This document shows, one piece after another, positions 1 through 35,214 of a stretch of 35,214 bases of DNA (its first letter is position 1; each line of letters begins with the position of its first letter). The position numbers were made by a program, and so were the translations under genes. This stretch comes from Candidatus Agathobaculum pullicola (GTDB taxonomy: Bacteria > Bacillota > Clostridia > Oscillospirales > Butyricicoccaceae): contig DXEF01000060.1 of NCBI GenBank assembly GCA_019115085.1, positions 1 to 35,214 on the forward strand. The letters are read 5' to 3'. The notes under the pieces were generated by a model. That model did not search any database. It was given only the letters and a program-made list of their open reading frames with translations, and was not told the origin of the DNA.

Positions 1-2
1 CG

Positions 3-827
3 AGCGAGGTGACGGTGACGCTCGACCCGGTGGGGCTGGTGAGCATCGGCATGGTCGGCCAGCCAAACGGCGTGGCGGGACTGGATGATAACGGCGCGGT
101 GCCGATTAAGCAGGGCGGCACGGGCGCGACGACGGCGCAAGGCGCGTTGACTGCTCTTGGGGCCATGGCAGCTGATGCAACCGGCGCGGATATTCCTGTT
201 AGCAGCTCTGACCAGACTTCTATCTGTGCGTCTTTGTCAAATAAGGTTACTCAATTGGGAAAACTATCTGCTGAATTATTTAATGACTCAACTCATCCCA
301 GTGGATTTTTTGCATCAGTGGACGATAGAGACATGACTGTACCGAATATCCCCGCCCCTGGTCATTGGAGGTTGTTATACCTACCGTATTTTGCAGCGTC
401 CGAAGGATGGGCGACACAAATTGCTGTCGGGGCAGTTGAAAATAGTGGCTTGTGCTGGAGAAAAGCATGGGGACCGGAATGGCAGCCGTGGGAGTTTGCA
501 GTTACCGCTACGCCGCCGCAGGTGCGCAACCTTACCTTGCAATCCGGGTTTTCGGCAAACGGCGACTGCACGTTTTTCGTGACGCAGGAGAGTGTAGTGT
601 TTCTCGCAGGCGGGGTATCCGGTACGCTTCCTGCAAATCAGGATACGCAGATCGGTGCGCTGCCGGCGGATGTCAGTCCAGCCGCCCAGCGCCGTCGCCC
701 CGCGGTGACAGATGCCGGAGCCGCATACATTGATATTCACACAGACGGGACGGTGTGGGTGCATCCGTTTTCGGAGGCGTCGCAGTGCTGGTTTGATACG
801 TCGTTTGTGGCGGGAAGAGGCTCATAA
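3..827 (+). CDS. Phage tail fibre protein, C-terminal part (5' end outside window)
   Basis: The reading frame is open to the left edge, so the true start lies outside the window; the GTG at 9 is only the first possible in-window start. The visible 274 residues carry a tail-fibre repeat of the GGTGATTAQGALTALGA type, common in phage fibres and side-tail fibres. A middle segment with alternating aromatic and Gly residues (GWATQIAVGA...WGPEWQPWEFA) resembles the pyocin-knob fold of fibre tips. The C-terminal 100 residues look like a beta-rich receptor-binding tip. The stop codon directly abuts the next start, as in a late operon. Host-receptor binding is inferred from family and position. The region around 180-480 is more AT-rich than its flanks, which fits mosaic exchange of fibre modules. 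Confidence 0.75.
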   Translation, partial: SEVTVTLDPVGLVSIGMVGQPNGVAGLDDNGAVPIKQGGTGATTAQGALTALGAMAADATGADIPVSSSDQTSICASLSNKVTQLGKLSAELFNDSTHPSGFFASVDDRDMTVPNIPAPGHWRLLYLPYFAASEGWATQIAVGAVENSGLCWRKAWGPEWQPWEFAVTATPPQVRNLTLQSGFSANGDCTFFVTQESVVFLAGGVSGTLPANQDTQIGALPADVSPAAQRRRPAVTDAGAAYIDIHTDGTVWVHPFSEASQCWFDTSFVAGRGS

Positions 828-1556
828 ATGCAAAACGGAACACTGAGAGACTGCTGCGTCGTTGATGCAGGCGGTTTGTATCGCGCCTTTGTCACCGTAA
901 AGACCTGGCAGGGCGTAGATGGTGAGTCGACCGAGACCGTGCTCGGCTACAAGCTCGCCGAGGGCGAGTGCCTGATCGATACCGTGCCACCCACAAAGCG
1001 CCTGCACGCGGGCACCACGGGCTTTGTCAAGCCACGCTGGGACGAGGACACCGAAACATGGACCGAGGGCGCGACCGCGGAGGAGTTGGCCGCGTGGGAG
1101 GCCGAGCACCCTGATCCGGTATCACTGGAGGAAAAGCGCGCGGCCAAGCATGCCGAAATATCTGCGGCAAGTGAAGCCGCCATCTATGCGGGCATGGATG
1201 TGGAAACCACGCAGGGAACAGAGCATTTCTCGCTAACCGAGAAAGACCAGATCAACCTCACCACGGCCAAAAACGCGGTGGACAAGGGCGCGGCGGCCTA
1301 TCCGTATCACGCGGACAACGCGCGGTGCCGCATATTCACAGCGGATGAGATCAACGCGATTTCGCAGGCCAGCGTTGCGCATATCATATATCACACGACT
1401 TACTGCAACCACCTGTTTGACTGGATCAGACGCGCGGACGCGGCGGAGCTGGCGGGCATCACCTACGGCGCAGAGCTGCCGGACGACCTCGCGGCGCACA
1501 TGCAGGAGATTCTGACGCAGGCGGGCGCGGTAGCGGAAACGGAGGCTGAAACGTGA
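828..1556 (+). CDS. Phage tail-associated protein, DUF4376-like
   Basis: This 242-residue protein starts at an ATG that immediately follows the fibre stop codon, with a GGAAGAGG-type ribosome site inside the fibre gene. The N-terminal 100 residues are beta-rich and Trp-rich. Residues about 102-205 (EEKRAAKHAEISAASEAAI onward, then CRIFTADEINAISQASVAHI) follow the pattern of the DUF4376 domain, found downstream of tail fibres in many Firmicute and proteobacterial prophages. Related proteins are thought to act in fibre assembly or as tail-tip accessories; the exact role is unknown. The last codons overlap the next gene by 4 nt (GTGA), which suggests translational coupling. The family call is from recall of the motif pattern and is moderately sure. 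Confidence 0.6.
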   Translation: MQNGTLRDCCVVDAGGLYRAFVTVKTWQGVDGESTETVLGYKLAEGECLIDTVPPTKRLHAGTTGFVKPRWDEDTETWTEGATAEELAAWEAEHPDPVSLEEKRAAKHAEISAASEAAIYAGMDVETTQGTEHFSLTEKDQINLTTAKNAVDKGAAAYPYHADNARCRIFTADEINAISQASVAHIIYHTTYCNHLFDWIRRADAAELAGITYGAELPDDLAAHMQEILTQAGAVAETEAET

Positions 1557-1960
1557 GAAAACTGCTGTTACATATCGTGCTGGCCGTCATTGGCGGGCTG
1601 GTGTACATGGGCATTGAAACCCTTTGGCGCGGGCACTCGCACTGGACAATGGGCGTGCTGGGCGGGGTGTGCTTCGCCCTCATCGGTCTGCTGGACGAGT
1701 GGCAGGACCACCCGCCGCTCTGGCTGCAAATGCTGGAGGGCGCGGCGATTGTGACCGCGCTCGAGCTGCTGGTGGGGCTGGTGGTCAACCGCTGGCTCGG
1801 CTGGAACGTGTGGGACTACTCCGACATGCCGCTGAACCTATGGGGGCAGGTGTGCCTGCAATTTGCGGTCGCGTGGTTTTTTCTCAGCGCGGCGGCGGTG
1901 TGGCTGGAAAACGCCCTGCACCGGTTGGCGGCGTGGCTTGCGCACCGGCGGGGGAGGTGA
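1553..1960 (+). CDS. Four-helix membrane protein, ABC_trans_CmpB-like (PF06541)
   Basis: The gene starts with GTG, overlapping the previous stop (GTGA). The 135-residue product has about four hydrophobic helices (residues about 5-20, 33-48, 58-76, 98-120). The segment GWNVWDYSDMPLNLWGQVC is the signature of the 'putative ABC transporter permease' family PF06541, which has no proven transport function. Small members of this family occur in clostridial prophages beside holin genes, as here, so a role in lysis or membrane modification is possible but unproven. About 100 nt of non-coding sequence follows before the next gene. Confidence 0.6.
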   Translation: MRKLLLHIVLAVIGGLVYMGIETLWRGHSHWTMGVLGGVCFALIGLLDEWQDHPPLWLQMLEGAAIVTALELLVGLVVNRWLGWNVWDYSDMPLNLWGQVCLQFAVAWFFLSAAAVWLENALHRLAAWLAHRRGR

Positions 1961-2062
1961 TCTTTTGCCGGGTTGACCAAAGGACGTAAAAAGCACCCAC
2001 ACAGGGCGCAGAAGTGAGAAAGGAGGGGAGGCCGTTGTCTCTCTCGGTACATAGGAGGAAGT

Positions 2063-2506
2063 ATGAGTATCCTTGAGTTATTCGCCAGCGGGAGCGGCTT
2101 GCTTTTTCTGGTGCTGTCGATGATTGAGATTGCCCCCATCAAGGTGAACCCATGGTCGGCGATTGCGCGGACACTCGGCAGCGTCATCAACCGCGACGTC
2201 ATCGCGCGGCTGGACGACATCAGCCGGGTGCAGCGGGACACGCAGCGGCGGCTGGATGACCATATTAGGCTCGATGACGAGCGCGATGCAGACATGCACC
2301 GTGCGAAGATTCTGCGGTTCAACAATGAGCTGCTGCGGGATATTCCGCACACGCGCGAGGAATTTATCGAAATTCTCGCCGAGATAGACGGGTATGAGGC
2401 GTTTTGCCGCGCGCACCCGGACTATCAAAACAACAGAGCAGTCCACGCGGTTGCAAATATCAAGCGCGTTTATGCCGAGCGGCTGGAAAAACGAGATTTT
2501 CTATAA
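2063..2506 (+). CDS. Phage membrane-anchored protein of the lysis region, unknown function
   Basis: The ATG is preceded by a strong SD (AGGAGG at about 2052). The 147-residue product has one N-terminal hydrophobic helix (residues about 5-24), then a charged, coiled-coil-like stretch (40-75) and a conserved-looking C-terminal domain (ILRFNNELLRDIPHTREEFI ... YEAFCRAHPDYQNNRA). This architecture, one membrane anchor plus this domain, is often found just upstream of r1t-like holins in Clostridia prophages and is normally annotated only as 'phage protein'. Its position between a membrane protein and the holin suggests a lysis-accessory role. That is inference from context. Confidence 0.6.
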   Translation: MSILELFASGSGLLFLVLSMIEIAPIKVNPWSAIARTLGSVINRDVIARLDDISRVQRDTQRRLDDHIRLDDERDADMHRAKILRFNNELLRDIPHTREEFIEILAEIDGYEAFCRAHPDYQNNRAVHAVANIKRVYAERLEKRDFL

Positions 2507-2519
2507 GGAGGACAACAAA

Positions 2520-2741
2520 ATGAGCAAACTGAGCGAAAAAACCAAACTGTGGATCAAGGCGGCAGGTGTGCGCGCGGTCAAGACCGTGGCGCAGTCTGCC
2601 ATCGGTGTCATCGGTGCGGCGGCCGCGATGGGCGAGGTAAATTGGCCCATGGTCGCATCGGCAGCTGCGCTGGCGGGTATCATCTCCCTGCTGACCAGCG
2701 TCACCGGCCTGCCCGAAGTAAACGCACAGATGGAGGAGTGA
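2520..2741 (+). CDS. r1t-type phage holin
   Basis: The start is the ATG at 2520, set by an AAGGAGG ribosome site (2505-2512) just after the previous stop; longer in-frame readings lack a ribosome site. The 73-residue protein has a short basic N-terminus, two hydrophobic segments (residues about 20-37 and 42-62) and an acidic tail. The pattern WIKAAGVRAVKTVAQSAIG ... NWPMVASAAALAGIISLLTS matches the r1t holin family (PF16945). Holins form lesions in the cytoplasmic membrane at a set time and let the endolysin reach the wall. The gene lies directly upstream of the lysin, the usual lysis-cassette order. Confidence 0.85.
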   Translation: MSKLSEKTKLWIKAAGVRAVKTVAQSAIGVIGAAAAMGEVNWPMVASAAALAGIISLLTSVTGLPEVNAQMEE

Positions 2742-2745
2742 TTAC

Positions 2746-4080
2746 ATGAGCAGCATTCGTTGCGATATTTACGACCCCAAAGAGTATGACATCTGGTTTG
2801 CGGCTGCGCCCTACGGCGCGGCCAGCAAGCCCGCCAAAACACTGAAAGTGTGGGCGGCGGAGGAACAGGCCGATGTGGTGTACAACCTCTGCTTGTTCAA
2901 CATGACCGGCAACGGCAGCGACCAGTACGGTGTGATTAAGGGCCGCACGCTGCAATACTTACGCGCCAAGAACGTGGACTGCGGCTATGGCGGCACGGCC
3001 GAGCGCTTGACCGTCAGCCCGGGCAACGTGGTAAGCGGTACCAAGGTTGCCGTGCGTGACGGCGTGGTGCTGTCCGGACTGGACAAGTCCACCTACCGCA
3101 GCCGTAACATGATTGGCATGCTTGCGGACGGCCGCATCATCGTTGTGCAGTCCTCGGACGGCTGCACCGAGGAGCAGGTGGCGCGGTACGCCGCTGGGCG
3201 GTACACAATCAAACTGCTGCTGGTGCAGGATGCGGGCGGCAGCACCGGCATGTACCGCGTTTCAGACGGCTATCTGTTTGCCCCGGAGAAAGAGGGCACG
3301 GACGGCAGGCCGGTGTGCAGCGTAGTATGTATGAGAAAGAAAAACAAGGAGGAGAACGGCGATATGAGCAAGAAAAAGGTATTTATCGGCGTGGGCCACG
3401 GCGGCAGCGATCCCGGCGCGGTCGGCTATCTGGTCGAGAAGGACGTGAACCTCACGATGGCGACCGCGTGTCGCGATTTTCTGACGGCTTACGGTGTGGA
3501 TGTGAAAATGTCCCGCACCAAGGACGAGGACGACACGGTGAATCAGGAGGTCGCGGAGTGCAACGCTTACGATCCGGATCTGGCCGTGGACATCCACAAT
3601 AACAGTGGCGGCGGTGACGGCTTCGAGGTGTTCCACACGATTCACGGCGGCACGGGCAAGGTGCTCGCGCAGAATATCGAGAAGCACGTCAAGGCCATGG
3701 GCCAGAACAGCCGCGGCGTCAAAACCCGTCAGGGGAGCAACGGCGATTATTATGCGTTCATTCGTGAGACGGTCGCACCGGCGGTGATCTGCGAGGGCGT
3801 GTTCGTCGATACCAAGGCCGACGCCGCGCAGGCTGACACGCTGGCCGAGCAGCAGGCGTTCGGCGTGGCGTACGCGAAGGGCATCCTTGATACGCTGGGT
3901 CTGGCCTACGATGAGCCGGAGGAAGAGCCGGACGATTCGGTCGAGACCGACGAAGAGGTGCAGGCGGCGATCACCAAGGTGCAGCAAACGGCTGGCCTTG
4001 CTACGGGAACCATGCAGTACCTGCTGGCGTATAAGTACGGCACGGATCTGGTAATCAAGCTCGCGAACGCAATGAAATAA
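2746..4080 (+). CDS. Two-domain phage lysin: phosphodiester-glycosidase (NAGPA)-like domain plus N-acetylmuramoyl-L-alanine amidase
   Basis: The protein has 444 residues. Residues about 1-200 resemble a phosphodiester glycosidase (NAGPA, PF09992) domain, with GRTLQYLRAKNVDCGYG, NMIGMLADGRIIVVQSSDG and a final GMYRVSDGYLFAPE. Residues 207-400 are a zinc-dependent Amidase_3 domain: H218 in the GHGG motif, E231, H284 in DIHNN and catalytic E350 in CEGVFVD. The linker contains a strong ribosome site and an ATG at residue 207 that would give a 238-residue stand-alone amidase. The tail (about 410-444) is a helical segment. The amidase cuts the MurNAc-L-Ala bond. What the NAGPA-like domain does in phages is not known to me; it may act on wall-linked sugar phosphates. 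It is the last gene of the late operon, followed by a hairpin. Confidence 0.8.
   Translation: MSSIRCDIYDPKEYDIWFAAAPYGAASKPAKTLKVWAAEEQADVVYNLCLFNMTGNGSDQYGVIKGRTLQYLRAKNVDCGYGGTAERLTVSPGNVVSGTKVAVRDGVVLSGLDKSTYRSRNMIGMLADGRIIVVQSSDGCTEEQVARYAAGRYTIKLLLVQDAGGSTGMYRVSDGYLFAPEKEGTDGRPVCSVVCMRKKNKEENGDMSKKKVFIGVGHGGSDPGAVGYLVEKDVNLTMATACRDFLTAYGVDVKMSRTKDEDDTVNQEVAECNAYDPDLAVDIHNNSGGGDGFEVFHTIHGGTGKVLAQNIEKHVKAMGQNSRGVKTRQGSNGDYYAFIRETVAPAVICEGVFVDTKADAAQADTLAEQQAFGVAYAKGILDTLGLAYDEPEEEPDDSVETDEEVQAAITKVQQTAGLATGTMQYLLAYKYGTDLVIKLANAMK
3346..3366 (+). promoter_or_regulatory. Internal ribosome binding site and start codon for the amidase domain
   Basis: AAGGAGGAG at about 3347-3355 is followed after 8-9 nt by ATG (3364) and then a Lys-rich start (MSKKK) typical of a mature amidase N-terminus. 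No stop separates the two domains, so both a full-length and a short product are possible. Confidence 0.6.
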
Positions 4081-4083
4081 CGG

Positions 4084-4127
4084 TGTTCAATTTGAACACG
4101 GGAAAGCCCCGGCTTAGTAGCCGGGGC
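4084..4127 (+). terminator. Short palindrome and GC-rich hairpin ending the prophage late operon
   Basis: GTTCAA-T-TTGAAC (4084-4096) is a perfect 13-nt palindrome right after the lysin stop. It is followed by a hairpin with a perfect 9-bp stem, GCCCCGGCT/AGCCGGGGC (4106-4114/4119-4127), and a TAGT loop. There is no long T-run after it, so termination is likely but not certain. 4128-4262 holds nothing recognisable. Confidence 0.6.
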
Positions 4128-4262
4128 CTGTTAAATAGAGCTTGATAAGAGAGTGATATCTGCCGTTCGAGACCAGGGCTAACCAATTGGCAGCGTCCAC
4201 AGCGGCAGGACATCAGCGTATAGTGGGTGAAGCGATATAGAACAGCGAATGAAAGAAATACA

Positions 4263-4652
4263 CTATTCAACAATGATTTCTTTTGGATCAAGTACTTGTT
4301 TGGAAATGAGAAACGGAGGTAGCCCAGAGTTGGTCATAAAATTAGCAATAATAGATTGAGCAAATGGGAAAAGCTGATTATAAGCTTCAATGTGGGCTTC
4401 GGGCTTTTCATCTGATGATATTTTGTCACAAGAAAAATATCCTTTCATTTTGAGGGAAATAGATAAATTAGAGGATTCGGTTTTATCTTCACCTACTCGG
4501 ATATTGAAGGAAGCGATGCATCTTGTTCGATCTTCGTTGTAAGCAAGTTCAAGTTCATATTCTGTTTTAAGTTTTACTGACTGTTCAACCTCAAGGACAT
4601 TTTTAAAAGTAAATTCTGTAGTTTCGTACATTTCTAAATTAAAATTTTGCAT
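4263..4652 (-). CDS. SecB-like chaperone of a toxin-antitoxin-chaperone (TAC) module
   Basis: This 129-residue protein follows hicB after only 12 nt and has its own ribosome site (GAGGGTA). It consists of several amphipathic beta strands (residues about 10-70), then the segment NQLFPFAQSIIANFMTNSGL followed by PPFLIS (about 91-117). That segment is the hallmark of SecB and SecB-like proteins (LFPYAR..ISxLxxxGGFPPxxL). Firmicutes generally lack housekeeping SecB, and solitary SecB-like proteins are typically TAC chaperones, such as Rv1957 of the Mycobacterium tuberculosis HigB1-HigA1 system and the chaperone of the E. coli prophage CmdTAC system. The inferred role is to fold or protect the HicB antitoxin. 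Base composition is AT-rich compared with the late genes. Confidence 0.7.
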   Translation of the reverse strand: MQNFNLEMYETTEFTFKNVLEVEQSVKLKTEYELELAYNEDRTRCIASFNIRVGEDKTESSNLSISLKMKGYFSCDKISSDEKPEAHIEAYNQLFPFAQSIIANFMTNSGLPPFLISKQVLDPKEIIVE

Positions 4653-4664
4653 AACTTAGTACCC

Positions 4665-5183
4665 TCAATTTAACCTGTAAGATGTTAGGCAATTTCTATA
4701 ACCATCTTTATAATTGGTATTTCTTTCTCGTGTATATGAATTTTCCGTAGATTGAATATGACTAACGGTATAAAATGATGATGTGATCTTGTCGATTTTT
4801 TGAAAGATTGGTGTAAAATACTTGTCAACAGTTTGCAACGTAGAAAGTTTTGCGTTTAGAGAAACAATCGCGTCATTAACATATTGAGTCAAACTAACGC
4901 CTTGCGATTTTGCTAATGCTACGGCTTCAGCATGCGTGGAAGGAGAAAGCCGGACCGTAAACTTTCCGCTATGTGTAGGCATTTGCGCTGGCACCAATTC
5001 CGGAATAGGAATATTAAGTGTTTTGGCTGTTTCCAACCACTCGTTTTCATTCTCCTCTAGTTGCCTAATAGCTTCTTCAAGAGTATTACCTTGACCAACA
5101 CAACCTTTTAGACAGGAGCTTTCTGCCATCCAAAAAGTATGATCGTTGACTTCATAGTATTTTGTAGTATAAGGATAAATCAT
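4665..5183 (-). CDS. hicB: HicB-family antitoxin with a long C-terminal extension
   Basis: The start ATG overlaps the HicA stop (TAATG), so the two are translationally coupled. Residues 1-65 form the HicB partial RNase-H-like domain (FWMAESSCLKGCVGQGNTLEEAI, then a helix). Residues about 74-109 form a ribbon-helix-helix DNA-binding segment (KFTVRLSPSTHAEAVALAKS, SLTQYVNDAI). About 60 further residues (112-172) follow, rich in Ser, Thr, Asn and aromatics; ordinary HicB proteins end near the ribbon-helix-helix. With a SecB-like gene next door, this tail is a candidate chaperone-addiction (ChAD) segment that exposes the antitoxin to degradation unless the chaperone binds. HicB neutralises HicA and usually autorepresses the operon. 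Confidence 0.8.
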   Translation of the reverse strand: MIYPYTTKYYEVNDHTFWMAESSCLKGCVGQGNTLEEAIRQLEENENEWLETAKTLNIPIPELVPAQMPTHSGKFTVRLSPSTHAEAVALAKSQGVSLTQYVNDAIVSLNAKLSTLQTVDKYFTPIFQKIDKITSSFYTVSHIQSTENSYTRERNTNYKDGYRNCLTSYRLN

Positions 5184-5431
5184 TAAAACTCCTCCTCTAT
5201 CATGTTAAACAGATTGCATAACTGCTTAATATAAGCTTCTTGCACACACTTTCCATGTCGAGGGATGGGAATAATCGTTCCAGAAGGGATATGGGCAATT
5301 CGTATATGCTTTCCACCAGCAAGGACCGTACATCCATAGTGTTCAGATATTTTACACACTTCGTCAAACGTTAAATCGTTACGAAGTGGACGTTCAAAAA
5401 ATTTATTAACCAGTTTTTGGATTTTGGACAA
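5183..5431 (-). CDS. hicA: HicA-family mRNA interferase toxin (TTG start)
   Basis: The chosen start is TTG at 5431, preceded 9 nt upstream by AAGGGAG. It gives an 82-residue protein beginning MSKIQKLVNKFFERP, the usual HicA beginning. A longer in-frame reading (from 5569) would run across the promoter and add residues unlike any HicA. The body fits the HicA double-stranded-RNA-binding fold: an N-terminal helix, GCTVLAGGKHIRIAHI with the putative catalytic His42, then the strand TIIPIPRHGK and a C-terminal helix. HicA toxins cut mRNA and stop translation. Gene order hicA-hicB with the toxin first is typical of HicAB modules. Confidence 0.75.
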   Translation of the reverse strand: MSKIQKLVNKFFERPLRNDLTFDEVCKISEHYGCTVLAGGKHIRIAHIPSGTIIPIPRHGKCVQEAYIKQLCNLFNMIEEEF

Positions 5432-5465
5432 AGAGCAACACTCCCTTGTCGTTTTATGTGAAAAT

Positions 5466-5493
5466 GGTATCATATATGCCACTAAAGTGTCAA
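5466..5493 (-). promoter_or_regulatory. Putative promoter of hicA-hicB-secB
   Basis: On the minus strand a perfect -35 TTGACA (5493-5488) is followed after 16 nt by a weak -10 (GATACC; an overlapping TATGAT lies only 13 nt from the -35). It sits about 35 nt upstream of the hicA ribosome site and inside the longer, rejected HicA reading. Confidence 0.5.
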
Positions 5494-5581
5494 TAGGTTG
5501 AGAATATTTATCTGCTTTATCAGCATATTGAGAAAAGATGCTTGGATAATTACAAAACCTCTTCAACAAGTAACCGGAGGG

Positions 5582-5976
5582 GCTGTTTTTTCATAATTTT
5601 ATTAAAATTTCACTGATAAGCAATTATCTGGCAGGATAGATATTTTGATAAAACAATAAATCTGCTCAAAACAAAAGAGACCCATAACTTGCGTTATAGT
5701 ATGACTGATGTTTTGTCGTGGACGGTCATCTATCGGGAACACAGATTGCCGCACGCCTTAAGCCGCTGATCAGGACAGTTATTGACTTTAGCACCGCCAA
5801 ACAGTGTAATGACGCTCTAGAGTAAGGGATTGGTTAGAGTGATGCAACACGCTTTATATCGTGTTGCATTTTCGTGTTGCATCATGCGGTTTTTGATTGT
5901 ATTTTTGCGGCTCACTGTTGCAACACCACGGTATGTGCGCAACCGTTAAACTCCGCACCATATCTGAAGAAAATGA
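5582..5976. other. AT-rich intergenic stretch with inverted repeats; likely prophage-chromosome junction zone
   Basis: No convincing gene is present. A 35-codon open stretch on the plus strand (5718-5825, from GTG: VDGHLSGTQIAARLKPLIR...) has no ribosome site and is not recognised. 5840-5884 holds a set of repeats: TGATGCAACACG (5840-5851), CGTGTTGCAT (5860-5869) and CGTGTTGCATCA (5873-5884). The first can pair with either of the others. The position between the prophage genes and the tRNA makes this the likely junction. Confidence 0.4.
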
Positions 5977-6004
5977 AAAACCCCCGATATTTCGGGGGTT
6001 TTGT
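5977..6004. terminator. Bidirectional terminator after tRNA-Gly
   Basis: CCCCCGA/TCGGGGG forms a 7-bp stem (5981-5987/5992-5998) with a TATT loop, flanked by A and T runs on both sides. It lies just 3' of the tRNA on the minus strand, so it should end the tRNA transcript. Confidence 0.85.
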
Positions 6005-6005
6005 T

Positions 6006-6079
6006 TGGAGCGGATGATGGGAGTCGAACCCACCTATGCAGCTTGGGAAGCTGCCGTTCTACCGATGAACTACACCCGC
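6006..6079 (-). tRNA. tRNA-Gly (anticodon CCC), CCA encoded
   Basis: The minus strand folds as a cloverleaf. The acceptor is GCGGGTG/CATCCGC (one G-T pair), the anticodon stem is GCAGC/GCTGC with loop TTCCCAA, and the T arm is TGGG-TTCGACT-CCCA. The loop places CCC as the anticodon, reading GGG glycine codons. A discriminator T is followed by an encoded CCA (6008-6006). The 3' end points toward the prophage, the common arrangement when a tRNA 3' end serves as attB. Confidence 0.93.
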
Positions 6080-6131
6080 AAAGAGTATGTTTATTATACT
6101 GAAATAGCAGTGATTTGTCAAGAATAACTGA

Positions 6132-6185
6132 TTGTAAACCTTTATTATTTATTAAGTTGACAATAGGATGGGTGTATGGTATACT
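6132..6185 (+). promoter_or_regulatory. bioY promoter with BirA-type biotin operator
   Basis: -35 TTGACA (6157-6162), a 17-nt spacer and -10 TATACT (6180-6185) make a near-perfect SigA promoter. Overlapping it is TTGTAAAC-N16-GTTGACAA (6132-6139/6156-6163), matching the Firmicutes BirA operator pattern TTGTTAAC-N16-GTTAACAA. BirA loaded with biotinyl-AMP would be expected to block this promoter when biotin is plentiful. Confidence 0.8.
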
Positions 6186-6215
6186 CGTACCGAGAAACGG
6201 AAAAGGAGCATTTTT

Positions 6216-6797
6216 ATGGAGCAGAATCAAAGATTCAATACCCGAATGTTGGTGCTCAGCGCATTGTTCACTGCGCTGGTAGCGGTCGGTGCGTTTATCC
6301 GTATACCAATCCCATTGTGGCCATTTACGCTGCAAACCTTGTTTACAACTATGGCTGGTTTGCTGCTGGGACCGCGCTATGGCACATTGGCATGCACCGC
6401 TTATATGGTGCTGGGGCTGGCAGGTCTGCCGATTTTTACGGGCGGTGGCGGACCGCAGTATATTTTCCAGCCGACCTTTGGCTGTATCATTGGATTCGCG
6501 CTTGGGGCGCTGGTGGCGGGCCTGATTGTGCAGTGTGCGTCCAAACGGAACTTCGGTACTTATGTGGTTGCCGCGCTGGTTAATATTGTGGTTATATATG
6601 TGATGGGTATGATATGGTTCTGGGGCGTCAAGGCATTTTACCTCAATGACCCTATCGGTATGTGGACTCTTTTTGTCACCTGTTTTGTACCAACCATTGG
6701 TGTGGATATCGCCAAGGCTCTTGCGGCGTCCGCGCTGGCGGCACGCTTGGTTCCTGTGGTAGGGACCTATCGCGTACCGACGGGAGCAAGTCAGTAG
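6216..6797 (+). CDS. bioY: Biotin transporter substrate-binding component BioY
   Basis: The ATG at 6216 has an AAAAGGAG ribosome site, giving 193 residues; an earlier in-frame start would overlap the promoter. The protein has about six membrane helices and the BioY signature IRIPIPLWPFTLQTLFTTMA followed by GLLLGPRYGTLA, YMVLGLAGLPIFTGGGGPQY and QPTFGCIIGF. BioY is the S component that captures biotin, either alone or with the energy-coupling factor module EcfA/A'/T. No ecf genes are nearby, so it would use a shared ECF module or act alone. A BirA operator in front of it supports biotin as the substrate. It is a single-gene unit closed by a strong terminator. Confidence 0.93.
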   Translation: MEQNQRFNTRMLVLSALFTALVAVGAFIRIPIPLWPFTLQTLFTTMAGLLLGPRYGTLACTAYMVLGLAGLPIFTGGGGPQYIFQPTFGCIIGFALGALVAGLIVQCASKRNFGTYVVAALVNIVVIYVMGMIWFWGVKAFYLNDPIGMWTLFVTCFVPTIGVDIAKALAASALAARLVPVVGTYRVPTGASQ

Positions 6798-6833
6798 TGG
6801 AGCGATTGCGATAGAAAAAGTCATTACATTTGC

Positions 6834-6880
6834 AAAAGCGCCGTCCCAACCGGTCATAATCCGGTGGGACGGCGCTTTTT
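6834..6880. terminator. Bidirectional terminator between bioY and the flavodiiron gene
   Basis: AGCGCCGTCCC/GGGACGGCGCT forms an 11-bp stem (6837-6847/6866-6876), extended by ACCGG/CCGGT. It is flanked by an A run on the left and TTTTT on the right, so it can end the convergent transcripts from both sides. Confidence 0.9.
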
Positions 6881-6927
6881 GGGAGTCTATGTGATATTAT
6901 TGTGCTCCGAACTAAAACAGAGATTGC

Positions 6928-8142
6928 TTACGAGTTGATCGATTCAACGATTACATCCGCAAGAGACTCCAGCTCGCTGGCCTTGTCAGGCAGCAATGCG
7001 GAAGCCATGGACAGACGCTCGTTGAGTACGGTCATATTCTTAAGCTCCTCGTCGATGAACTTCTGCATCAGATCGCCTGATTTAACCGCCCACGATCCGT
7101 TCTCAATGATGGCAAAGGTGCGGTTCTGCAGGTTGAGTGCCTTCATATCCATCAGGTAATTGTGCATAACCGGATAGATACCCAGGTTATATGTGACAGA
7201 TGCCAGTACAACATGGCTCAGGCGGAAAGTTTCGGAAATGAGGTAGGAAACATGGGTGTTGGAAACATCGTACAGCCAAACATTGGTGACACCCTTATCG
7301 CACAGACGGCTGGCCAGTGCCTGCGCTGCGGACTCTGTGTTGCCGTACATCGAGGCGTACACGATCATAACGCCCTTTTCTTCCGGCTCATAGCGGCTCC
7401 AGTGATCGTACTTATCGATGAAGTAACCCAAATCCTTGCGCCAGACCGGACCATGCAGCGGGCAGATAAACTTGATCTGGTCCAGAATGCCGGCAGCCTT
7501 GCCGAGCAACAACTGCACGTGAGGGCCATATTTGCCAACGATGTTGGTCAGATAACGGCGAGCATCGTCAATCCAGTCACGGTCGAAGTTGACTTCGTCC
7601 GCGAACAGCTTGCCATCCAGTGCGCCGAACGAACCGAACGCGTCAGCCGAGAACAGTACGCCATTGGTGGTATCAAAGGTGACCATAGCCTCAGGCCAGT
7701 GTACCATGGGCGCGGCAACAAAGGTTACCACATGCTTGCCGAAGCTCTGGGTATCGCCTTCCTTGACCTCGATTAATTCATGGCCGTCGATGTCAAAGCC
7801 AAACTGGCGCATGAGCATGAATGCCTTTTCGGTGGAAATCACCTTGACGGACGGATAACGAATCAGAACCTCTTCAATGGAAGCGCCGTGGTCGGGTTCC
7901 ATGTGGTTGATGACCAGATAATCCAGCGAACGGCCGTCCAGCAGATGCTCGACGTTCTCCAGCAGCTGGCGGCAGGCCGACCAGTCGACGGTATCAAACA
8001 GAACGGTCTGTTCATCGAGCAGCAGATACGCGTTGTAAGACACGCCGCGCGGGATGGGGTGGATATTTTCAAACAGAGCAAGACGATGGTCGTTCGCGCC
8101 GACCCAATAGAGATCGTCCGTTACATTGCGTACGCAGTACAT
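6928..8142 (-). CDS. fprA: Flavodiiron protein (FprA-type A flavoprotein), oxygen or NO reductase
   Basis: This 404-residue protein has an N-terminal metallo-beta-lactamase-like diiron domain (1-250) and a C-terminal flavodoxin domain (257-400), the class A flavodiiron architecture and length. Diiron ligands are visible: H80-x-E82-x-D84-H85 (NHMEPDH), H148, D167 and H230. The FMN phosphate loop is SMYGNTE at 264-270. Such enzymes reduce O2 to water or NO to N2O in the cytoplasm with electrons from rubredoxin. Its ribosome site (AAGGAGG) lies in the 23-nt gap after the upstream gene, which ends in a rubredoxin domain, so donor and acceptor are made from one operon. It ends at a shared terminator. 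Confidence 0.95.
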   Translation of the reverse strand: MYCVRNVTDDLYWVGANDHRLALFENIHPIPRGVSYNAYLLLDEQTVLFDTVDWSACRQLLENVEHLLDGRSLDYLVINHMEPDHGASIEEVLIRYPSVKVISTEKAFMLMRQFGFDIDGHELIEVKEGDTQSFGKHVVTFVAAPMVHWPEAMVTFDTTNGVLFSADAFGSFGALDGKLFADEVNFDRDWIDDARRYLTNIVGKYGPHVQLLLGKAAGILDQIKFICPLHGPVWRKDLGYFIDKYDHWSRYEPEEKGVMIVYASMYGNTESAAQALASRLCDKGVTNVWLYDVSNTHVSYLISETFRLSHVVLASVTYNLGIYPVMHNYLMDMKALNLQNRTFAIIENGSWAVKSGDLMQKFIDEELKNMTVLNERLSMASALLPDKASELESLADVIVESINS

Positions 8143-8165
8143 ATATTCTCCTCCTTATTTTCCGG

Positions 8166-10076
8166 TCAGCCTTCAATAAACATCTCTTTGCCTTCGCCGC
8201 ATTCCGGGCAAATCCAATCCTCAGGCAGCTTTTCAAACAGCGTGCCGGGAGCGATTTCGGCATCCTCGTCACCCACCTCGGGGACATATTCGTAGCCGCA
8301 GCCGCCGCAGACATAGCGCTTGCCGATCGGCTCGGGCTTGGGCACGGGCGGGCGCTTCATCTTAACCATGGGCGGTGCAGGCTGCTTTTCGCCCGTATCG
8401 AGCGCAGCGGTCAACAGCGGCAGGATTTCATTGACATCGCCTACAATGCCGTAGTCGCAATTCTTAAAGATAGGCGCATTGCCATTCTTATTGATTGCAA
8501 CAATAGTAGAGGCGTCCTTGATGCCCTTAAGGTGCTGAATCGCGCCAGAAATGCCGCAGGCGATGTACAGGTTGCCCTTGAACTTCTGACCGGACATACC
8601 GACATAGCGGTCAAGCGGCACATATTTGAGCGTTTCTGCCACCGGACGAGAGGAACCGACCGCAGCGCCGGCAGCGCGCGCCAAATCCTCAATCAGCTGC
8701 ATATTTTCCTTGCTGCCGATACCCTGACCAGCGGAAACCACACGCTCAGCCTGCGTAATCGGGGTGTCGATCGGGATGCCGACCGTGAAGTCGTGGCCGT
8801 CCTTCTGCAGTGCCGCAACCAGTGCTGCGACCTTCTCTTCCGAAGAGCCTTCCTTAAGAATGTTGCGCTTGCGCACGCCGGTTACCGGTGCGGGCTTCTT
8901 CGGACGGCTGGACGAGCCGCCTTCGCTCTTGGGCGGCTTGCCCAAAATATTTGCGGAGATAACGACGCGCTGAATTTCATTGGTGCCCTCATAGATCGTG
9001 GTGATCTTGGCATCGCGGTACATGCGCTCTACATCCATGCCCTTGAGGAAGCCTGTGCCGCCGAAGATCTGCAGTGCATCGTTGGTTACTTCAAGCGAAA
9101 TATCGGATGCGTACATCTTGGCCATGGCAGCTTCCGTGGCGTACGGCTCGTGCGCTTCCTTCAGCTCGGCTGCGGAGTAGACCAGCATGCGAGCGCAGCG
9201 CAGCTTGGTCGCCATGTCCGCGATTTTGAACGAAAGAGCCTGCTGGAAGCCGATCGGCTTGCCGAACTGAACGCGTTCCTTTGCGTAGTCGACCGCCGCT
9301 TCGTATGCGCCCTGCGCAATACCGAGTGCCTGTGATGCAATGCCGATGCGTCCGCCGTCCAGCGTTGCCATGGCGATTTTGAAGCCCTGGCCTTCCTTGC
9401 CGAGCAGGTTTTCCTTGGGAACCTTGACATCATTGAAGATGAGTTCCGCGGTGGACGAGGAGCGGATGCCCATTTTGTCATAGTGGTCGCCGAAAGTGAA
9501 GCCTTCCCAGCCCTTTTCAACGATGAACGCGGAGATGCCGCGGGTGCCGATATCCGGCGTGGTAACCGCGAATACAACATAAGTATCCGCCTTGGGGGCG
9601 TTGGTAATGAAAATCTTGCCGCCGTTGAGCAGGTAATAGTCGCCCTTGTCAATGGCAGTGGTTTCGGTGCCGCCCGCGTCCGAGCCGGCATTGGGTTCGG
9701 TCAGGCCGAAAGCGCCGATTTTCTCGCCCTTTGCCAGCGGGACGAGGTATTTCTGCTTCTGCTCTTCCGTGCCGAACGCGAAAATTGGCCAGGAACCGAG
9801 CGATACATGGGCGGACAGGATAACGCCCGTGCCGCCGTCTACGCGCGAAAGCTCTTCTACTGCAATCGCGTAGCTCAGCACATCCAGACCGGCGCCGCCG
9901 TACTCCTTGGGGTAGGGCAGTCCCATAAAACCAAGCTCGCCCATTTTCTTGACAGCTTCCGCCGGGAATTCATTTTCTTTGTCCATGAGGAAAGCCTGTG
10001 GCTTTACCTCGGTTTCCGCAAAGGCGCGGATTTCAGCGCGCAGTTTCTCATGCGCGTCGGTAGTTCGGAACAACAT
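8166..10076 (-). CDS. Triple fusion: acyl-CoA (butyryl-CoA-like) dehydrogenase - EtfA FAD domain - rubredoxin
   Basis: The protein has 636 residues. Residues 1-380 are a complete acyl-CoA dehydrogenase, with flavin-binding LTEPNAGSD (125-133), catalytic base E363 in [10 protein letters not shown] and the butyryl-type [18 protein letters not shown] Pro/Lys/Ser linker follows (380-410). Residues about 440-560 match the C-terminal FAD domain of electron-transfer flavoprotein alpha ([39 protein letters not shown]); EtfB and the EtfA N-terminal domain are absent. Residues 586-636 are a rubredoxin with C590-x2-C593 and C623-x2-C626. The order implies flow from acyl-CoA through FAD and the second FAD to the rubredoxin iron and then to the adjacent flavodiiron protein. 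That is inference from domain content. The ribosome site is AAGGAGG. Confidence 0.92.
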
Positions 10077-10542
10077 GGGGAAACCTCCTTAATCAGCATT
10101 GCTTCTAAATAATATGTATTATCCTTAACTGACAACAAAAGGATACCATAAAGGTATTGTTTCAGTCAAGTGCAATTTACACAAAATTCCCAATAGAAAT
10201 TTATATATAAATAAATATTCATATAAAGTGCACAAATAAAACTGACGTGATTCGACTGAATGGTCAAAAGCATCGATGGGAATAGGTAAATCAACTGGAG
10301 AGGGTAGTAGGTATTACGGACTGAAAGTAGCCTTGGGCTTCTGACATCATCTTGAGGATATGCAGGCAAGAATGAATGGCGAGATATATCCTGATGACAG
10401 GCATAAAAAGGGCAATAACATGGAAATTTTGCGATTTTTTATCATGTATTGTATAAAGGCATGCTTTGTCGTTCTTTTCTTTTTCCGGGCGCTATGTTAT
10501 ACTTTATCATAATAGATATGGACTGGATTGAGAGGGATTCCT
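10077..10542. other. AT-rich divergent intergenic region with promoters in both directions
   Basis: For the plus-strand gene an extended -10 is visible: TG-T-TATACT (10495-10503), with only a weak -35. For the minus-strand fusion gene a possible pair is TTGTTG, 18 nt, TATTAT (10138-10133 and 10114-10109), less certain. The middle (10170-10460) is AT-rich at first and then mixed. I see no gene, tRNA or recognisable riboswitch in it. Confidence 0.4.
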
Positions 10543-11451
10543 ATGACAAAACAACCGCAGCGAAAAAAAGCATGTGCGGAATTGAATCAGGAAAATCGTC
10601 ACCGCACACGCCGCCGTCTGACCATTCGCGGCGTTCTTTCATTTTTCATTGTGCTGACCTTTGTGCGCGCGGCTTTCATGCACCGGTATGAAAATATGTT
10701 TGTCTGTGTGCTGTCGCTAGCGCTGTTCTGCGTACCGATGCTGATTGAGCGCAGTCTGGACATTGACATTCCGCCGCTGATGGAAGCGATTATTTACTGC
10801 TTCATTTTTGCTGCGGAAATTCTCGGGGAAATCAACTCGTTTTACACGATTATTCCCGGATGGGATACTATGCTGCACACCATCAACGGCTTTCTGGTTG
10901 CCGCGGTCGGTTTTGCGCTGGTGGATTTGTTTAATCGCAGCGAGCGGTTTACTTTTAAGCTGTCGCCGCTGTTTTTGGCAATTGTGGCGTTCTGCTTTTC
11001 GATGACAGTCGGCGTTTTATGGGAATTTTTCGAGTTTGGCGCGGATCAGATGCTGGGAACCGATATGCAGAAGGATTTTATTGTGCGCACCGTCAATTCG
11101 GTTTCGCTCAACCCGGACGGACTGAATACCGTGGTGCATGTGCCGATTGAGAGTCTGGTTGTCAACGGAGAGGACTGGATGCAGTTTCCGGGCGGCTATC
11201 TGGACATTGGCCTTATCGACACGATGAAGGACTTGCAGGTCAATTTTATTGGCGCGGTAGCGTTTTCAATTATTGGATATTTTTATGTAAAAACACGCGG
11301 CAAAGGCAAGCTCGCCGCGTCGCTGATTCCGATTGTGCTTGACCCGCAGAATAACGAGCAGGAAGAAAAAGGATTGAAGAAAAAGGCTCCGGACAGGGAA
11401 CCAAATGCGGAGCGGCCCCGTCCAATCAATCAGAACGACGAAAAGGAGTAG
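10543..11451 (+). CDS. Multi-pass membrane protein, DUF2238/YjdF-like
   Basis: The start at ATG 10543 is set by GAGAGGG seven nt upstream; a TTG 15 nt earlier has no ribosome site. The 302-residue product has a basic N-terminus, about six to seven membrane helices between residues 30 and 250, and a charged Lys/Glu/Asn-rich cytoplasmic tail. Motifs such as PGWDTMLHTINGFL, SMTVGVLWEFFEFGAD and LIDTMKDLQVNFIGA resemble the DUF2238 (YjdF-type) family, which has conserved acidic and His residues in membrane helices and no known function. The stop codon overlaps the ribosome site of the downstream SLH gene, so the two are probably co-transcribed. Confidence 0.75.
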   Translation: MTKQPQRKKACAELNQENRHRTRRRLTIRGVLSFFIVLTFVRAAFMHRYENMFVCVLSLALFCVPMLIERSLDIDIPPLMEAIIYCFIFAAEILGEINSFYTIIPGWDTMLHTINGFLVAAVGFALVDLFNRSERFTFKLSPLFLAIVAFCFSMTVGVLWEFFEFGADQMLGTDMQKDFIVRTVNSVSLNPDGLNTVVHVPIESLVVNGEDWMQFPGGYLDIGLIDTMKDLQVNFIGAVAFSIIGYFYVKTRGKGKLAASLIPIVLDPQNNEQEEKGLKKKAPDREPNAERPRPINQNDEKE

Positions 11452-11458
11452 TTTTCTG

Positions 11459-13237
11459 ATGAAAAAGCAAGTGACCGCGGCGTCTCTCGCCGCGCTGGTG
11501 GCGATTTCCGCGCTGCCGATTTCTGCGTGTGCGGCCGCTATGGGAGACATGGCGCAGGCAAAAACGCCGGTGCTTAACACGACCGACCACATGCAGTATA
11601 TGAATGGCTATGCGGACGGTACGTTCCGTCCGGACGCACCGATTACCCGCGCTGAGGCCTGCAAGCTGATTTCCTCTCTGCTGACCGAGTCCTCCGGCGG
11701 CGGGGATTACCTGTTCACCGATGTGCCGCAGGACGCGTGGTATGCCGCAGCAGTCGGAGAGATGACTGGCTATTCGCTCGTTAGCGGTTATGCGGACGGC
11801 ACATTCCGTCCGGACGCAAACATTACGCGCGCTGAGTTTGTCACCATCCTGTCGCGCATCCCGCACGACGATATCGGAACCGAGGGCAGTTTTTCGGATG
11901 TACCCAAGACCCACTGGGCGTATGAGGCGGTGCAGACCGCGCTGGCACAGGGATGGGTTGCGGGCGACCCGTCCGGCCTGTTCCGTCCGGATGATTCGAT
12001 TACCCGCGCGGAGGCTGTGACCGTACTCAATCGGATTTTAGGGCGTATGGGCGACGCAGTGATGGCGTCGACCGGCGAGGGCATCCGTGTGATGCCGGAC
12101 GTGCCGGACACGCATTGGGCATATCTGGCGATGCTGGAAGCAACGACCGACCACGAATATGAGATGGCTGACAGCGTAGAGTATTGGACTTCGTATGACA
12201 AGGAGATCACCACACTGGCGGAAGGCTGGCATAATATTAACGGCTTGCTGTTTCATGTCAACGGTGCGCAGCAGTTCGATTATAATACCACGGTGGACGG
12301 TCTGGAGCTGGATCGCAATGGTCGTTACACGACCGGCTCGGAGGAGCTGGATAAGCTGCTGACGCAGGCGGTCGCGGGTGTGGTCAATGACAAGATGACG
12401 CAGATGGAGAAGCTGCGCGCGGTATATGACTACGCCAAGAAAACCTTCGGTTATCTGGGTATCGGCACGGTCGACACCACGGTGGACGGCTGGGAGATTG
12501 AGCAGGCGATCAATATGCTGACTGACAAGCGCGGCAATTGCTATTCGTGGTCGAGTGTGTTCACATACCTTGCCCGTCAGGTAGGATTCGATGCCAAGGC
12601 CATCGTCGGTACGGGCGTGTCCCCCAAGGGCAGCGAGTCCGTGCACGCATGGACGGAAATCACAATTGACGGCGTAGCTTACACCTTCGACCCGCAGATT
12701 GAGAGCGTGTATGCGGCGCGTTACGGCGAAAACTATGATCTGTTCATGAAGCAGTACGGCCAAGCCGAATGGGGCTACAAGAAGGCGGAGGAGCCGGAGC
12801 AGCCTGCTGAGCCGGAAACGCCGGAAGCGGACGCTTCTCTGGTGGCGCTGATGGATAAGATTTACGGTGATAGAAAGGATATCATGGTTGGCCAGACCGT
12901 GCTGTATAACGGCATGGGTGCGGATGGAACGACGCAGCCGCTGAGCTGGTATCTCGGCACAGAGGATGTGCAGTTTGAGGCCGGCCTTGCGTCCGAGGCC
13001 ATGATTTCTTCGCAGGCACATTCGATTGTGCTGCTGCGCATGCCAGCGGGCGCGGACATGGAAGCGGCCAAGGCGAAAATCGCGGAGAGCATCGACCCGT
13101 TCAAGTGGATTTGCGTCGGTGTCAATCCGGATAAGGTACGCGTGGAGAGTAACGGCGATCTTATTTGCGTTGTGCTCGATGACCAGAACAGCGATTACTA
13201 CGCAGACAATTTCCTGTCCTTCGCAGTAGCAGAATAA
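11459..13237 (+). CDS. Secreted SLH-domain protein with transglutaminase-like and DUF4358-like domains
   Basis: The ATG at 11459 follows AAAAGGAG by 10 nt. The 592 residues begin with a signal peptide (MKKQVTAASLAALVAISALP, cleavage near ISACAAA). Three S-layer homology repeats follow at about 44-90, 104-150 and 165-210, each with GYADGTFRPD-like and ITRAE motifs, and should bind wall polymers. Residues about 300-425 form a transglutaminase-like core with Cys361 (RGNCYSWSS), His396 (SVHAWTE) and Asp411 (TFDPQ), a complete triad. After a Glu/Pro-rich linker (443-458), the C-terminus (about 460-592) resembles DUF4358. It is likely a surface protease, amidase or crosslinker; the substrate is unknown. 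It is probably co-transcribed with the upstream membrane protein. Confidence 0.88.
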   Translation: MKKQVTAASLAALVAISALPISACAAAMGDMAQAKTPVLNTTDHMQYMNGYADGTFRPDAPITRAEACKLISSLLTESSGGGDYLFTDVPQDAWYAAAVGEMTGYSLVSGYADGTFRPDANITRAEFVTILSRIPHDDIGTEGSFSDVPKTHWAYEAVQTALAQGWVAGDPSGLFRPDDSITRAEAVTVLNRILGRMGDAVMASTGEGIRVMPDVPDTHWAYLAMLEATTDHEYEMADSVEYWTSYDKEITTLAEGWHNINGLLFHVNGAQQFDYNTTVDGLELDRNGRYTTGSEELDKLLTQAVAGVVNDKMTQMEKLRAVYDYAKKTFGYLGIGTVDTTVDGWEIEQAINMLTDKRGNCYSWSSVFTYLARQVGFDAKAIVGTGVSPKGSESVHAWTEITIDGVAYTFDPQIESVYAARYGENYDLFMKQYGQAEWGYKKAEEPEQPAEPETPEADASLVALMDKIYGDRKDIMVGQTVLYNGMGADGTTQPLSWYLGTEDVQFEAGLASEAMISSQAHSIVLLRMPAGADMEAAKAKIAESIDPFKWICVGVNPDKVRVESNGDLICVVLDDQNSDYYADNFLSFAVAE

Positions 13238-13256
13238 ACCAGATGAAATGACAAAC

Positions 13257-13292
13257 AAAAGGCGCGCAGCCGATCGGCTGCGCGCCTTTTTG
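13257..13292. terminator. Bidirectional terminator between the SLH gene and fbp
   Basis: AAGGCGCGCAGCCGA is followed directly by its complement (13259-13288), a near-perfect palindrome flanked by AAAA on the left and TTTTT on the right. It serves the convergent SLH and fbp transcripts. Confidence 0.92.
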
Positions 13293-13308
13293 CGCCTCTA
13301 AGCGGAAA

Positions 13309-15285
13309 TTAACCCTCGCGGTTATCTTCTTTGATTTCGCCGCGGCGGAATGCCGCGAGCAGTTCTTTCAGATCGTTTATGGTCTGTTGGAGCGCATGGC
13401 CAATATCGGTTTCCCGGATGCGGATGCGGTTTTCCGAACGGTCGAACGCCATTGAGGTAGATAGGATATCCTTGTTGTCGCGGATGGCGGTTTCTTTGCC
13501 GGGGAACGGCTCGTGCGCAGTGATGTGAATACCCCACGAGTCGAATACCAGTGTGTAGCCCGCGATGCCGGTGGTCGGCTGGTAGGCGCGGCAGAAGCCG
13601 CCATCGATTACAATTAAACGGCCGCCCGCCTTGATGGGGCTTTCGCCGTCCTTGGTTTTTACCGGTACATGGCCGTTGACAATATGGCAGTGGTCGCCCT
13701 CCAGACCGAATTCCTGCAGGATGCGCACACAGGCAGCGTCCTCATTGTAGAAGGAGTAGTACGGGTTTTTCGGCTCGGCCCACGTGGATTTATCCTCGAT
13801 CAGGCGGCGTTCAAAGGTGGCAATGTGGTCGCGCCCAAAGGACGGCGAGTGGCGGCCGCACCAGAGAAACCACAGGAAATCCTTGCCGAACTGCCGTTCT
13901 TTCGTGCCCTCGCGCGCATAGTAGCCTTCGCGTGCGACGGTTTCGCACCAGTCCATCAGCGCTTTGCCGGAAAGCTGCTGCCCACCAAAGGAGAATTGCA
14001 GGAATTCGCCCTTATCGTCCATCGGGATGCAGCCATGGAACAGCAAATTGCCGTTGAAGCACTTGTACAGTCCGCCTTTGGAATAGAGAAAACCAATGTG
14101 CCGCTGTAATTTTTCGCTGCGCAGGAAAGCATTTTTCAGCTGCGCCATCAGGGCGTGCTCTTCAGGGGTCAAGCGGTAAGGATCAGCCGGATCGATGGTC
14201 GGGAAGTCGCAGTCGCGCAGTTGGTATTCGCCGGTTGGCAGGGTGACCGTCCCCTTTTTAAAGTCGATTTTATCGAGCAACAGACGGTCATCCATATGGA
14301 AGGAGGGATTGCGACGGATGGTCTGCCCTTCGAGCTTGAACTGGATGACGGCAATTGCCTTGTGCATGCGCGCGGCGCGCGCGGTGTCCACGCCGGTCTG
14401 CTCGGCCGGTTCCAGCGTCTTGGGCAGGAAACAGGATACGTCGCGGCCACGGTAGGTTTCGTCCGCGAACAGCGCGAGCGGGCGCAGGCTGATGCCGTAG
14501 CCGGTCTCGATGACATCCAGATTGTTGTAGGTGATGGAGTTGCTCAAAACGGTTGCAATACAGGTGCGGCTACCGGTAGCGGCACCCATCCACAGCACGT
14601 CGTGGTTGCCCCACTGAATATCGACCGAGTGGTGTTCCATCAGCATGTCCATAATGATATCAGCGCGCGGGCCACGGTCAAAAATGTCGCCGACAATGTG
14701 CAAATGGTCGACCACCAGCCGCTTGATAAGGTTGCACATCGAGATGATAAACTCCTCCGCGCGGTCGGTTTCGATGATGGAGGAGATAACGGTGTCGAAG
14801 TAGGCTCGTTTGTTGTAAATATCGTTATTCTTGTTGAGTAGCTCGTTAATGATATCGCCATTCCAGCGCGGCAGGGCACGGCGTACCTTGGCACGCGTGT
14901 ACTTGGAGGCGCACAGGCGGCAGATTTCGAGCAGACGGCTGAGTGTGATGCGATACCACTCGGCGCGGTCGGGCGAGGCCGCGACCAGTTCCTCGAGTTT
15001 TTCCTCCGGGTAGTAGATGAGCGTGGCAAGTTTGGCGCGCTCGTCGGTGGGCAGACTGTCGCGCAGCACAATGTCCACCTTTTCTCGTACTGCGCCCGAA
15101 GCGTTGTTTAGGATATGTACAAAGGCGTCCGCTTCGCCATGCAGATCGCTCATGAAGTGCTCGGTGCCTTTGGGCAGGCTGAGAATAGCCTGTAAATGGA
15201 TAATTTCACTGCTGGCCGCGCGCACATTGGGATATTGCAGCGCGAGCAGGCGTAGATATTTTTGACGGTCGGTGCAGTTGTCCAT
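13309..15285 (-). CDS. fbp: Fructose-1,6-bisphosphatase, class III
   Basis: The 658-residue length fits the class III (FBPase_2, PF06874) family of Firmicutes, such as B. subtilis Fbp (about 670). It hydrolyses fructose 1,6-bisphosphate to fructose 6-phosphate in gluconeogenesis. Metallophosphatase motifs are clear: MSDLHGEADAF (45-55), GDIFDRG (199-205) and WGNHDVLWMGA (225-235), then further conserved blocks including NGHVPVKTKDGESPIKAGGR and VIDGGFCRAYQ. The ATG is preceded by a GAGAGGAG ribosome site. It appears to be its own transcription unit, because a terminator separates it from the upstream ttcA-like gene. Confidence 0.95.
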   Translation of the reverse strand: MDNCTDRQKYLRLLALQYPNVRAASSEIIHLQAILSLPKGTEHFMSDLHGEADAFVHILNNASGAVREKVDIVLRDSLPTDERAKLATLIYYPEEKLEELVAASPDRAEWYRITLSRLLEICRLCASKYTRAKVRRALPRWNGDIINELLNKNNDIYNKRAYFDTVISSIIETDRAEEFIISMCNLIKRLVVDHLHIVGDIFDRGPRADIIMDMLMEHHSVDIQWGNHDVLWMGAATGSRTCIATVLSNSITYNNLDVIETGYGISLRPLALFADETYRGRDVSCFLPKTLEPAEQTGVDTARAARMHKAIAVIQFKLEGQTIRRNPSFHMDDRLLLDKIDFKKGTVTLPTGEYQLRDCDFPTIDPADPYRLTPEEHALMAQLKNAFLRSEKLQRHIGFLYSKGGLYKCFNGNLLFHGCIPMDDKGEFLQFSFGGQQLSGKALMDWCETVAREGYYAREGTKERQFGKDFLWFLWCGRHSPSFGRDHIATFERRLIEDKSTWAEPKNPYYSFYNEDAACVRILQEFGLEGDHCHIVNGHVPVKTKDGESPIKAGGRLIVIDGGFCRAYQPTTGIAGYTLVFDSWGIHITAHEPFPGKETAIRDNKDILSTSMAFDRSENRIRIRETDIGHALQQTINDLKELLAAFRRGEIKEDNREG

Positions 15286-15382
15286 AGAAAAGCTCCTCTC
15301 TGATATCTATTTTCTTTTGATACCTATTTTCTATAGTATGCCATAAAACAGAGGGAAACACAAAGGGATTTCTGTAAAATTG

Positions 15383-15414
15383 AAAAAAACGCCGTCTCCG
15401 GTTATGGGACGGCG
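15383..15414 (-). terminator. Terminator of the ttcA-like gene
   Basis: On the minus strand CGCCGTC/GACGGCG (15408-15414/15390-15396) forms a 7-bp stem followed by a run of T. It lies 11 nt beyond the ttcA-like stop. Confidence 0.8.
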
Positions 15415-15424
15415 GTGAGGGGGA

Positions 15425-16165
15425 TCATTTGGGGCGCTTGGGTGTGCGGGTGCGGTCGGGCGCCCAGCCCTGTAAAGGATAACGCTGCATGGCACCGAAA
15501 ATGCGATCGCGCAGGCCGGGCATGGTCTGTTCAAGGTTTTTGAGCAAATCCTTGATTTCCTGCCGCTTGGTGTTTCCGTCGGCCGGGCAGGGGTTGTGTA
15601 CGATAGGCAGCGCGTGCCGCTGCGCAAACGAGCGAATGTAATACTCAGGCGTATACAGCAGCGGACGGATGAGCGTGACGCCGGTACGGTCGAGGAAGGT
15701 GACCGGCTGAAAGCATGAGATGCGCCCCTCGTAGAACAGGGAAAGCATATAGGTTTCGACGACGTCGTCAAAATGATGGCCGAGCGCGACTTTTTTGCAG
15801 CCGGCCGCGAGCGCCGCCTCGTGCAGTGCGCCGCGGCGCATCTTGGCGCAGAGCGCGCAAGGGTTTTCCTCCTTACGGATATCAAAGATGATAGGGCCGA
15901 TTTGCGTCGGGATGCGGATGTAGTCCACGCCCAGCTCGTCGCACAGCGTCTGTACGGGGGAAAAGTCCATCTCGTCATAGCCCATTTCGAGCGTAATGGC
16001 GACGACTTCAAATTTCTTAGGATAAAAGGCGCGCAGCTTGGACAGCGCGACCAGCAGCGCGAGCGAATCCTTGCCGCCCGATACGCCGACGGCAATGCGG
16101 TCACCGTCCTCGATCATATGGTAATGGTCCACCGCGCGGCGGACATAAGAGAGCATTTTCTGCAT
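15425..16165 (-). CDS. ttcA: TtcA-family tRNA sulfurtransferase / ATP-pyrophosphatase
   Basis: This 246-residue protein carries the PP-loop SGGKDS (29-34), a CxxC pair at C103 and C106 (NPCALCAKMRRG), GHHFDDVVET (129-138) and a third conserved Cys193 (NPCPADGNTKR). The three cysteines and PP-loop fit TtcA, which uses a [4Fe-4S] cluster to make 2-thiocytidine at tRNA position 32. TilS-like lysidine synthetases lack this Cys set. In clostridia the family also includes close relatives whose target base is untested, so the substrate is inferred. It is a single gene with its own promoter and terminator, divergent from rplM-rpsI. Confidence 0.8.
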   Translation of the reverse strand: MQKMLSYVRRAVDHYHMIEDGDRIAVGVSGGKDSLALLVALSKLRAFYPKKFEVVAITLEMGYDEMDFSPVQTLCDELGVDYIRIPTQIGPIIFDIRKEENPCALCAKMRRGALHEAALAAGCKKVALGHHFDDVVETYMLSLFYEGRISCFQPVTFLDRTGVTLIRPLLYTPEYYIRSFAQRHALPIVHNPCPADGNTKRQEIKDLLKNLEQTMPGLRDRIFGAMQRYPLQGWAPDRTRTPKRPK

Positions 16166-16209
16166 AGTTTAGTCTCCGGTTTTTCGTAAAATGAAATCAA
16201 ATACAATTA

Positions 16210-16238
16210 TTTATAACAGAAAACCGGTGCGGACGCAA
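16210..16238 (-). promoter_or_regulatory. Promoter of the ttcA-like gene
   Basis: On the minus strand -35 TTGCGT (16238-16233), a 17-nt spacer and -10 TATAAA (16215-16210) lie about 45 nt before the start codon. Spacing and sequence fit SigA. Confidence 0.6.
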
Positions 16239-16341
16239 ATGAAAAATTTGAATTAAGAGAAGAGAAAACGAGAGATTAAAAGAGAATAGAAGAGAATAGA
16301 GGAGTTCTTAGTGGATTTGAGATAAATTTTTAAAAATCCGC

Positions 16342-16370
16342 TTGACTTGCGCAAAACGATGTGTTTTAAT
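16342..16370 (+). promoter_or_regulatory. Promoter of rplM-rpsI
   Basis: -35 TTGACT (16342-16347), a 17-nt spacer and -10 TTTAAT (16365-16370) leave a leader of about 65 nt. Upstream (16255-16305) is a purine-only tract with repeated AGAGAATAG units. Confidence 0.7.
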
Positions 16371-16442
16371 AGATATGCTCGCTTAGAGCGTATGAAAATG
16401 TTGTCAAAATAATTTTTGATAGAATAAACGGAGGAAGAAAAC

Positions 16443-16871
16443 ATGTCTACTTTTATGGCTAAGGCAGAGACTGTCGAGCGTAAGTGGTACGTGCTGGACG
16501 CCGCGGGCAAGCCGCTCGGCCGCACCGCCGCTACCGCCGCCATGCTGCTGCGCGGCAAGCACAAGGCCGAGTTCACCCCCCATGTTGACTGCGGCGATTT
16601 CGTTATCGTCATCAATGCGGACAAGGCGGTTCTGACCGGCAAGAAGCTCACTCAGAAGTACTATCGTCACCACACCGGTTGGGTTGGCGGCCTGAAGGAA
16701 GTGCAGTACAAGACCCTGATGACCGAGAAGCCGGAGTTTGCAATGCAGCTGGCTGTTAAGGGTATGCTGCCGAAGAACTCTATCGGCCGTCAGTCCGCGA
16801 CCCGTCTGAAGGTCTTTGCCGGCGAGAATCACAACCATCAGGCGCAGAAGCCCGAAGTTTGGGATAAGTAA
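16443..16871 (+). CDS. rplM: 50S ribosomal protein L13
   Basis: 142 residues, the usual L13 length. Diagnostic blocks are [55 protein letters not shown]-like (here [13 protein letters not shown]) and [12 protein letters not shown]13 binds 23S rRNA early in 50S assembly. The ribosome site GGAGGAAG precedes the ATG. It is followed after 15 nt by rpsI, the near-universal bacterial rplM-rpsI pair. Confidence 0.97.
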
Positions 16872-16886
16872 GGGAGGAACTAACTG

Positions 16887-17294
16887 ATGTATACACCTAA
16901 GAAGGCTTATTTCTATGGCACCGGCAGAAGAAAGTCCTCCGTTGCCCGCGTTCGTCTGTTCCCGGGCGGCACCGGTGAGATCAAGATCAACAACCGTACC
17001 ATCGACAACTACTTCGGTCTGGAGACCTTGAAGATGGTTTGCCGTCAGCCGTTCGAAGTGACCGGCACTGCCGGCAAGTTCGATGTGGAGTGCACCGTAG
17101 CCGGCGGCGGCTTCACCGGTCAGGCGGGTGCGATCCGTCACGGCATCGCTCGTGCGCTGCTGCAGGCGGATTCCGAGCAGTACCGTCCCGCGCTCAAGGC
17201 GGCTGGTCTGCTGACCCGCGATCCGCGTATGAAGGAGCGTAAGAAGTACGGCCTCAAAGCCGCTCGTCGCGCTCCCCAGTTCTCCAAGCGCTAA
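16887..17294 (+). CDS. rpsI: 30S ribosomal protein S9
   Basis: 135 residues, starting at an ATG after AAGGGAGGAACT. The S9 signatures [40 protein letters not shown] and a C-terminus ending [17 protein letters not shown] are present. The C-terminal Lys-Arg tail of S9 contacts P-site tRNA. It is co-transcribed with rplM and followed by a structured untranslated region and a strong terminator. Confidence 0.97.
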
Positions 17295-17378
17295 TTTTTC
17301 CCACTTTTCAGTACGTCTCAGGATGTCGATTTGCAGGAAAATGCACTACTTTTGGAGCAGTGCGTGGTCCTCGAAAGT

Positions 17379-17424
17379 GTTCCGTTTTGCTCCGTAAGGC
17401 GCAAGCAAGGAGCACACAAGGAAC
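17379..17424 (+). other. Possible stem-loop in the rpsI 3' untranslated region
   Basis: GTTCC (17379-17383) can pair with GGAAC (17420-17424), and inside it TGCTCC (17388-17393) with GGAGCA (17409-17414). A separate GCACT/AGTGC pairing lies just upstream, near 17343-17362. The region is not coding. Function unknown. Confidence 0.35.
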
Positions 17425-17433
17425 AAGAATGGC

Positions 17434-17475
17434 AAACAACGCCCATTGGTCTAATGACCGACGGGCGTTGTTTTT
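17434..17475 (+). terminator. Terminator of rplM-rpsI
   Basis: CAACGCCC/GGGCGTTG (17437-17444/17463-17470) with inner GGTC/GACC and a following T run (17471-17475). Confidence 0.9.
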
Positions 17476-17537
17476 GTAAAATCATGCGTAGATAGCTACA
17501 GGAATGACAATTACAGCAGGGCTAGAGATCTGGGGCT

Positions 17538-18003
17538 TTAACTCAGGAAGATTGAATGGCTTTGTATTCGCATTCTGAAAACCAGAGAACATTCCGTCAG
17601 CAGATCAATGGGGAGAATAGATAGCGTCGTCTTTCTCAAGAGATCGATGCTTTCTGTTTCGTCCTCGCAAATTGCAATAACTTTTCCAAGAACCTTGAAA
17701 TGACCACCGAGGATTTCAGAAATGCTTGAGCTCGTCAGCGAAGGACTTGATTTGCTTAACAGTCTCATTTTTCTGTTGTTTTTGCGCCTTCACCTGTGTT
17801 TTCCCGCCCAGCTGAGGTTTTTCGGCAAAAATATCAGCCATCCGGAATAAATCTACAAAAATATCCATATAGTTAATCAACGGATTTTTTTGTAGTTCTC
17901 CCTCCACTTCTATAAAATCACCAATTTTCATATTTGAAACATCAAATCCGGACTATCGTCATCCAACTTTAAAAAGGTGGCTGGTAATTCAATCTGGAAG
18001 AAT
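17538..18003 (-). pseudogene. Broken gene, DUF6414-like C-terminal half
   Basis: Three adjoining minus-strand frames read as one protein. REFFQIELPATFLKLDDDS (about 18003-17948) runs into MKIGDFIEVEGELQKNPLIN ... IKSFADELK (17931-17725). That runs into SSISEILGGHFKVLGKVIA, IDLLRKTTLSILP (from about 17735 to 17538). At least two frameshifts separate them, near 17945 and 17730. The order (an 'I-G-D-F-x-E-V-E-G-E' strand, a Lys-rich middle, then 'F-x-V-L-G-K-V' and 'LLRKT') resembles DUF6414 proteins of Firmicutes, function unknown; I am only moderately sure of the family. The 5' part is missing and replaced by a plus-strand ORF. Confidence 0.5.
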
Positions 18004-18255
18004 TCGCGCTATAACACTGGTGGATTATACTTCCAAGATAAAAACTATATTGTAAAACCGCCGGGAGACAAGTACATGGCTGCGGTTGCAGCCGATGATG
18101 TAAAGCTTGCACTGGTTCCGGTCGCAGAAAAATCCGACTTCGTATATCAATCGGTGAATATGCGCTACAAATGTATTTTCGAGTCTGCGGTTGAGAGCAA
18201 TGTGATTTCCCGTCCGCCTTGTCAGGGGATTTCATGGAAAGGCGGAAAGCCTTAA
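17977..18255 (+). CDS. Unrecognised ORF, probably a gene fragment
   Basis: The frame is open from about 17939, and the first plausible start is the GTG at 17977, without a clear ribosome site. The 92 residues (...GLYFQDKNYIVKPPGDKYMA, AADDVKLALVPVAEKSDFVY...) look like a real mixed alpha/beta protein, but I do not recognise a family. Its beginning overlaps the end of the minus-strand broken gene, and a strong plus-strand terminator follows. It may be the 3' part of a gene whose start was lost. The rival view is non-coding sequence. Confidence 0.35.
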   Translation: MAGNSIWKNSRYNTGGLYFQDKNYIVKPPGDKYMAAVAADDVKLALVPVAEKSDFVYQSVNMRYKCIFESAVESNVISRPPCQGISWKGGKP

Positions 18256-18305
18256 AAAGAGAGAGAAGCCCTGACGGATAAACAGAGAAAACAAAAGTAT
18301 CATGA

Positions 18306-18347
18306 AGCAGGAGATCGTTTCGCAAGGAGCGTATCTCCTGCTTTTTT
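18306..18347 (+). terminator. Plus-strand terminator
   Basis: AGCAGGAGAT/ATCTCCTGCT (18306-18315/18333-18342), a perfect 10-bp stem followed by TTTTTT. Confidence 0.85.
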
Positions 18348-18424
18348 GCGTTGTGCGGCATTTCCATATTGCTCGTAGATTTTGCAGATTGCCTACACCA
18401 GTGTTTCCATTGCGTATGATCTGT

Positions 18425-19330
18425 TTACTCCTGATTGGATGATAGCAATAGTTCACTTTCCAACTCTTGCAAAAAGCAGTCGGCGGCTTTGGAGAAAACC
18501 TGATAGCGTTTCCATATGATCGATGCCTCTGCCTCCATTTTAGGAAACAATGGCCGGAAGGAAAGGGCACTGTTTCCGCTGACGTTGATCAGCTTGTCAA
18601 AGCAGATGGCATATCCCAGTCCCTCCTCTACCAGTAGCGACGCATTGAACACCAGATTATATGTGGCTACTACGTTCAGTTTGGTGATATCCTGTCCAAA
18701 CCAGTTAGACATCGGCCAAGCATCTGTTTTTTGTGCCGATAGAATCAATGGCTTATCCCACAGATCCTGCGGCTGAATCAGACTTTTTTGGGCTAACGGA
18801 GAATCTTTGCGCATGAGTACGCCCCAGGTATCGTGAATTGGTACTTTAATGGAGCTGTAAACATTCGGGTCCACTGGGCTATATACCACACCAAAATCGA
18901 TCAATCCCCGGTCTAAATGCTCCTGTACAAAGGCAGCATTTCCGCTGAGGATATGGTAGTGAATGTCGGGGTATTTTTCTTGTATGCTTTTTGCGGCTCT
19001 TGCAAAGATGCGAATCATATCGGATTCACCAGTGCCAATATAGACATCGCCGGCAATTACTTCATTGGATAGGGAAATCTCGCTTTCGGTTATTCTGACC
19101 AATTCCAAAATCTCTTCGGCCCGCTTTCGTAAAAGCATCCCTTCCTCTGTTAAAAGCACCTTGCGGGAGCCTTTTGTCCCGCGGATTAACAGTTGTTTTC
19201 CAAGTTCTTTCTCCAAGGCCTTCAACTGTGTGGAAAGGGTCGGTTGAGAAAGATGCAGCGATTCTGCTGCAGAGGAAATATTCTGCTCTCTGGCTACTGC
19301 CAAAAAATACTGCAACACACGCAGTTCCAT
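18425..19330 (-). CDS. LysR-family transcriptional regulator
   Basis: The start is the ATG at 19330, 8 nt after AGGAGG; upstream in-frame ATGs sit too close to or before that site. The 301 residues begin with a winged helix-turn-helix (1-60: MELRVLQYFLAVAREQNISS, LSQPTLSTQLKALEKELG). A linker helix and a two-lobed LysR effector domain follow (about 88-290: GDVYIGTGESDMIRIFARAA, FGVVYSPVDPN, VEEGLGYAICFD). It is divergent from the SDR operon and shares a 140-bp intergenic region with it, the classic LysR arrangement. Its own promoter (TTGAAA, 17 nt, TATACT at 19379-19351, minus strand) contains the 13-bp sequence repeated at 24438. The effector is unknown. Confidence 0.92.
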   Translation of the reverse strand: MELRVLQYFLAVAREQNISSAAESLHLSQPTLSTQLKALEKELGKQLLIRGTKGSRKVLLTEEGMLLRKRAEEILELVRITESEISLSNEVIAGDVYIGTGESDMIRIFARAAKSIQEKYPDIHYHILSGNAAFVQEHLDRGLIDFGVVYSPVDPNVYSSIKVPIHDTWGVLMRKDSPLAQKSLIQPQDLWDKPLILSAQKTDAWPMSNWFGQDITKLNVVATYNLVFNASLLVEEGLGYAICFDKLINVSGNSALSFRPLFPKMEAEASIIWKRYQVFSKAADCFLQELESELLLSSNQE

Positions 19331-19350
19331 AATCATCGCCTCCTTTTGCA

Positions 19351-19435
19351 AGTATACTATAAGAATATATAGGTTTCAATTATGTAAATGTATTATTTAT
19401 AAGTATTTGATATAGAACTGTTTTCCAACTATAAT
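19351..19435 (+). promoter_or_regulatory. Divergent LysR/SDR promoter region with repeated operator-like sequences
   Basis: For the SDR operon: -35 TTGATA (19407-19412), 17 nt, -10 TATAAT (19430-19435). Overlapping the -35 is TATAAGTATTTGATAT (19398-19413), which contains an AT-N11-AT LysR-box-like dyad. AATATATAGGTTT (19364-19376) lies inside the lysR promoter. Both sequences recur exactly at 24438-24535. Confidence 0.75.
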
Positions 19436-19473
19436 GAGTACAGAAGGAAAAAAGCATAAAGGAGGTTTTTACC

Positions 19474-20244
19474 ATGGAAAAGGAAATGCTCAAAGGAAAG
19501 GTTGCTATCATTACCGGCGCAAGCTATGGCATGGGACAGACAATGGCAGAGCTGTTTGCCGAGGAAGGAGCAGCCGTGGTCCTTACCGCCAGAGGAGAGG
19601 AAAAACTGGATCAGGTAGTGCAAGGCATTCGCGCAAAAGGTGGTCGCGCAGTGGGTGTTGTTGCAGATGTTTGCTCTACCGAGGACACCAAGCGGGTGTT
19701 TCAAACCGCCTTGCAAGAGTTTGGAGATGTGGATATCCTGATTAATAATGCCGGTATTGGGGAACAAAAGATGATCGACGAAACCGATGATGACTGGATG
19801 CTGTATGTGATGAACACCAATCTCGGTGGCCCCATGCGGTATATCCGTGAGGCGCTCAAAATCTTTATGCCCAAGAATGATGGCGTCATCATCAACATTT
19901 CCTCAGTCAATGGTGAGCGTCCCTTCTGCGGGGCAACCTATACTTCCACCAAGGGCGCACTGAACACCCTGACCAAGAATGTTGCCATGCGGCTGATTGA
20001 CACAAATATTCGATGCAACGCCGTGGCACCCGGCGCAACGGTTACACCTGCCCACATCGCCAATAAGGCAGGGGAGCAGCCCGGCGGCGCGAAAATGCTG
20101 GAGCACAGCGGGCATTTTGTGTACTTCCCCGGCCCGGAGTGTGATCCCATGGATCAGGCGTATGCCTGTTTGTTTCTTGCCAGCAAAATGGGCCGTCATG
20201 TCAAGGGACAGGTCATTCAGGTGTGCAACGGCGCATTCCTGTAA
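19474..20244 (+). CDS. Short-chain dehydrogenase/reductase (SDR)
   Basis: 256 residues, start with an AAAGGAGG ribosome site. It is a classical SDR: the cofactor motif TGASYGMG (14-21), Arg40 after the second strand (suggesting NADP(H)), NNAG (91-94), catalytic Ser143/144, Tyr156 and Lys160 (YTSTK), and APGATVTPAHI after the active site. The sequence type is close to 3-oxoacyl-ACP-reductase/hydroxysteroid-dehydrogenase-like SDRs. Substrate cannot be assigned; a secondary alcohol or ketone is expected. It is the first gene of a tightly spaced six-gene redox operon under the divergent LysR. Confidence 0.9.
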   Translation: MEKEMLKGKVAIITGASYGMGQTMAELFAEEGAAVVLTARGEEKLDQVVQGIRAKGGRAVGVVADVCSTEDTKRVFQTALQEFGDVDILINNAGIGEQKMIDETDDDWMLYVMNTNLGGPMRYIREALKIFMPKNDGVIINISSVNGERPFCGATYTSTKGALNTLTKNVAMRLIDTNIRCNAVAPGATVTPAHIANKAGEQPGGAKMLEHSGHFVYFPGPECDPMDQAYACLFLASKMGRHVKGQVIQVCNGAFL

Positions 20245-20267
20245 GAAAGCAGGGGAGTGTAAAACGT

Positions 20268-20501
20268 ATGGTACAAACCATTGCGGAACAGGATCTGATT
20301 TTGAATTTGAAAGCTGCTGGATTTGACGGGACGTTGCTCCAAGAGTTTCTTGGCTGCTGGAAAGCAGGAAAGATCATAGAGCAGCTTCAGCTGTTGTCCC
20401 AAAAACGCGCAGAACTTTTGGATCAAGTTCACAAAGAAGAAAAGCAAATCAATTGTCTGGACTATCTGGTCTATCAAATCGAAAAAGCGAAGAACTGCTG
20501 A
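20268..20501 (+). CDS. Small helical protein of the redox operon, unknown
   Basis: The ATG at 20268 with AGGGGAG upstream gives 77 residues. The product is almost all helix, with a heptad-like coiled coil at about 32-75 (KIIEQLQLLSQKRAELLDQV ... KQINCLDYLVYQIEK). Similar small proteins with LLxxxRxELLDxVH...IDCLDYL patterns accompany SDR/AKR/flavoprotein clusters in Clostridia, from memory. They may be MerR-effector-domain-like or adaptor proteins. No enzyme motif is visible. The spacing of 23 nt after the SDR and 62 nt before the hydrolase supports membership in the operon. Confidence 0.7.
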   Translation: MVQTIAEQDLILNLKAAGFDGTLLQEFLGCWKAGKIIEQLQLLSQKRAELLDQVHKEEKQINCLDYLVYQIEKAKNC

Positions 20502-20563
20502 ACGATTGCCTGGCCCGATGAGGCTGAAGTCAATACTGCCTGATGAATGAAAGGAGAAAAACG

Positions 20564-21508
20564 ATGAGTGACTATATCTGTGCCCTGAGTGAGCATGTAG
20601 AAAGAACCCATGTCCGTTATCCCAACCGGTATGGTCTGATGATTGCCGGCGATTTGTACATGGCAAAGGATATGGACAAAACAAAGCCTCAAATGACGCT
20701 GATTGTGGGCGCGCCTTATGGTGGTGTGAAAGAACAAGGCCCTTGTGTTTACGCCAACGAGTTGGCCCAGCGAGGTTTTGTGGTGTTGACCTTTGACCCT
20801 TGCTATATGGGAGAGAGTGCAGGCGAACCCCGCCATGTTTCATCCCTGGAGCTGTTCACTGAAAACTTCAGCGCTGGGGTGGATTTTCTGGGCCTTCAGC
20901 CGTTTGTAGATCGGGAGAAGATTGCTGTTCTGGGCATTTGCGGCAGCGGTGGATTTGCGCTGGCGGCTGCTCAGGCAGATACCCGTATTCAGGCGGTGGT
21001 CACTACCAGTATGTATGACATGTCGGTGGCAGCAAGGATGGGGCAGACACCAGAGCAGACTCTGGCGGCTAAGAAGGCTTTGTCGGCGCAGCGGTGGAAG
21101 GATGCGGAAAATGGATATATGCCGGAATATGTTCCCTTCTTCCCGGAAACGCCTCTGGAAAAGGTACCTGAGGGCATGGAAGAACCCAATGCCGAATGGT
21201 TCCGGTTTTACGCAGTAAAGAGGGGACATCATGAGCGTGCGCGAGGCGGGTTTACAACGACCAGCAACATTCCATTTATCAATTTCAACCTGCTCAGCCA
21301 TCTGGACGAAATCAGCCCCCGACCCATTCTGTTTGTGGTGGGCGATCGGGCGCACTCCCGGTTCTTCAGCGAGGAGGCATATGCCAAGGCGCTGGAACCT
21401 AAGGAACTGTATGTGGTGGAAGACGCGGAGCATATCGATTTGTATGATCGTACAGACCGCATTCCCTTCGATAAAATCGAAGCGTTTCTCAAAAGCAACT
21501 TAAAATAA
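20564..21508 (+). CDS. Alpha/beta hydrolase, dienelactone-hydrolase/YcjY-like, Cys nucleophile
   Basis: The ATG at 20564 follows AAAGGAG, giving 314 residues. The nucleophile elbow is GICGS (124-128), placing Cys126 in the nucleophile position as in dienelactone hydrolases. The other triad members are probably D261 (VVGDRAHS) and H290 (EDAEHIDLYD). The oxyanion region is GAPYGGVKEQGP (49-60). An insert at about 155-235 forms a lid with several Pro and aromatic residues. It is likely a hydrolase of esters or lactones, or a C-C bond hydrolase; the substrate is unknown. In the operon it sits between the SDR and the Fe-alcohol dehydrogenase, so it may release an acid or alcohol that these enzymes oxidise or reduce. 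Confidence 0.85.
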   Translation: MSDYICALSEHVERTHVRYPNRYGLMIAGDLYMAKDMDKTKPQMTLIVGAPYGGVKEQGPCVYANELAQRGFVVLTFDPCYMGESAGEPRHVSSLELFTENFSAGVDFLGLQPFVDREKIAVLGICGSGGFALAAAQADTRIQAVVTTSMYDMSVAARMGQTPEQTLAAKKALSAQRWKDAENGYMPEYVPFFPETPLEKVPEGMEEPNAEWFRFYAVKRGHHERARGGFTTTSNIPFINFNLLSHLDEISPRPILFVVGDRAHSRFFSEEAYAKALEPKELYVVEDAEHIDLYDRTDRIPFDKIEAFLKSNLK

Positions 21509-21524
21509 AAGGAGAAAATGCAGT

Positions 21525-22694
21525 ATGTTAGGAAATTTCACTTATTGTAACCCAACTAAGCTGTATTTTGGAGAGGATTCCCTGAAAGGGCTGTATCAGG
21601 AACTCCCGAAGTATGGTCAGAATGTGCTGCTGGTTTACGGCGGCGGTTCCATCAAGAAAAACGGCATCTATGATGATGTTATGGCCATCCTCAAGGAATG
21701 CGGCAAGACGGTTGTAGAGGACAGCGGCGTGATGCCCAACCCCACCGTAGAAAAGCTGTATGAGGGCTGCCGAAGAGCAAGGGAAGGCAAGATAGATTTG
21801 ATTCTTGCGGTAGGCGGTGGTTCGGTCTGTGACTATGCCAAGGCAGTTTCGGTGTCCACCCACTGCAAGGAAGATCCTTGGGAGAAGTATTATCTGCGCA
21901 TGGAAGATGTGGATAACGAAATCATCCCGGTGGGCTGCGTACTGACTATGGTGGGTACCGGATCGGAAATGAACGGCGGCTCAGTCATCACGAATCCTGC
22001 ACAGAAGCTGAAAATAGGTCATGTGTTTGGCGACAATGTCATGCCCAAATTTTCCATTCTGAATCCTGTGTACACCTATACGCTCCCGAAAGAGCAGATG
22101 GTAGCTGGTTTCTTTGATATCATGAGCCACATTCTGGAGCAGTATTTCTCCGGTGAGGACGACAACACTTCCGACTATGTGATGGAGGGATTGCTGCGCT
22201 CTCTGATTCACAGCTCCCGCATTGCTGTCAAAAATCCTACCGATTACGAGGCGCGCAGCAATATTATGTGGATTGCCACCTGGGCGCTCAATACCTTTGT
22301 TGCGAAGGGAAAAACGACGGACTGGGAAGTACATATGATTGGCCAGTCTATTGGTGCTTATACCAATGCCACTCACGGCATGACGTTATCCGCAGTATCC
22401 ATTCCCTATTATCAGTTTATCATGCCTTATGGCCTACAAAAGTTTAAGCGCTATGCGGTGAATGTATGGGATGTAAACCCACAGGACAAAACCGATGAGC
22501 AGATTGCCGCAGAAGGCCTTTCCGCCATGGCGGCGTGGATGCGGGACATCGGACTCGTAATGAATGCGCGGGAACTGGGTGTTACGGAGGACATGCTGGA
22601 CGGAATCGCGCAGGGCACTTTCCTTCTGGAAGGCGGCTACAAGGTGCTAAGCCGTGAAGATGTTATCCGCATTGTAAAGGAAAGCATGCAGTAA
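21525..22694 (+). CDS. Iron-containing alcohol dehydrogenase (BdhA/YqhD-like)
   Basis: 389 residues, the family's normal size. The start lies 16 nt after the hydrolase stop, with AAAGGAG. The N-terminal Rossmann-like domain has GGGS (97-100) in AVGGGSVCDYAKAV. The C-terminal helical domain has the metal ligands D198, H202 (FFDIMSHILEQ), H270 and H284 (NATHGMTLSA). It resembles NAD(P)H-dependent butanol dehydrogenases, which reduce aldehydes to alcohols. The cofactor and true substrate cannot be read from sequence alone. It is part of the LysR-controlled redox operon. Confidence 0.92.
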   Translation: MLGNFTYCNPTKLYFGEDSLKGLYQELPKYGQNVLLVYGGGSIKKNGIYDDVMAILKECGKTVVEDSGVMPNPTVEKLYEGCRRAREGKIDLILAVGGGSVCDYAKAVSVSTHCKEDPWEKYYLRMEDVDNEIIPVGCVLTMVGTGSEMNGGSVITNPAQKLKIGHVFGDNVMPKFSILNPVYTYTLPKEQMVAGFFDIMSHILEQYFSGEDDNTSDYVMEGLLRSLIHSSRIAVKNPTDYEARSNIMWIATWALNTFVAKGKTTDWEVHMIGQSIGAYTNATHGMTLSAVSIPYYQFIMPYGLQKFKRYAVNVWDVNPQDKTDEQIAAEGLSAMAAWMRDIGLVMNARELGVTEDMLDGIAQGTFLLEGGYKVLSREDVIRIVKESMQ

Positions 22695-22711
22695 AAGGGA
22701 AGCGGTCGTCT

Positions 22712-23233
22712 ATGAATATTTTGGTGCTCAATGGAAGTCCCAGACCAAACGGCAACACTGCTGCCATGGTAGATGCCTTTGCGGAAGGAGCGCGGGAAAG
22801 CGGTCATGAGGTGAATGTCGTCAATGTCTGTCAAAAGAAAATCGCCGGTTGCCTCGCCTGCGAGTATTGCCATACCAAAGGCGATGGCCGGTGCATTCAG
22901 CAGGATGATATGCAGCAGGTGTACCCTCTGCTCCAGCAGGCCGAGATGATCGTGCTGGCATCGCCTATTTATTATCACAGCTTCACGGGGCAGCTACAAT
23001 GTGTCATCAACCGGATCTATGCTTTGGATAAACCGAAAAATCTCAAAAAAGCGGCGCTGATCATGAGCTCCGGCAGCAACCATGTTTATTGTGGAGCCAT
23101 CTACGAATATCAGAACTCCTTTCTGAACTATCTGAAACTGGAGGATATGGGTATTTACTCTGCGTTTGACAAGGAGAACAAGTCACAGGAAAAGCTGGAT
23201 GAGCTGCGGCAGTTTGGTTTGCAGCTCAAATAA
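22712..23233 (+). CDS. Flavodoxin-fold FMN reductase, iron-sulfur flavoprotein (Isf)-like
   Basis: 173 residues with the FMN phosphate loop GSPRPNGNT (8-16) and ASPIYYHSFTGQL (about 84-96), the NADPH-dependent FMN reductase fold. Cysteines 47, 50, 53 and 61 (GCLACEYCHTKGDGRC) form a compact C-x2-C-x2-C-x7-C set like the [4Fe-4S] motif of archaeal Isf (C-x2-C-x2-C-x5-C). A cluster is therefore plausible but unproven. It could pass electrons between ferredoxin-type donors and flavin, for example to or from the next gene, which has ferredoxin-like clusters. It starts 17 nt after the alcohol dehydrogenase. Confidence 0.85.
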   Translation: MNILVLNGSPRPNGNTAAMVDAFAEGARESGHEVNVVNVCQKKIAGCLACEYCHTKGDGRCIQQDDMQQVYPLLQQAEMIVLASPIYYHSFTGQLQCVINRIYALDKPKNLKKAALIMSSGSNHVYCGAIYEYQNSFLNYLKLEDMGIYSAFDKENKSQEKLDELRQFGLQLK

Positions 23234-23262
23234 AGATGCTCAGCCTCTGGAGGAAGACTGCT

Positions 23263-24354
23263 ATGGAATACAGAATAAACCGGCGAACCGGTGATCAAAT
23301 CAGTGTTTTGGGTTTTGGAACCTCATATATCGCAAATGCTACAGAAAAGGATGCTGTCGAAACCATTGAGAAAGCCTATGCGGGTGGAGTAAATTATTTT
23401 GACCTTGCAACGGCAGAGGCCAGAACCTTTTCGTATTTCGGGACGGCGCTGGGATCTGTTCGGGAAAAGGTTTTGTACCAGATTCATTTTGGTGCAGATT
23501 ATTTGGCCGGTACCTATGGCTGGACAACGGATGCGGAAACCATAAAACGTAGTATCGACTGGCAGCTGAAAAACCTGAAAACAGATTATATTGACTACGG
23601 CTTCATCCACTGCATGGATGAGATTTCCGATTGGCAGGAATATCAGCAAAACGGCGCGTATCGTTTGCTGCTGGACATGAAGGAACAGGGCATGGTGCGG
23701 CATATCGGCCTGTCCTCTCATACGCCTGCAACCATTCAGACGGTTTTGGACGAGGCTTCGGTGGATGTGTTGATGTTCTCTGTCAACCCTGGTTATGATT
23801 ACCAAAAGGGTGAATATGCCAAGGGATCTGTGGGTGAGCGTGCAGCCATTTACCGCCGCTGCGAAGCGGAGGGGATCGGCATTTCGGTTATGAAGCCCTT
23901 CTCCGGCGGACAGTTGCTGGATGACTCTTTATCTCCTTTCGGGCAGGCGCTGACACAATATCAATGTATGCAGTATGCGCTGGACCGTCCCGGTGTATTG
24001 ACAGTATTGCCGGGTATGAGTAGCGTGGAACAGGCAGAACACCTCTTAGGATTTTTCGAGGCATCCTACGCCGAAAAAGACTATTCCCGGATTGGTTCAT
24101 TCAGCCCTGCGGATGCAGTGGGCCACTGTGTCTACTGCAACCACTGTAAGCCTTGCCCTGTTGGAATTGATATTGGTTTGGTCAATAAATATTATGATCT
24201 GGCCCAAAATGGAGATTCTATGGCGGCGGAGCACTATTACGGTCTTGCTTTCCACGCGGAGGACTGCCTGCAGTGCGGACATTGCAACCATCGGTGTCCA
24301 TTCCATATGGATCAGATGGCCCGTATGGGGGAGATTGCCCGTTATTTCCGTTGA
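23263..24354 (+). CDS. Aldo/keto reductase with C-terminal two-cluster ferredoxin domain
   Basis: The ATG at 23263 follows TGGAGGAAG; an ATG 27 nt upstream would precede that site. The 363 residues comprise a TIM-barrel aldo/keto reductase (1-270) and a ferredoxin-like tail. The tail has C289, C292, C295, C298 (CVYCNHCKPC) and C335, C338, C341, C345 (CLQCGHCNHRC), giving room for two [4Fe-4S] clusters. In the barrel the usual DTAxxYG Tyr and the catalytic Lys are not in their normal sequence (FDLATAEARTFSYFG, EKVLYQIHFG), although IHC near 117 keeps the conserved His. It may therefore not be a classical NADPH carbonyl reductase. It is the last gene of the operon and is followed by a terminator. 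Confidence 0.9.
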   Translation: MEYRINRRTGDQISVLGFGTSYIANATEKDAVETIEKAYAGGVNYFDLATAEARTFSYFGTALGSVREKVLYQIHFGADYLAGTYGWTTDAETIKRSIDWQLKNLKTDYIDYGFIHCMDEISDWQEYQQNGAYRLLLDMKEQGMVRHIGLSSHTPATIQTVLDEASVDVLMFSVNPGYDYQKGEYAKGSVGERAAIYRRCEAEGIGISVMKPFSGGQLLDDSLSPFGQALTQYQCMQYALDRPGVLTVLPGMSSVEQAEHLLGFFEASYAEKDYSRIGSFSPADAVGHCVYCNHCKPCPVGIDIGLVNKYYDLAQNGDSMAAEHYYGLAFHAEDCLQCGHCNHRCPFHMDQMARMGEIARYFR

Positions 24355-24386
24355 TGCTTAAAGAGATGAAGATAAGGATGCCAAAG

Positions 24387-24425
24387 AGGGCAATCTGCTT
24401 TATGCGGATTGCCCTACTTTTGTTT
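24387..24425 (+). terminator. Terminator of the redox operon
   Basis: AGGGCAATC/GATTGCCCT (24387-24395/24407-24415), a 9-bp stem followed by ACTTTTGTTT. Confidence 0.8.
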
Positions 24426-24437
24426 GGTATGAGAAAA

Positions 24438-24557
24438 AATATATAGGTTTGTGAAATATCATTTTCGAGTTCTTGGTGAGGTCTATTGCTATAGGAAATA
24501 ATTATACATATTGATAAAGTATAAGTATTTGATATGTTTTAGAGTAGATATTATACT
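24438..24557 (+). promoter_or_regulatory. Second LysR-type promoter with sequences copied from the LysR/SDR intergenic region
   Basis: AATATATAGGTTT (24438-24450) and TATAAGTATTTGATAT (24520-24535) are identical to those at 19364 and 19398. The -35 TTGATA (24529-24534), 17-nt spacer and -10 TATACT (24552-24557) have the same geometry. The gap between the two sequences is wider here (69 nt against 21 nt). Confidence 0.7.
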
Positions 24558-24560
24558 GTA

Positions 24561-24763
24561 CTTAGGGTGCCATAGTTGTTGACGATCTTGTAAAAACGCT
24601 CGGCATTATATCTTCTAAGCTGGAAGATGTGATGTGTGGAGGGGCAATGTTGACGATACGGCAAAAGGTCAAGGTATCGAATATTCTGACGGTGTTTATC
24701 CCGATGGTGTTTACCGCTTTGGTAAGTGCGCAGGTTTACATTGCCACCTGTTTGTCTCAATGA
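24561..24763 (+). pseudogene. Remnant of a two-component system (regulator tail plus sensor kinase N-terminus)
   Basis: After an in-frame TAG, about 28 codons (AIVVDDLVKTLGIISSKLED ...) look like the end of a response regulator. Without a break they lead to an ATG at 24647 preceded by GGAGGGG. From that ATG comes MLTIRQKVKVSNILTVFIPM followed by a hydrophobic helix, which resembles the start of a membrane sensor histidine kinase. It stops at TGA 24761 after 38 codons, and the rest is gone. It lies directly downstream of the second LysR-type promoter. Confidence 0.4.
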
Positions 24764-24887
24764 AACAGGACTTCTCAGACTCAAAAACAATTTAATAGTT
24801 CACCTTAGAAAAAGTTTACCTTTGTGTTAATGGAATGTTATCGGCGCGCTGTAAACTGATTCCAGAACGAAGGAAGGAGCATACAGC

Positions 24888-26001
24888 ATGAGATATATAA
24901 GGTTGATGGCGATGATGCTGTCAGCTGGTTTGTTGGTGCTATCATCGGTCGGGTGTCATAGAACAAATACTGCTGTGGATGCAGAGAGACAGAATTCGCA
25001 GAAGGCAGAAACAGCGGGAGCAATAGACTTGCCTTTTCCGGATGAAACGATTATGGAATTGGAAGAGGGCCTCTCCATGGTAGCTTTTCATGGGAATGAC
25101 GGATTTGAAGATTTTCTGGCGCAGGGCGGTGCATCGGATGACAATGAGGTGGTCCGGTTTCTCGTTGACAATCTGGGGGGAGAACCTTCTGGGACTGCTG
25201 TTTGGAGGAAACCCCTTTGGTTGCAGCACTCTGAAGGCCGACGGCGAAAATGGTGAGGTCTTATTTGGACGAAACTTTGACTGGAACGCATGCGACGCCT
25301 CGATTGTTTTATCCGCTCCGGAAAGCGGGTACGCCCCCATCTCTACGGTAAACCGGGATTTCATCGATCAGTCCGGCGTTTCCGTGGGAAGGCTGCCGGA
25401 CAACATCCAGGCTCTTATCAGTGTGTATGCACCCCTTGACGGCATGAATGAGGCAGGTCTGACTGTGTGAGTTAATATGATCCAAGACGGGGCTGCTATC
25501 GACCAGAATACAGATAAGTCGGATCTGACCACTACCACGGCCATTCGACTTTTACCCAATCAGGCAGCTAATGTGGAAGAAGTGTTAGAACTTTTGGGGC
25601 GGTACGACATGTACGGTTCTATGGGCATGATGATCCATTTTGCCATTGCAGACGCGGCTGGCGGAAGTGTGGTGGTGGAATATGTAAACAATGAAATGGT
25701 TGTAGCGGAAACACAGGTTGTAACAAATTTTTATCTCTCTGAGGGTGAGAAATACGGAATGGGAACGGAACAGTCCCATACGCGCGATGAGATATTGATG
25801 GATCTGCTTTCCCGGCAAAGCCCCTTTACCATGGAAGATATGCGGGATGCAATGAGCAGCGTGAGCAAGTGGAATTTTGTAGAGTTTGAATCTACGGAAT
25901 GGAGTATCGTGTTTGATCTGACAAACGGAATTGCCCAGTACTATCACAGAGGAAATTACAATGTCAGTTATTCGTTTGAGATTGGAGGCGCAGGCGCATG
26001 A
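24888..26001 (+). pseudogene. Broken choloylglycine-hydrolase-family lipoprotein (linear amide C-N hydrolase)
   Basis: The ATG has a GGAAGGAG ribosome site. The first frame encodes a lipoprotein signal (lipobox SSVGC, Cys23), then a helical pro-region. Near 25180 the frame shifts, and the hydrolase core continues with FGCSTLKADGENGEVLFGRN and FDWN: the Cys of FGCST is the N-terminal-nucleophile Cys and N-F-D-W is diagnostic. An in-frame TGA at 25468 interrupts GLTV-stop-VNMIQDG, where relatives read G-L-x-V-S-V-N-M-I. The rest (25477-26001) runs through to a normal end. Two lesions make it a pseudogene unless they are sequencing errors. Intact relatives cleave amides (bile-salt or N-acyl amino-acid type); being a lipoprotein it would act outside the cell. 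Confidence 0.75.
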
Positions 26002-26587
26002 ACTTGTAAAAACTTTGTGGCAGCTATATCGGCTCAAACGCAATGTAAGGAAAAGCAAGAGCGAAATGAAAGTGCTTCAAGAGCGCAAACTGCGTCAAAT
26101 GCTTCGCCATGCGTATAAGCACTCTGCGTATTGCAGAAGAGGTTTTCAAGCGCTCGGCATTGGCCGCAAGATCTGGATACAATGCCTCTGCCCTGTTTCC
26201 ACATAATTGATAAAAAACACTGCTATCCCATTTTGATGAACTGGTCACGGTATCCGATTTGACGCAGGATGGTATCCGGTCATTTGACAAGAAAGGCATG
26301 GTGGACAGAAAGCCATATCTCGGAAGATATCATGTGGTCCATTCCTCGGGAAGCACGGGAAAGCTGGGATACTTTGCCTATAACCCGGAAGCATGGAGGT
26401 ATATGCTGCTGGGCATCACCCGTGCGGCTTTGTGGGATATGTCCATGGGGGAAATTGTAAAATTCTCCTGACCCGTCTCAGAATCGTATATATCGCGGAC
26501 ACTGATGGACGTTATGGCGGCGCGATGGCGGTTGGTGACGGCATTGACGGTGTGGGTGCACGACAGATGTATTTGGATACTATGTGA
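25998..26587 (+). pseudogene. Broken PaaK/CapK-like adenylate-forming ligase
   Basis: The pieces lie in order across three frames. A helical N-terminus (VKTLWQLYRLKRNVRK ... ERKLRQMLRHAYKHSAYCRR) is followed by DLDTMPLPCFHIIDKK, then SHFDELVTVSDLTQDGI, then YHVVHSSGSTGKLGYFAYNP, whose SSGSTGK is the AMP-binding loop. After a further break comes RLRIVYIADTDGRYGGAMAV (from about 26470), which ends at TGA. The 5' end reads M-N-L-stop, so a frameshift sits at the very start. Intact relatives (phenylacetate-CoA ligase, F390 synthetase, CapK) activate carboxylic acids as acyl-adenylates. A deletion then joins it to DUF362 sequence. Confidence 0.7.
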
Positions 26588-27060
26588 TCCTCTCCCACTT
26601 CAAAGGCCACTCTATGGCGGGCTTTGGCGGCGCGATTAAAAACATTTCCATTGGCATCGCCTCCAGCGCCGGGAAAGCCCATATCCACAGCGGCGGCACA
26701 GGGGGCAGCATGTGGGGCGGCGATCAAGACGCTTTTCTGGAGTCCATGGCGGAGGCGGGGAAATCTGTTGCGGATGCCTTGGACGGGAATATACTGTATA
26801 TCAATGTCATGAACCGGCTTTCCGTGGACTGTGACTGTGATGGAAGCCCTGCGGAACCGGATATGCACGATATCGGTATTCTTGCCTCCTATGATCCTGT
26901 GGCACTGGATCAGGCATGTGTGGATCTGGTCTATGCGGCAGAGGACGGCGGCGCTCTGATCAACCGGATCGAAAGCCGAAACGGGGTGCATACGCTGGAG
27001 CACGCGGAAGCAATTGGTTTAGGCAGCCGAACTTATGATCTTGTGCGCATCGACTCTTGA
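26579..27060 (+). pseudogene. 3' fragment of a DUF362-domain protein
   Basis: The reading YVILSHFKGHSMAGFGGAIK, then NISIGIASSAGKAHIHSGG, FLESMAEAGKSVADAL, INVMNRLSVDCDCDG and DIGILASYDPVALDQACVD is the C-terminal part of the DUF362 family. Many members of that family also carry ferredoxin domains, and their function is unclear. The N-terminal half is absent; the sequence joins directly onto the truncated PaaK-like gene, so a deletion has fused the two. The end (27060) appears natural. Whether any stable protein is made from the ATG/GTG near 26580 is doubtful. Confidence 0.7.
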
Positions 27061-27470
27061 ACAGATCGCAAAGAAAGAGGGGGTTGAGCGCAATATGGCG
27101 CGGCTTTTCTGCGGACAATCGCATTGATCTGATCAATTTGAGCGGAACAGGCCGGGATACAGCGCTATGTTTGGATTCCGGAAATGGGAGAGTATACCGT
27201 ACTGGTGGATTTGATGGTCAACTACAAGATTGGGAAAAAGACTATGCTGTGCTTTTTGGATGCGTCCATTTGTGCGCCCGATGTCGAGAACCATCTGCAT
27301 GAGGCGCACTCGTCCGGTACCGTTTATCGCAACGGAAATAGGAACCGGTCAATGATCTGCGTCTATGAACATTGGGGGCAACGCTGTAGACAAGCAATGT
27401 GGCTGAAACCTTGGGGAGATGGAGGGCGTTAAACTCATCTATCCGGTTCCCAATGAATAGAATCACGTTT
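27061..27470 (+). pseudogene. Degraded coding sequence, unrecognised
   Basis: Between the DUF362 fragment and the permease one clear protein-like stretch survives: EMGEYTVLVDLMVNYKIGKK, TMLCFLDASICAPDVENHLH (about 27180-27300). Shorter pieces in other frames follow (for example GEMEGVKLIYPVPNE ending in TAG near 27457). The frame changes at least twice. I do not recognise the family. Confidence 0.35.
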
Positions 27471-27511
27471 TAGATAAGACGCCTCACACGAGCAGCCAGA
27501 AAGGAGAAGGC

Positions 27512-28444
27512 ATGATGCTATATGTTCTGCGGCGGGAATTTATTTACATATGGTACTATTTTGAGCTTCAGCTTCGGCAAATTCTTCCCTACTGGCTGCT
27601 GGGTATTCTGATCGGCTCCATTGTCTCCGTGTTTGTCGGGGACAAGATTCATCGTTTGGTTCAATCCCTGAGTAACCAAAAACTCGGCGTGCTGGGGGTT
27701 GTGCCTGCAAGCATTTTAGGAATTGCATCTCCGCTGTGCATGTATGGAACGATCCCGCTTGCAGCATCTTTTTCCAAAAGCGGCATTCGGGACGATTGGT
27801 TGGCTGCATTTATGATGAGTTCCATTCTGCTAAATCCACAACTGATTGTATACAGCACGGCTCTGGGGACTACTGCCTTGACAGTACGGATTGTTTCCTG
27901 CCTTTTGTGCGGTATCGCTGCCGGGATCTTGGTGCACCTTTTCTGTCAAAATACATCGTTTTTTGATTTTTCAGGTTTTGCAGAGCGCAAAAGCCGAGAC
28001 ACCCACCCCAATCTATTTATTCGTCTGTTAAAAAATATAGGGCGCAATTTTAAAGCAACAGGCCCGTGGTTCCTGTTCGGAGTACTTCTGGCATCTCTGT
28101 TCCAGCGATATGTTCCTGCGCATAATTTTGCGCAGCTATTCGGTTCCAACGAGGGTTTTGGGATTTTAATGTCCGCCACCATCGGTGTTCCTCTTTACGC
28201 CTGTGGCGGCGGAACAATCCCATTGCTCCAGCAATGGCTTTGGAACGGGATGAGTATGGGGAGCGCAGCGGCCTTTATGATTACAGGGCCTGCAACAAAA
28301 ATTACGAATCTTGGTGCATTAAAGATTGTACTGGGAATCAAGGGGTTTATTCTGTACATGGGATTTGTTATGGCGTTCTCCCTTTTGTGTGGGGAGATAG
28401 TGGATTTCTTATCATCCGAGGCAGCCCTTGCACCCGGCGGTTGA
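27512..28444 (+). CDS. Permease, ArsP_1/UPF0718 family (PF03773)
   Basis: Intact 310-residue membrane protein; the ATG follows AAGGAGAAGG. It has about eight membrane helices and the two related Pro/Cys/Gly motifs of the family: GIASPLCMYGTIPLAASF (first half) and GVPLYACGGGTIPLLQQW (second half), then AAAFMITGPATKITNLGAL. Members include ArsP, an exporter of trivalent organoarsenicals, and many permeases of unknown substrate. No arsenic genes are nearby, so the substrate is open. It is the only complete protein in the decayed stretch 24.5-29 kb, which suggests it is still selected for, or recently acquired. Confidence 0.85.
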   Translation: MMLYVLRREFIYIWYYFELQLRQILPYWLLGILIGSIVSVFVGDKIHRLVQSLSNQKLGVLGVVPASILGIASPLCMYGTIPLAASFSKSGIRDDWLAAFMMSSILLNPQLIVYSTALGTTALTVRIVSCLLCGIAAGILVHLFCQNTSFFDFSGFAERKSRDTHPNLFIRLLKNIGRNFKATGPWFLFGVLLASLFQRYVPAHNFAQLFGSNEGFGILMSATIGVPLYACGGGTIPLLQQWLWNGMSMGSAAAFMITGPATKITNLGALKIVLGIKGFILYMGFVMAFSLLCGEIVDFLSSEAALAPGG

Positions 28445-28454
28445 TACGGTGTCA

Positions 28455-28577
28455 ATGATGGAGGTCCATAAGGTCACAAAACAATTGAAATTTGATGCAC
28501 CAGCCAACAAGGCAGCACTAAGTACCATACAAGACGCTGCATGGCTGGTAAGCAATATGAAGAAAGTGGCGGTGTAA
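28455..28577 (+). CDS. Small ORF after the permease, doubtful
   Basis: A 40-codon frame (MMEVHKVTKQLKFDAPANKA ... WLVSNMKKVAV) begins 10 nt after the permease stop without a good ribosome site. It may be the end of a lost gene rather than a real small protein. No family is recognised. Confidence 0.25.
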   Translation: MMEVHKVTKQLKFDAPANKAALSTIQDAAWLVSNMKKVAV

Positions 28578-29098
28578 AGCGCAGCGGTTTGTATGATAGA
28601 CTGATGGCGCGGTTAAAGGACTTTTGGAGTCTTTGCGTTGGGTGGTGCATAGCCCAATCACCGGGTTAGCACAGCCGACAAGGATTTATAGGGAGAAGCG
28701 GCGTTGATGCGCTGCTTCTCTTCTTTGATGAATGGCATTCGATGGAAGGGACTTATGCGAGTCATCATAATGGAAGGTACAAAATTGACCAAGGAGCGAA
28801 GCAAGCCTGGGTCTACAAATTTACCAATACTGCTTCCAGTTTGCCGGAGCAGGAACAAAACATTTTTGATTGTGCAAGCACCGATGGCAGGCGAAGCAGG
28901 TAGAGGATATCGTAAACAAGAAATAGTAAAGCGAAAGGAAGCCATCAAGGGTCAGGATAAACGATCTGCGCCCTTGACGGCTTCCTGCGTATTGCGGCAT
29001 CCCTAATGGATACGCATTTTTATTTTGTTCAATGCTACCGAGGGAGATAGCGGGGGATGAACGGACGAATGATCCAAATTGGTTTACATAGGTTTCGG
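28578..29098. other. Intergenic stretch with two hairpins and a coding-like fragment
   Basis: GAGAAGCGGCG/CGCTGCTTCTC forms a hairpin near 28691-28717. GGAAGCC-x-TCAAGGG/CCCTTGA-x-GGCTTCC forms a long stem near 28938-28986. Between them one frame reads FDEWHSMEGTYASHHNGRYK, IDQGAKQAWVYKFTNTASSL, PEQEQNIFDCAST before a TAG (about 28720-28905), which looks like a decayed gene piece of unknown family. I see no complete gene. Confidence 0.35.
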
Positions 29099-30148
29099 TT
29101 ATTTTAGGGCGTGTGCATGATTGGTGAACGCAACCAAATCACTATTATATTTGGTGCGGATAGCTATATCGGTATAAATTAAAGCATATTCCGGCAGCTT
29201 GTGGTGCATCAGATACTCATAGAGCAGAAACGGGGGGTGATAGCCCTGCTCAAAGGCTTCTTGATCGAGTACAATGTTCAAACTGTCCGATTGCAGCAAA
29301 CGCATATTGGGTTCGTTTAGATCGTAGGCAATAATTTTGACTTTGCCTTTTCGGCCTTCCTCCTCTATCGTCTGGCAGACACCTTCCTGCCCGTTTGATG
29401 CAACATAGATGCCAATCAGATCGGGATTCTCACGCAGAGCGTGCTGTGTAATCTCGTGTGCATAATCATCCCTATCAAAGCAAGGCTGAAACGGCATGAT
29501 ACGCAAATTATGTGAGTTTTGCTGATTTGGTGTATCCAAAAATCCGTTTAGCCGATTGTTATGTGCAGTATTGTTCAGGTGTCCGGTGAGCGGAAGTACC
29601 TTGCTGGCATCGGGGAGCATTTGGCACATCAGGCCGGCTGCTGTTTGCCCGGCACGGTAATTATCCATGCCGATAAAACAGATTCGTTTGCTGCCGGGAA
29701 GGTCGGAATTCAAAGTGATCACAGGGATGCCTTGCTCATATAGTCCGTTGATGCACTGACGCAGCTCGGCGGTGTTGTTTGGCGAGATCGCAAGACCTTG
29801 TATACCCAGTGAAGTCAATTCTTCAATACCCTCCAGAACAAGCTCTTCATCCAGTCCGCGCAGCTCGCGGATAATCAATTCCACACCGGATACACGCAAC
29901 TCCTCCGCTGCACGGCGAAGCCCTTCTAGAACAATCTGCATGGTTGGCGTTTCGGCAGACTGCAGAATGGCGCCGATTTTAAAGTCACGCTTTGTCCTGA
30001 CCAATGCTTGCCCCACCAGATTGGGTTTATAGCCCAATTGAGTATACCACATTGCAACGATTATGCAATCATCCGCGTGCATTTTCGCCATGCCATGCCG
30101 CACATTTTTGCTGCGCGGTATTTTGTCCAAGATTACATATAATTGCAC
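29099..30148 (-). CDS. LacI/RbsB-type sugar-responsive regulator, N-terminus degraded
   Basis: The frame opens at a GTG (30148) and gives 349 residues, but no ribosome site is evident. Residues about 60-340 form a complete type-1 periplasmic-binding fold: IGAILQSAETPTMQIVLEGL, LAISPNNTAELRQCINGLYE, QGIPVITLNSDLPGSKRICF, IGMDNYRAGQTAAG, GIYVASNGQEGVCQTIEEEG. Upstream only the end of a LacI helix-turn-helix remains (YTQLGYKPNLVGQALVRTK). The usual TVSRVL-type recognition helix is not in frame, although a shifted frame offers a partial match. It may be a pseudogene or start elsewhere. The ligand is probably a sugar or polyol, in keeping with the divergent inositol-dehydrogenase-like gene. Confidence 0.65.
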   Translation of the reverse strand: MQLYVILDKIPRSKNVRHGMAKMHADDCIIVAMWYTQLGYKPNLVGQALVRTKRDFKIGAILQSAETPTMQIVLEGLRRAAEELRVSGVELIIRELRGLDEELVLEGIEELTSLGIQGLAISPNNTAELRQCINGLYEQGIPVITLNSDLPGSKRICFIGMDNYRAGQTAAGLMCQMLPDASKVLPLTGHLNNTAHNNRLNGFLDTPNQQNSHNLRIMPFQPCFDRDDYAHEITQHALRENPDLIGIYVASNGQEGVCQTIEEEGRKGKVKIIAYDLNEPNMRLLQSDSLNIVLDQEAFEQGYHPPFLLYEYLMHHKLPEYALIYTDIAIRTKYNSDLVAFTNHAHALK

Positions 30149-30476
30149 GCGGCTGCACGCGACTGATTCTGTTTTTCCGTCAATACAATAAAGCGGCAGT
30201 TGGCATTTGTCCGCTTATCACGAAAAAATTAGTGTTAGTTTTTAATTAGAAACAAATCAAGCAGTTACTTGCAATGAAAACAGAATTTGCTTGGCACACA
30301 GAAAACTCAAAAGTCATCTTATCTGACGCGTTCTCGTGAACGCGATGATACAATCATTTCGAAGAAGAAAACAAGCGCTAAACGCAAGCAAACCCAATCC
30401 AAGTTAGTGCGGTCCGCCAAGCTGCAGCCCAAAAACAGTATTTACAAGTTTTTATCACAGTATGGAGGTATTTCTC
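30149..30476. other. Divergent intergenic region between the LacI-type gene and the broken oxidoreductase
   Basis: No gene is recognised. An inverted repeat GACGCGTTCTCGTGAACGCG lies near 30326-30345 (GCGTTC/GAACGC), a possible LacI-type operator dyad. The rest is Lys-codon-rich sequence without a ribosome site. Confidence 0.35.
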
Positions 30477-31461
30477 ATGGAACTCAAAGATCGCAGTCAT
30501 CGGATGTGGCATGATCGGCCGCGAACATATCGAGCGTATTCAGAACCGCATTCGCGGCGCAGAGGTTGTCGCTGTGTGCGATGTATTCGAGGAAGGCGTG
30601 AAGAAGGGCGCCGAAATTTCGGGTGGTAACGTCAAGGTTTACACAGACTTCAACACAGCCATCAACGACCCGGATGTTAATGCGGTCGTTGTCACTACAC
30701 CGGGCGCGTTCCACAAGGACCCGGTCATCGCAGCAATTCAGGCCGGCAAGCCGGTATTCAGCGAAAAGCCGCTGGTCAATACCGCAGCAGGCTGCAAGGC
30801 AGTCGTCGACGCGGAGATGGCATCTGGTAAGCATCTGGTACAGGTTGGCTTCATGCGCCGCTATGACCGTGGTTACAAGCGGGTCAAGGAGCTGATCGAT
30901 TCGGGCGAGTTCGGCGCGCCGATGGCGTTGCGCCCGATTACACCACTGCGATGGCTGTCACCGATACGGCGACCCACGAGATTGACGTGCTGCCGTGGCT
31001 GGTTGGTGACGAATGGGACGAAGTGCAGTGCATCATGCCCAAGACCTCTTCTAAGGCGCATGAGGGTCTGAAGGATCCGCAGATCATGATTATGAAGACC
31101 AAGAGCAGCATTGTCAACGTACTCGAAGTCAACGTCAACTGTGGTTTTGGCTATGATATCAACTGCGAGGTTGTGTGTGAAAACGGCGTCATTCACTTGC
31201 CGTGTCCTTCCTTCCCGACCGTGCGGTATGCCAATAATGTTTCCACCAAGGTTGAGGATAACTGGATTCTGCGCTTTATTGACTCCTATGACGTGAGATT
31301 CAGGACTGGGTCAATCATGCCGTCAAGGGTGAAACCGGAGGATCCTCCGCCTGGGCGGTTACGTCGCGTCCATCACTGCGGATGCGCTGGTAAAGAGTCA
31401 GACATCGGGCAAGCCTGAGGAGGTCGTTACTGGCGGCACCCCGTATTTCCACAAAAAGTAA
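30477..31461 (+). pseudogene. Broken Gfo/Idh/MocA oxidoreductase, inositol 2-dehydrogenase-like
   Basis: The ATG (30477) has a good ribosome site (TGGAGG). An extra A in the first codons (M-E-L, then K-I-A-V-I-G-C-G-M-I-G-R in another frame) breaks it at once. The long frame then gives the Rossmann domain with VVVTTPGAFHKDPVIAAIQA and the catalytic EKPL motif. Near 30933 a small deletion shifts into DYTTAMAVTDTATHEIDVLP and the C-terminal domain. Two more shifts near 31290 and 31350 precede the natural end GKPEEVVTGGTPYFHKK. The family oxidises myo-inositol or related polyols with NAD. At least four frameshifts rule out a working enzyme unless the sequence has errors. Confidence 0.85.
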
Positions 31462-31482
31462 GACCTGAAAGCAGAAAATATA

Positions 31483-32349
31483 ATGAAAATCGGTTTTAAT
31501 GAAGGCTGTAACCGTTTCTGCGAGAACCATTCCGTACTCGAGGATCTTGACCTGTGCGAAAAGTACGGTTTCGACTACATCGATATCCAGTCCGAGTGCC
31601 TTGATCGTGAGATTGCGGCGGGTAAGTACACGATTGACGATCTGGCGGCATGGTTTGCCGACCCGTCTCACAAGCTGCGTATGTTGTCCTATAACGCGCT
31701 GATCTTCTTCAACATGAAGCAGACATAGGCGGAAAAAGATGCGGTGATGGCTAAGCTCGATCAAATTATTGCGGACTGCCTCAAGTTGCAGTGCAAGATG
31801 ATTGCTGTTGTGCCGTCCATGGATTTGACTGTGCCAGCAACGCTGGATGAGATTCGCGCAGATGCGGTTGCAGTGCTCCGTGAAATGGTCAAGAAGGTTG
31901 AACTGCATGGCATCAAGCTATCCATTGAGTTCTGCGGCTGTCCGACCATGTCGATCAACCGTTTTGAGGATGCTTATGCGATTGTACAGGAAGTCAATCA
32001 TCCGCTCGTCGGCATCACGCTCGACCAGTATCACTTCCACGCAATGGCATCTTCGTTTGAGGCGCTTGAAAAAGCGGACGGAAAGAAGATTTTTGTCTGG
32101 CATCTCAACGGCATGGAGAATATGCCTTGCGGTGCGGCGTATAACAATGATGAGAAGCGTCTGTGGCCGGGTGAGCCGGGCGACTGCTTGGATCACAAGC
32201 GCTATGCAGACACGCTCAAGAAGATCGGTTTTGAGGGCGATGTCTCCACGATGGAGGTGTTCCGTCCGGACTACTATAAGCTTTCCAATGAGGAGAACAT
32301 CAAGAAGGCTGCGGAAGTCACGCGCGCGCATGTCGAAAAATATTGGTAA
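31483..32349 (+). pseudogene. Sugar phosphate isomerase/epimerase (TIM barrel, IolE/IolI-like) with amber stop
   Basis: One continuous frame of 288 codons is interrupted only by TAG at 31726 (NMKQT-stop-AEKDAVM). Elsewhere the AP-endonuclease-2-type barrel is complete: MKIGFNEGCNRFCENHSVLE, YGFDYIDIQSECLD, LSIEFCGCPTMSINRF, GITLDQYHFHAMAS, FVWHLNGMENMPCG and FEGDVSTMEVFRPDYY, with the metal-binding Glu, Asp/His and Glu positions. The likely ancestral codon is GAG, one change from TAG. It belongs with the preceding inositol-dehydrogenase-like gene (21-nt gap). Translation might restart at the ATG at 31747, but that would lack the first barrel strands. Confidence 0.8.
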
Positions 32350-32386
32350 CAGCTCTTTTTATCTTTCTATTATTCTCCTATTCAAT

Positions 32387-32424
32387 ACAAGGCAGGCGTA
32401 TCGGATATGATACGCCTGCCTTGT
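32387..32424. terminator. Bidirectional terminator-type hairpin
   Basis: ACAAGGCAGGCGTATC/GATACGCCTGCCTTGT is a perfect 16-bp stem (32387-32402/32409-32424) with a 6-nt loop. It lies between the convergent isomerase and AraC-type genes. Confidence 0.85.
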
Positions 32425-32457
32425 TTGTCAGAGGTGGTCACATGCGTGGACGGTTCA

Positions 32458-33327
32458 CTATACCGGATATTTGCGGAACAGACCGGGGGATATGCCTACG
32501 TGCTTGAGGAAGCTGTGGCTGAAATTCTCCTCGCTATTATAGTCGGTGACATACGCAATCTCCCCTACTGACTGTTTGGTTGAAGTGAGAAGATATTTTG
32601 CTTTGTCGATGCGGCGCAGCACGATGTATTCATAGGGTGAATAACCGGTGCGCGCCTTAAACTGCCGTGAAAAGTGTGATGGACTCAGGTTGACTGCTGC
32701 TGCAACATCCTGCACACTGATCGGCTCGCACAGGCGCTGGTTCATAAAACGGATCGATTGCGCAATGCGGTCGCTGCCATCCGAGATGCGCTCACCCTCA
32801 CCCAGCAGCAACAGGCATAGCACCCGATGAAGCAGCTGCGAGCAGGCAGCCTCGTTCGGACGTTCGCCTGCGGCGCAGCCATCGAGCAGCGTGCGGAGTG
32901 TTTGTGCAAGCTGGGTGGCCGCGTCCGATGCAAAGCATTGTGGGCCGCCATGCGCCTGCAAAATGCGTCGATAAAACACGCGTATATTCAGCCCGTTAAA
33001 CAGCGGCCAGATAAACTCCAGTCCATCCGACGCGGTGTACTTATACGGCTGGCGGCAGTCGAACAGCACAACCGGTCCTGCCGCCGCAAGGACCGGCATG
33101 CCGGACAACTCAAGTTCCATTGCACCGCTCCGAATAACAAACAGCATGATATTTCGGTTGTGATCGCCCTCCATCGCAATTTCCGAGCGATGGCTGAAAG
33201 AATACCTGCTGTCACAAAAGTAATGTCCACAGCGTAGTTGGATAGTAAAAAGGTCTCGTGCAAACGAAGATGGGGTGAAAAAGTATCGTTCTGACGTTTG
33301 ATGAATGCCTGATCCTGAAATCAGCAT
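32458..33327 (-). CDS. AraC-family transcriptional regulator
   Basis: 289 residues from ATG 33327; a GTG nine nt upstream is an alternative start. Residues about 10-130 form a cupin-like sensor arm (MLFVIRSGAMELELSGMPVL, VVLFDCRQPYKYTASDG). Residues about 185-289 carry two helix-turn-helix units, SVQDVAAAVNLSPSHFSRQF and SVGEIAYVTDYNSEENFSHS followed by FLKHVGISPGLFR. This is the standard AraC/XylS carbohydrate-regulator layout. It is divergent from the second isomerase/epimerase pseudogene, so it probably activated that gene in response to a sugar or polyol. Its frame is intact although the target gene is broken. Confidence 0.9.
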   Translation of the reverse strand: MLISGSGIHQTSERYFFTPSSFARDLFTIQLRCGHYFCDSRYSFSHRSEIAMEGDHNRNIMLFVIRSGAMELELSGMPVLAAAGPVVLFDCRQPYKYTASDGLEFIWPLFNGLNIRVFYRRILQAHGGPQCFASDAATQLAQTLRTLLDGCAAGERPNEAACSQLLHRVLCLLLLGEGERISDGSDRIAQSIRFMNQRLCEPISVQDVAAAVNLSPSHFSRQFKARTGYSPYEYIVLRRIDKAKYLLTSTKQSVGEIAYVTDYNSEENFSHSFLKHVGISPGLFRKYPV

Positions 33328-33419
33328 AATGCACACTTCTTTTATTTATCGCATCAGACTGCGATGGAATACGCTAGAATAAATAGCAGGATTTCGCAGG
33401 TTTATGGTGGATTGCATCA

Positions 33420-33448
33420 TTGGAAAACCGTATCTTGTGCCGTATAAT
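33420..33448 (+). promoter_or_regulatory. Promoter of the second isomerase/epimerase pseudogene
   Basis: -35 TTGGAA (33420-33425), 17-nt spacer, -10 TATAAT (33443-33448), 59 nt before the ATG with AAGGAGG ahead of it. Confidence 0.65.
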
Positions 33449-33507
33449 AAGACCATCGAAAGGGCCCGAAAACAAAATCAACCACATCCGGCAAGGAGGC
33501 ATCCCAT

Positions 33508-34121
33508 ATGAAAATCGCATTTGACGTGGACGTGCTGGCCAAGCAGATGTCCGTCAACGATTATGTTTACAAGGTAGCTGACTGAGGTTATCAATATATC
33601 GAGCAGTCCCCGCATCCGCGTATTAACCCGTTCTACAAGCATCCGTTGTTCTCCAAGGAGTGCGAGGAGGAGTATCGTCGCGCTCTGCGCGAGACTGTCG
33701 TAGAGATCTGGTTTACCGCTGGTCCGATCCGACAGAGGAGCAGCGCCAGCATGCGGTTGCAAACTGGAAGCGCATGATTGAGATTGCAGTCAACATGCGC
33801 GTGCCGGTCATCAACACCGAGTTCTCGGGCGATCCGAATCAGCAGGAGATCTGCAATGGTATGTTCTATAAGTCGATGGAGGAGCTGCTGCCCATGATTG
33901 AGCGCGAAGGCTTGCGCGTAGAGATTCAGTCCCATCCATAGGACTTCTGCGAGCTGAACGACGAGACCTGTGATATGGATTTCGCCGATAAGCAGCTCAA
34001 GCCCGACGCACCCAAGGTCGGCGGTGACAATATTATCTGTGTGTCCTATTTCGGCTTCCCTGAAAAGATGGATAAGCAGGCTCCCGAAGCGTTTGCGCGC
34101 ATCAAAAAAGAACTTCTCTAA
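33508..34121 (+). pseudogene. Second sugar phosphate isomerase/epimerase remnant
   Basis: It has an intact promoter and a strong ribosome site (AAGGAGG). The frame starts MKIAFDVDVLAKQMSVNDYV, stops at TGA 33583 (VAD-stop-GYQYIEQ, where TGG Trp is likely ancestral), then runs on. It shifts frame near 33700 into YRWSDPTEEQRQHAVANWKR and NTEFSGDPNQQEICNGMFYK, and stops at TAG 33939 (QSHP-stop-DFCELND, probably CAG). It resumes after a further internal loss and ends ICVSYFGFPEKMDKQAPEAF ... KKELL. At about 200 codons it is well short of the usual 280-340. Two stops, one frameshift and deletions make it a clear pseudogene. Confidence 0.85.
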
Positions 34122-34171
34122 CTTATATCACTTTTTCTTTCCTATTTTCCATCGGGTGAAACCTGAAACGC

Positions 34172-34197
34172 AAAAAGAGCGGGCAGCCGCTCTTTTT
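34172..34197 (+). terminator. Terminator after the isomerase remnant
   Basis: AAAAAGAGCGG/CCGCTCTTTTT, an 11-bp stem with GCAG loop ending in a T run. Confidence 0.9.
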
Positions 34198-34406
34198 GTG
34201 CTTTATGATGGTATAAAGCAATTTGACGGCAACCGCGGCGATAATCAGGGGGAGGCAGCGGAGCCTATATGGAGAGGTTGTTTGCAGTCCGGTCCAATGG
34301 GATTGCATCGGTAGCACATGGCCTCTTGAAAATACATAGCAGAGCCGCCCGGCGGATGGCTTTATGGTGTCATTTGCGGGGAAAACTTGCCCGGACAGCT
34401 TGAAAA
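34198..34406. other. Short intergenic stretch, nothing recognised
   Basis: No complete gene is visible. On the minus strand a short hydrophobic frame (LPLIIAAVAVKLLYTIIKHK) could be the tail of a lost membrane protein, but it runs into the terminator. Confidence 0.25.
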
Positions 34407-35214
34407 TGTAGGTTTGTCAAACATATTGGACAGAGAACTCTAAAGGAGAAAGCCAACCCAGAGGCCTCATAGGAAAGTTGTTGGAGCGGCGGTTATGGAC
34501 GGCAAGCTGCTTGGCAAAGTCGTTCAGCGAGTAAAAGCTGTGGCAGGAGTAAAACCACTTCTGATCCTCCCGGTGGCTGCGCTCCACCTTGCCGTTGTGA
34601 CGGGGTGTATAGGGGCGGATAAGTTTGTGGCGGATGCCCAGTCTGACAGCGGTGGCCTCAAAGAGGGTGGGTAGATCCCGCCTGCTGTTGGAAAAGCGGT
34701 TGGTGAACTCAAAGCCGTTGTCCGTCTGGACACATTCCACGCGGATGCCCCGTCGGGCATACCACTTAACCAGCTTTTTCAGGAAATCGGCGGAAGAATA
34801 TGTGCTCTGCTCCGGGTAAGCAGCCAGAAAGCGCAGGCGAGTGAACTCGTCTATGGCGGTATACTGAAACAGGCGCAGCTCCAGGTCTACAATGCACTTA
34901 CGGGGCACCACCTTTACATCCACCTAAACACGCTGGCCTGGATAGGTCATCTGCTCGTAAGGCTTTGGTTTATACACTTTTTTCTTTGAAGCAGCAGGAA
35001 ATAGCTCCAATTTGCGCATGACTCGGAACAAACTCTCCGGACGCCGAGTATAACCCCGTAGCCGCAGCCGGTGCCACAGCTCCACCATACCAAGGTTGGG
35101 ATTGCGGCGGCGCATATCGCGGATTAGTTTTATTTCTGCATCTGTGTGCTGGTTAGGATGGCTGTGCGGGCGTCTGGACTGGCAAGCCAGAGACTGCACC
35201 GTCCCATTTCAACG
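34407..35214 (-). mobile_element. IS481-like insertion sequence, one end and most of the transposase
   Basis: The element enters from the right edge and its transposase reads leftward. TGTAGGTTTGTCAAACATAT at 34407, just beyond the transposase stop, has the TGT start and position expected of an IS481-type terminal repeat. The other end lies outside the window, so the repeat cannot be confirmed. Confidence 0.6.
34417..35214 (-). pseudogene. IS481-family transposase with two in-frame stops
   Basis: One continuous minus-strand frame runs from the right edge to 34417. It includes an N-terminal helix-turn-helix part (SRRPHSHPNQHTDAEIKLIR, NPNLGMVELWHRLRLRGYTR) and a DDE integrase core. The core shows VDVKVVP with D at the first catalytic position, QYTAIDEFTRLRFLAAYPEQ, VQTDNGFEF with the second D, and RPYTPRHNGKVERSHREDQK with E. 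It is broken by TGA at 35211-35209 (R-stop-NGT, probably TGG) and TAG at 34926-34924 (PGQRV-stop-VDVK, where relatives have Gln, CAG). Both fit single transitions. The catalytic residues are kept, so decay looks recent. The gene's 5' end is outside the window. Confidence 0.8.

Follow-up and report, generated by a model that had tools for sequence, protein, structure and literature searches.

A trio of adjacent genes, hicA, hicB and a gene for a SecB-like protein, was recognised in a 35,214-nt stretch of Candidatus Agathobaculum pullicola DNA (the window) and is interpreted as a phage-borne toxin-antitoxin-chaperone (TAC) module that possibly aborts infection by rival phages, a reading to which we give a probability of about three in four. 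The initial annotation had described the trio as a HicAB-based TAC of a Firmicute prophage, and this description gained support from the SecB fold in the predicted model of the third protein, the tail of HicB, the recurrence of the trio in phage contigs and its position in a prophage cargo slot. In the proposed mechanism, HicA would act as an RNase, the N-terminal domain of HicB would bind HicA, and the DNA-binding domain of HicB would repress the operon. The extra C-terminal tail could destabilise HicB unless it is bound by the co-encoded SecB-like protein, which would assemble as a tetramer, and while this chaperone is free, HicA would be kept neutral. If something takes up the chaperone (most likely, by analogy with CmdTAC, a structural protein encoded by an invading phage), HicB would be lost, and HicA may then stop translation so that the lysogen aborts the rival infection. 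In the excerpts available of reports on published TACs, the chaperone binds and shields the antitoxin tail (PMC5105189, PMC6377645, PMC11618068, PMC9519451, PMC11980606, PMC4257090), and a phage capsid or tail protein can draw the chaperone away and thereby free the toxin. The window trio agrees with this picture in its gene order, HicB tail, SecB fold and phage location.

Table 1. Features of the trio and its surroundings (window positions).
Feature	Position	Strand	Remarks
Holin and amidase endolysin, lysis genes left of the slot	2508..4080	+	Prophage genes
Cargo slot	4114..5840	.	1.7 kb between endolysin and attR; no genes recognised besides the trio
SecB-like chaperone gene	4263..4652	-	129 aa; PF02556 match
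hicB	4665..5183	-	172-aa antitoxin; PF05534 match; TAATG overlap with hicA
Extra C-terminal tail, HicB residues 121-172	4668..4823	-	Sits where chaperone-addiction (ChAD) segments occur
hicA	5183..5431	-	82-aa HicA-type toxin, TTG start; PF07927 match
Ribosome-binding site AAGGGAG of hicA	5441..5447	-	Read from sequence
Promoter-like TTGACA-18-TACCAT, TG before second hexamer	5464..5493	-	Consensus match only
Imperfect inverted repeat 5474-5487/5515-5528, candidate HicB operator	5474..5528	.	Short; chance possible
tRNA-Gly(CCC)	6006..6079	-	Proposed attR core at its 3' end (6006-6030)

Judged from gene layout and families, hicA, hicB and the SecB-like gene follow one another in this order on the minus strand and apparently form a single operon (Table 1). 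As had been annotated, the hicA stop and hicB start share TAATG, the SecB-like gene begins after a 12-nt gap (hicB stop ending at 4665, ATG at 4652), and the trio runs opposite to the plus-strand holin and endolysin genes; in addition, the GAGGG ribosome site of the SecB-like gene overlaps the hicB stop. The likely start of hicA is the TTG at 5431, downstream of AAGGGAG, and a longer 128-aa ORF would extend back across the promoter-like site. The one TTGACA-type promoter claimed for the trio was recovered as this promoter-like site, a consensus match that carries little weight alone, as a 2-kb scan gave 8 such sites and shuffled sequences averaged 5.7. The inverted repeat that may serve as a HicB operator overlaps it.

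The toxin gave 25.6 bits with PF07927 (E 1.3e-5), below the Pfam cut-off of 27, and its PHROGs match is a toxin (3.7e-5); NCBIfam listed no HicA model for it, and PDB sequence searches returned no relative of either HicA or HicB. His42, which we take to be the candidate catalytic residue, is invariant in all eight aligned rows, i.e., the window and seven relatives that are 46-57% identical. The protein is assigned as HicA because of the Pfam match, the position before hicB and the seven relatives that keep His42. A sub-threshold Pfam score could also be read as the mark of a decayed or inactive remnant, which is very improbable in view of three open frames, a ribosome site ahead of both hicA and the SecB-like gene, the promoter-like site and the retained His42.

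The third protein had been called SecB-like, and this assignment held, with 26.7 bits to PF02556 just above the Pfam cut-off of 26 and a predicted model that has the SecB fold and resembles known SecB structures, among them Rv1957 in complex with its antitoxin peptide. It also matched the PADLOC model PD-T4-9_C (E 4.3e-5), and PHROGs places it in a family of unknown function. In NCBIfam, no model scored above cut-off for any of the trio, and the SecB models matched far below. Searches with this protein found no relatives in phage records, plasmids or viral contigs. Since no second SecB was seen in its own genome (82% complete), a role of the SecB-like protein in host export is unlikely.

The antitoxin matched PF05534 with 42.8 bits (Pfam cut-off 21), its DNA-binding domain spanning residues 72-106, and has a UPF0150-like N-terminus by a weak match and a HicB-like antitoxin as its PHROGs match (2.4e-6). 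Tails were counted as residues after the position equivalent to window residue 106, which gives 66 residues in the window. All five HicBs with a secure adjoining SecB-like gene have tails of 42, 42, 50, 56 and 66 residues, whereas those of all 29 HicBs without one have 1 to 31 residues, so the two groups do not overlap (Mann-Whitney p 2e-4, indicative only because the rows are related). The group without SecB comprised L022, L164, L180 and 26 class loci, these being all 28 of L023-L050 except L046 and L050, whose match stopped short of the DNA-binding domain; in four of the 29 (L025, L027, L031, L047) a stop lies inside the read-through match and the frame up to that stop was counted. Two other long-tailed HicBs, of L173 (68) and L178 (61), were set aside because neither is followed by a secure SecB gene, and they would weigh against the association if they lacked a chaperone. 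The extension is absent from the chaperone-free HicB homologues. The closest two-component HicAB in the class search, L022, is identical to the window at 38/82 HicA and 58/126 HicB positions; its HicB (46% identical) is 46 residues shorter and has no extra tail, and its genome gave no PF02556 match. HicB of the window probably depends on its chaperone, which would bind the tail.

No common sequence is visible among the HicB tails by inspection, and known ChADs are variable in sequence according to the excerpts of PMC5105189. A ChAD-like motif in the window tail (LTSYR against LSSYR) was rejected, as equally high scores were reached by 212 of 5000 shuffled tails and by 5 of 130 segments taken from other reading frames of the window, and the tail does not stand out in a score for SecB-type binding segments. 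The window HicB ends in YRLN without an LAA-type ClpP signal, and its single-sequence structure model was uninformative (pLDDT 36).

A search of 391 class genomes with HicB gave matches in 34, own genome included. With a SecB profile built here, a SecB was found beside HicB at none of the 29 other class loci (L022-L050), and 2 of the 33 other HicB-matching genomes have a SecB, on contigs other than that of HicB. In viral contigs, HicB alone as a query gave no matches, and two-sequence HicB and HicA profiles (window plus L022) found the phage trios. A SecB-like gene directly follows hicB in phage contigs L166, L167 and L168 and in the more distant L179, and L169-L172 have the same scores as L168. 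Their surroundings, named by reading of frames, differ: the trio is followed by an integrase in L166 and a recombinase in L167 and lies among head genes in L168. The third proteins matched the SecB profiles built here with E values of 1.1e-19 (L168), 6e-12 (L166), 1.4e-4 (L167) and 6.8e-4 (L179), and PD-T4-9_C matched all four distinct ones (1.2e-11, 8.3e-7, 0.0012 and 0.0064, respectively). With PF02556 (cut-off 26), L168 reached 23.4 and L167 18.2 bits, none passing, and no match was obtained for the third proteins of L166, L179, L173 and L178. The third protein of L173 is a marginal SecB match (E 0.0021). In L178, where the locus, as in the window, lies between endolysin-like and integrase-like frames, the long-tailed HicB is followed by a 143-aa protein (4487-4918) with no detectable SecB similarity, perhaps a chaperone of another type. 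Short HicBs without SecB occur in L164/L165 (IMG/VR) and L180; that of L164/L165 has 136 aa, with no SecB found within 4 kb.

Trees were built on the HicA and HicB cores with the tail removed. The nearest relative of the window core is the chaperone-free L164 (102/188 positions identical), a grouping with moderate support (93/92 in one tree and 85/89 in the other), and L166 and L167 group with the chaperone-free L022 (99/97). A single clade of the four SecB-bearing rows of the HicAB family was rejected (AU p 0.0027), as was a single clade to which L173 and L178 were added and from which the distant SecB-bearing L179 was left out (AU p 0.00055). Chaperone plus tail is patchily distributed within this one HicAB family, and given the rejection of a single clade, repeated gain or loss is probable. 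In the SecB tree, the window SecB clusters with 24 SecBs that look solitary from their neighbours, and 17 that look TAC-type lie across the split (100/99), 3 of the 17 having unclassified neighbours. A position of the window SecB on the TAC side (AU p 0.108) and a single clade of the HicAB-associated SecBs (AU p 0.125) were not rejected. Adding the phage rows, most of which have long branches, gave 96/98 for the split with a bootstrap that had not converged; L179 joined the solitary SecBs and three other phage rows the TAC-type ones.

The window SecB also gave 111.7 bits to a profile of solitary clostridial SecBs against 51.8 to a TAC-type profile. This affinity, together with the close relatives L164 and L022, which are HicABs without SecB, is what would be expected if HicAB were a plain two-component system and the SecB-like gene an independent chaperone, perhaps for phage morphogenesis or export, that shares the operon by chance. 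Such a coincidence is improbable, as tail length and secure SecB presence coincide without overlap and SecB directly follows hicB in separate phage contigs (L166, L167, L168) with unlike surroundings. With the trio taken as a TAC, a broader scheme can be offered tentatively: chaperone addiction would be a plug-in that phage HicABs gained, and perhaps lost, repeatedly, the window chaperone would have been captured separately, its source being solitary clostridial SecBs and not older TAC chaperones, and different SecB baits in a swappable slot could sense different phages.

The location of the trio at a prophage edge, as proposed in the initial annotation, agrees with the tRNA-Gly repeat and with the uninterrupted site in related genomes. 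The 25-bp 3' end of the tRNA-Gly (6006-6030) recurs at C19:35227-35251, between an integrase and a tatD-like gene, the latter named by reading of its frame, and in genus-mates G004 and G005 the tatD-like gene, tRNA and bioY are contiguous without a prophage. The two ends of the prophage were assembled on separate contigs, C19 and C58, and its middle is not joined; an exact attL-type pattern had no match in viral contigs. Tail fibre, holin and endolysin genes of the phage precede the trio. Similarity to two same-site sibling prophages ends at 4113-4116 and resumes at 5841, and Rfam found nothing in the slot thus delimited. The same slot is empty in G023 (L149), with 27 bp between the borders, and holds three other genes with weak matches to PDC-M32 in G002 (L150). 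Fifteen regions were picked from sibling-prophage matches, several sharing one genome. Directly behind the endolysin, two of them carry a SIR2-like gene, while AbiD, a ClpP-like protease, an HTH and AP2 pair and the three-gene cassette (L150) occur in one region each; three carry nothing (L149, L153, L158), and six have no assignment (L156, L157, L159-L161, L163). The SIR2-like genes with TPR repeats (L152, L162) match PADLOC SIR2 models with E 1.3e-27 and 1.2e-25 and Pfam SIR2_2 below cut-off, and the AbiD of L154 is split over two frames. The slot is a swappable accessory slot, with defence-family genes in 3 of the 15 regions. Taken together, the cargo of siblings L152, L162, L154, L151 and L150 at this position consists of SIR2-like, AbiD, ClpP-like protease or DUF6941 cassettes. 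Upstream of the trio, 5547-5779 is 72% similar to slot cargo of L151 (4195-4442), a likeness by which slot contents may share border DNA. In L090, a protein resembling superinfection-exclusion proteins (9414-9950; phrog_4980, E 3e-49) adjoins the prophage integrase.

By analogy, the trio may guard the lysogen against rival phages; superinfection defence fits some of the other slot contents (SIR2-like, AbiD) and the published anti-phage TACs. A TAC inside an integrated element could instead benefit the prophage by retention, loss of the element freeing HicA as HicB and chaperone decay, and phage HicABs are, in the literature excerpts at hand, proposed or shown to stabilise elements. This addiction role is rather unlikely here, given that the same-site sibling L149 persists with the slot empty and that SIR2-like or AbiD genes occupy the slot in some other siblings. 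To our knowledge, SIR2-like and AbiD genes are not addiction modules.

A HicAB-type TAC as a kind has been known since 2016, which the initial annotation did not mention. The system of Methylomonas methanica (Metme_2813-2812 plus SecB; Bordes et al. 2016, PMC5105189) acts, according to the passages available, as a TAC in E. coli in which control of HicA requires the chaperone, and it shares with the window the three families and a C-terminal extension of HicB (residues 119-159 there). The two were likened by description, with sequences unaligned; the window trio lies in a prophage, and those passages give no phage location. What is unusual about the window trio is its phage relatives and its close chaperone-free relatives. 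No report of a phage-borne HicAB-SecB family was recognised in the literature covered, which linked HicAB to SecB, prophages or chaperone addiction and did not extend to the survey that Sala and colleagues published in 2013. CmdTAC of E. coli, which is PD-T4-9 and protects against T4 according to excerpts of PMC11618068 and PMC9519451, likewise has three genes and a SecB-like protein of the PD-T4-9_C type; its toxin is an ADP-ribosyltransferase, whereas the window toxin matches HicA only, and it has another antitoxin, CmdA, ending in LAA rather than YRLN. Other TACs are described in literature excerpts as protecting against T2 (MqsRAC) or as triggered by a lambda tail protein (HigBAC). The HigB1-HigA1-Rv1957 TAC of M. 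tuberculosis differs from the window in toxin and antitoxin families and shows no convincing tail similarity. In the class 4 hicAB with a ribbon-helix-helix HicB, the gene order and HicB domain layout are the same in the portions available of Gerdes 2024 (PMC10865869), and the window adds the tail and the SecB gene; the main text there on 14 HicA contexts mentions neither SecB nor a chaperone. The route by which an ordinary antitoxin comes to need a chaperone can be addressed in one HicAB family, in which closely related natural members have or lack tail and SecB, the window against L164 and L166/L167 against L022, and swaps of tail and chaperone make the question testable. Furthermore, the idea of SecB-based TACs as phage sensors is extended to temperate phages of Clostridia-type hosts, in the same genus in which prophage cargo slots also hold SIR2-like and AbiD genes.

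Apart from the window, no trio came to light in cellular genomes, whether in the roughly 1.5 kb around SecB matches (394 genomes of the order, 391 of the class, 398 of the phylum) or at 26 SecB loci of the genome_contigs set. Across the gathered loci, the HicA and HicB profiles matched only window-derived and HicB-fetched loci; they derive from the HicAB family of the window, and a distant HicAB could escape them. The phylum scan gave 24 SecB matches in cellular Bacillota, of which only that of the window adjoins HicAB by frame reading. Twelve adjoin a frame that we take to be ADP-ribosyltransferase-like from an unscored motif (one of them, in L126, is broken by stops), HigBA-like pairs lie beside four and an MqsRA-like pair beside one, L114 seems to be solitary, and five are unclear. 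Small frames just upstream of SecB-like genes in L115, L116, L118, L120-L123, L126 and L055 end in AA, VA or AT and mostly follow the ADP-ribosyltransferase-like frames; they recall the LAA end of CmdA and look like CmdTAC relatives. A SecB-like match with ten stops beside an antitoxin-like frame in L126 (G815:C20) looks like a decayed TAC. The clostridial SecB-like genes of L058-L083 mostly stand alone beside unrelated genes. In L019 (G098:C5, 1489-2921), a GNAT acetyltransferase, a 143-aa protein without a Pfam match and a SecB-like gene (PD-T4-9_C, 3e-6) lie in a row, possibly an acetyltransferase-type TAC.
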